Part shown: positions 1-64,000 of the stretch, one piece after another
Numbering within the stretch: position 1 is the first letter of the stretch
Layout: each line of letters starts with the position of its first letter
Assembly (NCBI GenBank): GCA_020445745.1
Contig: JAGRGB010000125.1
Span: 27,867 to 91,866, forward strand
From: Rhodocyclaceae bacterium
GTDB lineage: Bacteria; Pseudomonadota; Gammaproteobacteria; Burkholderiales; Rhodocyclaceae
Reading direction: 5' to 3'
DNA length: 64,000 nt
The notes under the pieces: generated by a model
Told to the model about the DNA's origin: nothing
Seen by the model: only the letters and a program-made list of their open reading frames with translations
Database searches by the model: none
Made by a program: the position numbers and the translations under genes

Positions 1-44
1 ATGAACTCGGCCCGCAGTTGGCGCGCGTAGTCGTGCTCAAGCAT
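1..44 (-). CDS. 5' end of an unidentified gene, cut by the window edge
   Basis: Only the first 14 codons are visible, reading MLEHDYARQLRAEF. The ATG at 42-44 is preceded on the minus strand by an AAGGGGG-like ribosome binding site and overlaps the stop of the upstream gene by 8 bases, so it is very likely the third gene of the leftward operon that starts at 2189. No function can be assigned from so short a stretch. Confidence 0.5.
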   Translation of the reverse strand, partial: MLEHDYARQLRAEF

Positions 45-687
45 CGCCGCCCCCTTCGCCCACCTGGGCAAGCTCGCGCCGCACCGAACGGACGAAGCGC
101 TCGCTGCGCTTCGCAATCCGCTTGGTCGCCTTCGCCCGCTCGGGCGTCATCACCGCCGGACCGAGGTCCACGCCCTGGATGATCTGCACCTCTACCACCA
201 GCCCGCGCCGCTGCAGAGCCGCCCTCAGGTCCTCGAATCGGCCGGCGAACTCCGCGTGTTCAGTGGCGATCGCATAGACCCGGCTGGCCACCTTCTGCAG
301 GTGCTCGATCGGCGTATCGGGCAGGCTCGCCAGCGTCATCGCCTCCAGCAACTCGGCCAGCAGGCCCTCGCGCGCCTCGCGGTCCCGGTCGAGCTGGTAG
401 ATCTGCCTCAGCTCGCCCTCGATGGCGTTGATCTCGCCGTCGTAGTGGTGCGGCAGCAGCTCCAGCGCCAGGTCGACAAGGCATTCCGCGTCGCTGGCCT
501 CGTCGGCATCGACGCCGTCGAGGCGGCTCCACCGCTCGATCATCCCGGCGTGCAGTGCCCTCAGCACCGCCCGAGCCCGGCGCACGCGCTCGCTCGCCTC
601 GTTGAGATGCTCTTCGGCTTCGTGGGTGATTGACCGCGCCCGCTCGGAAAATCCGAGCCCATCCACCTTGCAAGTCGTCGCGTTCAT
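37..687 (-). CDS. Hypothetical alpha-helical protein of an accessory operon
   Basis: The 216-residue product is charged and appears almost entirely helical, with heptad-like stretches around residues 15-45 and 80-150 and a basic tail near 180-205 (several KR and RR pairs). It has no signal peptide or membrane segment. The start overlaps the stop of the gene before it in an ATGA arrangement at 684-687, so the two are translationally coupled. I do not recognise a family. The position beside a DNA-binding-like protein and a further coupled gene suggests a plasmid- or integrative-element-type operon. A structural or nucleic-acid-binding role is only a guess. Confidence 0.75.
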   Translation of the reverse strand: MNATTCKVDGLGFSERARSITHEAEEHLNEASERVRRARAVLRALHAGMIERWSRLDGVDADEASDAECLVDLALELLPHHYDGEINAIEGELRQIYQLDRDREAREGLLAELLEAMTLASLPDTPIEHLQKVASRVYAIATEHAEFAGRFEDLRAALQRRGLVVEVQIIQGVDLGPAVMTPERAKATKRIAKRSERFVRSVRRELAQVGEGGGDA

Positions 688-2189
688 TTCGAGCCCTCCC
701 GGCCGAGCCAGAAGCGCGCGTGAAGGTCGTAACGGGCGGCCTGCAGACCTGGGGCATAGCGCCTCTCGGCGATCTCCCTCGCTTCGTCCTCGATCGCCTG
801 CACCAAGTCATCGACCTCGCTGTCTGTCGCGTACCTCAATATGAGCTTGAGCAATTCGAGACCGTAAAAGCGGCGCTTTCCCAGCGTCGCCCCGGCCGGC
901 GCCGCCAGCTCGTCGACGCGCACCAGCAAGTGGCGCGGCAGCCGCTCGTTCCCCAGGCCCTCCGGCTGCGGCGATCCATCATCCCATGCCACCGAGCACG
1001 AGCTGTCGCCGTACACTTTGACAACCCGGCCTGGCCGCGCGGCGAAGGCGCTGCGCACCCGGTCGCCGGGGGCCAGGTCCGCCCCCTCGTCGCCGGCCGG
1101 GCCGAGGCGCGCTTCGTTCAGGTCGTGGATGCTCGCCTTGACGGCGGCAGCGGCGGGCTCGGGGGAGATTGGCGGCTCAATATTGAGCCGCGAAGCGTCG
1201 CGGTCGCTGGGCTCAATTTTGCGCTCAGTGGCGGTCTCAGGGTTCATCGCCATGCCGCCGAGCTTCAGCCACCGCAGCACCAGGCGCCCAGCCGTCTCAC
1301 GCTGCGGGAGGCGCGCATACAGCGCCACGCATTCCGCCAACAATTCGACCCCGCGCGGGGAAAGCAGACGAACCGGATGCGGAAAGCCCGAGGTCATAGC
1401 CATTACCGTGAACTCGTCGCCTTCGAGCTTGTAGCGGCTCAGCAAGCGATGGACCTCTCCCTTGTCGAAGCCAAGCCCCAATATCTTGGTCACATCGGTC
1501 AGACGCATCCATGCCGCGCCACGGAAGGAGAGCAAATGAACATGCTCGCCGTTGACCACATCCGACCGAAGATAGTCCGCCTTGCCCACGACCTCGCCCG
1601 ACCCTTCGGCGCCGGTCTGCGACTCGTCGCTTGCGGATTGGCCCTTGGGCAACCCACCCGCGTTTTCGGGAATCACCACGGCCTTCGCCCGCCGGGTTTC
1701 GATCGCATCGGAGAGCACCGGGCGCAGATGTTCGACCTTCTTGAAACTCATGAGGTCTTGCACGCGCAGATTTTCGAATTCGCCGGATTCGAACAGCTCT
1801 GACAACTCTTCGGCTTCGAGCCGGCCGAGCATGCCGACACGCCAGCGCCCCAGCCGGGTCAGTCTTTCCATGGCCTCGGCGGACAGATTCGCTTCCTGAA
1901 CCTTCGTGGCGGCTCTCACCACTTGATTGGCCCACGCGGGCTTTACGCCCACCTGTTCGAGCGAACGGTGATATTTCCCGCCCCGCCCGGCGATCCCGCG
2001 CAAGCGGACGATCAGATGGCCGGCTTCAAGCATGGACTGGACCGCATCCGCCGGGCCGTTGGTCTTGTTGTCGAGCTGGACTCGGATCTGCTTTATCAGC
2101 TCGCCGAGCGCTTTGTCGCTGGAATGTGCGGGCGCCTGCGCGCCCTCGGGTGCCGGCGTCTCGCCGGACTTGTTGAAGAGATCAGCCAT
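684..2189 (-). CDS. Probable DNA-binding protein of an accessory element (unknown family)
   Basis: This 501-residue protein is the first gene of the leftward operon and has a strong AGGAGG ribosome binding site at 2195-2200. Three parts can be seen. Residues about 25-150 are helical and resemble DUF3102-like proteins of mobile elements, with a LEAG...LR pattern and repeated short helices. Residues about 205-315 look like a small antirepressor or BRO-N-like domain, with an RLTDVTKILG stretch and a PVRLLSPRGVELLAE stretch. Residues about 375-420 form an SH3/KOW-like patch (PGDRVR, then RVVKVYGD), followed by a helical tail. Proline- and alanine-rich linkers separate them. These resemblances are weak and from memory. 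The leader contains several hairpins and a terminator, so expression is probably controlled at the RNA or operator level. Confidence 0.75.
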   Translation of the reverse strand: MADLFNKSGETPAPEGAQAPAHSSDKALGELIKQIRVQLDNKTNGPADAVQSMLEAGHLIVRLRGIAGRGGKYHRSLEQVGVKPAWANQVVRAATKVQEANLSAEAMERLTRLGRWRVGMLGRLEAEELSELFESGEFENLRVQDLMSFKKVEHLRPVLSDAIETRRAKAVVIPENAGGLPKGQSASDESQTGAEGSGEVVGKADYLRSDVVNGEHVHLLSFRGAAWMRLTDVTKILGLGFDKGEVHRLLSRYKLEGDEFTVMAMTSGFPHPVRLLSPRGVELLAECVALYARLPQRETAGRLVLRWLKLGGMAMNPETATERKIEPSDRDASRLNIEPPISPEPAAAAVKASIHDLNEARLGPAGDEGADLAPGDRVRSAFAARPGRVVKVYGDSSCSVAWDDGSPQPEGLGNERLPRHLLVRVDELAAPAGATLGKRRFYGLELLKLILRYATDSEVDDLVQAIEDEAREIAERRYAPGLQAARYDLHARFWLGREGSK

Positions 2190-2204
2190 GATGGCCTCCT
2201 ATGC

Positions 2205-2259
2205 TTCGATGACTAGTCGAATCGCCCCGAAGGGCGGCCGGGTGCTAGTCACTGAGCAC
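2205..2259 (-). promoter_or_regulatory. Three hairpins in the leader of the accessory operon
   Basis: Immediately upstream of the AGGAGG site lie three inverted repeats. The first is TTCGA-TGACTAG-TCGAA at 2205-2221. The second is CGCCC-CGAA-GGGCG at 2223-2236, which on the transcribed minus strand reads C(UUCG)G, an unusually stable tetraloop. The third is GTGCTAGTCACTGAGCAC at 2242-2259, with 5-bp arms. The first and third both contain TGACTAG or its complement. They could be operator sites, RNA hairpins controlling translation, or protein-binding hairpins such as those at transfer origins. Confidence 0.55.
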
Positions 2260-2363
2260 AGGGTTCAGCCGGTTGATTCCCCCCCTTGCGGAGGGTCTTG
2301 TATTCACCGACACCCGGCCATGGAAACTGATTGATAGCCCTTCCGACGACGGATCACGGGCGC

Positions 2364-2389
2364 AAAAAAACCACGGCTGACGGGCGTGG
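2364..2389 (-). terminator. Intrinsic terminator inside the leader of the leftward operon
   Basis: Read on the minus strand, CCACG (2389-2385) pairs with CGTGG (2375-2371) around a 9-base loop and is followed by seven T residues (2370-2364). No minus-strand gene ends here: the next gene on this strand starts 175 bases further on at 2189, and the gene on the other side is divergent. It is therefore either a leader attenuator for the operon or an insulator against read-through from a small RNA. Confidence 0.55.
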
Positions 2390-2481
2390 GGCGTTGCCGC
2401 CTGTACCTGGAGTGACTAGCTCCATCCGCTTTCACGGACAGACGAAGGGTAAGCGATCAGAGAGCTAAAAGCAATCGATGT

Positions 2482-2536
2482 GGATACAATAATACCCGCC
2501 GCGCCGTCAAACGCGCGCCCGGATAAAATAGTATCC
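2482..2536 (+). promoter_or_regulatory. Two operator-like repeats overlapping candidate -10 boxes
   Basis: GGATAAAATAGTATCC at 2521-2536 is an inverted repeat (GGATA/TATCC, 6-base spacer). A near copy, GGATACAATAATACCC, lies at 2482-2497, with starts 39 bases apart. Each contains a good -10-like hexamer (TAAAAT and TACAAT). The downstream copy ends 17 bases before the ATG at 2554. The arrangement fits autoregulation by a small DNA-binding protein, possibly the product of the next gene. Confidence 0.5.
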
Positions 2537-2553
2537 GCTGTGAGGAGCCACCC

Positions 2554-3117
2554 ATGAAGCTTCATGTCTCCCTGCGCGGGAAGCGCACAACCGTCACGAT
2601 CCCGGATGAACTGGCGTGGTTGATGATGGCCCGGATCAACTGCCTAGACTCCCAGCTTGGCAACCCCACAGGGCTGCGCAAGTGGATTCAGAAGACACTG
2701 CGCCGCGAGTCCGACCATGTGCCGGAACGGATGCTAAGCCAGTGGCTGCAGGCGCGGATAATCAATGAAATTGCCGATCCGGCCCTGCTCCCGCGACGCG
2801 ATGGCATCGTTTGCCTCATGCGCGGCTTTGCAGCCACACGCAAGAACCCGGCGCTGGTTGCCATGGACAGCTTGCCGAGCGCGAAAGATATCGCGGAACT
2901 AGCTGACGTCCCGCCAGCCTCCTCGCCTCCAACGGCAAAGGCGAAGACTCCTCGCAACCGCTTGAAGCCACAGCACGAGACCACGCCCAATGACCCATTG
3001 GATCTGTCTCGAATCGGCCCCGCCGAAGGCGAAGACATGGCCACCGCCGTCGCGAAGTCCATGCGTAAGGCGCGGTTGTCTCCCAAGGCCCGACCCGGGA
3101 AACCGCAAGTCGCGTGA
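2554..3117 (+). CDS. Small putative DNA-binding protein of the accessory region
   Basis: The 187-residue product starts at an ATG with a GAGGAG site at 2542-2547. The N-terminus (KLHVSLRGKRTTVTIPDEL) looks like the strand and first helix of a ribbon-helix-helix protein, followed by a GLRKWIQKTLRRE segment. Residues from about 115 onward are rich in proline, lysine and alanine and look disordered. The two inverted repeats just upstream are plausible operators for this or a related protein. No clear family match comes to mind, so the regulator assignment is inference from fold-like pattern and context. Confidence 0.6.
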   Translation: MKLHVSLRGKRTTVTIPDELAWLMMARINCLDSQLGNPTGLRKWIQKTLRRESDHVPERMLSQWLQARIINEIADPALLPRRDGIVCLMRGFAATRKNPALVAMDSLPSAKDIAELADVPPASSPPTAKAKTPRNRLKPQHETTPNDPLDLSRIGPAEGEDMATAVAKSMRKARLSPKARPGKPQVA

Positions 3118-3127
3118 AGCGGCATTA

Positions 3128-3159
3128 CCTCAAATCGTGCGTCAACGCACGATTTGAGG
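3128..3159. repeat. Perfect 15-bp inverted repeat
   Basis: CCTCAAATCGTGCGT at 3128-3142 and its exact complement at 3145-3159 are separated by two bases. The repeat starts 10 bases after the stop codon of the preceding gene. There is no T-run after it, so it is not a typical intrinsic terminator. It could be a strong RNA hairpin protecting the 3' end, or a recombination or protein-binding site of the mobile region. Confidence 0.7.
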
Positions 3160-3215
3160 AAGCAACCCGCCGCGCGAAGCGACCCTGATCGAGTTCGTAC
3201 TTGGCGGCACGGTGC

Positions 3216-3243
3216 AAAAAAAAACGGCCAAATTGGCCTTTTT
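3216..3243. terminator. Bidirectional intrinsic terminator
   Basis: GGCCAA (3226-3231) and TTGGCC (3233-3238) form a stem flanked by an A-run (3216-3224) on one side and a T-run (3239-3243) on the other. It lies between the 3' ends of the convergent genes at 2554-3117 and 3299-3562, exactly where a shared terminator would be expected. Confidence 0.75.
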
Positions 3244-3298
3244 CACGAACGGTTCTCCATTTACACCGTCGCAGCCAGACCCGCCACATTGGCGATTT

Positions 3299-3562
3299 TC
3301 AGTAGTCATCTCGGTCCCGCCACCGAGCGTTCCTGACGGCCCGCGCTGCCGCCAGCTCGCGACACAGCCACGCCGTCGCCTTGCGCGCCTCCCGGCCCAG
3401 CTCGGGCGAGCCTTGCCAGGTCTTCGCCGTCAGCGCATCCTCCATCGGCACCAGGTCGGCGCCGCACTGCATCTCCACGCTCGCCGCCAGGTACAGCCAC
3501 GCCTGCGCCAATGCGTTCATCTGCCCTTCGATCTGCGCCAACCGCGCCTGAGTGCTGTCCAT
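3299..3562 (-). CDS. Small hypothetical protein
   Basis: The 87-residue product begins MDSTQARLAQIEGQ and is helical, with a tryptophan-rich second half and a charged C-terminal RWRDRDDY. The ATG at 3562 is preceded by GAGGGGCGG. A longer frame would begin at 3598, but that codon lies inside the likely promoter at 3594-3621, so the shorter start is preferred. The gene ends at the bidirectional terminator. I do not recognise its family. It shares the accessory-region setting of its neighbours. Confidence 0.6.
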   Translation of the reverse strand: MDSTQARLAQIEGQMNALAQAWLYLAASVEMQCGADLVPMEDALTAKTWQGSPELGREARKATAWLCRELAAARAVRNARWRDRDDY

Positions 3563-3593
3563 GGTCCGCCCCTCGCTGAGTTCCGACGCACCC

Positions 3594-3621
3594 AGCATAG
3601 GCCCGCAAACCAGTCTTTCAC
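3594..3621 (-). promoter_or_regulatory. Candidate sigma-70 promoter for the 87-residue protein gene
   Basis: On the minus strand, GTGAAA (3621-3616) and TATGCT (3599-3594) are separated by 16 bases and lie about 32 bases upstream of the chosen ATG at 3562. Confidence 0.4.
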
Positions 3622-3703
3622 CGCTTCCAGCCCGCTATTTGTTTCGACCCGACTCGCCAGTCCGGCTTCCAGAATCCCAGGCACTTAGCCCCTCGCCACC
3701 GGC

Positions 3704-3709
3704 TACAAT
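3704..3709 (+). promoter_or_regulatory. -10 box TACAAT just upstream of a start codon
   Basis: TACAAT lies only six bases before the ATG at 3716, so a transcript from it would start at or next to the start codon (leaderless). The box sits within the short inverted repeat GGCT-ACAATCG-AGCC (3701-3715). No good -35 hexamer is visible. Confidence 0.35.
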
Positions 3710-3715
3710 CGAGCC

Positions 3716-3886
3716 ATGACCGCCGACAACCGCCCCCGCATGCTCACCCCCGCCGAGGTGAAGGCCCTGCGCGACTCGAAACGCCAGATCCACCGCCGGG
3801 TCGATGAACTACAGCAGCGCCCCAAGGCGACGAGCGCCCAGCCGCAACCAAAGGCAACCCATCACAGTCGATCGGGCGACGACTGA
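3716..3886 (+). CDS. Tiny hypothetical protein
   Basis: A 56-codon open frame begins MTADNRPRMLTPAEVKAL and ends HSRSGDD. The N-terminal half contains a likely helix with a basic face (RDSKRQIHRRVDELQQR), and the rest is polar and probably disordered. There is no ribosome binding site; the TACAAT box six bases upstream suggests a leaderless message. The composition is protein-like and similar short proteins are common in integrative elements, but no function can be named. It could also be a chance frame. Confidence 0.4.
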   Translation: MTADNRPRMLTPAEVKALRDSKRQIHRRVDELQQRPKATSAQPQPKATHHSRSGDD

Positions 3887-3900
3887 AGACCTCTTCGATT

Positions 3901-3918
3901 TGTGCCGACGTCGGCACA
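3901..3918. repeat. Perfect 18-bp palindrome TGTGCCGACGTCGGCACA
   Basis: The sequence equals its own reverse complement over all 18 bases. It lies 14 bases after the small gene at 3716-3886, in the gap before tupB and next to an AT-rich tract. It resembles a dimeric regulator's operator or an element end. It has no flanking T-run that would make it a terminator. Confidence 0.7.
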
Positions 3919-3967
3919 TTTGCCCGACCCTCCCGGCCTTTTGCCCTGTGCAATTCTTTTTATTTTT

Positions 3968-4039
3968 TATCCCATTCGTTCCCAAAATTTTCCTGTGTAT
4001 CCCATTTTTCCTGCTCACTACCCCTTCACTTATCCCTTC
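3968..4039 (+). repeat. Three TATCCC repeats in an AT-rich, pyrimidine-rich tract
   Basis: TATCCCATT occurs at 3968-3976 and 3998-4006, and TATCCCTTC at 4031-4039, so the starts are 30 and 33 bases apart (about three helical turns). The surrounding 3940-4045 tract is far richer in T and C than the rest of the window. It lies just downstream of tupB and may mark the junction between the accessory block and the core chromosome. Confidence 0.4.
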
Positions 4040-4044
4040 CCCCC

Positions 4045-4722
4045 TCACCAGCGCCGGATGTGGAAGGCCGCGGCGTTGAGTGCCAGCACGACGCTCATCA
4101 GCACGATGCCCAGCGCGATCGCCAGTGGCAGGTCGCCCTTGCTGGTCTCGAGGGCGATCGCGGTGGTCATCACGCGGGTCACGTGGTCGATGTTGCCGCC
4201 GACGATCATCACCGCGCCGACCTCCGACATCGCCCGGCCGATGCCGGCGAGCAGTGCCACCAGCAGCGAGTGTCGGCAGTCGTGGATCAGCGTCGTCACG
4301 CTCTGGCTGCGGCTGAAGCCCATCACCCGCAGCTCCGGCGCGTAGTCGCGCCAAGCGTCCTCGACGATCTGGCGGCTCAGCGCGGCGATCAGCGGCACCA
4401 CCAGCATCATCTGCGCGATCACCATCGCGCCGGGCGAGAACAGCAGGCCGAAACCGCCGAACGGACCGGAGCGCGACAGCGCCAGGTAGACGACGACACC
4501 GACCACCACCGAAGGCAGGCCCATCAAGCCGTTGACGACGACCACCAGCAGGTTGCGCCAGCGGAACTCCGCGACCGCCAGCCAGGCACCGAGGGGCAGC
4601 CCGATCAGTGCCCCGAGCAACACCGCGGTCATCGACACCCGCAGCGACAGCCAGACGATGTCGACCAGCTTGCTGTCGAAGCTGCCGAGCAGTCGCAGGG
4701 CTGCGAACAAGGTGTCGCTCAT
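4045..4722 (-). CDS. tupB: Tungstate ABC transporter permease TupB
   Basis: This 225-residue inner-membrane protein has about five hydrophobic helices. It has a classical ABC-permease loop near residues 155-180 (GRAMSEVGAVMIVGGNID), followed by the HVTRVMTTAIALETSKGDL stretch that is typical of TupB rather than of molybdate ModB. TupB forms the membrane channel of the TupABC tungstate importer, feeding W into cofactor synthesis. The gene is divergent from moeA, the molybdenum-insertion enzyme. The expected partners, binding protein TupA and ATPase TupC, are missing: the next DNA downstream is AT-rich and then accessory. The operon has therefore probably been interrupted, or its partners are elsewhere. 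A molybdate role cannot be excluded. Confidence 0.85.
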   Translation of the reverse strand: MSDTLFAALRLLGSFDSKLVDIVWLSLRVSMTAVLLGALIGLPLGAWLAVAEFRWRNLLVVVVNGLMGLPSVVVGVVVYLALSRSGPFGGFGLLFSPGAMVIAQMMLVVPLIAALSRQIVEDAWRDYAPELRVMGFSRSQSVTTLIHDCRHSLLVALLAGIGRAMSEVGAVMIVGGNIDHVTRVMTTAIALETSKGDLPLAIALGIVLMSVVLALNAAAFHIRRW

Positions 4723-4734
4723 CGTCGGGGCATT

Positions 4735-4764
4735 ATCATAGGACGCTCAGGTTCGCGATTTCAA
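4735..4764 (-). promoter_or_regulatory. Likely sigma-70 promoter of tupB
   Basis: On the minus strand TTGAAA (4764-4759) and TATGAT (4740-4735) are separated by 18 bases. The -10 box ends 12 bases before the tupB start codon, which implies a very short leader. Confidence 0.5.
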
Positions 4765-4807
4765 CCGGGCCCCGGTGGCGCCGGCCCGGATCGACGAGGA
4801 AACATCG

Positions 4808-6052
4808 ATGAGCAAGTCCCACCCCAATCCCCAGGATCCCAGACTCACCGTGGCCGCGGCGCGCGAGCACCTGCTGACCACGCTCGGCCCGGTCGCCGGC
4901 TGGGAATGCGTGGCGATCCGCGACGCCCTCGGGCGTGTGCTGTCGCGGCCGGTGATCGCACCCTTCGACGTACCGGCCCATGACAACTCGGCGATGGACG
5001 GCTACGCGGTGCGCTTCGAGGATCTCGCCGGCGACGGCGAAACCGCCCTCAGGCTGGTCGGCACCGCCTACGCCGGGCGCGCGTTCTCCGGCATCGTCGG
5101 CGCCGGCCACGCGGTGCGGGTGATGACCGGTGCGGTGGTGCCGAGCGGCTCCGACACCATCGTCGTCCAGGAGGTGACCCGGGTCGAGGGCGAACGGGTG
5201 GTCGTGCCGCCCGGCCAGAAGCGGGGCCAGAACCTGCGCCGCGCCGGCGAGGATCTGGCGCGCGGCAAGCCGGCGCTGGCCGCCGGCAAGCGCATCGGCG
5301 CTGCCGATCTCGGCCTGCTCGCCTCCCTCGGCGTCGCCGAAGTCACCGTGTTCCGTCGGCTGCGCGTCGCGTTCCTGTCCACCGGCGACGAGATCGCGTC
5401 GATCGGCAATCCGCTGGGGCCCGGCCAGGTGTACGACAGCAACCGCTACACGCTGCACGCCGCGTTGTCCGCGCTCGGTGTCGAGCTGGTGGACATGGGG
5501 GTCGTGCGCGACGAGCCCGAGCTCATCGAGCACGCCTTCCGCACCGCCGCAGCCAGCGCCGACGTGGTCATCACCTCGGGCGGCGTGTCGGTCGGCGAGG
5601 CGGATTTCGTGCGCGAGCTGATGGCGCGACTGGGCGAGGTGCGGTTCTGGAAGCTCGACATCAAGCCGGGAAGGCCGATGGCCTTCGGCCGCATCGGTGA
5701 CGCCTGGCTGTTCGGGCTGCCCGGCAACCCGGTCGCGGTGATGGTGAGTTACGCCCAGTTCGTGGTCGATGCGCTGCTGCGGCTGATGGGCGTCGATCCG
5801 CTGCCGCCGCGGCCTTTGTTCGAGGTGCCGTGCGACGACGCGATCCGCAAGAACCCGGGCCGCCGCGAGTTTCCCCGCGGTGAACTCTATCCCGGCGGGG
5901 GCGGCTGGCGGGTGCGACTGGCCGGCAACCAGGGCTCCGGCGTGCTGCGCTCGATGGCCGAGGCCAACTGCTTCATCGTTCTCGACGAGGCGTGCGGCAA
6001 CGTCGCCGCCGGCGATACCGTCAGCATCCAGCTATTCGACGGCCTGTTCTGA
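4808..6052 (+). CDS. moeA: Molybdopterin molybdenumtransferase MoeA
   Basis: This cytoplasmic enzyme inserts molybdate (or tungstate) into adenylated molybdopterin, completing the Mo cofactor. The 414-residue length is normal for MoeA. Recognisable parts are the N-terminal DNSAMDGYA motif near residue 60, the STGDEI motif near 190, SGGVSVGEADF near 257, GLPGNPVAV near 304 and the C-terminal beta domain. The start was placed at 4808 because GAGGA lies at 4796-4800; an in-frame ATG at 4775 lacks such a site. It is divergent from tupB, which fits a shared Mo/W theme. Its 3' end overlaps the convergent transporter gene by 21 bases. Confidence 0.95.
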   Translation: MSKSHPNPQDPRLTVAAAREHLLTTLGPVAGWECVAIRDALGRVLSRPVIAPFDVPAHDNSAMDGYAVRFEDLAGDGETALRLVGTAYAGRAFSGIVGAGHAVRVMTGAVVPSGSDTIVVQEVTRVEGERVVVPPGQKRGQNLRRAGEDLARGKPALAAGKRIGAADLGLLASLGVAEVTVFRRLRVAFLSTGDEIASIGNPLGPGQVYDSNRYTLHAALSALGVELVDMGVVRDEPELIEHAFRTAAASADVVITSGGVSVGEADFVRELMARLGEVRFWKLDIKPGRPMAFGRIGDAWLFGLPGNPVAVMVSYAQFVVDALLRLMGVDPLPPRPLFEVPCDDAIRKNPGRREFPRGELYPGGGGWRVRLAGNQGSGVLRSMAEANCFIVLDEACGNVAAGDTVSIQLFDGLF

Positions 6053-6961
6053 GGCGGCGACCTCGGGCGCGACCCGGCGCCGCCGGCGGATCGGCAGCAG
6101 CCGGCGCAGCGCGAGCCACTGGTGCAGCGCGAGACCGAGCAGGACCAGGGCGCTGCCCAGCCACACCCGGGCGTCGAGCACTTCGCCATTGACCTGCTGA
6201 CCCAGCACCAGCGCCAGCACCGGCGTCATCAGCGTCACCAGCGCGACCTGCGAGGCGGCCAGGTGCTTGATCACGTAGTAGTACAGCGTGAAGCTCAGCA
6301 GCGAGCCGAACACCCCGAGGTAGAGGATCGCGCCGATCGCCCGCGCCGGCGGGTCGGCAGGCAGCGTGCCGTCGCCGAGCCACCACTGCAGCGCGAACAT
6401 CGGCAGTGCCACCAGCAAGGTGCCGAGGGTCGTGGCGAGCGGCGGGTTGTCGCCGCCGATGCGCTTCAGCATGACCAGGCTGGCCGAATGCACCAGCGCC
6501 GCCAGCAGCAGCGCCAACAGCCCGGCGGTGCCGTCGGCCCCGTCGTCACCGCGCACGAAGATTGCGGCCAGTCCGGCGATGGCCAGCGCGATGCCGGCCA
6601 GCGCCCGCCGGCCCGGCGGCGGTTCGGCGCGCCACAGCGCGGCGATCAGCGAGGTCAGCAGCGGCGACAGACCGAAGATCACCGAGATCAGCCCCGAACG
6701 CACCTCGCCGGCCGCCCAATAGACCAGCGACATCGCCACGAATAGGCTGACGCCGCTCACCAGGTAAAGCGCGCGGGCGCGGGGGTGGAACGGCAGCGGC
6801 TTCCGCCACAGGGCGAGCAGCGCGACCGCCAGCGCGACGCTGACCAGCATCCGTGACAGCACCGCGAAACTGAAACCGACGCCATCGGCGCTCCATTGCA
6901 CGGCCAGCGGTGTGGTGCTCCAGGTCAGCACCAGGCAGATGTAGGCGGCGGGTACGGACAT
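6032..6961 (-). CDS. EamA/DMT family transporter
   Basis: The 309-residue protein has about ten hydrophobic helices arranged as two EamA repeats, the usual layout of drug/metabolite exporters of the inner membrane. The first repeat begins with TWSTTPLAVQWSADGVGF, and the C-terminus is a basic cytoplasmic tail (RRLLPIRRRRR). The substrate is unknown; relatives export amino acids or metabolites. The ATG at 6961 has a GAGGAAAG ribosome binding site. The gene is convergent with and overlaps moeA by 21 bases, and its coding DNA matches the neighbouring core genes in composition. Confidence 0.85.
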   Translation of the reverse strand: MSVPAAYICLVLTWSTTPLAVQWSADGVGFSFAVLSRMLVSVALAVALLALWRKPLPFHPRARALYLVSGVSLFVAMSLVYWAAGEVRSGLISVIFGLSPLLTSLIAALWRAEPPPGRRALAGIALAIAGLAAIFVRGDDGADGTAGLLALLLAALVHSASLVMLKRIGGDNPPLATTLGTLLVALPMFALQWWLGDGTLPADPPARAIGAILYLGVFGSLLSFTLYYYVIKHLAASQVALVTLMTPVLALVLGQQVNGEVLDARVWLGSALVLLGLALHQWLALRRLLPIRRRRRVAPEVAASEQAVE

Positions 6962-7032
6962 CGTCTTTCCTCGAATCGGCGCCTGCCGGGGCGGCCGGTG
7001 ATCGGTGGTGGCGGTGGGTGGCCTGCAGCGGC

Positions 7033-7061
7033 AAAAAAAAGACCGCGGTGGTGTTCCGCGG
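7033..7061 (-). terminator. Intrinsic terminator after the HD-GYP gene
   Basis: On the minus strand CCGCGG (7061-7056), a 7-base loop and CCGCGG (7048-7043) are followed by GA... read as TC and then eight T residues (7040-7033). It lies about 200 bases beyond the stop codon of the leftward HD-GYP gene and upstream of the transporter gene, separating the two transcription units. Confidence 0.75.
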
Positions 7062-7259
7062 CCTGTCTCGAACGGCTGGCGCAGGATGCGCCGGATCTAT
7101 CGCAACGGCCCCGGAGACGCGACGACGCGCCACGCGCGCAGCTTGCGGCGGCAAATCGGCATCGGGTGGGCGCGGTGAGCGGTGATCATGTCGTGATGGT
7201 GCATGTAATCGGCGCCGCACGTCAATGGCCATCGTCCGGCGCGGCGAAGTCGCGCCGGC

Positions 7260-10200
7260 TCAGCAGTGGCCGCGGCCGCCGACGGGTCGGGCGCCGGGCG
7301 CACCGCTGCGCAGGTAGCGCGCGATGTCCACCTCGTCGATCTGCTCCGGCGCGAGGAAGCGCTCGGCGTAGCGCCGATGCACACCGCGCAGCAGGAACAG
7401 TTCGAACAGGTTGCGGTCGATGTGGCCGCGATCGCAGAACTCCGCCAGCATCCGCACCGCCTCGGACAGCGGCTTGCCGTCCTTGTACGGGCGATCGGAC
7501 GCGGTCAGGGCCTCGAAGATGTCGGCGATCGCCATGATCCGCGCCGGGACCGACAGCTGCTCGGCCACCAGTCCCCGCGGATAGCCGGTGCCGGTCAGGG
7601 TCTCGTGATGGGTCGAGGCGTACTCCGGCACCCGGCGCAGGTTCTTCGGCAGCGGCAGGCGGTCGAGCATGACGATGGTCTGGATGATGTGTTCATTGAC
7701 CTTGAAGCGTTCCTCGTCGGTCAGCGTGCCGCGCGCCACCGACAGGTTGTAGCGCTCGCCGAGGTTGTAGAGCAGCTCCGGCACCGCCATGTTGAGGCCC
7801 AGTGCCGGGTCGTCGGCCATCGGCGCCAGGCGTTCGATGCGATGATGGTCCTTGTCGGCGAGCAAGGTCTCGACGGCCGGCAGGGCCGCTGCCGGCGTCC
7901 GGGCGTGGCGGGCGGCCTCCTCGTGGGACAGCCCCAGGCGGTCGTCGAAGTGGCGCAGCCAGGTCTGCCCGGCGAGCCGCCGGAGGCGCGCCAGGCACTG
8001 CTCCGAGATGGTTTCGCCACCGATGTTGCAGGCCGCGACGAAGGCGAAATCCTCCTGCAGGCTGGCCGCGCGGTCCTCGAAGCGGCGCGCGCAGGCCGCC
8101 GCGTCCTGGCCCGCCAGGCGGGCCTCGAGCGCGTCGATGCGGGCATCGCGGAGCAGCACTTCGAAGCGGGTGCGGACCTCGTGGATGCGGTTGTACAGGG
8201 TCTCCAGCTTGGTCGCCTTGTCGACCACGTACTCGGGCGTCGTGACCTTGCCGCAGTCGTGCAGCCAGGCGCCGACGCGGAATTCGCGCCACTGGTCGCC
8301 GTCGGCGAAGCAGAACGAAGCCAGCGCTCCCTCGTCCTCCTCGCAGGCCGCCTCGGCCAGCATCACCGCGAGCTCCGGCACGCGCTCGCAGTGGCCGCCG
8401 GTGTAGGCGCTCTTGGCGTCGATCGCACCGGCGATGATGCGGATCAGCGAGTCCATCATCTCGCGCTGGCTTTCCAGCAGATGATGGTTGTCCAGCGCCA
8501 TCGCCGCCTGGGCCGCGAGGGCTTCGATGAACTTGACGATTTCCGGGTCGAACGGGATCGCCGCGCCGGACTCCGGATCGAGCGCGTTGATCAGCTGCAT
8601 CACGCCCAGCAACTCGCCACTGGCCGCGATCATCGGCACGCTGACCTGGCTCACCGTGCGGTAGCCGGTGGCTTCGTCGAAATCCAGAGCGCCGCTGACG
8701 TCGAAGCGGGTCTCGCTGCGCAGCGCGTCGATCACCACGGTGCGCCGGTTCAGCGCCGCATGCACCGACGCGAAATGGTCGTTGGGTTCGCCACTGACCG
8801 GGTCGTGGAGCGCGATCTCGGTTGCCGGCAGACCGTCCTCGCGGGTGCGCAGCGCGAAGCGCAGGCTGTCGCGGCCGGTGGCCAGGTACAGCGTGCCGGC
8901 GTCGGCGTTGGCGAGGCGCTTGCCGGTGAGCAGGATGCTCGCCAGCAGGCGGTCGCTGTCGTGCACCGCGGCCAGCGCCAGGCCGCTGTCCACCAGGCTG
9001 GAGAGCTTGTCGCGCGCCAGCTTCAGCGCCTCGGTGCGCTCGCGTAGCGAATGCTTCATGGTGCGATGGGCATCGCCGAGGACGTCGATCTCGTAGAACA
9101 TCGATTTCACCGTGGTGTCGCCGCTGAAATCGAGTTCCCGCACCCGCTCCGAATCCGCCGCGAGGTCGTCGAGGGCGCGCGACGCCCGACGCGAGACACC
9201 GTAGGCGAGCGGCAGCGCGATCGCCAGTGCCAGTGCCGACAGGGCGATGATCTGGTCGCGCACCGCCAGCACCGGCGCGGCGAAGGTCTGCAATGGCGCG
9301 AACGACACCACCCGGTAGCTGAGCTGCGGCGCGAGCGGCACTTCGCGCACCGCCAGCAGATGGCGCTCGCCGTCGATCTCCAGCAGTTCCGGCAGTGCGG
9401 CGCCGGACAGGCGCCGGTACAGGGCCACCAGGAAGGGATGACTGCTGTCGCCGAGACGCGTCAGCGGCGCCGGTGGGCGTCCGTCGCCCGGCAGGCTGCC
9501 CCCGCTTGCCAGGATGCGTCCCTGATCGTCGAGGACGATGCTTCCGCCCGGCTGGGCCTCGACCGTGCGCTGCACGAACTCGCTCAACGACGACAGCGAA
9601 AGGTCGACGCCGGCGACACCGTCCACCGCCGCGATGCGCTGCACCAGGGTCACGCCGAGGGTCGGCGAGGACTGGAACAGATAGGGCTCGGTTAGGCCGA
9701 GCGCGCCGCTGGCCGGGGCCCTGCCGTACCACGGCCGGGCGCGCGGATCGTAGTCGCTCGGGTCGGTTCGCTGTCCGACGATGCGGCCGTCGGCGGCAAT
9801 GAACCGCCACTGCTCGCTTTCACCGGCGTGCGCTCCGTCGATGCTGCGCATCGCGAAGCGGGCCGCCCCGGGGGCACCGAGCCGCCTGCCGGCGACGGGG
9901 TCGCTGGCGAAGCCGATGACCTGGAAGAAGCTGCCGTCGGCGAGCCCGAAGTAGGCGCCGTAGAGCGACGGGTTGACCTGCACCAGCGCGGTCAGCAGCG
10001 CCGCCATCGACGAATCCGCTCGCATCGCGCGGTAGTCCGGCATCGGCATCCGTGCGGCGGTCTGCACCGCCTGGGTCGCCGAACGGACCAGGCCCTCGAG
10101 CTTCTGTGCCTGGGCGTCGGCCATGTGGGCGAAGATCGCCTCGGCGTTGTCCTCGGCCATGCGTCCGAAACGTCCGGTCGCGAAGAGCAGGAACAGGGCT

Positions 10201-10334
10201 ACCAGCGACACCACGAAACTGGCCAGCAGCAGGGTCGCGAAGACATGCACCCGGAATTTTATCGCCTTCAATGGCACCTTGGTTTCCACGGCGCGCAGCC
10301 GGCAGCGGCTGCCGAGCCGTAATGATGCAACCAT
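7260..10334 (-). CDS. Membrane HD-GYP phosphodiesterase with Cache and GAF domains
   Basis: The 1,024-residue protein probably senses a periplasmic ligand and hydrolyses cyclic di-GMP. Its order is a membrane helix near residues 29-55, a double-Cache-like periplasmic domain (about 60-330), a second helix and HAMP-like region, a GAF domain (about 455-610), then the HD-GYP domain. The catalytic HDCGK is near 690 and HHETLTGTGYP near 912. About 220 residues separate them, much more than the roughly 65 usual, because of an inserted helical segment. The ATG at 10334 is a choice; GTG at 10289 is an alternative and neither has a strong ribosome binding site. It is divergent from the OGT gene and ends at a clear terminator. 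Confidence 0.9.
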   Translation of the reverse strand: MVASLRLGSRCRLRAVETKVPLKAIKFRVHVFATLLLASFVVSLVALFLLFATGRFGRMAEDNAEAIFAHMADAQAQKLEGLVRSATQAVQTAARMPMPDYRAMRADSSMAALLTALVQVNPSLYGAYFGLADGSFFQVIGFASDPVAGRRLGAPGAARFAMRSIDGAHAGESEQWRFIAADGRIVGQRTDPSDYDPRARPWYGRAPASGALGLTEPYLFQSSPTLGVTLVQRIAAVDGVAGVDLSLSSLSEFVQRTVEAQPGGSIVLDDQGRILASGGSLPGDGRPPAPLTRLGDSSHPFLVALYRRLSGAALPELLEIDGERHLLAVREVPLAPQLSYRVVSFAPLQTFAAPVLAVRDQIIALSALALAIALPLAYGVSRRASRALDDLAADSERVRELDFSGDTTVKSMFYEIDVLGDAHRTMKHSLRERTEALKLARDKLSSLVDSGLALAAVHDSDRLLASILLTGKRLANADAGTLYLATGRDSLRFALRTREDGLPATEIALHDPVSGEPNDHFASVHAALNRRTVVIDALRSETRFDVSGALDFDEATGYRTVSQVSVPMIAASGELLGVMQLINALDPESGAAIPFDPEIVKFIEALAAQAAMALDNHHLLESQREMMDSLIRIIAGAIDAKSAYTGGHCERVPELAVMLAEAACEEDEGALASFCFADGDQWREFRVGAWLHDCGKVTTPEYVVDKATKLETLYNRIHEVRTRFEVLLRDARIDALEARLAGQDAAACARRFEDRAASLQEDFAFVAACNIGGETISEQCLARLRRLAGQTWLRHFDDRLGLSHEEAARHARTPAAALPAVETLLADKDHHRIERLAPMADDPALGLNMAVPELLYNLGERYNLSVARGTLTDEERFKVNEHIIQTIVMLDRLPLPKNLRRVPEYASTHHETLTGTGYPRGLVAEQLSVPARIMAIADIFEALTASDRPYKDGKPLSEAVRMLAEFCDRGHIDRNLFELFLLRGVHRRYAERFLAPEQIDEVDIARYLRSGAPGARPVGGRGHC

Positions 10335-10448
10335 TCGCAACCGAGGTCGCGCACGGCTGCGCGGACGGCGCCGCGCGGCATTCGCTTTGCACGGCGGTGG
10401 CGAACTGCCATAGTTCGGCGCTGGCCCATTTTTCGCGACCAGGCTTCG

Positions 10449-12239
10449 ATGGCATCGACAAGGAAGGACACGCGCGCGGCGCGCAGCCGTGGCGACGCGC
10501 AGCGCGAGCTGGTAGCCCTTTTCCAGGCCGGCCGGCCGGCGGAACTGAAGGCCGCCGCCGACCGCCACGTGCGGCGCTGGCCGGACTTCGCCTTCGGCTG
10601 GAAGGCGCTCGGCGTGGCCTGCCAGCTACTCGGGCGCGACCCGCTGCCGGCCCTGCGCCGTGCCGCCAGCCTGTTGCCGGACGACGCCGAGACGCTGGCC
10701 AATCTCGGCAACGCGCTGCGCGACAGCGGCGCCTTGGCCGACGCCGACGCGGCCCTGCGGCGGGCCGTCGCGCTGAATCCGGTACATCCGCTGTTCCGGA
10801 TGAACTTTGGCAACGTGCTGATGGACCAGGGCCGCCGCGACGAGGCGATCGCCGAGTTCCGCCAGTCGCTGGCAATCGCGCCGGACACCGCCGAAGCCCA
10901 CAACAACCTCGGCCACGCGTTGTTCGGCATTCCCGGTCGTCTCGACGAGGCGATCGATTGCTACCGCGCCGCCTTGCGCTGCCGGCCGGGCTTTCTGGTG
11001 GCCGCCGACAACCTGCTGTTCGCGCTGAACTACTCCGAACGCGTGAGGCCGGCCGAGATGCGGGCAGCCGCCGAACATTACGGCGCCATCGTCGCTGCCT
11101 CGGTGCAGCCGGCCCGCGGCTGGCCCAATCCGCCCGACCCCGAGCGCCCGCTCCGGGTCGGGCTGGTGTCCGGCGATCTCCGCCGTCACCCGGTGGGCTA
11201 CCTGTTGCGCGACGTGCTGCCGGCACTGGACCCGCAACGCACCCTGATCTACGCCTACGCGACGAGGCCGGTGGACGACGACGTCAGCAGTGCACTGAAG
11301 CGCTCGGTGAAGGCCTGGCACGGGGTCGAACGGCTCGCCGACCGGCAGCTCTTCGAGCGAGTTCGCGAGGACCGCATCGACATCCTGGTCGACCTGTCGG
11401 GCCACACCGCCCACAACCGCCTGCCGCTGTTCGCGATGCGGCCGGCGCCGGTGCAGGCGAGCTGGCTCGGCTACTTCGCGACCACCGGCCTCGCGGCGAT
11501 CGATTATTTCGTCGGCGATCCGCTGGTACTGCCGGAGACCGAGGAATCGCACTTTTGCGAGAAGCCCTGGCGTCTGCCCGACAGCTACTACACCTTCTCG
11601 CCGCCGACCGAGGCAGTCGAGGTGGCGCCGTTGCCGGCCCGCGCGCGCGGGGCGATCAGCTTCGGCTTCTTCGGCGCCCTCGCCAAGCTGGTGACGCCGG
11701 TGCTCGACTGCTGGAGCGAGATCCTGACCCGGCTGCCGGGCGCGCGGCTGGTGATCAAGGCCGCCGGCATCGAGCAGCCCGAGGTCGCCGCGGCGTTCAC
11801 TGCGCAGTTCGCCGAGCGCGGCATCGACGCCGGTCGCCTGTGCCTGCTCGGCCGCAGCGGCCGGGCCGAACACCTCGCCGCCTACGGCGAGGTGGATGTC
11901 GCCCTCGACAGCTTTCCGTTCCCGGGCGGCCTGACCACGCTGGAGGCGAGCTGGATGGGCGTGCCGACGCTGGGCCTGCGCGGCGACCGGTTCATCTCCC
12001 ACCAGGGCGAGATGCTGCTCCACGCCCTCGGCCTCGACCACTGGATCGCGCCGGATCGCACAGCCTACGTTGCCCGTGCGGTGGCGCTCGCCGGCCAGCT
12101 CGACGAGCTGGCCGCACTGCGCGTCGGCCTGCGCGACCGGCTGATCGCCTCGCAGCTGTGCGACGGCGCCCGCTTCGCCGGCCAACTGGAGCAGGCCTGG
12201 CGGGGGATGTGGCGCGTGTGGTGCGAATCGCGACGCTGA
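10449..12239 (+). CDS. TPR-containing GT41 (OGT/SPINDLY-like) glycosyltransferase
   Basis: The 596-residue cytoplasmic protein has tetratricopeptide repeats at about 60-200 (ETLANLGNALRDSGALADA, AEAHNNLGHALFG). A GT41 catalytic region at about 230-590 includes VGLVSGDLRRHPVGYLL, ILVDLSGHTAHNRL, QASWLGYFATTGL, and the C-terminal PFPGGLTTLEASWMGVPT donor-binding segment. Bacterial relatives transfer sugars to proteins such as flagellin or autotransporters; the target here is unknown. The start overlaps no other gene, and the 114-base divergent gap to the HD-GYP gene is the likely promoter region. A truncated second copy of this gene's 3' end occurs at 14249-14353. Confidence 0.9.
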   Translation: MASTRKDTRAARSRGDAQRELVALFQAGRPAELKAAADRHVRRWPDFAFGWKALGVACQLLGRDPLPALRRAASLLPDDAETLANLGNALRDSGALADADAALRRAVALNPVHPLFRMNFGNVLMDQGRRDEAIAEFRQSLAIAPDTAEAHNNLGHALFGIPGRLDEAIDCYRAALRCRPGFLVAADNLLFALNYSERVRPAEMRAAAEHYGAIVAASVQPARGWPNPPDPERPLRVGLVSGDLRRHPVGYLLRDVLPALDPQRTLIYAYATRPVDDDVSSALKRSVKAWHGVERLADRQLFERVREDRIDILVDLSGHTAHNRLPLFAMRPAPVQASWLGYFATTGLAAIDYFVGDPLVLPETEESHFCEKPWRLPDSYYTFSPPTEAVEVAPLPARARGAISFGFFGALAKLVTPVLDCWSEILTRLPGARLVIKAAGIEQPEVAAAFTAQFAERGIDAGRLCLLGRSGRAEHLAAYGEVDVALDSFPFPGGLTTLEASWMGVPTLGLRGDRFISHQGEMLLHALGLDHWIAPDRTAYVARAVALAGQLDELAALRVGLRDRLIASQLCDGARFAGQLEQAWRGMWRVWCESRR

Positions 12240-12299
12240 TTGCCGCCGGGCGCGGGTCGCCGCCGCCGGTCTGCCCGAGCGCTCGCCGTGCACCCTCGT

Positions 12300-12860
12300 T
12301 CAGTCGGCGAAGGGACTGGTGCACCACTGCTGCTGACAGGGCACGCCGTCGTGGTTGCCGTCCATCCTGACGCCCGGGCAGTTGCGCAGGAAATAGGTGG
12401 CCTCGGCGCAGGACCTCATCTGGGAGCAATGGGTGCGCCCGTCGCAGCGATAGGGAGAGGGCGTCTTCTCGGAACCCGGCAGCATTGCCAACAGCTTGGC
12501 CAGCCAGCCGCCGCGGGAATGTTCCTCGTACGCAACAAAGCCCAGGCCGGCGACGATCAGCAGCGCGACGAGGCGCCCGCGAATGCCCGGGCCTGCGCCG
12601 CGGCGCGGTCGTCCCGATTGCTGCCGCGACGACGGTCGCGCGGCAGCCGCCCGCTGCGGGCAGGCGACCTTGCGTGCCCGTCGCCGGCCGCTGCTGTCGA
12701 TTTCGACTTCGAAGCTGAGCAATTCCCCGGGCATCGGGCGAACGCCGTCTCTCGGGAAGGCCGAGATATGGACGAAGACCTCACCACCGCCGTGTTCGGG
12801 TGTTATGAAACCGAATCCGCGCGCATCGTTCCACTTCGACAGCCTGCCTTCCATATGCAT
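12300..12860 (-). CDS. Cold-shock domain protein with membrane helix and Excalibur domain
   Basis: The 186-residue protein combines three parts. Residues 1-66 form a cold-shock domain (GFGFITPEHGGGEVFVHIS, matching the RNP1/RNP2 pattern). Residues about 97-113 form one hydrophobic helix. Residues about 138-180 form an Excalibur domain, with paired cysteines and the DGNHDGVPC calcium-binding-like motif. Cold-shock domains bind single-stranded nucleic acid in the cytoplasm, while Excalibur domains are usually extracytoplasmic, so the protein should span the inner membrane with the basic linker (about 67-95) inside. The ribosome binding site is weak, and either of two nearby ATGs could start it. 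It is convergent with the OGT gene. Confidence 0.85.
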   Translation of the reverse strand: MHMEGRLSKWNDARGFGFITPEHGGGEVFVHISAFPRDGVRPMPGELLSFEVEIDSSGRRRARKVACPQRAAAARPSSRQQSGRPRRGAGPGIRGRLVALLIVAGLGFVAYEEHSRGGWLAKLLAMLPGSEKTPSPYRCDGRTHCSQMRSCAEATYFLRNCPGVRMDGNHDGVPCQQQWCTSPFAD

Positions 12861-13009
12861 TCAGGGTCTCGATCGGTTTCGGATTGAAGGCCTCGGGCCG
12901 GCACGTCGAACAGGCGGTCCATGGCTGGGTCTCCACGGTGCTTGAAGCGGACAGTCCCGGCCATGTGTCCGGGCGCGTCCGCGCCGTCTATGATGAACGG
13001 ATCGCGACC

Positions 13010-13336
13010 ATGAAGGATGAGCGTGTGATCAACGAAATCGTCACGTTCAGACTGCCCGAAGGCGCGACGCGGGAAGAAGTCTTCCGCAACTTCGAGAAGA
13101 CCGCGCCGACGTGGCAGCAGAATCCGGATCTGATCAGAAAGAACTACCTCCACGACGCCGAGAACGGCGTTGCCGGTGACGTCTATATTTGGACGGCGCG
13201 TGCTCACGCCGAGAAATGGCACGGCACGGTGTTTCGCGAAAAGCTCAGAGCGCTATGCGGCGCCGAGCCGGAGTGCCGGTTCTTCGAGACGCCCGTCGTC
13301 GTGGACAATCTGGCGGGCGAGATCGTCAAGGACTGA
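13010..13336 (+). CDS. Small YdhR-like / dimeric alpha-beta barrel protein
   Basis: The 108-residue product begins MKDERVINEIVTFRLPEGAT and has the strand-helix-strand pattern of small ferredoxin-like dimeric alpha-beta-barrel proteins such as YdhR, often annotated as putative monooxygenases. No catalytic residues are known to be required in these. A TATGAT box at 12989-12994 lies 15 bases before the ATG. A GTG at 13025 preceded by GGATGAG is a reasonable alternative start. The open frame extends upstream to 12884, but that part overlaps the promoter and looks non-coding. The family call is moderate; its substrate is unknown. Confidence 0.65.
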   Translation: MKDERVINEIVTFRLPEGATREEVFRNFEKTAPTWQQNPDLIRKNYLHDAENGVAGDVYIWTARAHAEKWHGTVFREKLRALCGAEPECRFFETPVVVDNLAGEIVKD

Positions 13337-13540
13337 CTTTCTCGATTGCGTCGGAAGCCGGCGCGTCTGCGCAGGAAGGCGGCGGTAGTTGGCGTGCGAC
13401 AACGTATGGCGCGAAGGTCCGCAAGCCGCATGGGCTTGCCGGTGCCCTTCAAACAACCTGCACGACCTGTCGGGGGCCGAATCCGATTGTTCAGACCTAC
13501 GGAATCGGGGCACCAGCCCACTTTCGACACCTGCTCATGC

Positions 13541-13855
13541 CTATGCCTGATCACGTGTGTGTGCGCTTGCACTCGCTTTCGCGTCGGCCTTTCTTTCGAG
13601 GCGCAAGAAGACGAGCAACAGCGCGGCAAGGAAGATGACATAGGACACCGTGCCGACGACGATCGTGTCGATTAGCAGATCGAACCCCAGACCGTAGTCA
13701 TCCTCGAGATCGGTGCGGAACAAGAGGTCGTGCTTTTCCATGTAAGCCCTGATTGAGATTTCCGACGAAATCCAGATCGACAGGGCCGTCGGAACGAGTG
13801 CAACGGCGCCGGCAAATATGACCAGACAAAGTATTTCCAGGCTGCGCCCTAGCAT
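13541..13855 (-). CDS. Small two-helix membrane protein
   Basis: From the ATG at 13855 the product has 104 residues with two hydrophobic helices (LEILCLVIFAGAVALVPTAL and TIVVGTVSYVIFLAALLLVF) separated by a polar loop containing EKHDLLFRTDLEDDYG, and a charged C-terminus. Longer starts at 14029 or 14056 are open, but the extra N-terminal residues look unlike a protein domain. The DNA is less GC-rich than the core genes, and the segment lies in the patchy 13-17 kb region, so it may have been acquired. I recall similar small proteins scattered in mobile contexts, but no function is known to me. Confidence 0.55.
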   Translation of the reverse strand: MLGRSLEILCLVIFAGAVALVPTALSIWISSEISIRAYMEKHDLLFRTDLEDDYGLGFDLLIDTIVVGTVSYVIFLAALLLVFLRLERKADAKASASAHTRDQA

Positions 13856-14217
13856 GCCGACCGGTCCCGAAGGGGCTCGGCTGCCATTGGAATTCCCGGT
13901 CAGAAGTTCGCTTGCTGCGTTAGGGCTGCACTTCTGTACGCTCTTTCCCGCGAACTGATCGGCCTGCTTCTTCGTGGAACGGGGGACGACCCCCTCGCTT
14001 CGCCAGTTATTCCCAGTATCTCGATTCATCGGGCGCTCACCGGCAGCCACTGACAAGACTCACGACATAGTGGCACGCTTGTATGCATTTCCAGTTGGTC
14101 TCCGTATGCCGAATGGCATTTCAAGACGTGACCTCTTGCCCTTTGTGCGCTCGCCGTATTCGATGTCGCAACTCAAGAGGTGAGCCCACCGCTTGTGATG
14201 TGCTCGAATTCAAGACC

Positions 14218-14247
14218 TGACCCATTCTCCCTTGACCCATTCTCCCT
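14218..14247 (+). repeat. Tandem 15-bp direct repeat TGACCCATTCTCCCT
   Basis: Two perfect adjacent copies lie at 14218-14232 and 14233-14247, preceded by AATTCAAGACC. The second copy ends one base before the OGT relic begins. An AATTCAAGACCTGACCC-type sequence is, to my memory, recurrent next to mobile repeats in related bacteria, but I cannot verify that here. Confidence 0.75.
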
Positions 14248-14248
14248 C

Positions 14249-14353
14249 TTCGAGCGGCTGACGACCTCTGCACTGTGCCACGGCACGCGCTTCGCCTGTG
14301 AACTGGAGCAGATGTGGCGAGGCATGTGGCAGGCATGGTGCCGCTCGCGGTGA
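14249..14353 (+). pseudogene. C-terminal relic of a second OGT/GT41 gene
   Basis: The frame from TTC at 14249 to TGA at 14351-14353 reads LTTSALCHGTRFACELEQ and then a WRGMWQAWCRSR end. It matches, residue for residue over most of its length, the last 33 residues of the GT41 protein encoded at 10449-12239 (RLIASQLCDGARFAG..., WRGMWRVWCESRR). There is no start codon, TPR region or catalytic domain, so this is a 5'-truncated remnant left after deletion or recombination at the tandem repeat. Confidence 0.8.
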
Positions 14354-14489
14354 GACGCGGCAATCGCGAAGTTCGCCGTCCAGCCGGCGGCACGGGCGAT
14401 CGTGGTCGGCAAGGTCGCCGTTCGCGGTGGCACGCCGCCCAGCGCGAGCCGGCCGTCGTGCCTCGCCGGTGCTTCGCTCGAGGCGGCGC

Positions 14490-14825
14490 TCAGATCCGCT
14501 GCTGGAAGGCGAGGCAGTAGCCGTTGCAGTCCCTGATGCCAAACTCCCTGGAACCGTATGGCATGTCCTGAATCGGCCACGCCACGGTGACGGTGTCCTT
14601 GAGCGAGGCAAACAGGCGATCGGCATCGGGGACCGTGAAATAGATCGTGCCGGAGAACGCCAGCTCGCCTCGCCACAGGTCCTGCGTCGTGAACACGAGC
14701 TTGCCGCCGTAGTGCTCTGCGGTGATCGTCGCGGCGCCGTCGGAAACGTGGAAATCGAGCACCGAGCGATAGAACCTCTCGGTCTCGCCCAGGTCCTTGC
14801 AGCGCAGCAGCAGGGTCAGCGACAT
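14490..14825 (-). CDS. VOC (glyoxalase/bleomycin resistance) family protein
   Basis: The 111-residue protein has one vicinal-oxygen-chelate unit of paired beta-alpha-beta-beta-beta modules. It starts MSLTLLLRCKDLGETERFYR and ends with the GIRDCNGYCLAF segment, where family members place a metal-ligand glutamate; here the expected residue is not clearly present. Members include glyoxalases, dioxygenases and antibiotic-binding proteins, so the function is open. It stands alone, following the decayed stretch that contains the OGT relic. Confidence 0.8.
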   Translation of the reverse strand: MSLTLLLRCKDLGETERFYRSVLDFHVSDGAATITAEHYGGKLVFTTQDLWRGELAFSGTIYFTVPDADRLFASLKDTVTVAWPIQDMPYGSREFGIRDCNGYCLAFQQRI

Positions 14826-14921
14826 GATGGCTTTCCGGCGGGTTCGACGTGATCCTGCGCGCAGGTCGGCTTGTCTGCGCGGACGGGCGCAGGGACAAGT
14901 CCGCCAGGACGAACGGTCGAT

Positions 14922-15416
14922 TCAAGACGCATGGTATTCGCACGCCATCGGAACCCCGTTCCGATCCGGGTGCTTGTCGCGCACCAATGCGCGAACCGCC
15001 TCGATGTCTTTCGGTATCACGTTACCGATCCGGTAGATGCAGAAGCCCGGAGCAGCGCGTTGGCCCACGACGATATTCGTGTGCGGGCCGGCGATCCCGC
15101 CGATCTGGAATACCACCACCGCGACCGATGGTGCCAGCGCCGAGAATATGTGCTGGCTGTACGGCTGGTCGGGAACGATGAGATCGGTCGAGTTCCACCG
15201 CACGCCGCGTTCGGCCATCGCATCCCACGGAACGACAGCCGTGAAGGCCTCCCTCACGTCTGGCGGAACATCGGCCACGGCACGAACTTCGACGAGCCCA
15301 TCGGCCGCCAGCAGGGCCGACTCGATGCGATGCTCGTCGGACCGGCCCTGTTGCGAGTCCGCCAGCGGAATGTTCGACAGCAAGGCTGCGATCACGACTA
15401 CGCGAAGAATCCTCAT
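14922..15416 (-). CDS. Secreted protein of unknown function
   Basis: The 164-residue product starts MRILRVVVIAALLSN, a typical signal peptide likely cleaved after ADS near residue 23, so it should be periplasmic or secreted. The mature part is mixed alpha/beta with a SVAVVVFQIGGIAG strand region and two cysteines. The ATG at 15416 has a GGAGCG ribosome binding site; the frame is open much further upstream, but that part has no protein character. No family was recognised. Confidence 0.7.
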   Translation of the reverse strand: MRILRVVVIAALLSNIPLADSQQGRSDEHRIESALLAADGLVEVRAVADVPPDVREAFTAVVPWDAMAERGVRWNSTDLIVPDQPYSQHIFSALAPSVAVVVFQIGGIAGPHTNIVVGQRAAPGFCIYRIGNVIPKDIEAVRALVRDKHPDRNGVPMACEYHAS

Positions 15417-15795
15417 GTCCGCTCCGTGGATCGACCCGCCCGACCGAGCGAGGCAGATTCTCTGGTGATGCTGCCGGGGTGCGCCCGTCACCGTCGGCCG
15501 GCCGCGCTTCGTGGAAACCCGTCCGCAGGAGGTCGCACAGCGACAGGGTAGTCCACCGAGCGCCCGGCATGGGTGCCGATCCGTCGAGTGGAGGTCCCGA
15601 GGGGGCTCGTCGGTGGGGATCCATGACCACGCGATGATCAACACGAGCCGGCGGCGGAAGCACATCGGAGGCCGGGCGGGCGGCCACCGGACGGCGACGA
15701 CAAGCGCCACGGCGGGCAGCGCTCGGGCACCGACGATTCGCGTTGCCGCGAGGGCCGGTGCACGAACACGGTCATGCCGGGAGGACGACGCGCCG
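15417..15795. other. Gap between divergent genes with no clear gene
   Basis: About 380 bases between the start of the secreted-protein gene and the acyltransferase gene. I see no convincing coding frame or promoter boxes. Its 3' part (about 15730-15795) probably contains the remains of the acyltransferase N-terminus in another frame. Confidence 0.4.
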
Positions 15796-16749
15796 TTGCA
15801 TCCCGGCTGGCGAAATCGCCGTCGCGTTCGGCCGTTCACGACGCATTATGCGAAGTTGTACAGCCATCAACAGCCGTGGCCCATCGACTTCTGGATCGGC
15901 AGGTATGGCGTCGACCTTTTCTTCATGATAAGCGGCTATGTAATTTTCCTCACGCTGGACAAGACCGAGCGGCCCGCGGACTTCGTCGTGTCGCGATTTT
16001 CGAGGCTGTTCCCCGCCTTTTGGTGCGCGGTCCTCGTGACTTACGTGATGGCAAGGCTGTTCCAGCTTCCGGGCTGGACGGTGTCGCCCAGGGAGGCGCT
16101 CGTCAATATGACCATGATGCCGGCGATTTTCGGCGCCAGTCGTGTCGACGGCGTGTACTGGTCACTGGAAAAGGAGCTGGGCTTCTATCTGATGGCAGGC
16201 GTCATCTACTATCTCGGTTCCCGTGGCCTGACCTTGCTTGTCATGGCGTCATTCGTCATCGCTCAGGCACTGCTGGAGATGTCGGGCTTGAAGTCCGAAG
16301 TGCCAGGCTTGTGGCGGATATACGCAATTCTGCCAATCGAGCAGTTGCACCTGTTCCTGTACGGAGCGTCACTCTATTTCGTCAGAAACGACATGATCAG
16401 TAGCAGCGGCTTCGTCTTGATAATCGCAATCTGCTTTATTGGATCCAACCCGCACCTGCACCTGATGCATGCTTCCATCATCCTGATCCTGTTTGCATTC
16501 CTGGTCCTGGCAATAACTCGCCAGATGTCATTCTTGCGCCATCCGGCGTTGCTGTTTCTGGGGGCGATTTCCTATCCCTTGTATCTGCTGCACAACAACG
16601 TCGGCAGTGCCATCATCTTTGCCCTGAACGATGCCGAACTGCCCATGGCCGAAGCGCTGTTGGCTGCCCTGTCGGTGTCGCTGGTCTTTGCGGCAGCTCT
16701 GCATCGCTTCGTCGAGCTGCCGGCGATGAAGAAGATCCGGTCCTGGTGA
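15796..16749 (+). CDS. Acyltransferase family 3 membrane protein, N-terminus doubtful
   Basis: The product resembles OafA/ExoH-type membrane acyltransferases, which O-acetylate or acylate polysaccharides in the inner membrane. It has about nine hydrophobic helices and the family landmarks FTTHYAKLY (conserved histidine), YGVDLFFMISGYVIF, RFSRLFPAFW and YWSLEKELGFY. The usual first segment with an R-x-x-x-L-D-x-L-R motif is missing in this frame. A plausible fragment (GEIAVAF) is present in an adjacent frame at about 15802-15822, which suggests a frameshift. A TTG at 15796, 11 bases after GGGAGG, is the best start I can offer. The gene is AT-richer than its neighbours, consistent with acquisition. 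Confidence 0.65.
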   Translation: MHPGWRNRRRVRPFTTHYAKLYSHQQPWPIDFWIGRYGVDLFFMISGYVIFLTLDKTERPADFVVSRFSRLFPAFWCAVLVTYVMARLFQLPGWTVSPREALVNMTMMPAIFGASRVDGVYWSLEKELGFYLMAGVIYYLGSRGLTLLVMASFVIAQALLEMSGLKSEVPGLWRIYAILPIEQLHLFLYGASLYFVRNDMISSSGFVLIIAICFIGSNPHLHLMHASIILILFAFLVLAITRQMSFLRHPALLFLGAISYPLYLLHNNVGSAIIFALNDAELPMAEALLAALSVSLVFAAALHRFVELPAMKKIRSW

Positions 16750-17053
16750 ATGAGGCCGCACGGCGAGGATCGACCGTCGATCGAGATGGCTTTCCGACGG
16801 CAACGTCGGCATGCCGCTTGTGGTCGCGAGGGAACGACAGGCTTGGGCATGGCAGGGTCGTATCCTCATGCACCGTCGGATCGCGCCATGGGATCGAGAC
16901 CCGGCCTCCCGCCCGCTGCGCCGCGCACGGCCGATCGGGCAGATCGCCCGCCATGATGATTGACTGGCAAGGTTCGCGGAGTGGTCCCGAAGACGTCGCA
17001 AACATGTATCCTCGGGCCGGCGACGACCGTCGACACAGGGCCCTTACGACGAC
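16750..17053. other. Gap downstream of the acyltransferase gene
   Basis: About 300 bases without a convincing gene. It holds a 6-bp stem with a GCAA loop (CCGACG/CGTCGG, 16794-16809) soon after the acyltransferase stop, which could be a terminator-like hairpin but lacks a T-run. No promoter for the next gene is clear. Confidence 0.4.
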
Positions 17054-17605
17054 ATGAGCAGCCTGAGTCCCCCCTTTACCAGCCTCGTGTGGTCGCAGCG
17101 CTGGTTGCTGCTGGGCGCTCTGGCGGCGGTTGCCGCTTGGGTGATGGTCCGCCGGCTCGGCCCGATCGACCAGATGCTCCAGTCCCGGGTAACGGGAGGC
17201 ATCTTCGCGCTCGAGTTCTCATGGACGGGCGAACGGGCACGGATGATCCTCGACGCATGGCACGGACTGGAGGACCTGGTTCGACGTCAGACCTGGTGGG
17301 ACAACCTGTTCCTGCTGTGCTACCCACCCGCGCTGTCGCTTGCCTGCGCGATGCTGTCCGAGGCGGAACAGAATCCGGTGGCGATGATCGGGGCATTCGT
17401 GGCCTGGGCGGTGTTGGCGGCGACGCCCCTGGACGCGACGGAAAACCTGGCGATGCTGACGATGCTGTCGCAGGGGGCATCCGAATTCCTGGCCAAGCTG
17501 GCGACATGGTGTGCCGGCCTCAAGTTCACCTTGCTGCTGGCGGCCGTCGGATACCTGCTGGTGGCCGGCACGGCGACCCTCGTACGTCGTTTCGCCGTGC
17601 CGTAG
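17054..17605 (+). CDS. Hypothetical inner-membrane protein
   Basis: The 183-residue product has four hydrophobic helices, near residues 17-33, 83-100, 109-125 and 153-175. A loop of about 45 residues follows the first helix and contains FSWTGERARMILDAWHG. It begins MSSLSPPFTSLVWSQRWL without a strong ribosome binding site. I do not recognise a family. It could be an envelope or transport accessory, but nothing in its neighbours decides this. Confidence 0.6.
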   Translation: MSSLSPPFTSLVWSQRWLLLGALAAVAAWVMVRRLGPIDQMLQSRVTGGIFALEFSWTGERARMILDAWHGLEDLVRRQTWWDNLFLLCYPPALSLACAMLSEAEQNPVAMIGAFVAWAVLAATPLDATENLAMLTMLSQGASEFLAKLATWCAGLKFTLLLAAVGYLLVAGTATLVRRFAVP

Positions 17606-17883
17606 CGGCCCAGTTGCGGCGGGTACCCGGGCGCCGCGGATGCGCGCCGAATGACAGCGGCAATTCATGGCGCGGCGCAGCATTCATTCCTGCAAAGAGG
17701 CCTTCGCTGGCGTCCCGGGACGGGACCCGGAGCCGCTCTGGAGGCGAGCCTGAATCCTGCTTTCCCCGGTGACGTAGCCGAAATTCGCCGCTAGACTGTT
17801 GCTCCGGAAACCAGCGAGCATGTTGCACCGATACCACCCGTGGCGCATTGCGCACTGCATGATCCTGCCTCCAAGAGCCATCC

Positions 17884-20800
17884 TTGATCGATATCGCGTC
17901 GCGCCCTGAATCCGAGCGGCGCCGCCGTCCGGCGTTGACCGTAGTCCTGCTTCTGCTGTTCGCATTCGCCGCGATTGCGGCACTGGTCGGTGTCGTCGAA
18001 ATGCGCATCTCCTGGATCCAGTCCGAACTGCTTCCGGACTATGCCTCGCAGCTAACCTGGCAGGTCGAATCGGGGCCCAGCGAGCGCATCCAGTTCCCCA
18101 AGGACGGTCCCTACGACGCGCGCCTCGGCTATTCCCTGCTGCCCCAGATCACCCAGCGGCTGGACAATCGAGGCTACCTGGTTGAGCGCCAGGCGCGATT
18201 CGCCCCGGCCCTGATGAATTTTGCCGGCCAGGGTTACTTCCCGCCCTATCGGGAAAAGATGCAGTCGGGCCTCGCCATGCTCGACTGCCGGGACGAGCAG
18301 CTGTTCCGGGCTGCCTATCCCGGACACCAGTACCCGTCGTTCGACGCGATACCCGAGTTGGTGAGACAAACGCTGCTGTTCATCGAGGACCGCAACCTGC
18401 TCGATACGCAGCGCCCCCGCCTGAATCCGGCCCTGGAATGGGCTCGGCTCGGCAAGGCAGTGTTGGCCCAGCTGGTCAAGATCGTCGACGGTGATTACAA
18501 CGCGCCGGGCGGCAGCACCCTGGCGACCCAGGTGGAAAAGTTCCGCCACTCGCCGGACGGCGTCACCTATTCGGTCCGCGAGAAGCTGCGACAGATGGTC
18601 TCCGCCAGCGTGCGTGCCTACCGTGGCGGAGCCGACACCCTCGAGGCACGCCGAAACCTGGTGCTCCAGTACATCAACACCGTTCCTCTCGCCGCCGCGC
18701 CGGGATTCGGCGAGGTCTATGGTCTCGGAGACGGACTATGGGTATGGTTCGGCGCCGCGTTCGACGGCGTCAATCGAAGCCTTGCCTCGCGAGCGAACCA
18801 CGCGCGTGCACTCGAGGCCCGGGGCCTGGCCTTGCGTCAGGTGCTGGCACTGATGATCGCCCATCGTCGTCCGAGCTATTACCTGACGCGCGGTCGCGAC
18901 GAACTGGAGCAACTGGCCGACGCCTACCTGCGCCTGCTGGAAAGTGCCGGTAACATCGACGCACGACTGCGTGATGCCGCGCTGGCGGCGCGGCTGACCT
19001 TCCGCAAGCCTGCCGAGGAATCCGTAGTGGGCCGCAACGGCATCGGCAAAGGGCCTTCGACGTTGCGGGCACGGCTCGCCGGGATGCTGGAAGTCTCCCA
19101 ATACGAGCTCGACCGCCTCGATCTCGAAGTCGCGTCGACTCTCGACCGCCGTCTGCAGCACGAGGTGGACGCCTTCCTCGGCAAGCTGGGCGACGAACGC
19201 TTCGCGACCGAGCACGGCTTGCTCGGCGAGCGCCTGTTGGCACCGGATAAGCTCACGGCGGTGCGCTACAGCTTCACGCTGGTGGAAAGCGGCAGCGACG
19301 GCAACCGGGTGCGAGTCCAGACCGACACCGCCAACATCCCGTTCGACATCAACGAGCAGGCCAAGCTGGAACTGGGCTCGACGGCCAAGCTGAGAGTGCT
19401 CGCCAGCTACCTCGAGATCGTCGCCGAGTTGCACCAGCGGCTGACCGCGATGAGCGACGAGGAGTTCACCGCCACGTCGGCCGAGCGGCGCGATCCGCTG
19501 AGCCGCTGGGCGCGCGACTACCTCGCTGCCAGACGCGACCGCGGGCTCGCCGAGATGCTGGCAGCGGCGCTGGAGCGGCGATTTTCGGCCTCGCCGAAGG
19601 AGTCCTTCTTCACCGGCGGCGGCGTCCATTTGTTCAACAACTTCCGCCACGAGGACGATCGGCGCAGCCCGACCCTGCGGGAGGCGCTGCAGGGTTCCAT
19701 CAACCTGCCTTTCGTGCGGCTGATGCGCGAGCTGGTGCGCTACGAGATGTACCAGATCCCGGGCAGCACCGCCCGCCTGCTCGAAAACCACCAGGACCCG
19801 CGACGCGACGAATACCTCGCGCGATTCGCCGACCGCGAGGGACAGGAATTCCTGCGCCGCTTCTGGCGCAAGCACCGCAACCATCCGACCGGCGAGATGC
19901 AGGCGAGCATCTTCGATGGCCTGCGCCGGGTGCCCGACCGCCTGGCAGCGGCCTACCGCTATCTGAATCCGCAGGCCGACGCGGCCGCCTTCGGCGCTTT
20001 CCTCAACGACCGCATGGGCGACACGCGGCTGGATCCCGCCCGCCTGGAGGTGCTGTATCAGCGCTTCCGGCCGGACGCCCGGGATCTCGCAGACCAGGGA
20101 TACCTGGCCCGCGTGCACCCCCTCGAGTTGTGGCTGGTCGGCTACCTGAGCCGACATCCCGCCGCGACCTTCGCGGAGCTGGCGGAGGCCAGCCGGACCC
20201 AGCGCCAGGCGGTCTACAAGTGGCTGTTCAAGACCCGCGCCAGGAATGCCCAGGACCAGCGCATCCTGTCGATGCTGGAGGTTGAGGCCTTCCTCGAGAT
20301 CCACCGTCGCTGGTCGCGCCTGGGCTACCCGTTCGATCATCTGGTACCCTCGCTGGCGACCGCGCTGGGCAGCTCCGGCGACCGCCCCGCGGCGCTGGCC
20401 GAACTGATGGGAATCATCGTCAATGACGGCCGCCGCCTGCCGACCCAGCGGGTCCGCGAGCTCCGGTTCGCTGCCGACACACCCTACGAGACCCGCTTCG
20501 TGCGTGGCGGCGCCCCGGTCGAGCAGGTGATGCTGCCGGAAGTCGCCACGGCCTTGCGCGAGGCCCTCGGGCAGGTGGTGGAGGCCGGCACGGCACGCCG
20601 GCTGGCGGGCGCCTTCCGGCTTGCCGACGGAACCGCAATCGCCGCCGGTGGCAAGACCGGCACCGGCGACAACCGGATCGTCGTCAGCGGCGACAAGGGT
20701 CGCAACTCGGTGGCATCGAATCGCACGGCGACCTTCGTGTTCTACCTCGGCCAGCGATATTACGGCACGCTCACCGCCTACGTGACCGGCAGCAGCGCTG

Positions 20801-20916
20801 CCGACTACCACTTCACCTCGGCGCTGCCGGTGCAGATCCTGAAGGCGATGGCACCGGTCCTGCGGCCGTGGCTGGCCCCCGAAGGTGGCGGCAGCTGCAA
20901 AGCTGCTGTGCCCTGA
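17884..20916 (+). CDS. Large class A penicillin-binding-like protein (GT51 plus transpeptidase)
   Basis: This 1,010-residue inner-membrane protein has one N-terminal helix (about 17-37), a GT51-like glycosyltransferase region (about 160-330) and a transpeptidase region (about 440-1000). The transpeptidase triad is intact: STAK near residue 499, SIN near 605 and KTG near 923. The GT51 motifs are altered. The first reads FIEDRNLLD, without the usual F-x-x-H-x-G; GGSTLATQ is kept; the third reads REKLRQM, where a catalytic glutamate is normally found. Polymerase activity is therefore doubtful, while transpeptidation should be possible. The start is a TTG with weak AAGAG upstream. It is monocistronic and convergent with dctD. 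Confidence 0.8.
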   Translation: MIDIASRPESERRRRPALTVVLLLLFAFAAIAALVGVVEMRISWIQSELLPDYASQLTWQVESGPSERIQFPKDGPYDARLGYSLLPQITQRLDNRGYLVERQARFAPALMNFAGQGYFPPYREKMQSGLAMLDCRDEQLFRAAYPGHQYPSFDAIPELVRQTLLFIEDRNLLDTQRPRLNPALEWARLGKAVLAQLVKIVDGDYNAPGGSTLATQVEKFRHSPDGVTYSVREKLRQMVSASVRAYRGGADTLEARRNLVLQYINTVPLAAAPGFGEVYGLGDGLWVWFGAAFDGVNRSLASRANHARALEARGLALRQVLALMIAHRRPSYYLTRGRDELEQLADAYLRLLESAGNIDARLRDAALAARLTFRKPAEESVVGRNGIGKGPSTLRARLAGMLEVSQYELDRLDLEVASTLDRRLQHEVDAFLGKLGDERFATEHGLLGERLLAPDKLTAVRYSFTLVESGSDGNRVRVQTDTANIPFDINEQAKLELGSTAKLRVLASYLEIVAELHQRLTAMSDEEFTATSAERRDPLSRWARDYLAARRDRGLAEMLAAALERRFSASPKESFFTGGGVHLFNNFRHEDDRRSPTLREALQGSINLPFVRLMRELVRYEMYQIPGSTARLLENHQDPRRDEYLARFADREGQEFLRRFWRKHRNHPTGEMQASIFDGLRRVPDRLAAAYRYLNPQADAAAFGAFLNDRMGDTRLDPARLEVLYQRFRPDARDLADQGYLARVHPLELWLVGYLSRHPAATFAELAEASRTQRQAVYKWLFKTRARNAQDQRILSMLEVEAFLEIHRRWSRLGYPFDHLVPSLATALGSSGDRPAALAELMGIIVNDGRRLPTQRVRELRFAADTPYETRFVRGGAPVEQVMLPEVATALREALGQVVEAGTARRLAGAFRLADGTAIAAGGKTGTGDNRIVVSGDKGRNSVASNRTATFVFYLGQRYYGTLTAYVTGSSAADYHFTSALPVQILKAMAPVLRPWLAPEGGGSCKAAVP

Positions 20917-21038
20917 GCTGCCTTCTGCTGGGGGTCGGCAAGAGATCTCGCACCGGCATTGAGCGCAAGGGAAACGCCATCAGACCGCAGCACGGGCAAG
21001 CCGCCGCGGGCTCCGATGGGACAGGTCGTCCGTGTCCG

Positions 21039-22354
<1,316 letters not shown>

Positions 22355-22355
<1 letters not shown>

Positions 22356-24268
22356 CAGTCGGGGGGCTCCGCGGATGGCAGGCGCAGCCGGAACCAGGCG
22401 CCGCCGTCCGCATTGTTGCCGGCGACGAGGCGGCCGTCGAGGCTCTCGACGATCAAGCGCGAGATCGCCAACCCGAGGCCCAGCCCCTTGCCCGCCGGCT
22501 TGGTGGTGAAGAACGGTTCGAACAGGTGGGGCAGCACCTCCGGCGGAATCCCCGGCCCATTGTCGCGCAGGGTGATCTCGACCACGTCACCGTCGCGCTC
22601 GCAGACGATGGCGAGCCGACCCTCGGCCTGTTGGTCCATTGCATCGGCGGCATTGGTGACGAGGTTCAGCAGCACCTGCTCGAGGCGCACCGGATCGGCG
22701 TGGGCGTGGAGTCCCGGATGCCGGCATTCGATGTCGATGGTGAGTCCCGGCTGCTTGCCGCGAGTGCCGAACAGGCGCAGCACGTTGTTCATCGCGTCCG
22801 ATACGGCTACCGCCGACAATTGTTCCTCGCCGCGCCGCGCAAAGGTCTTGAGCTGGCCGACGATGCGCCCCATGCGCTGCGCCAGCTCGCTGATGTAGCC
22901 CAGGTTGCGGCGGGCTTCGTCGTTGCGACCACGGGCCACCAGCGTCGCCGCGTTGTCCGCCAGCGTGGTCAGCGCGGCGAGCGGCTGGTTGATCTCGTGG
23001 CTGATGCCGGCCGCCATCTGGCCGAGTACCGCGAGCTTGCCGGCCTGCACCGCACTGTCGCCGGTATGGGTCAGGATCTGTTCGGCGTCCTTCAGCGCCG
23101 CGACCCGCTGCTCGAGGCTGCGGTTGGCCTCGGTCAGCGCTTCGGTGCGTTCGGCGATCCGGGCCTCGAGATCTGCCTGGATCTTTTCGAGGGCGGCGCG
23201 CGCCGCCCTTCGCTCCTGCAGGCGGCGGCGGCGCAATTCCAGCAGCAGGCCGGCAGTGAGCAGCAGCAGGGCGGCAAGGCCGACGGCGACCGCGGCGGTC
23301 ATCGCTGGCACACGGACGTCGGTGAGTTCGGCGAAGAACAGCAGCTGCCAGCCATAGTCGGGCAGGGGCGAAGCCTGCAGCAGGTAGTCGCGGTCGCCGC
23401 GGCGTCCGGCGCTGACGAAGGGCTGGGCGGACGCCGCCAGGGACACCACCCGTGCTTCGCCCGGCTGCGGCGCCAGCGGGGCGCCGTCGGCGTCGCGCAG
23501 TGGTGGCAGTTCCTCGAACAGGTACTGCTGGGTGTGGGCCAGGGTCTCGGCCTGCTCACGCCCGATCGGACGCAGGCTGCGGAACTTCCAGCCGGGCGAC
23601 GAAGCCATCAGCGCGACGCCCAGGCGATCGGTCAGCATCAGCAGATCGCCCGAGCGGCGCCAGGCGTCCTCGAGGCGGTCGAGACTGATCTTGACGACCG
23701 CGACACCGGCGGTCCGCTCGCCGAGGGTCACCGGCGCCGACAGGAAGAAGCCGGCCAGCTGGGTAGTGACGCCGATGCCATAGAAGCGCCCTGCCCGGCC
23801 GGCCATCGCGTCCTCGAAGTACGGGCGGAAGCCGTAGTTGCGCCCGACCAGGCTCAGCTCGTCGCGCCAGTTGCTGGCGGCCAGCGCGGTGCCGTCGGGG
23901 CCGAGCAGGAACACGAACTGGATCGCCGGATCCGTGCTGACCTGCTCCAGGTAGCGGTTGACCGCCTCGACCGCGTCGCGCTGGCCGGGCTGCCCGAGCA
24001 GCCGCTGCACCCGGCCGTCGAGGCCGACCACGCCGGGCAGCAGGCGGAATTCCTCGAGGGTCTGGATCAGGCTGCTGCGGTAGAACTCGAGGCGTGCCTC
24101 GTTGGCACGGGCCAGCTGGGCGAGCTCGCTGTCGAGGAAGTGCCGGTAGGCCAGGCCGCCGGCCAGCACCCCTGGCAGCAGGATCAGCAACAGGCGCAGC
24201 GCAAAGCTGCGCAATTGGCGGGCTGGGGTCATCGCGTCGGCGAGGCTGAGGCGGCTGTCCGCTAGCAT
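22355..24268 (-). CDS. dctB: DctB-like sensor histidine kinase
   Basis: The 637-residue inner-membrane kinase has two helices bracketing a large periplasmic double-Cache domain (about 45-315). A coiled coil and a HisKA domain follow, with GISHEINQPLAAL (phosphorylated His), and a HATPase region containing DNGPGIPPEVL and GKGLGLGLAIS. In DctB the periplasmic domain binds C4-dicarboxylates. Given the neighbouring TRAP-TAXI system the ligand may be a dicarboxylate or glutamate-like acid. Starts at 24268 or 24232 are both possible and neither has a good ribosome binding site. It follows the permease by about 60 bases and is likely in the same operon. Confidence 0.88.
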
Positions 24269-24326
24269 ACGGCGGGCGCCGACGATCGAAAACCCGGCGG
24301 CCGGGCCCCGGGCTCCGTGCCCGGTG

Positions 24327-26372
24327 TCAGACCTGCCCTGCGCTTCGACGTGCATCGCGGCCTCGCAGCACGACCCAGCCGAAGAACGCCGCCGCCATGC
24401 CGAGTCCGATCTCGTCGGTCAATGGCTGGGCCGCGATCAACGTGGCCGCCGCGACCACCGCGTACAACCTGGCCGGCCAGGGCAGCGGCCCGCCGAGGTA
24501 ACCGATCGAGGCGGCGCCCCACAGCACGATTGCGACGCAGGCCTTGAACACGATGAACAGCACCGCGGCGACGGACCAGTCGCCCTGCAGCATCAGTTCC
24601 GGCGCATAGACTGCCATGTACGGCACGATGAAGCCGGCGATCGCGATGCGCACCGCCTGAACGCCGATCGCGAGGCCGCTGCTGCGGGCTATTGGTGCCG
24701 CGGCGAAGGCGGCCAGCGCCACCGGCGGCGTCAGGTCCGCCATGATGCCGAAGTAGAAGACGAACATGTGGCTGACCACCAGCGGCACGCCCAGCTCGAG
24801 CAGCGCGGGGGCTGCCAGCGACGAAGTGATAATGTAGTTCGGGATGGTCGGGATGCCCATCCCCAGCATCAGGCACACCAGCATCGTCAGCATCAGCGAC
24901 AGCAAGAGGCTGTCGCGGCCCAGCGTGATGATCACGTTGGCGAAGCTGGTGGCCGCACCGGTCAGGGTCAGGCTGCCGATGATCACCCCGACCAGCGCAC
25001 AGGCGATCCCCACCGGCAGCGCGTGGCGGGCGCCCTCGGCCAGCGCCTCGACGGCGATGCGCGCGGTCTTGCGGGCGCCCGGTTGCAGCAGGCAGACCGC
25101 CACCAGGGCACCGATCAGCGCGAAGAACACCGTGATCCCCCACCGCGCGAAGGCGCTGCAGACGATGCCCAGCGCGATCCAGAAGGCGATCCGCAGGCCA
25201 CGGGCCGGAATGCGCAGCGCGAGCGCACTGGCGAAGATCAGGATCGCGGTCAGGGCCAGGCCGACGGTGCCCGAGAACAGCGGCGTGAAGCCGGCGAACA
25301 GCAGCCACACCAGCGCGATCAGCGGCAACAGCAAGTGCCAGTCGCGACGAACCGCGGCCCAGGGGTTCGGACATTCGTCCCGCGGCAGCCCCAGCAGGCC
25401 GGCGCGGCCGGCCTCGAGATGAACCATCAGGAACGCGGTGAAGAAGTACAGCGCCGCCGGAATCGCCGCGGCCAGACAGATCTCGACATAGGCCACGCCG
25501 ATCGTCTCGGCCATGATGAAGGCCACCGCCCCCATCACTGGTGGCATGATCTGGCCGCCCATCGAACTGGTCGCCTCGACCCCGCCGGCGAACTCCGCAC
25601 GGTAGCCGAAGCGCTTCATCAGCGGGATCGTGAATTGCCCGGTGGTGACCACGTTGGCGACCCCGGATCCGCTGATCGTGCCCATCAGGCCCGACGACAC
25701 CACCGACACCTTGGCCGGTCCGCCGCGGGTGTGGCCGACCGTGCCGAGCGCGAAATCGGTGAACAGCCGGATCATGCCGGCCTGCTCGAGGAAGGTGCCG
25801 AACAGGATGAAGAGGAAGATGTAGCTCGACGAGACATAGGTCGGGATGCCGTAGATGCCCTCGGTGCCGAACGCGAGCTGGTCGATCACCTGCGACAGCG
25901 CATAGCCCCGGTGGGCGAGGTCGCCGGGCAGGTGCTCGCCGAACAGCGCGTAGGCCAGGAACAGGCCGCAGATCACCGGCAGGGCGATGCCGATCACCCG
26001 CCGGGCGGCCTCGAACACCAGCATCAGGGTGATGCCGCCGACCACCAGGTCGAGCTCGCTGGGGTCGCCTGCGCGCAGGATCAGGTCTTCCTCGAACACC
26101 CAGTGGTAGAACGCCAGGGCGAAGCCGCTGATGGCTGCCAGCCACGACAGCGCGCTTAGCAGCGGCTGATCGGCGCGGCCGCGGAACAGACCGTAGCCGA
26201 GCAGCAGCAGGAAGCCGACGTGTACCGCGCGCACGATCCCCGACGACAACGGACTGTACGAGGCGGTGACGATCTGGAACGCGGAGAACAGGATACCGGC
26301 CAGGAACAATAGCCGGCCCGCCGGACCGCTGTTCCAGCCGTATTCCCGTACCCGGCCGTCGATGTCTGACAT
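24327..26372 (-). CDS. TRAP transporter permease, fused 4TM/12TM type
   Basis: The 681-residue inner-membrane protein fuses the small (DctQ) and large (DctM) subunits of a TRAP transporter into one chain, the form that pairs with TAXI-type binding proteins. About 16 hydrophobic segments are visible, with the conserved large-subunit parts GTFLEQAGMIRLFTDF, GTISGSGVANVVTTGQFTIP and PPVMGAVAFIMAE. It uses an ion gradient to import organic acids delivered by the binding protein encoded just upstream. The start at 26372 has a GGAG site; an ATG 45 bases earlier does not. A strong terminator lies between it and the binding-protein gene. Confidence 0.92.
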   Translation of the reverse strand: MSDIDGRVREYGWNSGPAGRLLFLAGILFSAFQIVTASYSPLSSGIVRAVHVGFLLLLGYGLFRGRADQPLLSALSWLAAISGFALAFYHWVFEEDLILRAGDPSELDLVVGGITLMLVFEAARRVIGIALPVICGLFLAYALFGEHLPGDLAHRGYALSQVIDQLAFGTEGIYGIPTYVSSSYIFLFILFGTFLEQAGMIRLFTDFALGTVGHTRGGPAKVSVVSSGLMGTISGSGVANVVTTGQFTIPLMKRFGYRAEFAGGVEATSSMGGQIMPPVMGAVAFIMAETIGVAYVEICLAAAIPAALYFFTAFLMVHLEAGRAGLLGLPRDECPNPWAAVRRDWHLLLPLIALVWLLFAGFTPLFSGTVGLALTAILIFASALALRIPARGLRIAFWIALGIVCSAFARWGITVFFALIGALVAVCLLQPGARKTARIAVEALAEGARHALPVGIACALVGVIIGSLTLTGAATSFANVIITLGRDSLLLSLMLTMLVCLMLGMGIPTIPNYIITSSLAAPALLELGVPLVVSHMFVFYFGIMADLTPPVALAAFAAAPIARSSGLAIGVQAVRIAIAGFIVPYMAVYAPELMLQGDWSVAAVLFIVFKACVAIVLWGAASIGYLGGPLPWPARLYAVVAAATLIAAQPLTDEIGLGMAAAFFGWVVLRGRDARRSAGQV

Positions 26373-26552
26373 GCACGTCTCCCGCATGCGCCGGGCGGGT
26401 GGGCCAATACGCTGCAATCATTCTCGAAACCGTGCTCGGACGTGCGGCGCGTCCACCCGTCGCCCGAGCCCGACCAGGCAGACATGATTCCCGGATCGAC
26501 GGCTTCGAGGACTGACACGCGGGGTCGACCGCAGTTTCCGGAATGATGGGTT

Positions 26553-26583
26553 AAAAACCGCCCCCCGATGAGCGAGGGGGCGG
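26553..26583 (-). terminator. Intrinsic terminator between TAXI and TRAP permease genes
   Basis: On the minus strand an 8-bp stem (CCGCCCCC at 26583-26576 with GGGGGCGG at 26565-26558) is followed by five T residues (26557-26553). It starts about 40 bases after the TAXI stop codon and about 180 bases before the permease start, so it should make binding protein more abundant than permease. Confidence 0.85.
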
Positions 26584-26621
26584 AAGCCCGCGCCTGGGCG
26601 GCGCGGTTGGAGGGGCGGTGC

Positions 26622-27569
26622 CTACTGGAGCAGGCCGGCTTCGCGGTAGTAGCGTTCGGCGCCCGGATGAAGTGGAACAGGAAGTCCGTGGGCGGCCTTG
26701 TCCGGCACGATACCCTTGGCCGCCGAGTGGGCTGCGACGAGGGCGTCGAGGTTGGTGAAGATGGCCTTGGTCATTTCGTACACCGCGGCTTCCTCCACCC
26801 CTTCGTGGGTCACCAGGATGTTGCGTATCGAAGCGGTGGCCACGTCGGCCTCCTGGCCGGTGTAGGTGCCGGCGGGTAGCACGCCGGCCTGGTAGGCGGA
26901 ATCGCCGATCGCCGTGACGACATCGCCGGGAATCGGCACGACGACGATGTCGATCGCGGTTGCCAGATCGCGGATCGAGGCGACGCCGAGACCTGCCGAC
27001 TGCAGGGTGGCGTCGAGCTGGCGGTTCTTGATCAGTTCGACCGATTCGCCGAACGGCAGGTATTCGACCTTGCCGAGATCGCCGTAGCCGAGACCGGCGG
27101 CACTGAATACGGCTCGTGCGTTCAGCTCGGTGCCCGACTTCGGTGCGCCGACCGACACACGCTTGCCCTTCAGGTCTGCCAGGCTGTGGATGCCGGATTC
27201 CTTCGATGCGACGATCTGGACGAAATTGGGATAGATCGCGGCGATCGCGCGCAGCTTGTCCAGCGGCTTCTTGAAGCCGACCTCGGCGTTGCCTTGCCAG
27301 GCGTTGGAGACGGTGTCGCCGAGGGCGAAGGCGACCTCGCCGCGACCGGCCTGCAGCAGGTTGACGTTCTCGACGCTGGCCTTGGTGGATTGCACGCTGA
27401 CCTTGGCGTCGGGCATCGCCGCGCCGAACAGTTGCGACATCGCGACACCCATCGGGTAATAGACCCCGCTGGTGCCTCCGGTCAGTACGGTGATGAACTT
27501 CTGTTCGGCGATCGCCGGCAGCGCAGCCAGCAACGCTACGGCGACAAGCAGCTTCTTGATCTGCTTCAC
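26622..27569 (-). CDS. TAXI family TRAP transporter substrate-binding protein
   Basis: The 315-residue periplasmic protein has a signal peptide (KQIKKLLVAVALLAALPAIA, cleaved near residue 21), the TAXI signature LTGGTSGVYYPMG, and the later VGAPKSGTELNARAVF segment. TAXI proteins capture organic acids such as glutamate or 2-oxoglutarate for fused TRAP permeases. The GTG start at 27569 was chosen because GAGGAGA lies seven bases upstream; the longer open frame has no protein character before it. It heads a set with the permease, DctB and DctD homologs, so it is probably induced by its own substrate. Confidence 0.92.
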   Translation of the reverse strand: MKQIKKLLVAVALLAALPAIAEQKFITVLTGGTSGVYYPMGVAMSQLFGAAMPDAKVSVQSTKASVENVNLLQAGRGEVAFALGDTVSNAWQGNAEVGFKKPLDKLRAIAAIYPNFVQIVASKESGIHSLADLKGKRVSVGAPKSGTELNARAVFSAAGLGYGDLGKVEYLPFGESVELIKNRQLDATLQSAGLGVASIRDLATAIDIVVVPIPGDVVTAIGDSAYQAGVLPAGTYTGQEADVATASIRNILVTHEGVEEAAVYEMTKAIFTNLDALVAAHSAAKGIVPDKAAHGLPVPLHPGAERYYREAGLLQ

Positions 27570-27927
27570 GGTTGTCTCCTCGGATTGTTGTGGCGAGGCG
27601 GCTTGTTGTGGCGAGGTGCGAGCCCGGTCAATCGCAGGAGGGGGGAGGGGGTTTGCGGAGTGGGTCCGGGCTCGTCCTCGGGATGGCTTGAGCAGCAATC
27701 GGACCAGGCTCGATGAATGCTGGAAACACGTTGTAAATCAATAATGTGAATAAGTTTCAGGAAATTCCATGGGGCGATGAATGGCGGCAATTCGCCGGTC
27801 TTTGGACCCGAATTGGCGGAATTGCGCCACCAGCCATGTCCGCCGATCGCGCCGACCTGGACCGTCGACCGGGCGCAGCGTAGAACAAGACAGGGGCATC
27901 GTCACGGACTGGAATCCGGGGGTGCAG

Positions 27928-28533
27928 ATGGATCGTCGCGACATCGTCGCCGTGGTCGGCAGCTACCGCGCCGGCGGCGTCACCGAGCGGCTGGTCGAGG
28001 CCACGCTGGCCGCGGCACGGGCCGAGGGCGCCGCAACCGAGGTCGTGCGCCTGCGCGATCTCGAGATGCGACACTGCGCCAATTGCCGGCTGTGCATGCA
28101 GCAGCCCGGCGAGGCGCGCGGCGAGTGTGTGATCGATGATGGCGTGCCGGCACTGTTGTCGCGCCTCGACCGGGCCGACGCCATGGTGCTCGCCGCGCCG
28201 GTCAATCTCGGCAATGTCACGGCGCTGACCCGAATCTTCATGGAACGCTGCGCGGGTGCGGCGTGGTGGCCATGGGGGACGCCGGCACCGCGCCTGCGCC
28301 GGCCCAGGCCCCGTCGCCCGGCGGTGCTGATCAGTGCCAGCGCGGCGCCGGCGTGGATGGCACGCTGGTTCGCCGGTGCGGCATCCGCCCTTGCCCAGCT
28401 GGCGACGATGCTCGGCTTCCGGCCCCTCGGCTTCGTCTGGCAGGGGCTGGTGAATCGCGATCCGATGCCGCTGTCGCCCGCGGTGCTGCGGCGCGCCGAA
28501 CGCCTCGGCCGCCGCATCGGCCGGGACGCCTGA
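27928..28533 (+). CDS. Flavodoxin-fold NAD(P)H-dependent FMN reductase family protein
   Basis: The 201-residue cytoplasmic protein has the flavodoxin-like beginning of the FMN reductase/iron-sulfur flavoprotein family (IVAVVGSYRAGGVTERLVE). A cysteine cluster, MRHCANCRLCMQ, near residues 48-59 is of the type found in iron-sulfur flavoproteins, and the FMN-binding loop LAAPVNLGNVTA is near 90. The C-terminal part is arginine- and proline-rich in the middle (about 118-130). Electron acceptor and partner are unknown. The ATG at 27928 follows a GGGGG stretch; the frame is open upstream to 27781 but that part is unlikely to be coding. Confidence 0.75.
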   Translation: MDRRDIVAVVGSYRAGGVTERLVEATLAAARAEGAATEVVRLRDLEMRHCANCRLCMQQPGEARGECVIDDGVPALLSRLDRADAMVLAAPVNLGNVTALTRIFMERCAGAAWWPWGTPAPRLRRPRPRRPAVLISASAAPAWMARWFAGAASALAQLATMLGFRPLGFVWQGLVNRDPMPLSPAVLRRAERLGRRIGRDA

Positions 28534-28569
28534 GCCGCCACTTCCGGTCCGGCTCACGGGTCGCCCCGC

Positions 28570-28575
28570 TACAAT
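28570..28575 (+). promoter_or_regulatory. -10 box TACAAT upstream of the DUF1840 gene
   Basis: TACAAT lies 41 bases before the ATG at 28617, in the CGCTACAATGCGG context common for vegetative promoters in this group. No clear -35 hexamer is visible. Confidence 0.4.
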
Positions 28576-28616
28576 GCGGCGATGGGTGGCCAAGCTCGAT
28601 CAAAGGAGGCGCAGCG

Positions 28617-28940
28617 ATGATAACGTTCAAGTCCCAGGCCAGCGGCGATGTCATGATGTTCGCGAAGAACGCCAAGGAACTCATGCGGATCATCGGCAAG
28701 GACCCCGAAGCCGCCCAAGGCGTGATCACCGTCGAGCAGCTGCCGGACGCGATCGCCCGGCTGCGGCGCGCGATCGACGACGACAAGACCAGTCGCGCCG
28801 AGCGCGACTCCGGCGAACCCGACGCGGTGGATCCGGCCACCGGGCAGGGCAGGATCTATCTGGCGCAGCGCGCGATCCCCTTCCTCGAACTGATGCAGTA
28901 CGCCCTCGAAGACGAAAAACCGGTGACCTGGGGGGTGTGA
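28617..28940 (+). CDS. DUF1840 family protein
   Basis: The 107-residue cytoplasmic protein matches the DUF1840 pattern known from betaproteobacteria: MITFKSQASGDVMMF at the start, the EAAQGVITVEQLPDAI segment near residue 34, and FLELMQYA near the end. No function is established for the family. The start has a very good AAAGGAGG site. It is followed after 18 bases by a two-component system, which it may share a transcript with. Confidence 0.88.
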   Translation: MITFKSQASGDVMMFAKNAKELMRIIGKDPEAAQGVITVEQLPDAIARLRRAIDDDKTSRAERDSGEPDAVDPATGQGRIYLAQRAIPFLELMQYALEDEKPVTWGV

Positions 28941-28958
28941 GCAGGAATCCGGCCGTCG

Positions 28959-29621
28959 ATGCGACTGCTGCTGGTCGAAGACGATCCGATGGTCGGTGCC
29001 GCGGTCCAGCGCGGGCTGCGCCTCGAGGGACATGCGGTGGACTGGGTCGAGGACGGTGTCTCGGCCGCCCTCGCGCTGCGGGATCATCCGTTCGAGCTGG
29101 TGCTGCTCGACCTCGGCCTGCCGCGCCGCGACGGGCTGGCGTTGCTGGGCGAGATCCGCGCCGCCGGCAACCCGGTGCCGGTGCTGATCCTGACCGCCCG
29201 CGATTCGGTCGCCGATCGGATCGCGGGCCTCGACGCCGGCGCCGACGACTATCTGGTCAAGCCCTTCGACCTCGATGAACTGGCGGCCCGCATTCGCGCC
29301 CTCGGACGGCGGCAGCGTGGCCAGGCCGAGCCGGTGGTCAGCCATGGCCCGCTGGCGCTCGACCCCGCGGCCCATGCCGTGACCCTCGACGACAGGCCGG
29401 TGAAGCTGTCCGCCCGGGAGTTCGCGCTGTTGCAGGCCTTGCTCGAACAACCCGGCCGGCCACTGTCGCGCGGCCAGCTCGAAGACCGCCTGTACGGCTG
29501 GGGCGAAGAGGTCGAGAGCAACGCCATCGAAGTCCATATCCACGGCCTCCGCCGCAAGCTCGGCGCCGGCTGGATCCTGAACCTGCGCGGTGTCGGCTGG
29601 TACGTGCCGGAAAAGCCGTGA
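28959..29621 (+). CDS. OmpR-family response regulator (QseB/PmrA-like)
   Basis: The 220-residue regulator has a receiver domain with acidic pair ED-D at residues 7-9, phospho-acceptor Asp51 (LLDLGLP) and the conserved lysine in LVKPFD near 101. A winged-helix DNA-binding domain follows, with LSAREFALLQALLEQPGR and the C-terminal hairpin LRGVGWYVPEKP. These features, plus the receptor-kinase overlap, match the QseB/PmrA/TctD branch of the OmpR family. Members of this branch bind direct repeats of CTTAAK-N5-YTTAAK. Such a site lies upstream of the protease gene at 32036, a likely target. The next gene overlaps it by four bases. Confidence 0.9.
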   Translation: MRLLLVEDDPMVGAAVQRGLRLEGHAVDWVEDGVSAALALRDHPFELVLLDLGLPRRDGLALLGEIRAAGNPVPVLILTARDSVADRIAGLDAGADDYLVKPFDLDELAARIRALGRRQRGQAEPVVSHGPLALDPAAHAVTLDDRPVKLSAREFALLQALLEQPGRPLSRGQLEDRLYGWGEEVESNAIEVHIHGLRRKLGAGWILNLRGVGWYVPEKP

Positions 29622-30979
29622 GGAGCCTGCGACGCGACCTGCTGGTCTACGTCCTCGGCTCGGTGGTGGCCGCGTTCCTGCTCGGCGGCGCCGCCACCTA
29701 CTACATGGCACGGGCCGAGGTGGACGAGGTGATGGACTATCACCTGCGCCAGTTCGCGCTGTCACTGCGCGACCAGCGCTTTGGCCAGCCGATCACCCCG
29801 CCCGCCGGGGTGCCCGAGGAGGCGCTCGACATCGTGATCCAGATCTGGGATCCCCGCGGCCTCAAGCTGTACCTGTCGAATCCCCACAGCGAGTTGCCGT
29901 CGACGGTGCAGCTCGGCTACTCCGATGCCCGCACCGACGAGGGGCGGTGGCGGATGTTCACGGTGGCGATGCGCGACCGCGTGGTCCAGGTGGCGCAGCC
30001 GATGCGGGTGCGCAGCCGGGTCGCCGCCTCCGCCGCGATTCGCACGCTGATGCCCTTGTTCCTGATGCTGCCGCTGCTCGGGGGGATGATCTGGTACATG
30101 GTCGGCCGCGGCCTGCGTCCCCTCGACCGGCTTGCCCGGGGGGTCGCGGCGCGGCGCCCGGACGCCCTGTCGCCACTGGCGGCCGGCGGTGTACCGGCCG
30201 AGGCACGGCCCCTGGTGGACGCCCTCAACGACCTGCTCGGCCGCCTCGAGCGGGCTCTGGCCACCCAGCGCGCCTTCGTCGCCGATGCCGCCCACGAGCT
30301 GCGCACGCCGCTGACCGCGCTCCAGCTCCAGCTCCAGCTCACCGAGCGCGCAGCCGACGACGCCGCCCGCGCCGAGGCCCTCGGCGAGCTGAGACGGGGT
30401 CTCCAGCGGGCCATCCACCTGGTCGGCCAGTTGTTGACGCTGGCCCGCCAGGAGCCCGACAGCGATGCCAGGCCGGTACCGAAGCGACTGGACCTGGCCG
30501 AGCTGGCGACGCTGGCGATCACCGACCATTCGGCGCTGGCGCTTGCCAAGGACATCGACCTCGGCGCCGCGTGCCGCGACCCGGGCGCATTCGTGCTCGG
30601 CGACGGCGCGGCCCTTCGCACGCTGATCGGCAGCCTGCTGGACAACGCCATCCGCTACACGCCGGCCGGTGGCCGGGTCGATCTCGGGGTGCGGCGCGAC
30701 GGGGACCGGGTGTGGCTCGAGGTTGCCGACAGCGGGCCGGGCATTCCGCCGGGCGAGCGCGAGCGGGTGTTCGACCGCTTCTATCGCCGCGCCGGCCAGA
30801 GCCAGCCCGGCAGCGGACTCGGGCTGTCGATCGTCAAGGCCATCGCCGAGCGCCACCGGGCCCGCGTCGAGCTGGCAGGAGCCGGCATCGGCGGTCTGCT
30901 GGTGCGGGTCGAGTTTGCGCCGGTCGGCGCCGGGGAGGGCGACCCCGGCGGCGGCGCGGCACGCCCGGACGGCGGCTGA
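29618..30979 (+). CDS. Sensor histidine kinase (QseC/PmrB-like)
   Basis: The 453-residue inner-membrane kinase has one helix at about 9-28, a periplasmic domain of roughly 110 residues, a second helix (about 140-160), HAMP and HisKA with phospho-accepting His226 (DAAHELRTPL), and a HATPase domain containing DNAIRYTP and DSGPGIPPGE, followed by GSGLGLSIVKAIAE. It partners the response regulator, whose stop overlaps its GTG start (GTGA at 29618-29621). The signal is unknown; relatives sense cationic peptides, metal ions, hormones or citrate. The last 20 residues are glycine-rich and probably disordered. Confidence 0.9.
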   Translation: MRSLRRDLLVYVLGSVVAAFLLGGAATYYMARAEVDEVMDYHLRQFALSLRDQRFGQPITPPAGVPEEALDIVIQIWDPRGLKLYLSNPHSELPSTVQLGYSDARTDEGRWRMFTVAMRDRVVQVAQPMRVRSRVAASAAIRTLMPLFLMLPLLGGMIWYMVGRGLRPLDRLARGVAARRPDALSPLAAGGVPAEARPLVDALNDLLGRLERALATQRAFVADAAHELRTPLTALQLQLQLTERAADDAARAEALGELRRGLQRAIHLVGQLLTLARQEPDSDARPVPKRLDLAELATLAITDHSALALAKDIDLGAACRDPGAFVLGDGAALRTLIGSLLDNAIRYTPAGGRVDLGVRRDGDRVWLEVADSGPGIPPGERERVFDRFYRRAGQSQPGSGLGLSIVKAIAERHRARVELAGAGIGGLLVRVEFAPVGAGEGDPGGGAARPDGG

Positions 30980-31082
30980 GCCTCAGCGGTGCTTGGCTGT
31001 CGCGGGGCCCGTCGAGCCAGCGGCCCTTGGCGAAGCCGCCCCGGTCCTGCGATGATCTGCCGTGCCAAGGAGGAGTCGGACC

Positions 31083-31502
31083 ATGCCTGCCCAAGCCTTC
31101 CATCTTGCGTTTCCGGTGCACGATCTGGCCGCTGCGCGACGCTTCTACGGCGAACTGCTGGGCTGCCCCGAAGGGCGCAGTGACGAACATTGGGTCGATT
31201 TCGATTTCTACGGCCACCAGATCGTCGCCCACCTGGTGGCGGGTGCGGCGGGCCATCGCGCGATCAATCCGGTCGATGGCGACGACGTCCCGGTGCCCCA
31301 CTTCGGCGTCGTGCTGACGATGGCGCAGTTCGACGATCTCGCCGCCCGGCTGCGGGCCGCCGGCACCGAATTCGTGATCGAGCCGCACCTGCGCTTCAGG
31401 GCTCAGCCCGGCGAACAGGCGACGATGTTCCTGCTGGACCCGTCGGGCAATGCGCTGGAATTCAAGGCCTTCGCCGACATCGGACAGCTGTTTGCGAAAT
31501 AG
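31083..31502 (+). CDS. VOC family protein
   Basis: The 139-residue protein contains one glyoxalase/dioxygenase-like VOC unit ([22 protein letters not shown] at the start, [15 protein letters not shown] at the end). The final LEFK glutamate is a normal metal ligand position of the fold. It has a strong AAGGAGG ribosome binding site. Related sequences are often annotated as glyoxalase-like or bleomycin-resistance proteins, without a proven substrate. Confidence 0.88.
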
Positions 31503-31605
31503 CGGACTGCGGCGCCTGCGGTGAGCTGATCTGCGGTGTGGACGAGTCCCCGCTACCCTACATCCTTCGGCTGCCGATCCGTTGGGCGGAAGGTCGAAGC
31601 CGCAC

Positions 31606-31626
31606 TTGCCGATGATCCTTCGGCAA
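31606..31626. repeat. Perfect 7-bp inverted repeat TTGCCGA/TCGGCAA
   Basis: The arms at 31606-31612 and 31620-31626 are separated by 7 bases and lie 34 bases before the heavy-metal-domain gene. It may be an operator or the terminator stem of the VOC gene; there is no T-run. Confidence 0.5.
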
Positions 31627-31659
31627 CGTGCTCTTGCAATTGCCAACAGGAGACTACCG

Positions 31660-31863
31660 ATGCCGACCACCGAATTCACGATTGCAGGCGTGCGCAACGA
31701 CGACGACCTGCGCAGCGTCAAGAACGCGATACAGGATCTGCCCTGCATCTCCCATTCGGAGGTGGACATCGCCACCGGCCGCGCCACCGTCGAGCACACC
31801 AGCATGCTCAGCGAGGGCGAGATCCGCGCCGCGGTCGAGGAAGCCGGCTTCGACACGCGCTGA
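31660..31863 (+). CDS. Small heavy-metal-associated-like domain protein lacking CxxC
   Basis: The 67-residue protein has the beta-alpha-beta-beta-alpha-beta layout of a heavy-metal-associated domain (TTEFTIAGVRNDDDLRSVKN, then SHSEVDIATGRATVEH and EIRAAVEEAGFDTR). In functional metallochaperones the loop after the first strand reads M-x-C-x-x-C, but here it is VRNDDDL, with only one cysteine in the protein (residue about 30). Metal binding in the usual way is therefore unlikely. It has an AGGAGA ribosome binding site. It lies between a VOC gene and the protease gene; its role is unknown. Confidence 0.8.
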   Translation: MPTTEFTIAGVRNDDDLRSVKNAIQDLPCISHSEVDIATGRATVEHTSMLSEGEIRAAVEEAGFDTR

Positions 31864-31946
31864 CGGCCGGGACGCGCTGGGCGAAGATCGTCGGCGCGGC
31901 CACCGTCGTGCCCCGGCAAGCTTCTGTTACAAGCGTCCGGGCGCCC

Positions 31947-31980
31947 CTTAAGTATCGTTTAAGTCCACTTCTCCGATAGT
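31947..31980 (+). promoter_or_regulatory. PmrA/QseB-type box and -10 of the Do-protease gene
   Basis: CTTAAG (31947-31952), TATCG (31953-31957) and TTTAAG (31958-31963) exactly match the YTTAAK-N5-YTTAAK direct repeat recognised by PmrA/QseB-type regulators. A GATAGT -10-like box at 31975-31980 lies 11 bases beyond, which is the expected spacing for this class of activator. The ATG of the protease is 56 bases further on. A regulator of this type is encoded 2.3 kb upstream at 28959. Confidence 0.6.
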
Positions 31981-32035
31981 CGATGCCACAGCGCGATGCC
32001 GCGCGAACAACGAGATCGACTAAAGGAGAACAGCC

Positions 32036-33481
32036 ATGAGATCCATTCGACTGCGCCGCAGCGCGACGGCGATCGCCATCGCGCTGGCCGTCGGTGGCAG
32101 CTTTCAGCTCGGCCGTAGCGTCGTCGGCGATGCCTACGCCGCGCCACCGAGCGTGGCGCCGGTCGCGACCAGCGTGGGCGCGCTGCCAGACTTTCGCACG
32201 ATCGCCGAGCGCCTCGGCCCGGCCGTCGTCAACATCGCCGTCGAGGGCACGGTGCGCACCGCTACCCGCTCGCGGATTCCGCAGGTGCCACCGGGCCTCG
32301 AGCTGCCCGATTTCTTCAAGCGCTTCGGGCCGCTGCAGCCGCCTGGTTCCGAACGCAACGTCCGGGGCCAGGGGTCCGGCTTCATCGTCAGCAGCGACGG
32401 CGTGATCCTGACCAACGCCCACGTCGTCGACAACGCCACCACGGTGACGGTGCGCCTGACCGACCGCCGCGAGTACCCCGCCCGGGTGGTCGGTATCGAC
32501 GGGCCGAGCGACGTGGCAGTGCTGCAGATCGACGCCGAAGACCTGCCGACGGTGCCGCTCGGCGACCCGGACAGCGTCCATGTCGGCGACTGGGTGCTGG
32601 CGATCGGCTCGCCGTTCGGCTTCGAGAACAGCGTCACCGCCGGCATCGTCTCGGCCAGGTCGCGTTCGCTGCCCGACGAGGGCTACGTGCCGTTCATCCA
32701 GACCGATGTCGCGATCAACCCCGGCAATTCCGGGGGGCCGCTGATCAACATGGCCGGCGAAGTGATCGGCATCAACTCGCAGATCTATTCGCGATCCGGC
32801 GGCTACCAGGGCCTGTCGTTCGCGATTCCGATCGATGTCGCGGCCGGCATCCGGGATCAGCTGCTGGCCGACGGACGGGTCACCCGCGGTCGGATGGGGG
32901 TCGGCATCCAGGATCTCAACCAGGCGCTGGCGGAGTCCTTCGGTCTCGAATCGGCCGGCGGGGCGCTGGTGACCCAGGTCGAGAAGGACAGCCCGGCCGA
33001 ACGGGCAGGGCTGCATTCGGGCGACGTCATCCTCGAGCTGGACGGTACCGCGGTCACCCGCTCGGCAGAACTGCCGCCCAAGGTCGCCGCGATGAAACCG
33101 GGCAGCGAAGCCGGTTTGACGGTGTGGCGCGACGGCAAGCGCATTCATCTCGCGGTCGAGATCGGGCGCATGGAAGGCCCGACCGTGGTCAGCACCAAGG
33201 CGGGCGAAGCCGATCAGGCACGTCTCGGCCTGGCCTTGCGGCCCCTCACCGACGACGAGCGGCGTCGCAGCGGCGTCGACGAAGGGTTGCTGGTGCTCGA
33301 GGTCGCCGGGCCGGCGTCGCGCGCCGGGATCCGGCCGGGGGACGTGGTGCTGGCGCTCAACGGCCGTGCGGTCGGTGACGTCGAGTCGTTGCGGAAGCTG
33401 CTCGACGGTGTCGGCAAGCACGTGGCGCTGCTGGTCCAGCGCGCCGATGCCCGGATCTTCGTACCGGTGGAAATCGGATGA
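32036..33481 (+). CDS. Do-like periplasmic serine protease (DegQ/MucD-like)
   Basis: The 481-residue protein has an N-terminal signal/anchor segment (about 8-32), a trypsin-like protease domain with the catalytic triad histidine in LTNAHVVDN, an aspartate in SDVAVLQID and the serine in NPGNSGGPL, and two C-terminal PDZ domains (about 270-365 and 385-475). Do-type proteases degrade or refold misfolded envelope proteins. The start has an AAAGGAGA site, and the promoter carries a PmrA-like box, suggesting induction during envelope stress. Downstream, two small secreted paralogs follow. MucD versus DegQ cannot be distinguished from sequence alone. Confidence 0.93.
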   Translation: MRSIRLRRSATAIAIALAVGGSFQLGRSVVGDAYAAPPSVAPVATSVGALPDFRTIAERLGPAVVNIAVEGTVRTATRSRIPQVPPGLELPDFFKRFGPLQPPGSERNVRGQGSGFIVSSDGVILTNAHVVDNATTVTVRLTDRREYPARVVGIDGPSDVAVLQIDAEDLPTVPLGDPDSVHVGDWVLAIGSPFGFENSVTAGIVSARSRSLPDEGYVPFIQTDVAINPGNSGGPLINMAGEVIGINSQIYSRSGGYQGLSFAIPIDVAAGIRDQLLADGRVTRGRMGVGIQDLNQALAESFGLESAGGALVTQVEKDSPAERAGLHSGDVILELDGTAVTRSAELPPKVAAMKPGSEAGLTVWRDGKRIHLAVEIGRMEGPTVVSTKAGEADQARLGLALRPLTDDERRRSGVDEGLLVLEVAGPASRAGIRPGDVVLALNGRAVGDVESLRKLLDGVGKHVALLVQRADARIFVPVEIG

Positions 33482-33531
33482 ACAGGCGACGGGCGGTCGA
33501 TGCCGTCCGTCCGCTCCCCCTGGAGGTGGAC

Positions 33532-33759
33532 GTGAAGCACATTTCGCAAGCAACGATCAGGCAGTTTCTGCAAGTGGCCGCGGTTGCATTGGCGCTCGGC
33601 AACGAGGTCGCCCGAGCCGACGGTGTTTCGGCCATGCCGACGGCATCGACGCCGCCGACTGGTGGAAATTCGTCACGCGCACTGGCGTCGGACATCGATT
33701 CCGAGAGAGAATTACAGATTCCCCGGAGTCAGCGGCAGGAATCCCGCGAAATCCGTTGA
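33532..33759 (+). CDS. Small exported-like protein, paralog of the next gene
   Basis: From the GTG at 33532, which has a GGAGG site six bases upstream, the product has 75 residues. Its first part, ISQATIRQFLQVAAVALALG, closely parallels the TVRQILRTAAFAIALP stretch of the gene at 33896 and looks like a signal peptide. The rest is polar, without a recognisable domain. The frame also runs back to an ATG at 33478 overlapping the protease stop (ATGA), a possible alternative start. It is likely a degraded or short form of a duplicated secreted protein. Confidence 0.45.
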   Translation: MKHISQATIRQFLQVAAVALALGNEVARADGVSAMPTASTPPTGGNSSRALASDIDSERELQIPRSQRQESREIR

Positions 33760-33760
33760 T

Positions 33761-33894
33761 GCGACCGGTGCCGGAGCCTTTCCAGAGCCCGAAGAAATTT
33801 TTCGTTGAACCCTTGTCTTATCGACAAGTCATCCCCAGATTGCGAGTTTAGATGCATGCCTGCCGCGACCGGCGGCGGCGCGACCGGAGCCTTT
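33761..33894 (+). repeat. Duplicated leader sequence around the small paralogs
   Basis: CCGGAGCCTTT occurs at 33771-33781 and again at 33884-33894, each after a GCGACCGG (33761-33768 and 33880-33887, overlapping the second 11-mer). The second copy directly precedes the start codon at 33896. This supports local duplication of the small secreted-protein genes, with the first copy now separated from any start codon. Confidence 0.5.
33812..33828. repeat. Perfect 6-bp inverted repeat CTTGTC/GACAAG
   Basis: The arms are separated by TTATC and lie in the gap between the two paralogous small genes, after a short run of T. It may be an operator or the stem of a terminator; no T-run follows on the + strand. 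Confidence 0.4.
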
Positions 33895-33895
33895 G

Positions 33896-34276
33896 ATGAA
33901 TCGCCAGACCGATACCACGGTGCGCCAGATCCTGCGCACCGCCGCCTTTGCCATCGCTCTTCCGACGGCTGCCAGCTCGGCGGCGGCCACCGCGGGCAGG
34001 CAGGAGGCCACCGACGCGACGCCGCTGTTTCCCTTGAAGCTGGCCCCCAAGATCGGCAGCACCGAGGAAGATGTTGCCGAGCCGATCAGCGTGCGGGTGC
34101 TGGATGCCGAGGGGCGCTGCGTACTCAATGCGCGCACCCACGGCAAATGTACGGTCGGCCCGCTGCCGGCCGGTGACTATCTGGTCCAGTTGCAGGCCGG
34201 TTCGTTTGCGGAGGAGCACGCCCTGCGCCTCGGCAGCGGTCGTCGAGGCCTGCTGCGCTATCACCTCGGGGCCTGA
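33896..34276 (+). CDS. Small secreted protein with a beta-sandwich-like domain
   Basis: The 126-residue product has a signal-like start (RQILRTAAFAIALPTAASSAAA, residues about 10-31) and a mature domain with alternating strands (ISVRVLDAEGRCVLNA, then CTVGPLPAGDYLVQLQAG), resembling carboxypeptidase-regulatory or collagen-binding-B-like beta-sandwiches. Two cysteines, near residues 80 and 89, could form a disulfide. The ATG at 33896 is preceded by a GGAG site eight bases upstream. It is convergent with and overlaps the FAH gene by 16 bases. The function is unknown; the location after the protease suggests an envelope role. Confidence 0.6.
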   Translation: MNRQTDTTVRQILRTAAFAIALPTAASSAAATAGRQEATDATPLFPLKLAPKIGSTEEDVAEPISVRVLDAEGRCVLNARTHGKCTVGPLPAGDYLVQLQAGSFAEEHALRLGSGRRGLLRYHLGA

Positions 34277-35310
34277 TCCCCACCCCGATTGACCGGCGCC
34301 ACGGCCGGCTCGACGTAACGGTTGTCGATGGCGCCGAACACGCTGGCGCCATCGCCGTCTAGCATCTCGATATGCACCCGGTCGCCAGGGCGCAACAGCG
34401 GCGTACGGGCGGTGCCGCCGTCCAGCGTTTCCAGCAGTCGCCGCTCGAGCAGACAGCAACAGCCGCTGCCGCCGTTCTCGACCAGTGACGAAACGAGATC
34501 GGCCTGGTGTTCGGAGACGGTGCCCGAGCCGATGATGCTGCCCGCCGCGAGGCGTCGGGTGCGGGCGGCATGGGCGATCAGCCCGGCGAACGAAAAATGC
34601 ATGGTGCGTCCGGCGGCGACGCGGCCGAACGGCCTGCCATTGAGGTCCACCCGCATCTCCAGATGGACCCGGCAGCCCTGCCAGGCGGAGCCGAGTTCGT
34701 CCGTGGTGACCGCCACCGGCGCGAAACTGCTGGCCGGCTTCGACTGATAGAAGCCAAAGCCGCGAGCCAGCTCGGCCGGCACCAGCGCGCGCAGCGAGAC
34801 GTCGTTGACCAGCGTCAACAGGCGGATATGCGCGGCCGCCTCGGCCTCCCCGGTGGCGGCCGGCACGTCCCCGGTGATGACCGCGAGTTCGGCCTCGAAA
34901 TCGGCACCCCAGCAGGGATCGGCCGGGATTTCCGCGGTAGCGGGCAGCATGTCGTCGGAACCGCCCTGGTAGATCAGCGGCACCGATTCGAGGTCTTCAG
35001 GTGCTGGCACACCGCGTGCGCGACGTGCCAGCAGCACGTGGCTCAGGTAGGCCGAACAATCGGCCCATTGGAACGCGCGGGGCAGCGGCGCCAGGCACGC
35101 GCGCGGCTCGAAGGGTTCGGCGTGGCGGGCGTGGGCATTTTCCAGAGCGGCCGAAACTTCCCGCAGGCGCGGCTCGCAGCCCGACCAGTCGTCCAGTGCC
35201 GACTGCAGGGTCGGCGCGATGTCGCTTACCGCCTGGCAGATCGTGAGATCACGGCTGACCACGGCGAGGCGGCCGTCGCGGCCGCCGCGGTCGAGGGTGC
35301 ACAGCTTCAT
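34261..35310 (-). CDS. Fumarylacetoacetate hydrolase family protein
   Basis: The 349-residue cytoplasmic enzyme shows the FAH fold: an N-terminal domain and the C-terminal catalytic region with WGADFEAELAVITGDVP (metal-ligand acidic residues), TLVNDVSLRALVPAE, FYQSKPASSFAPVAV and SIIGSGTVSEHQADL. FAH members hydrolyse or decarboxylate 1,3-diketo acids in aromatic degradation. The substrate cannot be fixed because no pathway neighbours are present. The ATG at 35310 is preferred to a TTG immediately upstream. Its end overlaps the small secreted-protein gene. Confidence 0.88.
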   Translation of the reverse strand: MKLCTLDRGGRDGRLAVVSRDLTICQAVSDIAPTLQSALDDWSGCEPRLREVSAALENAHARHAEPFEPRACLAPLPRAFQWADCSAYLSHVLLARRARGVPAPEDLESVPLIYQGGSDDMLPATAEIPADPCWGADFEAELAVITGDVPAATGEAEAAAHIRLLTLVNDVSLRALVPAELARGFGFYQSKPASSFAPVAVTTDELGSAWQGCRVHLEMRVDLNGRPFGRVAAGRTMHFSFAGLIAHAARTRRLAAGSIIGSGTVSEHQADLVSSLVENGGSGCCCLLERRLLETLDGGTARTPLLRPGDRVHIEMLDGDGASVFGAIDNRYVEPAVAPVNRGGDQAPR

Positions 35311-35407
35311 CAAAGGTCCCGATTCGGAAGACTCCCGAATCGTCGCACGCCACGGGCGGTGACGCCATCCCGGCCGACCGCGGTGGTGCCGCTGCGCGAT
35401 GCCGGGT

Positions 35408-35977
35408 TCAGAACAGCTCGACGCTGTCGCAACCGCTCTTGCTGGACGCCGCGAGGTACTCCTCGAGGGCCTGCTGGACGCCGATGCCGCGCATCACCGC
35501 TTCGAACATCTCGTGTTCCTCGGCGGTCGAGTAGCGGGCCCGGATCTTTTCCTGGAGACCTACCCATTCGCCGGGGTTGTAGAGCCGGCCGGTGTCGGCG
35601 ACGAGGGCGCCGAGCGCCTCCAGGCTGTGGCAGACGTGGGCCAGGCGTTGCGCGAGCTTGTCGTAGAACTGGAACGCGACGATCGAGGAATGCACCATCT
35701 GCCCGGCTTCGCCGGCCTGGGCACAGAGCTGCTTCTTGATCGGCAAGGTCTCCGGCGAATCGGGCAATTCCGCAGCGGTGCACGCGATCCGGCGCATGTT
35801 GCCGGCAAGGGTCGTGAAGCTGTCGGTCAGCACGTCCACCGAGCTGTTGCCCTCGCGCATGGCGGCCTCGATCTGGGCCGCGGCGAGCTGCAGCATCAGC
35901 ACGGTCTCCCGAACCTGGCTCCAGTCGAGATCCGGCGAGTTCGCCCGGGTGCCGCGTTTCAGTTCGGTTTCGTCCAT
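35408..35977 (-). CDS. Putative CheZ-like helical signalling protein
   Basis: The 189-residue protein is entirely helical, with MLQLAAAQIEAAMREGNSSV near the start. A segment SSIVAFQFYDKLAQRL lies near residues 97-112. The D-x-x-x-Q spacing (YDKLAQ) matches the catalytic Asp/Gln pair of CheZ-type CheY-phosphate phosphatases, and a QFQDRLSQ-like motif is seen in related chemotaxis accessory proteins. It stands alone between an FAH gene and murB, with no chemotaxis genes nearby. The phosphatase assignment rests on this short motif plus the helical composition. Confidence 0.65.
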   Translation of the reverse strand: MDETELKRGTRANSPDLDWSQVRETVLMLQLAAAQIEAAMREGNSSVDVLTDSFTTLAGNMRRIACTAAELPDSPETLPIKKQLCAQAGEAGQMVHSSIVAFQFYDKLAQRLAHVCHSLEALGALVADTGRLYNPGEWVGLQEKIRARYSTAEEHEMFEAVMRGIGVQQALEEYLAASSKSGCDSVELF

Positions 35978-36167
35978 GGTCCTTCGGTCTCCGGGATGAG
36001 TGTCGCCCTTATCTTTTCGGCATCATTGCGCAGGACTTGACCCGCGGAAACGCTGGTCGCGGCGGTCGCAGGATGCGATCTTCGCAAGGCCGGCCGTGGC
36101 TGCTGCCATTCATTCCCGGCGGGCACGCCCGGTCCGTCGAGACCAGAGCCGGATCAAGCGTTCCAGG

Positions 36168-37217
36168 TCAGGGCCGGCGGCGTTCGCTGCCGCCGACGAA
36201 CACCGGCTCGGCTTCCAGTTCGATGCCGAACCGGGCCCGGACGTCGGAGCGGATCGCCTCGGCCGTGCGACGCACGTCGGCGCCCCGCGCGCCGCCCCGG
36301 TTGACCAGCACCAGTGCCTGCTTCTCGTAGGCGCCGACCGGGCCGAGGTCGCGCCCCTTCCAGCCACAGCGCTCGATCAGCCAGCCGGCCGCGAGCTTGC
36401 CCGAACCGTCGGCCTGCGGATAAGCGGGTGCCTCGGGCCAGCGGGCGCGGAATTCGGCGAGAGCGTCGGCGCCGAGCACCGGATTCTTGAAGAAGCTGCC
36501 GGCGTTGCCCAACTGCGCCGGATCCGGCAGCTTGCGACGACGGATCGCGACGATGGCATCGGAGACCTGCCGTGGTTCCGGCTGCGCCACGCCCAGGGTC
36601 CGCAACTCGCGCGCGAGATCCTGGTAGCCCAGGTTCGGCCGCCACTCCCGGGGCAGGCGGAAACGCACCGAACCGATCAGCCAGCGACCTTGCCGGGCAC
36701 CCTTGAAGATGCTGTCTCGATAGCCGAACCCGCATTCGTCGCGGGCAAATCGTCGAAACTCGCCGGTTACCAGGTCGAGCGCCTCCAGCGAGTCGAAGCG
36801 CTCGGCCATCTCCACGCCGTAGGCACCGATGTTCTGGATCGGCGCGGCACCGACCGTGCCCGGGATCAGCGACAGGTTCTCGAGGCCCGGCCAGCCCCGC
36901 TCCAGGGTCCATCGCACCAAGCCGTGCCAGTCCTCGCCACCTCCGGCCTCGACCAGCCAGGCGTCGTGCTCGCCCGCGACCAGCCGCCGGCCGCGGATCG
37001 ATATCCGCAGCACCAGCGCGTCGACGTCGTCCTCGAAGATGGTATTGCTGCCGCCACCGAGGATCTGGTGTCCGCCGGTCAGGGCGCCGGCCTCGAGCAG
37101 GGCGCGGGCGTCGTCGAGGGAGTCGATCCGGGCAAGATGGCGCGCTCGCGCCGGCAGGCCGAAGGTATTCAACGGGCCGAGCGGCACATCGCTGTCGATC
37201 TTCGGCTGGGACGCCAT
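36168..37217 (-). CDS. murB: UDP-N-acetylenolpyruvoylglucosamine reductase MurB
   Basis: MurB reduces UDP-GlcNAc-enolpyruvate to UDP-MurNAc with NADPH and FAD, the second committed step of peptidoglycan synthesis, in the cytoplasm. The 349-residue length is usual for the long E. coli-type form. Motifs include [11 protein letters not shown] (FAD pyrophosphate binding), [20 protein letters not shown] and NAGSFFKNP with the catalytic serine. It is followed at a short distance by a small multidrug exporter gene on the same strand. Confidence 0.95.
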
Positions 37218-37262
37218 ATCTGCCGAACTCCGGGCGGCGAGCGAGGTCCGGGCAGGCCCGGG

Positions 37263-37730
37263 TCAGTCCGCGGCGAGCGAACCGGCCGACCCGCGCGAAG
37301 CGATCGGGAAGGCGCGGTCGTAGGCCAGGTTGAACACGAAGGCATAGGCGACATAGGCCAATGCCAGGCCGAGATCCGCGATCAGGGCGGAAATCCAGTC
37401 CATGCCGGTCCATGCCATCACCACCGGCAGCGACAGCAGCAGCAGGCCGAGTTCGAATCCCAGCGCCTGGACGAGGCGCACGGGCAGCGCCCGGCGATCG
37501 GCCGCGCGCCCGCTGATGCGACCCTCGACGACGTCGAACCCGGTGTTGTAGACAGCGTTCCAGGCCGCCGCGATCAGCGCCGCCGAGGCCAGCAATCCGA
37601 GGGCTTCGCCGGCCCCGACACCGGACAGCCAGATGAACGGCGGCGTGATCAGCAGCAGACCTCCCAGCTCGAACAGCAGGATCTGGCGGGTACGGTCGAC
37701 GGCTGAGCGTAGCGGCGGCTGGTGCGGCAA
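37263..37730 (-). CDS. PACE family efflux transporter
   Basis: The 155-residue inner-membrane protein has four hydrophobic helices and the duplicated half-family motifs of PACE (proteobacterial antimicrobial compound efflux) proteins: NAVYNTGFDVVEGR and AYAFVFNLAYDRAFP. Members export chlorhexidine, acriflavine or polyamines such as cadaverine. It lies 45 bases upstream of murB in the same direction, so the two may be co-transcribed. Its start has no strong ribosome binding site; the frame is short and there is no alternative upstream ATG. Confidence 0.85.
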   Translation of the reverse strand: MPHQPPLRSAVDRTRQILLFELGGLLLITPPFIWLSGVGAGEALGLLASAALIAAAWNAVYNTGFDVVEGRISGRAADRRALPVRLVQALGFELGLLLLSLPVVMAWTGMDWISALIADLGLALAYVAYAFVFNLAYDRAFPIASRGSAGSLAAD

Positions 37731-37815
37731 GGCGGCCTTCCCTGGGCAGGTCCACCTAACATACCCGAGCTCTCGCGAACCCCCAAGCGCGATGCAGCCG
37801 TGCGGCGGCGTCCGG

Positions 37816-38316
37816 CTAGCCGCGCAGGGCCGGCAGCTCCTCGTCGTCCGGCACGAAGCGCAGGGCGACGCCGTTGTTGCAGTAGCGCTTGCCGGTCGGC
37901 GGCGGGCCGTCGTCGAAGACGTGGCCCTGGTGCCCGCCGCAGCGGTCGCAGTGATACTCGGTGCGCGGCACGATCAGCTTCCAGTCGGTCTTGGTGCCGA
38001 CGGCGTCCGGCAAGGGGCGGAAGAAGCTCGGCCAGCCGGTGCCGCTTTCGTACTTGGCCTCGCTGCTGAACAAGGGCTGGAAGCAAGCGGCACAGACATA
38101 GGTGCCCTTGCGCTTCTCGTCGTTCAACGGGCTGCTGCCGGGCCGTTCGGTCGCTTCCTTGAACAGCACCGCATAGGCCGCGTCGGACAGCAGGGCCGCC
38201 CACTCCTGGCGGGACTTGTTCACTCGCATCGTCGCGTCTCCTTGTCCGGCGGACGCCGGCAGGGCGCGTCCTAACGCCAGCGCCAGCAGACCACCCAGCA
38301 TGTCACGTCTTTTCAT
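37816..38316 (-). CDS. msrB: Exported peptide-methionine (R)-S-oxide reductase MsrB
   Basis: MsrB reduces the R isomer of methionine sulfoxide in proteins. The 166-residue protein has a twin-arginine-like start (KRRDMLGGLLALALG) and a hydrophobic core to about residue 22, so it is probably periplasmic. Zinc-binding cysteine pairs CAAC and CDRC, the HQGHVFDDGPPPTGKRYC segment with the catalytic cysteine, and GTGWPSF are all present. It may repair oxidised envelope proteins, in keeping with the thiol and peroxide defence genes elsewhere in the window. It ends 85 bases before the PACE gene start. Confidence 0.92.
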   Translation of the reverse strand: MKRRDMLGGLLALALGRALPASAGQGDATMRVNKSRQEWAALLSDAAYAVLFKEATERPGSSPLNDEKRKGTYVCAACFQPLFSSEAKYESGTGWPSFFRPLPDAVGTKTDWKLIVPRTEYHCDRCGGHQGHVFDDGPPPTGKRYCNNGVALRFVPDDEELPALRG

Positions 38317-38442
38317 TTCCTGATCTCCGTCGAGCCGGCCGCGATGGCCTCGTCACTGCATCTGACCGGCGAGCGCGTTGCGGGCTTACATCGGTGCCAT
38401 GCCCGGTAGCGCAGTACTTGGAGCGGATCGGCGGCGAGCGGT

Positions 38443-39609
38443 TCATCGGCCCCGCCGCCAAAGGGGCATCAGCGCCAGCAGACCGAACAGCGGGCCGGGC
38501 AGCAGCAGCCACGCCACGCGGCTGCCCCAGGCCTCGACCAGGTGGGTGCCGATCGCGATCGAGACCATCGTGATCGCGAAGCCCAGCGCATTTTGCAGGG
38601 CCAGCGCACTGCCGACGATGTCGGGCGGGCAGGCGCGCGCCGAAAGAGCCGAGAAGTGCGGCGAATCGGCCACCGCGGAGGCGCCCCACAGCAGCATCAG
38701 GACGAACAGCGCGGAAGGCTGCAGATGGCCGGCGAGGGGAAACAGCGCGCAGCACGTCGCCGAGGTCGCCAGCGCGATCGCCGCCACCCGCGCGCTGCCG
38801 ATCCGGGACGACAGCCGGCCGCCGGCGATGCAGCACAGCGCGCCTACCGCCATCACCGCAAAAGCCACCGCCGAGGCGCCGCCGAAATGAACATCGACGC
38901 CCCCGACCCCGGCCAGCACCGGGATCAGTGTCCACATCGCGTACAGCTCCCACTGGTGGCCGAAGTAGCCGAGTGCCGACGCCCGGAAGGCGGGCTGGGA
39001 GAATGCCACCAGGACCCGTCCGAGACGCATCGGCGGGGCGTTCGCGCGACGCTTCAGATGGGGGCCGTCGCCAAGCGCGAGGATCATCGCCGCTGCCACC
39101 AGGGCGAGCATCGAGGCCACCAGGATCGGCGCCTGCCACGGCCAGCTGGCGCCGGCCCAGCGTACCCCGTGGGGCAGCGCGGTGCCCAGCACGAGCATGC
39201 CGACCAGCAGCGACAGCGCCTCACCGGCGCGCTCCGGAACCCAGCCGACCACCAGCTTCATCCCCAACGGGTAGATGCCGGCGAGGCACAGGCCGACCGC
39301 GAAGCGCAGCGGCAAGCCGGCATCGATGCCGTCGGCGAGGAGCGCGAAGGCGGCATTGAAGACGCTGCCGGCGAGCGCACACAGGGCGAAGATGCGGCTT
39401 GCCGCGAAACGGTCGGCCAGCCCGGTCAATGCGAACACCAGGGTGCCGCAGATGAAACCGAGCTGCACCGCATTGGTCAGCCAGCCCAGTTCGACGGTGC
39501 CGATCCGCCACTGCGTTGCCAGGGCGTCGGCGACGCCGTTGGCCGAGAACCACAGCGAGGTCCCGAACAACTCGCTGACGACGATGACGGAGACGGGCGG
39601 CAGTCGCAT
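38443..39609 (-). CDS. Major facilitator superfamily transporter
   Basis: The 388-residue inner-membrane protein has twelve hydrophobic segments with a short central loop (about 185-200) and MFS hallmarks such as [14 protein letters not shown] after helix 2 (the loop 2-3 motif). It begins [23 protein letters not shown]. The substrate is unknown. It is the last leftward gene of this segment, and the next gene upstream is divergent. Confidence 0.85.
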
Positions 39610-39797
39610 CGCGGCAGTATCGGTGGGTGCCGGCCATGCTTACAAGTCGATGCATCATGCGGCAACGCAGCACGGCATAGTGGGCATCCGTCGACGGCGA
39701 CACGCTGGTGATCGGCGCGGCGGAAGCCGCGCGGCCATGTCGCGACCCGCTCGACGGTCCCGAGCACAACTGGAATTTGACACCCGTTTTTGAGCCT

Positions 39798-41378
39798 ATG
39801 TTTGGGAAAGCGCGGCAGAACCTGGATTCCGGCCGGATCGCCCGGGTGCTCGCAAACCATCGCTGGCGCGCCCTGCTGTGGCTGCAGTCGGGCCTCGCGC
39901 TGGCGCTGGCGGCTTGGCTGGTCGGGCAGTGCCGGCCGGTGTCGCTGGTGGACGCCCCCGGGGAGCGCATCCAATGTCTGTCCTACAGCCCGTTCCATGG
40001 GCCGGACAGTTCGCCGCTGACCGCAAGCGGGGCGATCGGCGTAGAGCAGATACGCGCGGATCTGACGGCGATCGCCCGATTCAGTACCTGCGTGCGCATC
40101 TATTCGGTCGACCAGGGTCTCGAGGCCGTGCCTGAAGTAGCCGAGGCGCTCGGCATGAAGGTGATCCTCGGCGCCTGGATCGGACGCGACAGCGCTGCCA
40201 ACAAGATCCAGCTCGAACGCGCAGTGGCGCTGGCCCAGCGCCATCCGGCGACGGTGCGCGCGCTGCTGGTCGGCAACGAGGTGCTGTTGCGACGGGAGCA
40301 GAGCGCCGCGGATATCCGCCAGATGATCGACCAGACCCGCCGACGGGTGAGTGTGCCGGTCAGCTATGCCGACGTCTGGGAAGTATGGCTGCGCCACGCC
40401 GATCTGGCCGATGCGGTGGATTTCGTGACGGTCCATATCCTGCCGTTCTGGGAGGACCGGCCGGTGCCCCTCGAGCATGCGGTCGAGCACGTCGCGGCAG
40501 TCCACGACCGTCTCGCCGATGCCTTCGGGAAGCCGCTGCTGATCGGCGAAAGCGGTTGGCCAAGGGCCGGCAGGCAGCGTGGCCGGTCGGCGCCGGGCCG
40601 ACTCGAGCAGGCCCGCTTCGTGCGCGAGTTCCTGGCCGCGGCGTCGCGCGAACAGTGGCAATACAACCTGATCGAGGCCTTCGATCAACCATGGAAGCGC
40701 CGGCTCGAGGGTACGGTCGGCGGCTTTTGGGGCATCTTCACGGGTGACGGCCGGCTCCAATTTCCGCTGACCGGCCCGGTCGCGCCACGCGCCGGCATCG
40801 GCGCCGCGCCGGCGCTGGGCGCGGCGGTTGCCGCACTGCTCGGCGTGCTGGCGCGGGTGAGCGGGCGCCCGTGGCCGCAGGTCGCCGCCTTCGCGGCGTC
40901 CGGAATGTGGCTCGGCATGGCGGCCGCAATGCTGCTCGAGCATGCGCGGCTGGCCTGGCGCGACACCACCGAATGGCTGGTGCTCGGCACGGTAGCGGCG
41001 CTCGCGCCATGCTGGCTGGGTCTGCGGGCGCTGGCGCCGCGACTGGGCGTGCGAGGCGGCCGGGTGCGCCAATCGCTTCATCTGGCGATCAGCTACTGCG
41101 CCGCCGTCGCCGCGTTGTGGCTGGCCGCCGATCCCCGCTACCGGGATTTCCCGCTATGGCTGCACGGTCTTGCCGCGCCGGCGCTGCTGGTCATCGGCGA
41201 GCCGGTGGACGGCTGGCGTCGCGGCGGGATTCGGATATGCGCAGTGGTGACGGCGCTCGCCGGGCTGGTGCGACTGCTGCCGGAATCCATCAACCCGGAG
41301 GCGGTCGGCTGGTCATTGCTGTGCCTGGTGCTGGCGGCGGGGGGATGGGCGGCGGGCCAGCAGCAGCAGCGCCAGTAA
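39798..41378 (+). CDS. Membrane protein with a GH17 glucan domain
   Basis: The 526-residue protein has an N-terminal hydrophobic segment (about 24-40), then a GH17 (beta-1,3-glucan active) domain at about 45-325 with catalytic glutamates in RALLVGNEVLLRR and LLIGESGWPRAG, and then some eight membrane helices to the C-terminus. GH17 enzymes cut or transfer beta-1,3-glucan chains. It is a paralog of the first half of the GT2 fusion 550 bases downstream, so both probably act on the same extracellular or cyclic glucan. The start at 39798 is a choice: it precedes the hydrophobic segment, while the upstream frame has no protein character. No strong ribosome binding site is seen. Confidence 0.8.
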   Translation: MFGKARQNLDSGRIARVLANHRWRALLWLQSGLALALAAWLVGQCRPVSLVDAPGERIQCLSYSPFHGPDSSPLTASGAIGVEQIRADLTAIARFSTCVRIYSVDQGLEAVPEVAEALGMKVILGAWIGRDSAANKIQLERAVALAQRHPATVRALLVGNEVLLRREQSAADIRQMIDQTRRRVSVPVSYADVWEVWLRHADLADAVDFVTVHILPFWEDRPVPLEHAVEHVAAVHDRLADAFGKPLLIGESGWPRAGRQRGRSAPGRLEQARFVREFLAAASREQWQYNLIEAFDQPWKRRLEGTVGGFWGIFTGDGRLQFPLTGPVAPRAGIGAAPALGAAVAALLGVLARVSGRPWPQVAAFAASGMWLGMAAAMLLEHARLAWRDTTEWLVLGTVAALAPCWLGLRALAPRLGVRGGRVRQSLHLAISYCAAVAALWLAADPRYRDFPLWLHGLAAPALLVIGEPVDGWRRGGIRICAVVTALAGLVRLLPESINPEAVGWSLLCLVLAAGGWAAGQQQQRQ

Positions 41379-41705
41379 GGCGGCGGCCGAAGCCAGCTCG
41401 ACGTTGTAGAGCACCATGCCGGCGATGCCGAGGATCCATGCCGACCAGGCCGCCGGGCGCCAGTGGGCCACCAGACCGACGCCTGCGGCAACCACCGCCA
41501 GCCAGCCGAGGTGGCCGCCGACGAAGCTGCTGACGACCGCTTCGCGGGCGACGATGGCCGTTCCGCAGGCGGTATCCGCGAGGCCACTGCAGGCCACCAG
41601 CAGGCTTTCGTTCTCGACCAGCCCGAGGCGCGCGGCCAGCGCCAGCAGGAACACCAGAGCGGCCACCACCATGATCCCGAGCATGTTCCTGGCGTCGGCG
41701 TTCAT
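41313..41705 (-). CDS. Small membrane protein, convergent with the GH17 gene
   Basis: The 130-residue product has four hydrophobic helices (MLGIMVVAALVFLLALAAR, then LGWLAVVAAGVGLVAH, AWILGIAGMVLYNVEL and AALLALLLLARR) and a basic C-terminus. It contains a LVACSGLADTACGTA loop with two cysteines. Its 3' end overlaps the 3' end of the GH17 gene by 66 bases, unusually long for two convergent genes. The family is unknown to me, although the placement with glucan genes hints at an envelope role. Its coding composition is consistent with a real gene. Confidence 0.65.
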   Translation of the reverse strand: MNADARNMLGIMVVAALVFLLALAARLGLVENESLLVACSGLADTACGTAIVAREAVVSSFVGGHLGWLAVVAAGVGLVAHWRPAAWSAWILGIAGMVLYNVELASAAALLALLLLARRPSPRRQHQAQQ

Positions 41706-41735
41706 GCGCTCTCCTTGCCGTATTGTGCGACGCAG

Positions 41736-41751
41736 AATTTGTTACCAAATT
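41736..41751. repeat. Inverted repeat AATTTG/CAAATT in the glucan-locus promoter region
   Basis: Perfect 6-bp arms separated by TTAC lie in the gap between the divergent small membrane protein gene and the GH17-GT2 gene. A possible -10 (TAGAAT, 41779-41784) lies downstream. It may be an operator controlling both directions. Confidence 0.45.
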
Positions 41752-41925
41752 GCGGCCGCCGGGGTCTGTCGCCCCACTTAGAATCGCATCCGCAATCGAC
41801 GTGCTGCGGGCGCAGCTGCCGGTTGCCGGACCCGGCACGCCGCCTCGCACGGCGCGTCGGTTGCCCATTCTCCAGCGTGCCGGCACGCAGCGCAAGCGTC
41901 ATCGGCCATTCGCCACGAGGAAGCC

Positions 41926-44562
41926 ATGAAGAAAGCCGTGCACCTGACCTGGCGCGTATTGGCCGCATTGCTGGTGGCTGCGCTGGTCGGTTACCTGCAG
42001 TACCTGATCTGGGGCTGGACCAATCGCGGCGTGGCCTTCGGCGATGCCGCCGGCGAGATCGGCGGTTATGCCTACAGTCCCTTCCAGCGGGACCAGTGGC
42101 CGTCTCGCGGCGAATTCCCGAGCCTGGCGCAGATCAGCACCGACCTGCTGCTGTTGTCCCGATCCACGACCCGTATCCGCACCTACGGCGCGCTGGAGAA
42201 TCCTTCCATCATCCCGCTCGCCGAACTGCACGACCTCAAGGTCACCGCGGGCGCCTGGCTGTCGGGCGACCACGCCAACAACGTCCGCGAGCTCGGCGCG
42301 GCGATCGCCTTCGCGCGCGACTACCGTCACGTGGACCGCCTGATCGTCGGCAACGAGGTGCTGCTGCGCAACGACCTCGCCGTCGAGCAACTCGGTGTGT
42401 ATCTCGATGTGGCGCGCAAGCAGCTTGCGGGCACCTCTAAGGCGGTATCGACCGCCGAGCCCTGGCACGTCTGGCTGAAGCATCCCGAGCTGGCGGATCA
42501 CGTCGATTTCATCACCGTTCATCTGCTGCCCTTCCACGAGGGCGTACCGGCGGAGCAGGCGGTGGGCTATGCGATGCAGCGCTACGACGAACTGGCGCGG
42601 GCCTTTCCCGGCAAGCCGCTGGTGATCGGCGAGATCGGCTGGCCGAGCCGCGGTCCGGAGATCCAGCAGGCCGAGGCCAGTGTCGCCGCCGAGGCGCGCT
42701 TCATTCGCGAGTTCCTGCCGCTGGCCCGTGAGCGCGGACTCGACTACTACCTGATGGAGGCCTTCGATCAGCCCTGGAAGGTCGACCTGGAAGGCTGGGC
42801 GGGGCCGTACTGGGGGCTGTTCAAGGCCGACCGCACGCCGAAGTTCCCGCTCGACGGCTTGATTCTCAACGACATCCGCTGGCACGAGAAGGCGCTCACC
42901 GCGGTCAAGATCGCGTTCGTGCCGATGTTCCTGGCGGCCCTGCTGCTGCGCGGCTGGGGGGCACGCGGCCGGCTGTGGCTCGCGGCGCTGATCCAGGCCT
43001 GCGTTTCGGTGTTCGTGGTCAGCGTCAATGTGCCCCAGGAGTACTATCTGACCGACAACGACCAGATCGGTCTGGCGCTGTTGATCTGCGCCGCCGGGCT
43101 GACCGCGGCGGTGCTCTTGGCCCATGGCTTCGAGTTCGGCGAGCTGATGTTCAAGGGTCGCTGGCGGCGGCGTTTCGGGCCCCGTCCACCGCTGCCGGCC
43201 GACCGCGAACCCTTCGTGTCGATCCATCTCGCCTGCTGCAACGAGCCGCCGGAGATGGTGATCGCGACGATCGACAGTCTGGCCAGGCTCGACTATCGCA
43301 ATTTCGAGGTGCTGGTGGTGGACAACAACACCACCGATCCCGCCCTGTGGCTGCCGGTGGAAGCGCACGTCGCGAAGCTGGGACCCCGTTTTCGCTTCTT
43401 CCACCTGCCCAAATGGCCGGGCTTCAAGGCCGGCGCACTGAATTTCGCCCTCGGCCAGACCGATGCCCGGGCCGAGGTGATCGGTGTCGTCGATGCCGAC
43501 TACGTGGTCGAGCGCGACTGGCTCTCGGTGCTGGTCCCGCACTTCCTCGATTCGCCCGAGGTGGCCGTGGTGCAGGCGCCCCAGGCCCACCGCGAATGGG
43601 CCGGCCAGGCCTTCCGCAGGATGTGCAATTGGGAGTTCGACGGCTTCTTCCGGATCGGCATGCATCACCGCAACGAACGCAACGCGCTGATCCAGCATGG
43701 CACGATGACCCTGGTGCGGCGCAGCCAGCTCGAACAGCACGGCGCGTGGTCGGAATGGTGCATCTGCGAGGACACCGAGCTCGGCCTGCGCCTGATCAAG
43801 CAGGGGCTCGACACGCGCTACGTAGACCATGTCCTCGGCCGTGGCCTGACGCCGTCGGATTTTGCGGCGATCAAGTCGCAGCGCTTCCGCTGGGCCTTCG
43901 GCGCGATGCAGATCCTCAAGCGCCACCTGCCGGCGCTGCTCGGTGGCGGGCGCATGACGATCGCCCAGCGCTACCATTTCCTGACCGGCTGGTTCCAGTG
44001 GCTCGGTGACGCATTGCAGTTGGTGTTCGTGTTCGCCAGCCTGGCGTGGACCCTGGGCATCCTCGCGAAGCCGGCCGCCTTCGGCCTGCCGGTGGTCACG
44101 CTGGCCTTGCCGGTGCTCGGCTTCATGGTGTTCAAGGCCGCCCTCGGGCCGATCCTGTACCGCCGCACGATGGCCTGTCCGTGGACCGACATCCTCGGTG
44201 CGTCGGTGCTGTCGGTGGGCCTGTCGCACGCCATCGCGCGCGGCATCTTTGCCGGCATCTTCAAGCGCCGCGGCGAATTCGTGCGCACGCCGAAAAGCTG
44301 GAAGGCCAAGGGTCGGCTGGCGTTCTTCTCGCCGATCCGCGAAGAGATCGGCCTGCTCGTCGCATTGCTGCTGGCCGCCGTCGCCCTGCTGGGGACCCAG
44401 GACGTGCAGGCGATGGAGTCGCGGGTATGGGTCGGCATCCTGCTGATGCAGACGCTGCCCTACGTCGGTGCGATCCTGTGCCAGTTCGCCGCCTATCTGC
44501 CGGAACGCAAGGGCGGCGAGCCGGCCGGGGCGGTGGCCGAATCCCCGCTGGCGGCAAGCTGA
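41926..44562 (+). CDS. GH17-GT2 fusion, beta-glucan synthase (NdvB/NdvC-like)
   Basis: The 878-residue inner-membrane protein fuses a GH17 domain (about 45-300; catalytic glutamates in VGNEVLLRN and VIGEIGWPSRG) to a GT2 processive glycosyltransferase (about 410-700). The GT2 motifs are VVDNNTTDP, DADYVVERDW (DxD), CEDTELGLRL and the QRFRW product-binding motif. Several membrane helices lie between and after them. Rhizobial proteins of this architecture make cyclic beta-1,3/1,6-glucans or osmoregulated periplasmic glucans, with the GH17 part acting as transglycosylase. It has a GAGGAAG ribosome binding site and is followed after nine bases by a further glycosyltransferase-like gene. Confidence 0.92.
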   Translation: MKKAVHLTWRVLAALLVAALVGYLQYLIWGWTNRGVAFGDAAGEIGGYAYSPFQRDQWPSRGEFPSLAQISTDLLLLSRSTTRIRTYGALENPSIIPLAELHDLKVTAGAWLSGDHANNVRELGAAIAFARDYRHVDRLIVGNEVLLRNDLAVEQLGVYLDVARKQLAGTSKAVSTAEPWHVWLKHPELADHVDFITVHLLPFHEGVPAEQAVGYAMQRYDELARAFPGKPLVIGEIGWPSRGPEIQQAEASVAAEARFIREFLPLARERGLDYYLMEAFDQPWKVDLEGWAGPYWGLFKADRTPKFPLDGLILNDIRWHEKALTAVKIAFVPMFLAALLLRGWGARGRLWLAALIQACVSVFVVSVNVPQEYYLTDNDQIGLALLICAAGLTAAVLLAHGFEFGELMFKGRWRRRFGPRPPLPADREPFVSIHLACCNEPPEMVIATIDSLARLDYRNFEVLVVDNNTTDPALWLPVEAHVAKLGPRFRFFHLPKWPGFKAGALNFALGQTDARAEVIGVVDADYVVERDWLSVLVPHFLDSPEVAVVQAPQAHREWAGQAFRRMCNWEFDGFFRIGMHHRNERNALIQHGTMTLVRRSQLEQHGAWSEWCICEDTELGLRLIKQGLDTRYVDHVLGRGLTPSDFAAIKSQRFRWAFGAMQILKRHLPALLGGGRMTIAQRYHFLTGWFQWLGDALQLVFVFASLAWTLGILAKPAAFGLPVVTLALPVLGFMVFKAALGPILYRRTMACPWTDILGASVLSVGLSHAIARGIFAGIFKRRGEFVRTPKSWKAKGRLAFFSPIREEIGLLVALLLAAVALLGTQDVQAMESRVWVGILLMQTLPYVGAILCQFAAYLPERKGGEPAGAVAESPLAAS

Positions 44563-44571
44563 GATCGGGTC

Positions 44572-46284
44572 GTGCCGGCGCGCGATCTCGGACACGAAGC
44601 GGCAGCAGGCCACCCGATCGAACAGGCGGCCGCACCGACCCTGTCGATCGGCGAGGCCGACCTGCGTCGCCTGGCGCGCCCCGCGTCGATCGCGATGGCG
44701 GTCGGCCTGGTGGCCTATCTGGCGACCACCTGGAGCGGCTACGGCATCGCGGAAAACGAGGCCCAGCGCCAGATCTACGGCCGCCTCGTCGCAGCTTTCC
44801 TGCGCTCCGGCATGACCGACGCAGACCTGCTGCGGCAGGCGGCGCAGATCGGCGGCGGCGGCTTGTTCGACCTTCTCGCCGCATTGCTGGAACCGGTCTG
44901 GCATGGCTCGGTATGGGACATGCGCCATCTTCTCGGCGCCAGCTTCGGGCTGGCCGGCATGCTCGCCGTGTGGCGCCTGGCGAAGCTCCTCGGCGGCGAC
45001 ACGGCGGCGCTGGCGGCGGTCGTGATCCTGACACTGACCGGTGCCTGGAGCGGCGCCTTGTTCACCCATACCGCCGAGATACCGCTGGCTGCCTGTCAGT
45101 GCTGGGCGCTCTACCTGCTGACCAGGTTGATTGCCGACCTGCCCCGGCTCGAGCCGTCGTTGGCGTTGGGCTTCGGCAGCAGCGCCGGTGCCGCGCTGGC
45201 AATCGCTGACAGCGGCTGGCTGATGCCGCTGTGCCTGACGGTGTGCCTGGCGGAGGCGGCACGCCGCGAAGGACCGGGCGGTATTGCACGATCCGGCCGC
45301 TGGCTGGGGGCATTGCTGCCCGGCATCGTGGTGGGCCTGGGACTGGTTTTGCTGGGCCGCCCGACGCTGTGGCCCGGGATCGCCGGGCCCGAGGTCGGCG
45401 CGGTGGTGCCGACCCTGGTGGACGGTCGGCTGCTGCCGAGCAGCGCGGTGCCGCGCAGCTATCTGCATGAATATCTGGTCGTCAAACTGCCGGAGCTGAT
45501 GCTGATCGGCCTCGGCCTGGCCCTCGGTGGACGACCGTGGCGCACGGCTGAGCGGCCCGACGGCATCGGCGAACGGCGCATCATGTCGCGGCGCGAGCGG
45601 CCGCTGCACCTGCCGCTGGCGCTGGCGATCGTGCTGCCGATCGCCTACGCATGGGTGATGCGGCCCGCGCTGGCCGACGGGCTGCGCCAGTTCCTGTTCC
45701 TGCTGCCTCCGCTGGCGGTCGCCGCGGCGCTGGGCTGGCGCGTATTCTGGCAGGCGCTGCGCGGCAACCCGGCGGCGGCGTGGCTGATGGCCTCGGTCGC
45801 CGGCCTGTTGGTGGCGATCCACATCACCACCCTGGTCCATCTGCAGCCCTACGGCCATACCTTCTACAACAGTCTCGCCGGCGGCCTGCGTGGCGCGGCC
45901 TACGGCTGGGTGCTCGACTACAACGGCAGTTCCCTGAGAGAGAGCGCGCAGTTCCTCGATCGCTACCTCGAAAGCGTGGCGGCAACAGGGGCAGGCGGCC
46001 GCTCGCGGCCGGTGCCGGTGCAGGTGTGTGGTGAGCCGGAGCAGGTCAGGGCGGCGATGCCGCGCTACTTCGAGCCAGGTGTCGACGCCGCGGACGCCGA
46101 ATTCCTGATCACCGCCGGCCGGCCCGGCTGCGTCGTGCCCCGCGGTGCTACAGTGATCCACACCGTGACCCGTCGCGGCACGGTGCTCGGCCAGGTGGTG
46201 GATCTTCGCACTTCCCGGCGGGGCGCGCGGTCCGCGCCAGCCGACGACTACTCGACGATCTCGGCCGGCTTGACCTCGCCGTGA
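44572..46284 (+). CDS. Polytopic GT-C/GT39-like membrane glycosyltransferase
   Basis: The 570-residue protein has about ten hydrophobic helices and an N-terminal loop with GYGIAENEAQRQIY, an arrangement like that of ArnT/PMT-type (GT-C) transferases that use lipid-linked sugars at the periplasmic face. The E-N-E pair in the loop takes the place of the DE or DD usually found. The GTG start at 44572 lies 9 bases after the glucan synthase stop, so the two are probably co-transcribed and act on the same polymer, although this is inference. Its C-terminus overlaps the convergent apbE gene by 37 bases. Confidence 0.7.
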   Translation: MPARDLGHEAAAGHPIEQAAAPTLSIGEADLRRLARPASIAMAVGLVAYLATTWSGYGIAENEAQRQIYGRLVAAFLRSGMTDADLLRQAAQIGGGGLFDLLAALLEPVWHGSVWDMRHLLGASFGLAGMLAVWRLAKLLGGDTAALAAVVILTLTGAWSGALFTHTAEIPLAACQCWALYLLTRLIADLPRLEPSLALGFGSSAGAALAIADSGWLMPLCLTVCLAEAARREGPGGIARSGRWLGALLPGIVVGLGLVLLGRPTLWPGIAGPEVGAVVPTLVDGRLLPSSAVPRSYLHEYLVVKLPELMLIGLGLALGGRPWRTAERPDGIGERRIMSRRERPLHLPLALAIVLPIAYAWVMRPALADGLRQFLFLLPPLAVAAALGWRVFWQALRGNPAAAWLMASVAGLLVAIHITTLVHLQPYGHTFYNSLAGGLRGAAYGWVLDYNGSSLRESAQFLDRYLESVAATGAGGRSRPVPVQVCGEPEQVRAAMPRYFEPGVDAADAEFLITAGRPGCVVPRGATVIHTVTRRGTVLGQVVDLRTSRRGARSAPADDYSTISAGLTSP

Positions 46285-47306
46285 TAGCTCAGGCGGCGGT
46301 GCATCGCGCTGCTGACCGTGATCCTGCCCTGATCGTCGACCCGCAACACGTGGGCGACGTCGTAGCGTCCGGCGAGGCTGGGCCAGCCGTCGTTGGCGAT
46401 GAACAGCGGCTTGCTGGCGGCATCGGACAGCGTGCCGGCGCCGGGTCGCCGGGTGACCAGCACCGTCAGCGACTGGGTGCCGCGGGCGGGACGCCCGTCG
46501 CGCGGGTCGATCAGATGGCTGTAGCGCACGCCATCGACCTCGAAATAGCGCTGGTAGTCGCCGGAGGTGCCGACCGCCTCGCCGTCGTAGAGCGGCAGCG
46601 AAGCCAGCACGCCGGCGTCACGCGGATGCTGGATGCCGATGCGCCACGGGCGATCGCCCTTCGCGCCGAGCGCCAGCACGTTGCCGCCGATGTTCACGAG
46701 GGCGTTTTCGATGCCCTTGTCGCGCAGGATGCGGGCGGCGCGATCGAGGGCGTAGCCCTTCGCGTAGCCACCCAGGTCCAGGCGCACGAAGCGGTTGCTG
46801 CTGCTTACCGTGCGGCCGTTGATCACCAGGTCGAGGATCCGCGGCCGGCGTGCCACCAGGGCTCGCACCGCGGCGGCGTCCGGGACCTTCGGCCGGAAGG
46901 TGTCGGAATGGAAACCCCACAGTTCGATGAGGCGGCCAATGGCCGGCTCGAACAGTCCGTCGCCGAGTGCCGACAGGCGTCTGGCGTCGGCCAGCAGGGT
47001 CGCCAGCTCGGCCGACACCTGATGGTGGCGACCGGCTTCGATCGCCTCGTTGAGTTCGGTCAGTTCGGACGGCTCCCATGCGTGATAGGCGCGGTGCAGG
47101 CGGTCGAACTCGCGCAGCACCGCGGCCAGCGCCTCGTTGGCGAGCTGCGGATCGTGGCCATAGACGACGACCTCGACGCGGGTGCCGAAGACGTAGGATT
47201 CCTGCCGGAACAATTCGTCGCGGGCGCAGCCGGTCAGGCAGATGATCGCCAGCAGCATGCTCAGCAGCCGACGGATGGCCGTCCACTGCTTCATGGCGCG
47301 GGCCAT
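46248..47306 (-). CDS. apbE: FAD:protein FMN transferase ApbE (lipoprotein)
   Basis: ApbE attaches FMN covalently to threonine of exported proteins such as Nqr or Rnf subunits. The 352-residue protein has a lipoprotein signal with lipobox LTGC near residue 27. It also has the family motifs SYVFGTRVEVVVYG, LDLGGYAKGYALD, NALVNIGGNVLALG and YSHLIDPRDGRPA. It should sit on the periplasmic face of the inner membrane. The ATG at 47306 follows AGGGCGG; an ATG four codons later is an alternative. It overlaps the GT-C gene at its 3' end and, at the 5' side, faces a decayed gene. Confidence 0.92.
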   Translation of the reverse strand: MARAMKQWTAIRRLLSMLLAIICLTGCARDELFRQESYVFGTRVEVVVYGHDPQLANEALAAVLREFDRLHRAYHAWEPSELTELNEAIEAGRHHQVSAELATLLADARRLSALGDGLFEPAIGRLIELWGFHSDTFRPKVPDAAAVRALVARRPRILDLVINGRTVSSSNRFVRLDLGGYAKGYALDRAARILRDKGIENALVNIGGNVLALGAKGDRPWRIGIQHPRDAGVLASLPLYDGEAVGTSGDYQRYFEVDGVRYSHLIDPRDGRPARGTQSLTVLVTRRPGAGTLSDAASKPLFIANDGWPSLAGRYDVAHVLRVDDQGRITVSSAMHRRLSYHGEVKPAEIVE

Positions 47307-47339
47307 CCGCCGCCCTGCGGAATCGGACGGGCTTGCCGT

Positions 47340-47620
47340 AAGCCGGCGGCACGACAGCTGCAACGGATTGCCGCCAGCACCGGTGTCCACGAGCGCAGCC
47401 GCGACCACCAGCGCCGGATCGACTGCGGCATCGTTGCCGGCGACCTGAGCGAGCGGGAGGCGATGGCGCTGCGGCAAGGTCAGGACCGGATTGGCGATGC
47501 GGTTCGTGCCGCAGAGGCCGATGGCAGGATCACCCGGCATCAACGCAGGCACCTCGACAAGCTGCAGCAGAAACAGGCACGCCGCATGAGCAGGGAGCGC
47601 AGGGATGGCGAACGCCGCTT
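47340..47620 (+). pseudogene. Relic of a small charged secreted-protein gene
   Basis: One + strand frame here reads GVHERSRDHQRRIDCGIVAG and then LSEREAMALRQGQDRI, followed by AVRAAEADGRITRHQRRHL. This matches the repeating R-I-D-x-G-I-x-x-G-x-L-T-x-R-E pattern of a small periplasmic protein family common in betaproteobacteria, with the terminal RRHLDKLQQKQARRM segment. The frame has no start codon or signal peptide upstream (that DNA is antisense of apbE) and no stop codon until 47957, inside the next gene's complement. It is therefore probably a truncated remnant. The family identification is from memory. Confidence 0.55.
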
Positions 47621-47630
47621 CTGGGCCGGA

Positions 47631-47891
47631 TCAGTCCGACCCGCCGCGGCGCAGCTCGGGCGGCAGCCGGCCGACCAGCCAGCCGACCGCCAACGGTATC
47701 AACACGAGATCGTCCATGATGCCGATCAGCGGCAGCGTGTCGGGCAACAGGTCCACCGGCGAGAACAGGTACAGGGCCAGCCCGGCGACGGCCGGCAGCA
47801 GCCAGCGGGGTCGCCGTGGATCGCCCAGCGCGAACCACAGGATGCGGAGATCCCTGCGGATCAGACGGTAGAGCGCGATCAGCTTCTGCAT
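47631..47891 (-). CDS. DUF1232 (YkvA-like) small membrane protein
   Basis: The 86-residue product shows the DUF1232 core YLFSPVDLLPDTLPLIGIMDDL, preceded by a basic amphipathic N-terminus (LIRRDLRILWFALGDPRRP) and two hydrophobic segments. The family's function is unknown; its members associate with membranes. The start has no obvious ribosome binding site. It is followed on the minus strand by the relic and then apbE. Confidence 0.85.
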   Translation of the reverse strand: MQKLIALYRLIRRDLRILWFALGDPRRPRWLLPAVAGLALYLFSPVDLLPDTLPLIGIMDDLVLIPLAVGWLVGRLPPELRRGGSD

Positions 47892-47999
47892 CGCGGGTGT
47901 GGCCTGTTTCGACTTCGCGTTCGACCGCGGACGCCGCGCGCGGTGCTGATCTTGTGACGAGAATGCACAATTTGTCGCTGCCTCGCTGGAGAATGGCGC

Positions 48000-48272
48000 T
48001 CAGGCGTCCGAGAACGCGCCCGGCACCGGATACTTGCGGGAAAAGCGTCGGTAGCACTGCGCCGGTTCGTTCCGATCCCGGCGTGCCGCCGATCGGGCGT
48101 CGATTTGACCACGGTACTTGGGGTGGATCAGTGTGATGCCGTCCTCGCCGGAGAGCAACTGACGGGCCGGGGCCGTCGACTCGGCGTCACCGAGACCGGT
48201 CGCGCCTGCAACGATGGTCACGGTTTCGAGATCGAGCTCGACGAAATCCAGCAAGTCGGTGATCGAAAGCAC
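48000..48272 (-). CDS. Small hypothetical protein
   Basis: From a GTG at 48272, which has GGGGAG upstream, the product has 90 residues and begins LSITDLLDFVELDLETV. An acidic helical start is followed by a basic, arginine-rich end (ARSAARRDRNEPAQCYRRFSRKYP). I have an impression of similar betaproteobacterial hypothetical proteins with a LSI-x-DLLDF start, but no function is known to me. A longer frame exists to 48302, without a ribosome binding site. Confidence 0.5.
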   Translation of the reverse strand: MLSITDLLDFVELDLETVTIVAGATGLGDAESTAPARQLLSGEDGITLIHPKYRGQIDARSAARRDRNEPAQCYRRFSRKYPVPGAFSDA

Positions 48273-48369
48273 GCGGCTCCCCAGCTGGTGATTCCCGCGC
48301 AACTGACTTGTTGCGGTGCAGGAATTTTCTCACGACGGGGCGACGCCGGTCACCCGAACGGGACGACCG

Positions 48370-50346
48370 TCAGTCCCAGCGTGATTCGTCGTCGCGCCGG
48401 CTGAATTCGTACTGGTGGCCGTCGGCGAGCAATTCCCGGATGCGCCACGGGCGGCCCTCGTCATCGAGTTCGACCAGCCCGATGCCGCTGCCGTTGAGCA
48501 AGCGGCGCCCGGCGCGCGTGCCCTCGGGCTTGCGCGGGGTCACGCGGGTGCGGCGGCGACCGGTCAGCAGGTTGAGCGGCGAACGCGGCGAGAACAGCCA
48601 GCGATTGGCGCGGTCGAGCAGGTCGAGCAGCTTCGGCGGGAATTCGTTGCGCAAGCCACTGCTGCAGATCTGCCAGATCTCCGGGCCGTGTTCGCGGCCA
48701 CGCAGTTCGACGTCGTATACGAACGAGTAATGGACATCGCCCGACAGCACCACGAAACAGCGCGGCGTGCGCGGGTGGCGGAGGATGTCGAGCATGGTCT
48801 TCGCGGCGCCGCCGTGGGCCATCCAGTTCTCCGCGTCCACCAGCAATGGCCTGCCCAGCCAGGTGAAAACGCGCTGGATCACCTCGATCAGCTTGACCCC
48901 GAAGATCGGCGCAGGCGAGACCAGCAGCACCGACGTTCGATCGCGCAGTGCCTGCTGCAGGTCGGTCAGCGATTCCCGGTCCATCAGGCCGGAGGGCCGT
49001 CGCGCCGAAATTTCGGAACGCCAGCGGTGGGTGCGGGTGTCGAGCACCAGCAGCGGCGGCGTGGTGGGCCAGGCATAGTGCCATTCGCCGAATCGCAGCA
49101 ACGCGTCGATGAGTTCGTCGTGCTGCTGGCCGCCGGCGCCCAGCAGGCCGGCCTGGGTGCGCGCCAGCAGAGCCGTGTCGACGGCCTCCGGTCGGTTTCC
49201 CCAGGCCTGGTTGATCAGATAGGCGATGATCGCGTTGCCGACGACACGTCGCGAAAAGGGATGGCCGTAGGCGACCTCCTCCCATTCGCGGCTGAGGTTC
49301 CAGTCGTCGGTGACGTCGTGGTCGTCGAAGATCATCGCCACCGGCAGATGGGCCATCAGCCGTCGCACCTGCCCCAGGTCGGCAACGAAGCGTTTGAGGG
49401 CCGAGGCCTCTTCCAGGTAGCGCTGGCGATCCATAGCGCCGATGCCGCGCGGGGGCTCGGGCGCCAAGTCCTGCCATGCCGCCGGCGACCAGGCCAGCAG
49501 GTACATCGCCAGCATTTCGCCCAGCGTGATCAGGTGATTGTGGGCATTGTCGGCCGTAAACACCGGTTTCTCGACGCCGCCGAACAGGATCTCCAGCACC
49601 GCGAAGTCGCGCTTGCGCTGCGGCAGCAGGCGCTCGCGCTGGTAGTAGCAGCAGGGGTGCGCATACAGCGACGCGGCATCCTCAATGTTCGCGTCGTCAC
49701 CACCCGCCAGCAATTCGTTGGCCAGTCCCAGGCGTTCGATCAGCGCATGTATCGCCCGCAGCATCGGACCGGCGACGTCATCCGCATAGACCTGGTCGCC
49801 GCTCAGCACCAGCAACGCCGGCCAGCGCGGCAACCGCTGGTCAGCGGCGTCGGGTCCGGGCTCGAGACAGCGCGCCAGCAGGCCGTCCGCTTCGGCGAGG
49901 CCGTCGCCGCCGCCGTGATGCGGCTTGCGACACGAACCGTGGAGCAAGGACGCGACTCGTGCCTGGCGGATGAAGCCGGGCCCGTGCCGGCCCGGATAGC
50001 TCAGGTCCGGCGCCCAGTCGCGCCAACCCTGCCAGCACGGGGCCGGCTCTGCCAGTGGTGCCAGCTCCAGTTCGTAGCGGATCCAGCGGCCCGCGGGAAG
50101 GTCCTGCTCGAAGGCCAGATCGAGCAGGAGGTAGTGCAGGCGCCCGCCGGTCGAGAGCCGCCTCAGCGATCTGCCGGCAGCGGTCGCGTCATACGCGGCA
50201 ATGATCGCGTCACCGTCCCACAGGCGGAACCTCACGCGCGTTTCGCACGAAGTCGCCAACCACAGCACCAGGCGTCTGGCTTCGAGCCGGCGCAACTGCG
50301 GGCCGGCCAGCACCAGCGGCAACTCGGCGGTCGGCGATCGCGTCAC
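48370..50346 (-). CDS. Alkaline phosphatase D-like metallophosphatase
   Basis: The 658-residue protein belongs to the PhoD-like phosphatases: an N-terminal domain of about 130 residues, then the metallophosphatase core with SCRKP (active-site Cys/Arg region), LVLSGDQVYADD (metal-binding Asp), FDDHDVTDDWN (second metal site) and FVVLSGDVHYSFVYD. No signal peptide is visible, so it may act in the cytoplasm, unlike classical PhoD. Relatives hydrolyse phosphodiesters or teichoic-like polymers. It ends upstream of a small hypothetical gene and follows argC by 21 bases. Confidence 0.85.
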   Translation of the reverse strand: MTRSPTAELPLVLAGPQLRRLEARRLVLWLATSCETRVRFRLWDGDAIIAAYDATAAGRSLRRLSTGGRLHYLLLDLAFEQDLPAGRWIRYELELAPLAEPAPCWQGWRDWAPDLSYPGRHGPGFIRQARVASLLHGSCRKPHHGGGDGLAEADGLLARCLEPGPDAADQRLPRWPALLVLSGDQVYADDVAGPMLRAIHALIERLGLANELLAGGDDANIEDAASLYAHPCCYYQRERLLPQRKRDFAVLEILFGGVEKPVFTADNAHNHLITLGEMLAMYLLAWSPAAWQDLAPEPPRGIGAMDRQRYLEEASALKRFVADLGQVRRLMAHLPVAMIFDDHDVTDDWNLSREWEEVAYGHPFSRRVVGNAIIAYLINQAWGNRPEAVDTALLARTQAGLLGAGGQQHDELIDALLRFGEWHYAWPTTPPLLVLDTRTHRWRSEISARRPSGLMDRESLTDLQQALRDRTSVLLVSPAPIFGVKLIEVIQRVFTWLGRPLLVDAENWMAHGGAAKTMLDILRHPRTPRCFVVLSGDVHYSFVYDVELRGREHGPEIWQICSSGLRNEFPPKLLDLLDRANRWLFSPRSPLNLLTGRRRTRVTPRKPEGTRAGRRLLNGSGIGLVELDDEGRPWRIRELLADGHQYEFSRRDDESRWD

Positions 50347-50367
50347 CCTGCCGTGCCCGGCAGCGGC

Positions 50368-51327
50368 TCAAACCGCGAGTCCGCTGTCCTCTGGAAGGCC
50401 GAGCATGAGGTTCATGCACTGGATGGCGGCTCCGGATGCGCCCTTGCCGAGATTGTCGAAGCGGGCCGCGAGCAGGATCTGGTCCGCGTGCCCGAACACG
50501 AAGATTTCCGCCCGGTTGGTGTCGTTGCAAGCGGTGGCGGGCAGGAAACCGTTGTCGAGGGCAGCGGCGGCGTCGAGCGGCATCACGCGGACGAAGATCT
50601 GGTCCTTGTAGTGTTCCGCATAGAAGCGCTGAATATCCGCCGGCCTGGGCTTCCCGGCCAGCAGGCGCGGCAGCAGCGGTATCGCGACGACCATGCCCTG
50701 GGCGAAGTTGCCGACGATCGGCGTGAACAACGGCGGTGCATCGAGACCGGAAATCTTCTGCATTTCGGGCAGGTGCTTGTGGCCGAGGCCCAGTGCGTAG
50801 AAGCGCGGACTGGTCATTGCCGCCGGCAGCGCGGCGGGCTCCTCGTAGCTGGCGATCATCTCCTTGCCGCCGCCGCTGTAGCCGGTCACCGAATAGGTCG
50901 TCGCCGGATAATCCGGCGCTACCAGGCCGGCGGCCACCAGCGGTTGCATCAGCATCACGAAACCACTGGCGTGGCAGCCGGGCACCGCCACCCGGCGCGC
51001 GCTGCGGACTCGTTCGCGGTGGGCCGGCGAGAGTTCGGGCAGGCCGTACACCCAGTCCGGATGCGTGCGGTGGGCGGTGCTGGCGTCGAGGAAGCGGGTA
51101 TCGCCGTTGTCGGCGGCGAGCAGGGCCACCGATTCACGGGAGGCCGCGTCCGGCAGGCACAGGAAGACGATGTCCGCTCGATTGATGCATTCGGCCTTGG
51201 CCGACGGATTCTTCCGCTGGGCCTCGGGAATGCTCAGGATCTCGATTTCAGGGCGTAGCGCCAGCCGCTCGTCGATCTTCAGACCGGTCGTGCCATGCCG
51301 ACCGTCGATGAACACCTTGTGGCTCAT
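50368..51327 (-). CDS. argC: N-acetyl-gamma-glutamyl-phosphate reductase ArgC
   Basis: ArgC reduces N-acetylglutamyl-phosphate to the semialdehyde in arginine synthesis (cytoplasm, NADPH). The 319-residue length fits the shorter ArgC type. It has the Rossmann start KVFIDGRHGTTGLKI, the catalytic cysteine in VPGCHASGF and the GHKHLPEM segment with its conserved histidine. It lies 21 bases upstream of the PhoD-like gene on the same strand, without other arg genes here. Confidence 0.92.
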   Translation of the reverse strand: MSHKVFIDGRHGTTGLKIDERLALRPEIEILSIPEAQRKNPSAKAECINRADIVFLCLPDAASRESVALLAADNGDTRFLDASTAHRTHPDWVYGLPELSPAHRERVRSARRVAVPGCHASGFVMLMQPLVAAGLVAPDYPATTYSVTGYSGGGKEMIASYEEPAALPAAMTSPRFYALGLGHKHLPEMQKISGLDAPPLFTPIVGNFAQGMVVAIPLLPRLLAGKPRPADIQRFYAEHYKDQIFVRVMPLDAAAALDNGFLPATACNDTNRAEIFVFGHADQILLAARFDNLGKGASGAAIQCMNLMLGLPEDSGLAV

Positions 51328-51444
51328 GCCTGCTCCAAACTCGTTCTGGTCAGGCCCGCATTCTAGCCCTCATTGCGCCCCTCGCCGCGGCGACGGACGC
51401 CGAATCGCGTGTTGCGTCGGATGCCACCACTGGCGAGCGGGGGG

Positions 51445-51858
51445 TCAGGTCGTGGCGGCCTTGCGGCGAGCGCGTGCGATCGCCTCGCCGGCGTGGCGGT
51501 CGGCGCCGGCGATGTGGCCGATCAGCCAGCGCTGCAGAAACGTCGCGACGTCCTGGGGCACGACGTGACCATGATCGAGGTCGGCGACCATATGGGCGAC
51601 CTGGCGCGCCAGGCGCTGGTGCTCTTCGCGATGCTCGGCGGCGAATTCGTAGCCGTGGCGCCGCATCAGCGCCTCCTCGCGGGCAAAGTGCCACTCGGTG
51701 TAGTCGGACAGCTCCTTCAGCACGCCCATCGCGGCGACGCGATCATTGCAGTCGCTGGCCCGCTGGACACGTATCAGCAGTCCGAACAAGGTGCGGTGAT
51801 CCTCGTCCATTTCGTCGACGCCCACTTCCAGGGCGGGGTTCCACTCGTTGATCAGCAT
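51445..51858 (-). CDS. Bacteriohemerythrin
   Basis: The 137-residue four-helix protein carries all seven expected di-iron ligands: His21, His57, Glu61, His76, His80, His115 and Asp120. Bacteriohemerythrins reversibly bind O2 and serve as carriers or sensors. The ATG at 51858 has a GGAG site, and the coding frame upstream of it is not protein-like. It is the last gene of a leftward operon and starts 22 bases after the stop of the HAMP-like protein gene, which suggests that it works with the cytochrome and membrane proteins in oxygen or redox sensing. Confidence 0.93.
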   Translation of the reverse strand: MLINEWNPALEVGVDEMDEDHRTLFGLLIRVQRASDCNDRVAAMGVLKELSDYTEWHFAREEALMRRHGYEFAAEHREEHQRLARQVAHMVADLDHGHVVPQDVATFLQRWLIGHIAGADRHAGEAIARARRKAATT

Positions 51859-51880
51859 GTGGCTGGCTCCATCCCGATGC

Positions 51881-52453
51881 TCAAGTTCGATCGGCGCGCC
51901 GCCCACGCCGCAGTGCGCGGTGCGCGGCGTCGAGCAGTTCCGGGACGTCGGTGTTTCCCGGAGGCGGTGCCGAAGTCAGACGGACAGCCGCCTCGCGGGC
52001 GGCTGCCAGCCGTTGGCGTTCGCTGGCGATCCATTGCTCGGTCACCGTCAGCAGGCGGTGCGCCGGCATGTGTGCGGTGGCGGTCGTGTCCGGGCGCAGG
52101 TCGCGCGCGCGCACCCGGTCGAGGCGCTGTCGCAACGCGGCCAATACCGCGCGCACGTGACTCGACCAGATCGCGTGGGCGACCAGCAGCGCGACAGTGT
52201 TGACCAGCGCGCAGACCAGCAAGGTCCTGCCGAAGGCGGCCCCGAGGCGGGGCAGCAGCGGCGTGCGATCGGCGGCGTGGATCACGTACAGGGATTCGTC
52301 GATGATCTGTCCGAAGGCGTGGTACAGGTAGACGCATGCCAGCACCAGCAAGCCTGCCTCGAGCAGTACCAGGGCCGCCGCGAGCCGTCCCTGCAGCTGG
52401 CCATCGACGAAGACCCGGCGGCGTCTGTGACGGCGAGGGGCGGGCGTACTCAT
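51881..52453 (-). CDS. Small HAMP-like membrane signalling protein (B)
   Basis: The 190-residue protein has two hydrophobic helices, near residues 24-47 (ALVLLEAGLLVLACVYLYHA) and 75-95 (RTLLVCALVNTVALLVAHAI), with a short periplasmic loop of about 30 residues. The second is followed by a helical segment (SSHVRAVLAALRQRLDRVRARDL) resembling a HAMP linker, and then a charged helical tail (about 125-190). It has no kinase, methylation or cyclase domain. It overlaps the cytochrome gene by four bases (ATGA at 52450-52453), so synthesis is coupled. It probably relays the cytochrome's redox state to a partner. Confidence 0.7.
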   Translation of the reverse strand: MSTPAPRRHRRRRVFVDGQLQGRLAAALVLLEAGLLVLACVYLYHAFGQIIDESLYVIHAADRTPLLPRLGAAFGRTLLVCALVNTVALLVAHAIWSSHVRAVLAALRQRLDRVRARDLRPDTTATAHMPAHRLLTVTEQWIASERQRLAAAREAAVRLTSAPPPGNTDVPELLDAAHRALRRGRRADRT

Positions 52454-53229
52454 AGGTCGTGACACTCCAGGCACAGACTCCGGCCCCGCGCTGCAACCTG
52501 GACCACCGCGCCGTGCCGTCCGCTGTAGCCGCTGTGGCAGGAAATGCAGCTCACCAGGCCGCCGGGCAGCTCGATCGCGCGGTCGAGCGCCGCGCGATCG
52601 CGAAAGCCGCCGTAGCCGCTGGCCTTGAGGTAATCGACACCGACCGGATGGTTGATGCCGCTGCCGCGGTGGCGGGTGTTGGCGGCGCCGGCCACCTCGA
52701 CCTGGGCATCGCCGCGCTCGCCGTGGCAGTCCATGCACTGGGCAGTGTAGGGATCGAGCAGCGCCGGCTGGCCGGCGAGGCCGACCGCGTCGAGATGGCC
52801 CGATACCGCCAGCGAGCGACCGCCATCGGCCATCCGCTGGAAGAAGCTGTCGCGGTGGCAGGCGAGGCAGAAGTCGCGGTGGCGCTTGTCGCCGCGAAGC
52901 CCACCATGGTGTCGGCCGTGGATTTCGTGGCAGGAACTGCAGGTCAATTCGCCCTTCCAGTCGAGGGGGTAGTCGGCCACCGCCGTCATGCTCGGGCGCA
53001 CGCCGGTGGGATGACTGGCTACCGCTGCGCGCGGATGGCAGCTCGCGCACAGCCTCTCCTGGCTGGCCTGCAGGACCCGGGCGGTCGATGCCTCGACTGC
53101 ACCGGAGCTGACGTGGCAGTCGGCACAGTCGCCGCCGGCCAGCGGATCCCGAGGCGCGCGATCGGCGACCGCCACGATCGCCAGGGTGGCGAACAGACAG
53201 GCTGCGGCAAGGTAGCGAGTGGCGGTCAT
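52450..53229 (-). CDS. Seven-heme periplasmic c-type cytochrome
   Basis: The 259-residue product has a signal peptide (residues 1-22) and seven CxxCH heme-binding motifs, starting at residues 35, 61, 97, 121, 165, 228 and 253. Several histidine pairs (for example HGRHH near 104) may act as distal ligands, as in doubled-CxxCH/NapC-like multiheme proteins. It should be a periplasmic electron carrier or redox sensor. It is translationally coupled to HAMP-like membrane protein genes on both sides (ATGA overlaps at 53226-53229 and 52450-52453), an unusual arrangement. Confidence 0.93.
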   Translation of the reverse strand: MTATRYLAAACLFATLAIVAVADRAPRDPLAGGDCADCHVSSGAVEASTARVLQASQERLCASCHPRAAVASHPTGVRPSMTAVADYPLDWKGELTCSSCHEIHGRHHGGLRGDKRHRDFCLACHRDSFFQRMADGGRSLAVSGHLDAVGLAGQPALLDPYTAQCMDCHGERGDAQVEVAGAANTRHRGSGINHPVGVDYLKASGYGGFRDRAALDRAIELPGGLVSCISCHSGYSGRHGAVVQVAARGRSLCLECHDL

Positions 53230-53750
53230 AGCGTGAACGCGTCGGTCAGGCTGACGAGGCGCTGGCCCGCAGCAGCGACGGCCTCGCGGTCGCCGTTGCG
53301 CAACCGGTGGGCGGCGTCGTCGACGGTGGCACTGATTTCGTCCTGACGCCGGTAGAGATCAGCGACCGTCTCCTCCAGGTAGCGCGCGTCCTCCTGGGCC
53401 CGATCGCTGGCGCGCACCCGGATCGGGGGCACTTCACCGTCGCGTATCCCCTGCTCGAGGTCGATGCAGAAGCGATACAACGGGCCGGCGACGCGAAAGC
53501 TGCTGTACAGCGCGATCAGCCAGGTGGTCAGCGCGGTGCCGAGCACCAGCAGCAGGCTGGTGACCGCCATCAGGCCGGGCAAGCGTGCGCGGCTTGCGCT
53601 CAGCGTCTGGATCATCGCGACGTAGTCGCCGTCCACCGGCCGTGCCAGCAGCAGCACGCCGACGAGTCCGGCCGTCGCCAGCACGGCAAAAAGAAGCGAG
53701 ATCCGACCGATCAGTTCGAACTGACCGGCACGCGGAGAAGCATCGGGCAT
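53226..53750 (-). CDS. Small HAMP-like membrane signalling protein (A)
   Basis: The 174-residue protein opens the operon. It has two helices (about 16-35 and 57-82) with a periplasmic loop of about 20 residues. A HAMP-like linker of the form FRVAGPLYRFCIDLEQGIRD follows, with the conserved glycine-proline and downstream L-x-x-G pattern, and then a helical charged tail ending in LTDAFTL. No catalytic output domain is present. The stop overlaps the cytochrome start (ATGA). Signal transduction across the membrane by dimer rearrangement is plausible, but the receiving partner is not encoded here. Confidence 0.7.
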   Translation of the reverse strand: MPDASPRAGQFELIGRISLLFAVLATAGLVGVLLLARPVDGDYVAMIQTLSASRARLPGLMAVTSLLLVLGTALTTWLIALYSSFRVAGPLYRFCIDLEQGIRDGEVPPIRVRASDRAQEDARYLEETVADLYRRQDEISATVDDAAHRLRNGDREAVAAAGQRLVSLTDAFTL

Positions 53751-53942
53751 GATTTCGTCGCGGCGCCCTCGGCGGGGCTGCCTGCCGTAGTCGGGAAAAC
53801 AGGGGATCTAACGGCCTCGACCGAATGGCGCTTTAGGCCGCGGCGGCTCCGCCGGCGTCACTTGCACGCCCCGGGGCCCATCCTCGCGACGAGTGGCGGG
53901 CCGGGCGGCGGTGGCGGGACCGTCGGTCGGGCCCGCTGATCC

Positions 53943-54881
53943 TCAGAGCGCCTGTTCGAGGTGGGTGACGACGAGACCGGCGACGTCGAAACCGGTCTGT
54001 TCGCGGATTTCGACCATGCAGGTCGGGCTGGTCACGTTGATCTCGGTGAGGTGACCGCCGATCATGTCGAGACCGACGATCAGCAGGCCCCGCGACCACA
54101 GCAGCGGTGCGAGAGTCTCGGCGATCTCGCGTTCGCGTGCGTCGAGCGGCATCGCGACCCCGCGACCGCCGGCAGCCAGATTGCCACGCGTCTCGCCGTC
54201 GCGGGGAATGCGGGCGAGGGCGTAGGGGACGACCTCGCCACCGATGATCAGCACCCGCTTGTCGCCGTCGCTGATCATCGGCAGGTAGCGCTGCGCCATC
54301 ACCGTGTGCAGGCCCGGGCCGGCCAGGGTCTCGACGATCACGTTGCGGTTGGGATCGTCGCGGCGGACGCGGAAGATGCCGCTGCCGCCCATGCCGTCGA
54401 GCGGCTTCAGGATCACGTCGCCGAGCTCGTCGATGAAGGCCTGCAGCGCATCGCCGTCGCGCGTCACCAGCGTGGTCGCGGTGAACTGCGGGAACTCGGC
54501 GATCGCCAGCTTCTCGGAATGGTCGCGGATCGCGCGCGGGTCGTTGAACACCCGCGCGCCCTCGCCCACCGCCCGCTCGAGCATCCAGCTGGCGGCCACG
54601 TATTCGAAGTCGAAGGGGGGATCCTGACGCATCATCACCGCGTCGAACTCGCTCAGCACACGGCTGGCTCCGGCACCGGCGCGATACCAGGGTGCATCGT
54701 CCGGCCGGGTCTCGATCGGCAGCGCGTGGGCGCTGCTGCGACCTTCACGCCAGCACAGGTGTTCGCGCTGGATGCTCCAGACCCGGTGGCCACGGGCGGC
54801 GGCAGCGCGCATGATCGCGACCGACGAGTCCTTGTAGGCCTTGAGCGAATCCAGCGGGTCGAGGATCAGCGCCAGATCCAT
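53943..54881 (-). CDS. gshB: Glutathione synthetase GshB
   Basis: GshB joins gamma-glutamylcysteine and glycine with ATP. The 312-residue cytoplasmic enzyme has the ATP-grasp pattern: LILDPLDSLKAYKDSS at the start, RQDPPFDFEYV, NDPRAIRDHSEKL, DVILKPLDGMGGSGIFRV (the glycine loop) and the late GLDMIGGHLTEINVTSPT with metal-ligand residues. It lies four bases downstream of gshA, so the two form an operon for glutathione synthesis. Confidence 0.96.
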   Translation of the reverse strand: MDLALILDPLDSLKAYKDSSVAIMRAAAARGHRVWSIQREHLCWREGRSSAHALPIETRPDDAPWYRAGAGASRVLSEFDAVMMRQDPPFDFEYVAASWMLERAVGEGARVFNDPRAIRDHSEKLAIAEFPQFTATTLVTRDGDALQAFIDELGDVILKPLDGMGGSGIFRVRRDDPNRNVIVETLAGPGLHTVMAQRYLPMISDGDKRVLIIGGEVVPYALARIPRDGETRGNLAAGGRGVAMPLDAREREIAETLAPLLWSRGLLIVGLDMIGGHLTEINVTSPTCMVEIREQTGFDVAGLVVTHLEQAL

Positions 54882-54885
54882 CGCC

Positions 54886-56184
54886 TCAGGCCGCTTCCTC
54901 GGCGAGTTCGCTCGGCGCCTGTTCCTCGATCTCGACCGAGGCTGCCAGCAGCGCCAGGCGCGCGACCACGCCGTAGGCGTAGAAGCGATTCGGCGGGGCG
55001 TCCGGGGCCTGGTCGCAGTCGGGCAAGGAGCAGCAGGTCTCGAACGCCAGCGGTTCGAAGTGCATCCCCGGCGAATTGAGGTTCTCGTCGCGGCCGCGCT
55101 GCGTATGGACGCGATAGAAGCCGCCGACGACGTAATGGTCGATCATGTAGGCCACCGGCTCGGCGACCGAGCCATTCAGGGTCTCGAAGGTGTGCACGCC
55201 CTCCTGGATGATCACGTCGTGCACCGCGAGACCTTCCTTGACCACGCTCATCTTGTTGCGCTGCTTGCGATTCAGGCCCACCACCTGGGACGCGTCCTTG
55301 ACCATCATGACGCCCATGCCGTAGGTCCCGGCGTCGGCCTTGACGACCACGAAGGCTTCGTCCGAGACGCCGTACTCGCGGTACTTCGCGCGGATGCTGG
55401 CGAGCATGTCGGCGACCTTGTCGGCCAGTTCCTGCTCGCCCGCGCGGGCGTGGAAGTCGATGCCGCCGCAGGTGTCGTAGGCCGGGCTGATGCGCCACGG
55501 GTCGATGCCGATGCGGGCCGAGAACTCGCGCGCCACCCGGTCGTAGGCCGCCGCGTGATGCGATTTCCGCCGGCTGTGCCAGCCGGCATGCAGGGGCGGA
55601 ATCACCCACTGATCGTCGAGCCCCTCGAGGCTGGCCGGCACACCGGCCGACAGGTCGTTGTTGAGCAGCACCGCGCAGGGATCGAAGTCGCCCAGCCCGA
55701 GGCGGTTGCCGACCCGCCGCAGCGGTTCCAGCGTCAGGCTCGAGCCGCCGGCGAGTTCGATCGTGGTCGGCTCGGTGACCTCGGGCAGCAGCGAGCCGAT
55801 GCGGACCGTGAGGCCGGTCAGGCGCAGGATCGAGACCAGCTTGGCGACGTTCTGCAGATAGAACTGGTTGCGGGTGTGGTTCTCCGGGATCAGCAGCATC
55901 TGACGGGCATTCGGGCAGATCCGCTCGACCGCCGCCTGGGCCGCCTGGATGCACAGCGGCAGGAAGGCGTCGTTCAAGTTGTTGAATCCGCCCGGGAACA
56001 GGTTGAGATCGACCGGCGCGAGCTTGAAGCCGGAATTGCGCAGATCGGTCGACGCGTAGAACGGCGGCAGGTGATCGTGCCACTGGACCCGCATCCAGCG
56101 TTCGATCTCGGTGGCCTGGTCGAGGAAATGGGTTTCCAGCTCGAGCAGCGGGCCGGTCAGTGCAGTGGTGAGATGAGGGACCAT
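54886..56184 (-). CDS. gshA: Glutamate-cysteine ligase, proteobacterial type (GshA)
   Basis: This 432-residue enzyme makes gamma-glutamylcysteine, the first and limiting step of glutathione synthesis. It belongs to the GshA_ferroox-type family, distinct from the E. coli gshA, recognised from FPGGFNNLNDAF, LLIPENHTRNQFYL, GWHSRRKSHH, VVVKADAGTYGMGVMMV and the NSPGMHFEPLAF C-terminal part. The ATG at 56184 was chosen because the much longer upstream frame is antisense to the methyltransferase gene and the true N-terminus, MVPHLTTALTGPL, begins here. It is followed by gshB after four bases. Confidence 0.93.
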   Translation of the reverse strand: MVPHLTTALTGPLLELETHFLDQATEIERWMRVQWHDHLPPFYASTDLRNSGFKLAPVDLNLFPGGFNNLNDAFLPLCIQAAQAAVERICPNARQMLLIPENHTRNQFYLQNVAKLVSILRLTGLTVRIGSLLPEVTEPTTIELAGGSSLTLEPLRRVGNRLGLGDFDPCAVLLNNDLSAGVPASLEGLDDQWVIPPLHAGWHSRRKSHHAAAYDRVAREFSARIGIDPWRISPAYDTCGGIDFHARAGEQELADKVADMLASIRAKYREYGVSDEAFVVVKADAGTYGMGVMMVKDASQVVGLNRKQRNKMSVVKEGLAVHDVIIQEGVHTFETLNGSVAEPVAYMIDHYVVGGFYRVHTQRGRDENLNSPGMHFEPLAFETCCSLPDCDQAPDAPPNRFYAYGVVARLALLAASVEIEEQAPSELAEEAA

Positions 56185-56282
56185 GCATGTTCTCGCATAT
56201 TCCGCGACCCCGGTCGCGACGACGCGACGGGCCCGCGAGCTCGGGACCCTGACGCACCGCTTCGGTTGTCCTGCGGCAGATC

Positions 56283-57563
56283 TTACACCAGGTCCGCCGT
56301 CGTGCCCGGCGCCGCCATGGGCGCGCCCGGGCGCGGTGTCGAGCGCGGCAGGAAGCGCTGAAAGGACGCGGGCAGCGGGGCGTTTTCCAGGCTGCGCTGG
56401 GTGAACAGGTAGCGACCGTCGCAGACGAAGCCGAGTTCCCCCCAGTCCACCCCGTTGAGGGCAGCGCTGAGCGCGCCGCAGTCCACGTCCGGGCGGCGGG
56501 GGAACACCGCCAGCACCGCGCCGTCGTAGTGCGGGCATTCGTGGAGGAAGAACGGGCTGGTACTGCGGGTCTTGCCATTGACGTAGATCCGCGGCTGATC
56601 GCTGCGGTAGTAGCCGCGGCCCCAGTGCCACCAGTCGTCGTCGCCGAAACGGCGGATGCGGCGCGCGATCAGGCGCGCGCGATGGGGCATCAGTGCCGCC
56701 GGCGGAGGATCGCCGGGTTCGCACCAGATCATCCGTCGTGTCCTGCCGCTGCGTACCGTCCCGGCACAGACGAAGTCGCGGTTGCCGTGGCGCTCGTCGG
56801 CGTACAGCTCGTCGGCGCCGGAGACCGCGCCGACCTTGACGAAGGCGATGTCGGAGAGGCGCAGCGGGTGCTCGCCGCGGACGAACATCAGGTGTCCCGC
56901 GCATTCCAGCAGTGTCCGCGGCTGCCATGCCGGCGCCGCCAGGCCGGCCACGAGGTCGTCGCCCTGGCCGAGCTCCGCGAAACGCATGCTGCGGTCCTGG
57001 CGACCTTTCTCGAAGCGCCAGATCAGGCAGTTGGGCAGCGCACCGTCGAATACCCGCGCGTCACCCAGCTCGATCGCGTCGGTGATCGAGCCGGCCTCCC
57101 ACAGCAGCCGGTTGAGGCGTACCGCCGAGGTCACCTTGAGGAAGTCGCGCGGCGTGATGAAGATCAGCTCGCCGCCGGGGGCGAGGTGGCGCAGGCACTT
57201 CTCGATGAAGAACAGATAGAGGTTGGAGCGGCCGTCGAAATGTCGTGTGGCGAGCAGCCGGCGGGTCGCCGGCGGAATGTCCTGGAAGCGGACATAGGGC
57301 GGATTGCCGATGATCGTGTCGAACCGTTCGTGCTCCGGGAAGGCGAAGAAATCCATGCACCGGGCGGCCGCCGGGCAGTGTGCCGGATCGATCTCGATGC
57401 CGATCGCGCCGGGAAGGCGATCGAGAAACGCGCCGTCACCGCAGGCGGGCTCCAGCGCCCGACCGTGATTGCGCCGCAATGCGAGCATCGCGTCCACCAC
57501 CGCGGTCGGCGTGAACACCTGTCCGAGGATATCGACGTCGTGAAACGGCAACTGCGATTGCAT
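56283..57563 (-). CDS. Orphan N6-adenine DNA methyltransferase
   Basis: The 426-residue protein has the class I methyltransferase order GQVFTPTAVV (N-terminal), motif I EPACGDGAFL, motif IV NPPYVRF and a FITPRDFLKVTSAVRLN segment, followed by a roughly 180-residue recognition region. NPPY indicates N6-adenine (or rarely N4-cytosine) methylation. The N-terminus resembles Eco57I/TaqI-type enzymes. No restriction gene is adjacent. The ATG at 57563 is followed by the family start and is preferred over an upstream frame. It is encoded between gshA and the GGDEF-EAL gene, on the same strand. Confidence 0.85.
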   Translation of the reverse strand: MQSQLPFHDVDILGQVFTPTAVVDAMLALRRNHGRALEPACGDGAFLDRLPGAIGIEIDPAHCPAAARCMDFFAFPEHERFDTIIGNPPYVRFQDIPPATRRLLATRHFDGRSNLYLFFIEKCLRHLAPGGELIFITPRDFLKVTSAVRLNRLLWEAGSITDAIELGDARVFDGALPNCLIWRFEKGRQDRSMRFAELGQGDDLVAGLAAPAWQPRTLLECAGHLMFVRGEHPLRLSDIAFVKVGAVSGADELYADERHGNRDFVCAGTVRSGRTRRMIWCEPGDPPPAALMPHRARLIARRIRRFGDDDWWHWGRGYYRSDQPRIYVNGKTRSTSPFFLHECPHYDGAVLAVFPRRPDVDCGALSAALNGVDWGELGFVCDGRYLFTQRSLENAPLPASFQRFLPRSTPRPGAPMAAPGTTADLV

Positions 57564-57634
57564 CGGCCCGATCCCGTCAAAGGCCCGTACTGTGCCACAG
57601 CGGGGGGGCCGGTGCGAGCCGCGCAAGTGCTGCT

Positions 57635-60214
57635 TCAGGGCGCGCCGGGTGCAAGGGCGGCGGCGATGTCGGCAGTCGGGCGCATGACGTGGAAACCCTG
57701 CGCCAGATCGATGCCCTGGGCGACGACCTGGGCCATCACCAGCTCGTCCTCGACATGCTCGGCGATCGTGCGGATGCCGAGGTCGCTGGCGAGCGCCGCG
57801 ATGCTGCGCACCAGCGCGCGGTCCTTCTCGTTCGAACGCATGCCGAGAACGTAGCCGCCCTCGATCTTCAGGTAGTCGATCGGCAGGCGCTTGACGTAGT
57901 GGAACGACGAGAAGCCGGAGCCGAAGTTGTGGATCGCGAGCTTGAAGCCCTCACCGTGCAGGCGCGCCACGAAGCGTTCCAGCACCGACATGTTGCGCAC
58001 CGTCTCGCGCTCGGCGATTTCCAGCACGATGCGCGACGGATCGACATTGAAATCGTCGGCGATGCTGCGGATCTCGCCGACGAATTCGTCCACCTGCATC
58101 GCGCGCGGCGACAGGTTGAGGAAGATCACGCCCTCGTAGCCGCTGTTCTCGATCGCGTAGAGCGCCTGCTCCATCAGCATGTAGTCGAGCTTGTGCATCA
58201 CCCCCATGCGCTCGGCGGCCGCGACGTATTCCTCGGCCAGCACGTGGTCGCCGTTGGCCAATCGGATCCGCGACAGCACCTGCAAGGCCTCGACTGCGCC
58301 GTCCCGGGTGCGAACGATGGGCTGGAAATACGGCACCACCGCGCGCCGGTCGACCGCCTGCAGGATCATCATGCTCTGTTCGCCGAGCTTCTTGAAGATG
58401 TCGACGACATCCTCCTCGGTCGGCACCGCGACCTTCGAGTCGCCGCCGCCCTTCGCCCGGTACATCATGCTGTCAGAGAACATGAAGAGGTCCTTGGCGA
58501 CCGTGGCGTGGGTCGGGTAGCAGCCGATGCCGATCGAAGCGGAGCTGCGCAACGGACTGCCGTCCGGCGTGTCGACCGACAGCTCGGCGATTCTCGCGGC
58601 GACCCGACGGGCCACCTCGACGGCACCGGCGAGATCCGTTTCCGGCAGGATCACGACGAACTCATCGCCGCCGTAGCGCGCCGGCATGTCGTCGTCGCGG
58701 ATCGCGCCGCGCAGGGTGTCGGCAAAGCACTGCAGATAGGTGTCGCCGAAACCGTGTCCGTAGCGATCGTTGATCGATTTGAAGCCGTCGGTGTCGACCA
58801 CCAGCAGGGCAAATGCATAGTTGTGGCGGGCCGAACGGTGGATCTCGTTCTCCAGCACCTCCCAGAACACCCGCTGGTTGTAGAAGTTGGTCAGCGGGTC
58901 ACGGGTCGCGTAGTACTCGAGATCCTTGGTGTAGCGGTCGATCGCCTTGACCGATCCGACCACGTTGAGCAGGGTCGACAGCACGCTCTCGATGACCAGC
59001 ACATGGGTCGGTTCGACATCGCCCTGGGCCTCCATGCCGATGCCGACAATGCCGCCGATCCGCGGCGCGTCCACCAGCAGCGACTTGCTCTGCAGCGCGA
59101 CGGCATCGCCGGTGATTTCCGGCATCGGCTGGCCGTGGTCCGCGACGTGGTGATTGACACGCATTGCATAGCCGGCATCGAAGTAGTCGGTGCGCTTCAG
59201 CTCGTCGCGCAGCCGGCGCTCGAAGTCCTCCTTCATCTCGTTGTTCGGCGAGAAGCGCCAGAACACCTCCAGGTCGAAGGCGTCGTCACCGGTCTTGAAG
59301 ATCGAGAACAGGGCGTAGGCCGGCATCACGCCGTCGATGTCGAGCAGCAGCCGGATCACGTAGTCGCGCCAGTCGCGGATCACGTCCGAGGTCAGCACGA
59401 ATTTCTCGAGCAGGCGGATCTCGAACTCGAGCATGTCCTTGTCCACGGCGATGCTGCGCACCCGGCTGGTAAGTTCGCCGATCTCGCGCGACACCGGGTC
59501 GAACTCGGCAAAGCCTAGGCTCGGCGGACTGTCTTCGAGCTTGCGCAGGTCGGCGAGCCGATTGACCGAGCGGATGCTGCCGGCGAGTTCGACGATCGCC
59601 CCTTCGAAGCGCCGTCGGATGAAGACGACCATCATCAAGGTCGCCAGCACCGCGACCGGTGCCAGCGGAATCATCGCGATGGCGAAGGTCAACTGGTGGG
59701 CCTCGAGCACCGGGGCGATGTTCTGGCGGACGTCGATGACCCCGAGCACGTCGCCGATTTCGACATTGGTGTGACAACCCTGGCACACTTCCTGGGCCTT
59801 CAGTGCATAGAGGTAGCGGACCCTGCCGTCCTGCTCGAAGCTGCGCGAGTGCCCTTCGCGGAACACCTGTTCGATCGCCTCGTCCGGCTCGCGCTGGGGA
59901 ATCTCGCCGAACAGCACCGATACCCGGTTGCCACGATAGATGTCGATCTGCCGGCGGCTTTCCTTTATCGAAGACTGGATCGCGGCGATGAAGCCTTCGA
60001 GCTGCTGTCGGCTCCAGCCCGTTCTCATCAACTGGAACATCGACTTGAAGGTGATCTCGGCGAAACTCTCGGCATCGGCCAGAGCCTCCTTGCGCAAAGA
60101 TCTTTCGAACAGGAAAGACACGGCGAAGTGCGTGGTCGCGACGATCACGCTGGAGAACAGCACGGCGGCGATCAGCAGCACGCCGCGAATGGTTTTGGTA
60201 CCGGGAATCTTCAT
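57635..60214 (-). CDS. GGDEF-EAL protein with a periplasmic c-type heme motif
   Basis: The 859-residue inner-membrane protein has a helix at about 10-32, a periplasmic domain to about 172 with a heme-attachment motif CQGCH (residues 144-148) near its end, a second helix (about 175-199) and a HAMP-like linker. A GAF-like central region (about 250-430) follows, then a GGDEF domain with the active-site GGDEF intact near residue 515, and an EAL domain from about 620. In the EAL domain the catalytic DDFG becomes HNFG (near 761), and KxD becomes KIEGG, so hydrolase activity is probably lost. It likely makes cyclic di-GMP under redox or gas control. Confidence 0.9.
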   Translation of the reverse strand: MKIPGTKTIRGVLLIAAVLFSSVIVATTHFAVSFLFERSLRKEALADAESFAEITFKSMFQLMRTGWSRQQLEGFIAAIQSSIKESRRQIDIYRGNRVSVLFGEIPQREPDEAIEQVFREGHSRSFEQDGRVRYLYALKAQEVCQGCHTNVEIGDVLGVIDVRQNIAPVLEAHQLTFAIAMIPLAPVAVLATLMMVVFIRRRFEGAIVELAGSIRSVNRLADLRKLEDSPPSLGFAEFDPVSREIGELTSRVRSIAVDKDMLEFEIRLLEKFVLTSDVIRDWRDYVIRLLLDIDGVMPAYALFSIFKTGDDAFDLEVFWRFSPNNEMKEDFERRLRDELKRTDYFDAGYAMRVNHHVADHGQPMPEITGDAVALQSKSLLVDAPRIGGIVGIGMEAQGDVEPTHVLVIESVLSTLLNVVGSVKAIDRYTKDLEYYATRDPLTNFYNQRVFWEVLENEIHRSARHNYAFALLVVDTDGFKSINDRYGHGFGDTYLQCFADTLRGAIRDDDMPARYGGDEFVVILPETDLAGAVEVARRVAARIAELSVDTPDGSPLRSSASIGIGCYPTHATVAKDLFMFSDSMMYRAKGGGDSKVAVPTEEDVVDIFKKLGEQSMMILQAVDRRAVVPYFQPIVRTRDGAVEALQVLSRIRLANGDHVLAEEYVAAAERMGVMHKLDYMLMEQALYAIENSGYEGVIFLNLSPRAMQVDEFVGEIRSIADDFNVDPSRIVLEIAERETVRNMSVLERFVARLHGEGFKLAIHNFGSGFSSFHYVKRLPIDYLKIEGGYVLGMRSNEKDRALVRSIAALASDLGIRTIAEHVEDELVMAQVVAQGIDLAQGFHVMRPTADIAAALAPGAP

Positions 60215-60310
60215 GCTTACCGTCGAGCACCGGCCGCCGCCGGCCCGGATGGACGTCATCCGGGGCACCGCAGCAGGCGTGCGCTACGCGGGCTTGTTCT
60301 TGAGATCGCA

Positions 60311-60344
60311 ATAGATTAAGCGCCAATCGGCGCGAAAGATAGAT
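60311..60344. promoter_or_regulatory. Intergenic motifs between the GGDEF-EAL gene and oxyR
   Basis: Two ATAGAT hexamers (60311-60316 and 60339-60344) flank an inverted repeat GCGCC-AATC-GGCGC (60320-60333). OxyR half sites are ATAG-like, but the 28-base spacing does not match the OxyR consensus (22). It may be an operator of one or both divergent genes. Confidence 0.35.
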
Positions 60345-60393
60345 GTGGTGGCAGGTGGCCGGCGGCCCTGCCCACCGGCTCAGTCGGAACGAC

Positions 60394-60399
60394 TATGAT
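60394..60399 (+). promoter_or_regulatory. -10 box TATGAT upstream of oxyR
   Basis: TATGAT lies 33 bases before the ATG at 60433; no clear -35 hexamer, which is common for activator-dependent promoters. Confidence 0.4.
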
Positions 60400-60432
60400 G
60401 ATGGACTGAGCGCTGTTACAGGAGTCCCGCCC

Positions 60433-61344
60433 ATGACCCTTACGGACTTGCGCTATCTGGTCTCGCTGGCACGCGAACGACACTTCGGTCGCGCGGCGGA
60501 GAAGTGCCACGTCAGCCAACCCACCCTGTCGGTGGCGATCAAGAAGCTCGAGGATCAGCTCGGAGTCCAGCTGTTCGAACGCAGCGCCGCCGAAGTCAAG
60601 ATCACGGCGATCGGCCAGCGCATCGTCGAGCAGGCCCAGAAGGTGTTGCTGGAGGCGGCACAGATCGGCGAGATCGCCGCATCGGGCAAGGATCCGCTGG
60701 TCGGGCCGTTGCGACTCGGGGTGATCTACACGATCGGACCGTATCTGCTGCCGCGCCTGATTCCACGGGTGCATGAGCTGGCCCCCAGGATGCCGCTGTT
60801 CATCCAGGAAAACTACACCGCACGGCTGACCGAGTCGTTGAAGCGCGGCGAACTGGACGTGATCGTGATCTCGCTGCCGTTCGAGGAGCAGGGCATCGTC
60901 ACCCAGGTGATCTACGACGAGCCGTTCCGGGTGCTGCTGCCGAGCGGACATCCGTGGGAGGCCGAGACCGACATCTGTCCGGACATGCTGGCCGAGGATC
61001 AGCTGCTGCTGCTAGGTGCCGGCAACTGCTTCCGCGACCAGGTGCTCGAGGTCTGCCCGCACTGCCGCTCCGCCAGCGGCCTGCAGCGCACGCTGGAGGG
61101 CAGTTCGCTGGAGACCATCCGCCACATGGTGGCGACCGGCGTCGGTGTCACGATCCTGCCGAGCTCGGCGGCCGACGAGTTGCCCGGCCACAATTCGCTG
61201 CTGGCGGTGCGTCCTTTCGCCGAGCCCGAGCCCGCCCGCAAGGTGGCCCTGGCGTGGCGTGTGACCTATCCGCGCGGCGGCGCCATCGACGTGATCGGCC
61301 GCGCCATCCGCGACACCGAATTGCCCGGCGTCGTGATGCACTGA
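60433..61344 (+). CDS. oxyR: Hydrogen-peroxide-inducible regulator OxyR
   Basis: OxyR senses H2O2 by forming a disulfide and then activates peroxide defence genes. The 303-residue LysR-family protein has the helix-turn-helix at about 18-40 (AAEKCHVSQPTLSVAIKKLE), and its redox cysteines are at residues 199 and 208 (GNCFRDQVLEVCPHC), the same positions as in E. coli OxyR; a further cysteine is at 211. The ATG at 60433 with CAGGAG upstream begins the normal family N-terminus; a longer frame begins at 60343. It is divergent from the GGDEF-EAL gene and followed by a flavoprotein reductase gene. Confidence 0.96.
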   Translation: MTLTDLRYLVSLARERHFGRAAEKCHVSQPTLSVAIKKLEDQLGVQLFERSAAEVKITAIGQRIVEQAQKVLLEAAQIGEIAASGKDPLVGPLRLGVIYTIGPYLLPRLIPRVHELAPRMPLFIQENYTARLTESLKRGELDVIVISLPFEEQGIVTQVIYDEPFRVLLPSGHPWEAETDICPDMLAEDQLLLLGAGNCFRDQVLEVCPHCRSASGLQRTLEGSSLETIRHMVATGVGVTILPSSAADELPGHNSLLAVRPFAEPEPARKVALAWRVTYPRGGAIDVIGRAIRDTELPGVVMH

Positions 61345-61553
61345 GGGCGGCGGCGCGCGCCGCTGGTCCATAATGAACTAGCACTGGCCCGGACCGCGCG
61401 GCAGGACCGCCGGCCGATCCGACGGACTGCGCAGGGGTGACGCCTGTGTGGCGTGCGGCAATTCGACGCGGCATGCGGGTCGGCACGGCATCGGCGGGTC
61501 GAGCGACGACGCCGTCGATCGCCCGGACGCGACAATTCGAGAGGGTCACACAG

Positions 61554-62696
61554 ATGCACTCCGCCAATGCCGACGTCGTCGTCATCGGTGCCGGCAGCGC
61601 CGGCCACGCGCTGGCGCGCGCGCTGCGCCGTCGCGACCCGCTGTGCACGATCACGCTGATCGCGGCCCACTCCGCCGCGGTGTATCCGAAGAATGCACTG
61701 GCGACGGCGCTTGCCGCCGGGCGCGACCCGCTGCGTCTGGTCCAGGCCACGGCCGAGATGGTCGCCGCACGGGAAGACCTTCACCTGATCGAACAGAGTC
61801 CGGTGCAATTCATCGATCTGGCGCAGCGTGCGGTCGAGATGGTCCACGGCAGCATCCCGTTCGAGCGCGTGGTACTGGCGGTCGGCGAGGAAGTGGGCAT
61901 GCCCGACGCGCTGCGCGGCAATCCGGCGGTTTGCCCGATCAACCGGCTCGCGGACTACAGCCGGCTGCGGCCGCGGATGGCCGGGGCCCGCCGGGTGCTG
62001 ATCCTCGGCGCCGGCATCCGCGCCTGCGAGTTCGCCAACGAACTGGCCCTGAGCGGCCGCCAGGCGATCGTCCTCGATCCGGCCCGCCACCCCCTCGGCG
62101 AGCGCCTGCCGGCCCTCGCCGCGCGCCGCCTGCGGGCCGATCTGGAACGCGCGGGGGTACAGTTCCGGCTCGGCGAGCGCCTGCTCTCGGTCGATCCGAT
62201 CGCCGCCAACCGCTACCGGGCGTACACCTCGTGCAACGATCGCATCGAGGTCGACGCGGTGATCTCGCTGATCGAGCCGCGGCCGCGGGTCGTGCTGGCG
62301 CGCGCCGCCGGGCTGTCCGCCGGCAGGCTCGGGATCGACGTCGATGGCCGCCTCGGTGCCGGAGTCGCCGGTGTCTTCGCGATCGGCGCCTGTGCCCGCC
62401 TGCCCTCGGCGATCGCCCATGCCGGCATCGAGGCCCAGGCCCAGGCCCTCGCCGAGACTCTGTGCGGACGCTCGACCCAGCCCGAGAGCCGGCCCGAGGC
62501 GATCCGCCTGAACACGCCGGACGCCGAGTTCGTGTTGTTCGAGCCGCCGCCGATCGCCGGAGAATGGCAGGAGCGGGCGACACCGGGCGGGGTCGGCTCG
62601 GCCTTCATCGACCGCAACGGCCGCCTGCGCGGCTTCGCGCTGGCCGGCAGCGCGGTGGACCGACGCAAGGCCTGGCTCGCCCGGCTCGCGCGCTGA
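61554..62696 (+). CDS. Rubredoxin-NAD+ reductase-like FAD flavoprotein
   Basis: The 380-residue enzyme has two dinucleotide-binding folds: FAD-binding VVVIGAGSAGHALA at the start and a NAD(P)H-binding RVLILGAGIRACEFANEL near residue 145, followed by GVFAIGACARL near the C-terminal FAD site. These match NAD(P)H:rubredoxin reductase or nitrite-reductase-like flavoproteins. The electron acceptor is unknown; rubredoxin genes are not seen nearby. The ATG at 61554 was chosen for the GAGAGGG site upstream. It follows oxyR in the same direction, 209 bases away, and may belong to an OxyR-controlled detoxification set. Confidence 0.85.
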   Translation: MHSANADVVVIGAGSAGHALARALRRRDPLCTITLIAAHSAAVYPKNALATALAAGRDPLRLVQATAEMVAAREDLHLIEQSPVQFIDLAQRAVEMVHGSIPFERVVLAVGEEVGMPDALRGNPAVCPINRLADYSRLRPRMAGARRVLILGAGIRACEFANELALSGRQAIVLDPARHPLGERLPALAARRLRADLERAGVQFRLGERLLSVDPIAANRYRAYTSCNDRIEVDAVISLIEPRPRVVLARAAGLSAGRLGIDVDGRLGAGVAGVFAIGACARLPSAIAHAGIEAQAQALAETLCGRSTQPESRPEAIRLNTPDAEFVLFEPPPIAGEWQERATPGGVGSAFIDRNGRLRGFALAGSAVDRRKAWLARLAR

Positions 62697-62835
62697 GCGC
62701 CGGCAGCGAACGCCCGCGCGTCGCGCCACTGGCCAGCGACGTCGGCATCGCGCGGAAGGCGGCGATCGGCTCGCGCCTTGCCACCCGGCCCGACGCATCA
62801 CTTTCGTGATGTCCCTTGATTGACGAAGCAGCCTA

Positions 62836-63408
62836 TCAGAAACCGGATCCGGGCCTCGCCAGGAAGGTCTGTTCCGCGGCGCTCGAGGCGCGCCCGAGCA
62901 CGCCGTTGCGATGGGGAAAGCGGCCGAAGCGTTGGATCACGTCGTGGTGGCGACGGGCGTACGCGAGAAAGTGAGCGCTGGTGGCATCCTGCGCCGCCAG
63001 CGCTGCGAACAGCGACACCGAGCGTCGCTGCAGCGCAAGATCCTCGGCGTGCTCCAGCGGCAGGTAGGCGAACACCCGCTGCAGCGGTGCCAGCGTGTGG
63101 ACCTCGCCGCCGTCGATCAGGGCCAGCGCTTCGCTCACGGCCAGTGCATCGCCGGCGAAGGCGCGGGCGCTGCCGCGGTAGATGTTGCGTGGCAACTGGT
63201 CGACCACGAGAATGCGGGCAAGACGGGCGCGGGGCGCCGTGCCCCAGCCCGACAGCCGGCCGGCCAGTGCCAGCTCCACCAGACCGGCAAAGCGGCGGGC
63301 GATCAGCCGGTCGCGGTGGGGGTCCTTGGCGAACCACCAGCCGCGAGCCTGCGCGGCGGGCTCTTCCCCGAACCAGAATTCGAGGACCGACGCCGCCGAT
63401 TCAGGCAC
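62836..63408 (-). CDS. DUF924 family protein
   Basis: The 190-residue protein carries the family pattern: WWFAKDPHRDRLI, the LVVDQLPRNIYRG segment near 68, VFAYLPLEHAEDLALQ and YARRHHDVIQRFGRFPHRN. The fold is all-helical, related to tetratricopeptide-like proteins. The function is unknown. It lies 7 bases downstream of the topB gene on the same strand and is probably co-transcribed with it. Confidence 0.9.
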   Translation of the reverse strand: MPESAASVLEFWFGEEPAAQARGWWFAKDPHRDRLIARRFAGLVELALAGRLSGWGTAPRARLARILVVDQLPRNIYRGSARAFAGDALAVSEALALIDGGEVHTLAPLQRVFAYLPLEHAEDLALQRRSVSLFAALAAQDATSAHFLAYARRHHDVIQRFGRFPHRNGVLGRASSAAEQTFLARPGSGF

Positions 63409-63414
63409 CGGGCC

Positions 63415-64000
63415 TCAGCTCGTGGCCTTCTTGCGGGCGCCGCCGGACTTGGCCGCCTTGGCCGCCTTCGGCGCCTTCGGCTCGAACTCGAAGCCGACCT
63501 TGCCCGCGCTGGCGTCCCACTTCAGGAAGGCCGAGAACTTGCGGCGGGTCTTGTTCGAGATGAAGCCCCTGAGCAATTCGGTTCGCCCTTCGTCGAGCAG
63601 GCGGCTCATCTGACTGCGCTCGATCGGCTGCTGCAGGATCACCTTGCCGGAGCGAAAATCGCAGCTGCGTGCGGGGCCGACCGACTTCTCGCAGACATAG
63701 GAGGTGCCGTGCTCGAACACGCCGCCGCCGCACTTCGGGCAGCGACCGAGGCTCTCCTGCCCGGAAAAATCGACCGGCTCGGCGTTTTCGTCCTCCTTCG
63801 GCTGGCCGAAGTCGAAGGTCGGCAACTGCTCGTCGTTGAGCATCACCTCGGCGTTGAACAGACGCCCCATCTTGTTGCGGAATCCGGTCAACGGGCCGAC
63901 CCGGCCGGTGGACAGCAGCCCTTCGATCTCGTCGATCTCGAACTGGCGCCCGGCGACGATCTTCCAGGTTGCCCAGTCGCAGGCCTGGCAGGCGAACTTC
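63415..64000 (-). CDS. topB: C-terminal part of DNA topoisomerase III
   Basis: The frame is open to the window edge and gives the last 195 residues of TopB, the type IA enzyme that decatenates DNA in replication and recombination. Visible features are FACQACDWATWKIV, LTGFRNKMGRLF and the C-terminal zinc-finger-like CPKCGGGVFEHGTSYVCEKS, then FSAFLKWDASAGKVGF and a lysine-rich tail (KAPKAAKAAKSGGARKKATS). The catalytic tyrosine domain lies outside the window. DUF924 follows it after six bases. Confidence 0.88.
   Translation of the reverse strand, partial: KFACQACDWATWKIVAGRQFEIDEIEGLLSTGRVGPLTGFRNKMGRLFNAEVMLNDEQLPTFDFGQPKEDENAEPVDFSGQESLGRCPKCGGGVFEHGTSYVCEKSVGPARSCDFRSGKVILQQPIERSQMSRLLDEGRTELLRGFISNKTRRKFSAFLKWDASAGKVGFEFEPKAPKAAKAAKSGGARKKATS

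Follow-up and report, generated by a model that had tools for sequence, protein, structure and literature searches.

A seven-heme cytochrome and two HAMP-derived membrane proteins form a conserved three-gene unit, a candidate redox receptor in trans

Introduction

What can two HAMP-like membrane proteins without an output domain do beside a multiheme cytochrome? The question is raised by a locus in a stretch of 64,000 nucleotides from a Rhodocyclaceae bacterium (the whole stretch is called the window here), where four neighboring genes encode such a cytochrome, a membrane protein on either side of it (TM1 and TM2) and a bacteriohemerythrin. The original prediction, made from this sequence, read the four as one unit in which the cytochrome acts as a sensor in trans, the HAMP pieces pass a redox signal across the membrane and the hemerythrin is an O2- or iron-linked partner. 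The three genes TM1, cytochrome and TM2 (the trio) bear on how bacteria with extracellular respiration monitor the redox state of their electron conduits and feed this into decisions on biofilm and motility. A search of the literature found no description of the trio.

Results

Layout of the locus

The genes discussed below, all on the minus strand, are as follows.

53226..53750, minus strand: TM1, 174 aa; two membrane helices, cytoplasmic part HAMP-like but degenerate, no output domain
52450..53229, minus strand: periplasmic heptaheme c-type cytochrome (doubled-CXXCH / c3-c7-like), 259 aa; seven CXXCH and at least seven other His
51881..52453, minus strand: TM2, 190 aa; two membrane helices, HAMP-derived, akin to TM1 through homologues, no output domain
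51445..51858, minus strand: bacteriohemerythrin, 137 aa counted from ATG
57635..60214, minus strand: CQGCH GGDEF-EAL protein, 859 aa; N-terminal segment with one CQGCH, GGDEF and EAL C-terminal

The layout first described for the four-gene row is exact to the base: the cytochrome gene shares 4-bp ATGA overlaps with TM1 (53226-53229) and with TM2 (52450-52453), and 22 bp separate TM2 from the hemerythrin gene. The other structural claims hold as well, in that seven CXXCH motifs follow an N-terminal hydrophobic segment of the cytochrome (first residues 35, 61, 97, 121, 165, 228 and 253), TM1 and TM2 each consist of two hydrophobic helices joined by a short loop, and Pfam and NCBIfam find no output domain in either. 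The cytochrome passes the Pfam gathering score for the doubled-CXXCH family PF09699 (68.4 bits against 20.6) and the hemerythrin passes the NCBIfam curated cut-off of NF033749 (109.1 bits against 84). An NrfH-type membrane cytochrome (TIGR03153) was considered and rejected, the match being local and scoring 22.7 bits against an NCBIfam curated cut-off of 134.2.

The conserved unit has three parts

We find the order TM1, seven-heme cytochrome, TM2 at 52 loci (the cytochrome frame is broken at one), all of which are also recovered by a search with the cytochrome only. Because this order is kept at 52 loci at low sequence identity, it is not due to chance. The trio ranges over Rhodocyclaceae, other Pseudomonadota and the phylum of locus L025 (labelled Myxococcota); one carrier is the cultured Noviherbaspirillum denitrificans TSA40 (L022). 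The sets compared below are 23 loci of the L025 phylum, 15 from same-phylum genomes of other classes and 14 other Pseudomonadota loci. An order confined to close relatives was the main threat to the original prediction, and this range across more than one phylum averts it. Pairwise distances of TM1, cytochrome and TM2 rise together (r 0.92-0.94 over 47 loci, for raw distances that include shared species history). Among the cytochromes examined, those of L186, L223 and L143 stand without a trio, the last having five hemes, a score of 123 bits and neither TM1 nor TM2; L144 (partial, three hemes) and the partial matches L026-L031 lie outside the trio count.

It is only within the window's genus that the trio has the hemerythrin as its neighbor, at 5/5 trio loci there, and the window hemerythrin used as a query over 42 loci finds matches at two, one being L186. 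The conserved unit is therefore one of three parts; the four-gene unit fails as a conserved system, and the hemerythrin is a local extra. Hemerythrin-like sequences also occur near L132, near the lone cytochrome of L186/L023 and in the L064 operon.

TM1 and TM2 descend from HAMP proteins

Neither window protein reaches the gathering score of Pfam HAMP (PF00672), and direct Pfam assignment of the two as HAMP gives no match. Across the wider families, Pfam at E up to 0.1 reports HAMP more often than any other entry, in 9 of 48 TM1 and 13 of 46 TM2 sequences. A 46-row TM2 profile that takes in L025-phylum sequences picks up solved chemoreceptors, HtrII, NarQ and Af1503, with a best E of 3e-8. For profile-profile comparison we use 29 HAMP segments from the window's own genome as the reference, with reversed and shuffled controls. 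L025-phylum TM1 and TM2 match this reference at E 8e-13 and 3e-14 and Pseudomonadota-set TM1 at 2e-6, the controls for these three giving 0.011 or worse. TM2 from the window side does not match the own-genome HAMP profile (E 0.04 for the genus, 0.01 for the Pseudomonadota set), and TM1 and TM2 of the Pseudomonadota set do not match each other (E 0.05); both results count against a receptor. Within the L025-phylum set, TM1 and TM2 match each other at E 7.5e-24, and the L025-phylum sets match the Pseudomonadota sets at 5e-21 (TM1) and 1.5e-16 (TM2).

Judged by this chain of profile comparisons, TM1 and TM2 both descend from two-helix HAMP proteins. By the same measure, HAMP is clear in the L025-phylum set and the two proteins are paralogues there; on the window side it takes profiles to recognize TM1 as HAMP, and TM2 is reached solely via the L025-phylum chain. 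The earlier call of both membrane proteins as HAMP-like is thus borne out as to descent, with the L025-phylum relatives as the bridge.

In the window's clade the HAMP signature is degenerate and nearly gone. The cytoplasmic residues of window TM1 read R86-V-A-G-P90 ... R113..D116, and in 51 sequences A88 is kept in 47, G89 in 51, P90 in 49, R113 in 43 and D116 in 45. TM2 carries a periplasmic YxxH motif (Y56, H59), its H59 being kept in 44/50 TM2 sequences. AlphaFold monomer models of the two proteins, of moderate confidence (pLDDT 74 and 77, pTM 0.43 and 0.53), consist of a helix, a long TM+AS1 helix, a connector of 14-17 residues and an AS2-like helix; a Foldseek search of the PDB with these moderate-confidence monomers gives nothing at E 0.001 or better, a further point against a receptor. 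A loop His was also considered as a mark of cytochrome-partnered HAMP proteins and set aside, since several orphan TM-HAMP proteins have one too.

Heme ligands of the cytochrome

All 51 intact trio cytochromes have seven CXXCH motifs and at least seven non-CXXCH His. From these sequences the hemes are probably bis-His, and the c-hemes look six-coordinate. H29 is missing in 7/51, namely in the five genus members, L063 and L182; His108 is found only in the five genus members and is absent from L063 and L182, as if the H29 ligand had been exchanged for His108 in the genus. The idea that TM2 His59 completes a heme in trans, raised by how widely H59 is kept, is weakened by the internal His of all 51 cytochromes, and because the cytochromes have enough of them, a docking role is the likelier prediction for this residue.

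Signaling genes and electron-transfer genes nearby

If the trio signals, we might find its partners encoded nearby. Of the 15 same-phylum genomes from other classes, 8 encode a c-heme sensor domain no more than 7 kb from the trio, against 0.19 expected (P about 3e-12 for independent random placement, with related genomes counted as independent and contig ends ignored). The co-location takes three arrangements, and the sensor is fused to GGDEF in seven of the eight; the eighth (G555) ends at a contig edge. L063 and L182 each have a same-strand GGDEF gene immediately next to the trio, at 49 bp and 4 bp. Single adjacencies of this kind (L063, L182, L011) prove little because GGDEF genes are numerous in these genomes, with 19 to at least 62 per genome in trio-bearing Pseudomonadota. 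At 18/23 L025-phylum loci no GGDEF, EAL or MCP-type gene lies within the available flanks, which counts against a receptor. Co-occurrence with diguanylate cyclase genes, proposed at the outset as a check, is thus found in one set of genomes and missing at most loci of another.

In the window, the CQGCH GGDEF-EAL protein, whose gene shares the strand of TM1 and lies 3.9 kb upstream of it, is a possible signaling partner. Within the genus it is present in 5/5 trio genomes, and G003, which has no trio, has no CQGCH protein. It also occurs without the trio, at E <1e-70 in 10 other genera among the 61 genomes compared, a point against a receptor.

A related arrangement, which speaks for a receptor, is seen at L064 and L065. 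There a transducer (MCP-hemerythrin or GGDEF-EAL) is followed by a putative porin (assigned by our own reading, as Pfam gives no match), a 4-heme cytochrome and a TM-HAMP protein.

In the L025-phylum set, 21/23 trio loci lie within 7 kb of another cytochrome with at least four hemes, in many cases one 11-heme and one 4-heme protein, and NHL and PQQ-type propellers flank the L025 locus; the flanks in this phylum point to electron transfer. Neighbors of four or more hemes are found at 0/15 other-class loci and 3/14 other Pseudomonadota loci, some flanks being short.

Discussion

We consider the best explanation to be that the trio is a redox receptor assembled in trans, its HAMP pair signaling to c-di-GMP enzymes, and give this a probability of about 45%. 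The membrane part would be formed by TM1 and TM2 as output-less two-helix HAMP-derived proteins; since hardly any locus lacks either one, they probably assemble as a hetero-oligomer. The cytochrome would dock on their short periplasmic loops and replace the same-chain sensor domain of a normal chemoreceptor. Its putative bis-His hemes would equilibrate with periplasmic or extracellular electron-transfer proteins, so that the charge state of the cytochrome would report electron supply or acceptor availability. Altered docking would then shift the HAMP helices, and cytoplasmic partner transducers would pick up the signal. These partners are most likely c-di-GMP enzymes, with the CQGCH protein as the window's candidate, and the hemerythrin may serve as a local O2- or iron-linked accessory. 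That TM1 and TM2 lack output domains counts against this reading. More tentatively, a multiheme electron-transfer cytochrome may itself be the exchangeable sensor of a heteromeric output-less HAMP pair that couples extracellular or periplasmic electron flow directly to c-di-GMP signaling in more than one phylum, which would be an undescribed class of transmembrane redox receptor.

Could the trio instead carry electrons? As an inner-membrane electron-transfer unit, TM1 and TM2 would anchor the cytochrome, possibly with a quinol-binding site between them, electrons would flow between the unit and larger multiheme conduits of the periplasm and outer membrane, and the HAMP fold would be reused as a structural dimer. 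The multiheme neighbors in the L025 phylum fit this idea, as does the NHL/PQQ-type setting of L025, similar to the Uet clusters of PMC10734462. The His complement of the cytochromes suits bis-His carriers, the exchange of H29 resembles a ligand swap, and the Pseudomonadota set loses the HAMP signature while keeping the cytochrome, loop residues and gene order. However, the membrane helices have no His for heme b conserved at the 70% level, multiheme neighbors are few or absent in the two sets outside the L025 phylum, and for a simple carrier neither a signal-relay ancestry nor the enrichment of c-heme sensors with GGDEF is expected. We regard this main rival as unlikely, though a serious contender; if it held, the trio would serve multiheme conduits as their partner in the inner membrane and show the HAMP scaffold reused outside signaling.

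It is improbable that TM1 and TM2 are a structural tether or assembly aid, holding the cytochrome at the inner membrane or helping it mature with neither signaling nor catalysis. Tight overlaps of the window genes, co-inheritance of the three and the lack of any further neighbor common to all trio loci, among the neighbors listed, agree with such a role, but two HAMP-derived proteins seem excessive for it and the kept cytoplasmic positions of TM1 suggest a retained cytoplasmic function. Sensing of O2 or NO by all four genes, with the hemerythrin as a functional core subunit, would account for its adjacency throughout the genus and for the hemerythrin-like sequences elsewhere; with matches at two of 42 scanned loci, one of them without TM1 or TM2, and c-hemes that look six-coordinate, we think it very improbable. 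Read as a receptor, the trio offers a well-defined candidate of three genes that is open to genetic tests, and a natural example of HAMP proteins that lack an output.

The nearby gene content of the L025-phylum trios, multiheme cytochromes with NHL proteins, resembles the Uet/Oet extracellular electron-transfer clusters of PMC10734462 and PMC10553843, whereas most Pseudomonadota trios stand outside such clusters. PMC10553843 also mentions periplasmic cytochromes of 7-8 hemes that may have a specific partner. The word HAMP is absent from the main text of PMC10553843 and PMC5371394, and in PMC10734462 it is confined to the row of a c-di-GMP protein and an author's name. By Pfam the window cytochrome belongs to the doubled-CXXCH / cytochrome c3-c7 family; within it, the trio cytochromes are set apart as a distinct heptaheme group with the motif YPLDWKGELTC and near-constant TM1/TM2 neighbors.

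To our knowledge, the known c-heme sensors are single-heme domains within one chain. The sensor domains of GSU0582 and GSU0935 (DUF3365/Tll0287 family) are named sCache_heme in a preprint (PMC12889525), whose target 2 combines a pair of membrane helices with a HAMP in the cytoplasm. Like the trio, these proteins link a periplasmic, covalently bound c-heme through membrane helices to HAMP; they hold heme sensor and HAMP in one chain, with one heme and a Cache fold, whereas the trio has a separate seven-heme cytochrome and two HAMP-derived proteins. Af1503 of Archaeoglobus fulgidus, as described in PMC3585426, is like TM1 and TM2 a transmembrane HAMP protein without typical input and output domains. 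Its chains are matched weakly by the TM2 profile (best E 0.006), and in contrast to Af1503, window TM1 and TM2 fall below Pfam HAMP recognition. We know of no cytochrome partner for Af1503. HtrII, which the TM2 profile also matches, has its own chemotaxis output domain, and its sensor is a membrane rhodopsin. Sensory rhodopsin II and HtrII nevertheless share the design proposed for the trio: the sensor is one polypeptide and the HAMP transducer another, joined in one complex.

The trio and its distribution

The trio of TM1, heptaheme cytochrome and TM2 is real and widespread, and we found no description of it in the literature searched. In the window it adjoins a hemerythrin gene:

53226-53750, minus strand: TM1, small two-helix membrane protein
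52450-53229, minus strand: heptaheme cytochrome
51881-52453, minus strand: TM2, small two-helix membrane protein
51445-51858, minus strand: hemerythrin

The original prediction placed these four genes correctly, all on the minus strand, and was right about the ATGA overlaps at both ends of the cytochrome gene and the 22-bp gap ahead of hemerythrin. Pfam places the cytochrome in the doubled-CXXCH family, and seven CXXCH motifs can be counted in it; the hemerythrin scores above the bacteriohemerythrin cut-off (NCBIfam). TM1 and TM2 have two hydrophobic helices apiece and, as had been claimed, no output domain: Pfam and NCBIfam searches recognise no domain in either. An ApbE (flavin transferase) gene (Pfam) lies at 46248-47306, about 4 kb downstream of hemerythrin.

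Scanning with the window cytochrome gives 14 loci, including Rhodocyclaceae MAGs, Sulfurimicrobium, Noviherbaspirillum denitrificans, a Magnetococcales, a gammaproteobacterial MAG and a deltaproteobacterial MAG. Across four partially overlapping genome samples, the cytochrome occurs in 6 of 61 relatives' whole genomes (the window's own, 4 of its 5 congeners, and G022). The class yields 5 matches among 369 genomes, one of them partial, and the phylum 18 among 398. In the phylum labelled Myxococcota (that of locus L025, hence the L025 phylum) 23 of 395 genomes match at a score of at least 138 bits, with the next match at 77 bits. A TM1 homologue immediately precedes the cytochrome on the same strand at 52 loci, with spacing from overlap to 86 bp, and a TM2 homologue lies downstream (assigned automatically at 51; that of L010 recognised in a separate locus scan), so that the gene order, which the original prediction had proposed to search for, is kept in distant bacteria too. 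Identity to the window proteins falls to 15% for TM1 and 12% for TM2, TM2 is 2.1 kb off at L174, and contig ends cut off some trio loci.

At L024 (gammaproteobacterial MAG, 7896-8690) the TM1 and TM2 frames are open and the cytochrome frame is broken by stops, which could reflect decay or an assembly error. Both membrane genes are missing beside a second Magnetococcales cytochrome copy (L023/L186), whose genome also carries a full trio (L127), beside the 5-heme cytochrome of L143, and beside a divergent heptaheme homologue on the Geoalkalibacter subterraneus plasmid pGSUB1 (L223, 11427-14426), flanked on both sides by PilZ-domain proteins. The Magnetococcales copy (L023/L186:1714-3774) follows a hemerythrin-like gene and a putative sulfatase-modifying-type gene; a GGDEF-EAL gene lies about 10 kb from the plasmid homologue.

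Pairwise distances of TM1, cytochrome and TM2 increase together (r 0.92-0.94, 47 loci). In their tree the cytochromes divide into two sides, both well supported: 23 rows make up the L025-phylum set and 28 the Pseudomonadota set. Members of the window's genus group in a single supported clade, while the phylum's other classes contribute 15 rows that the tree does not show to form one.

HAMP ancestry of TM1 and TM2

We compared TM1 and TM2 profiles with 29 HAMP segments from the window's own genome. The HAMP character of the L025-phylum set is plain at the level of sequence, with TM1 matching at E 8e-13 and TM2 at E 3e-14, against E 0.011 or worse for reversed and shuffled controls; judged by their mutual match (E 7.5e-24), TM1 and TM2 of this set are paralogues. 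The Pseudomonadota set matches the L025-phylum set (TM1 E 5e-21, TM2 E 1.5e-16), and its TM1 matches HAMP directly (E 2e-6), as does TM1 of the window's genus alone (E 1.6e-4; reversed control 0.005). No direct match to HAMP is seen for TM2 of the Pseudomonadota set (E 0.01) or of the genus (E 0.04), nor one between Pseudomonadota TM1 and TM2 (E 0.05). Pfam HAMP at E ≤0.1 picks out 9 of 48 TM1 members and 13 of 46 TM2 members, neither window protein among them. Among solved structures, the TM2 profile matches chemoreceptors, HtrII, NarQ and Af1503, and the TM1 profile mainly coiled coils and one chemoreceptor (E 0.03). Predicted models of TM1 and TM2 have the expected helix order at mean pLDDT of only 74 and 77, and Foldseek searches with them give no significant match.

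The TM1-profile search of the class also yields small two-helix HAMP proteins lacking an output domain (L066-L082). Because the flanks covered show no multiheme gene beside these, except a 4-heme frame 3.7 kb off in L077 (some contigs being short), TM1 and TM2 appear to be one branch of a broader family of orphan HAMP proteins. Several of the orphan proteins have an FQ motif ahead of the first helix, and the L069 and L073 genes adjoin putative type IV pilin-like genes.

Conserved residues

All seven CXXCH motifs, together with His73, His104, His145 and His194 outside them, are present in each of the 51 intact cytochromes; His187 is found in 48, His29 in 44 and His239 in 36, and no sequence has fewer than seven histidines outside the CXXCH motifs. 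These counts make six-coordinate hemes and electron exchange likelier than gas binding. His29 is missing from seven sequences, those of the five genus members, L063 and L182; His108 is exclusive to those five and absent from L063 and L182, so that the genus cytochromes look like a swap of ligand from His29 to His108. TM1 keeps Y43 (49/51), G89 (51/51) and P90 (49/51), and TM2 keeps Q21 (50/50), Y56 (44/50) and H59 (44/50).

Genomic surroundings

Outside the class but within its phylum, 15 genomes carry the trio, one of them a Magnetococcales MAG. With the c-heme sensor domain of a protein encoded at L130 as query, we find 48 matches in them (1-6 per genome). The L130 protein has Mcp40H-20_sensor, HAMP, PAS and GGDEF domains (Pfam; the sole protein of this kind run), and we take its sensor to be of the GSU0582/GSU0935 kind. 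The sensor domain lies within 7 kb of the trio in 8 of the 15 (0.19 expected; P 3e-12 under random independent placement, a value too small because the genomes are related) and within 2 kb in 4 (0.08 expected). Its gene is divergent from TM1 in G532, G555 (whose contig stops ahead of any GGDEF part), G473 and G492, downstream on the opposite strand in G484 and G582, and further upstream in G457 and G467. GGDEF genes adjoin the trio on the same strand at L063 (49 bp) and L182 (4 bp); at L011 the genes downstream of the trio encode a phosphonate-binding-type protein and one with GGDEF.

Within the genus, a GGDEF-EAL protein with one N-terminal CQGCH motif (859 aa; window 57635-60214, minus strand) is encoded 3.9 kb upstream of the trio wherever the flank is long enough (4 loci). 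It is missing along with the trio from G003, the sole trio-less genus mate, whose gshB site lacks the trio, hemerythrin and the genes separating them from apbE; there (L224:3355-8166) gshB is followed by a different protein, GGDEF- and EAL-like by sequence reading, and an apbE-like gene. Against a signalling link count the presence of the CQGCH protein in 10 further genera that lack the trio (E <1e-70), the abundance of GGDEF genes in trio-bearing genomes, and the absence of a GGDEF gene from the flanks covered at 18 of the 23 L025-phylum loci. The originally suggested co-occurrence with diguanylate cyclases is seen in one set of genomes, the other-class set, where GGDEF accompanies the c-heme sensor in seven of the eight with a sensor within 7 kb.

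Two gammaproteobacterial loci (L064:552-4949, L065:8043-13110) carry one-strand rows of four genes, for a transducer, a putative porin, a cytochrome with 4 hemes and a HAMP protein with two helices, the transducer being an MCP with C-terminal hemerythrin in L064 and a PAS-GGDEF-EAL protein in L065. These rows appear to be related to the trio, in simpler form.

Another cytochrome of at least 4 hemes, often of a 4-, 11- or 13-heme kind, lies within 7 kb of the trio at 21 of 23 L025-phylum loci, at 3 of 14 in other Pseudomonadota and at 0 of 15 in the other-class set, with flanks of 0 to 13 kb covered. In Noviherbaspirillum a gene that is ApbE-like by sequence reading (L022:6299-7324) lies 10 bp upstream of TM1, and a FixG-type ferredoxin is encoded downstream of the trio.

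Signal relay and electron transfer have each supplied parts of the trio, whose neighbours suggest signalling in some lineages and electron transfer in others. We favour a redox receptor in trans, which would read the state of an electron-transfer chain, as the best fit to this mixed origin and these mixed surroundings. NHL and PQQ-type propellers occur near the trio at L025, and the setting of the trio in the L025 phylum resembles the Uet clusters (PMC10734462).
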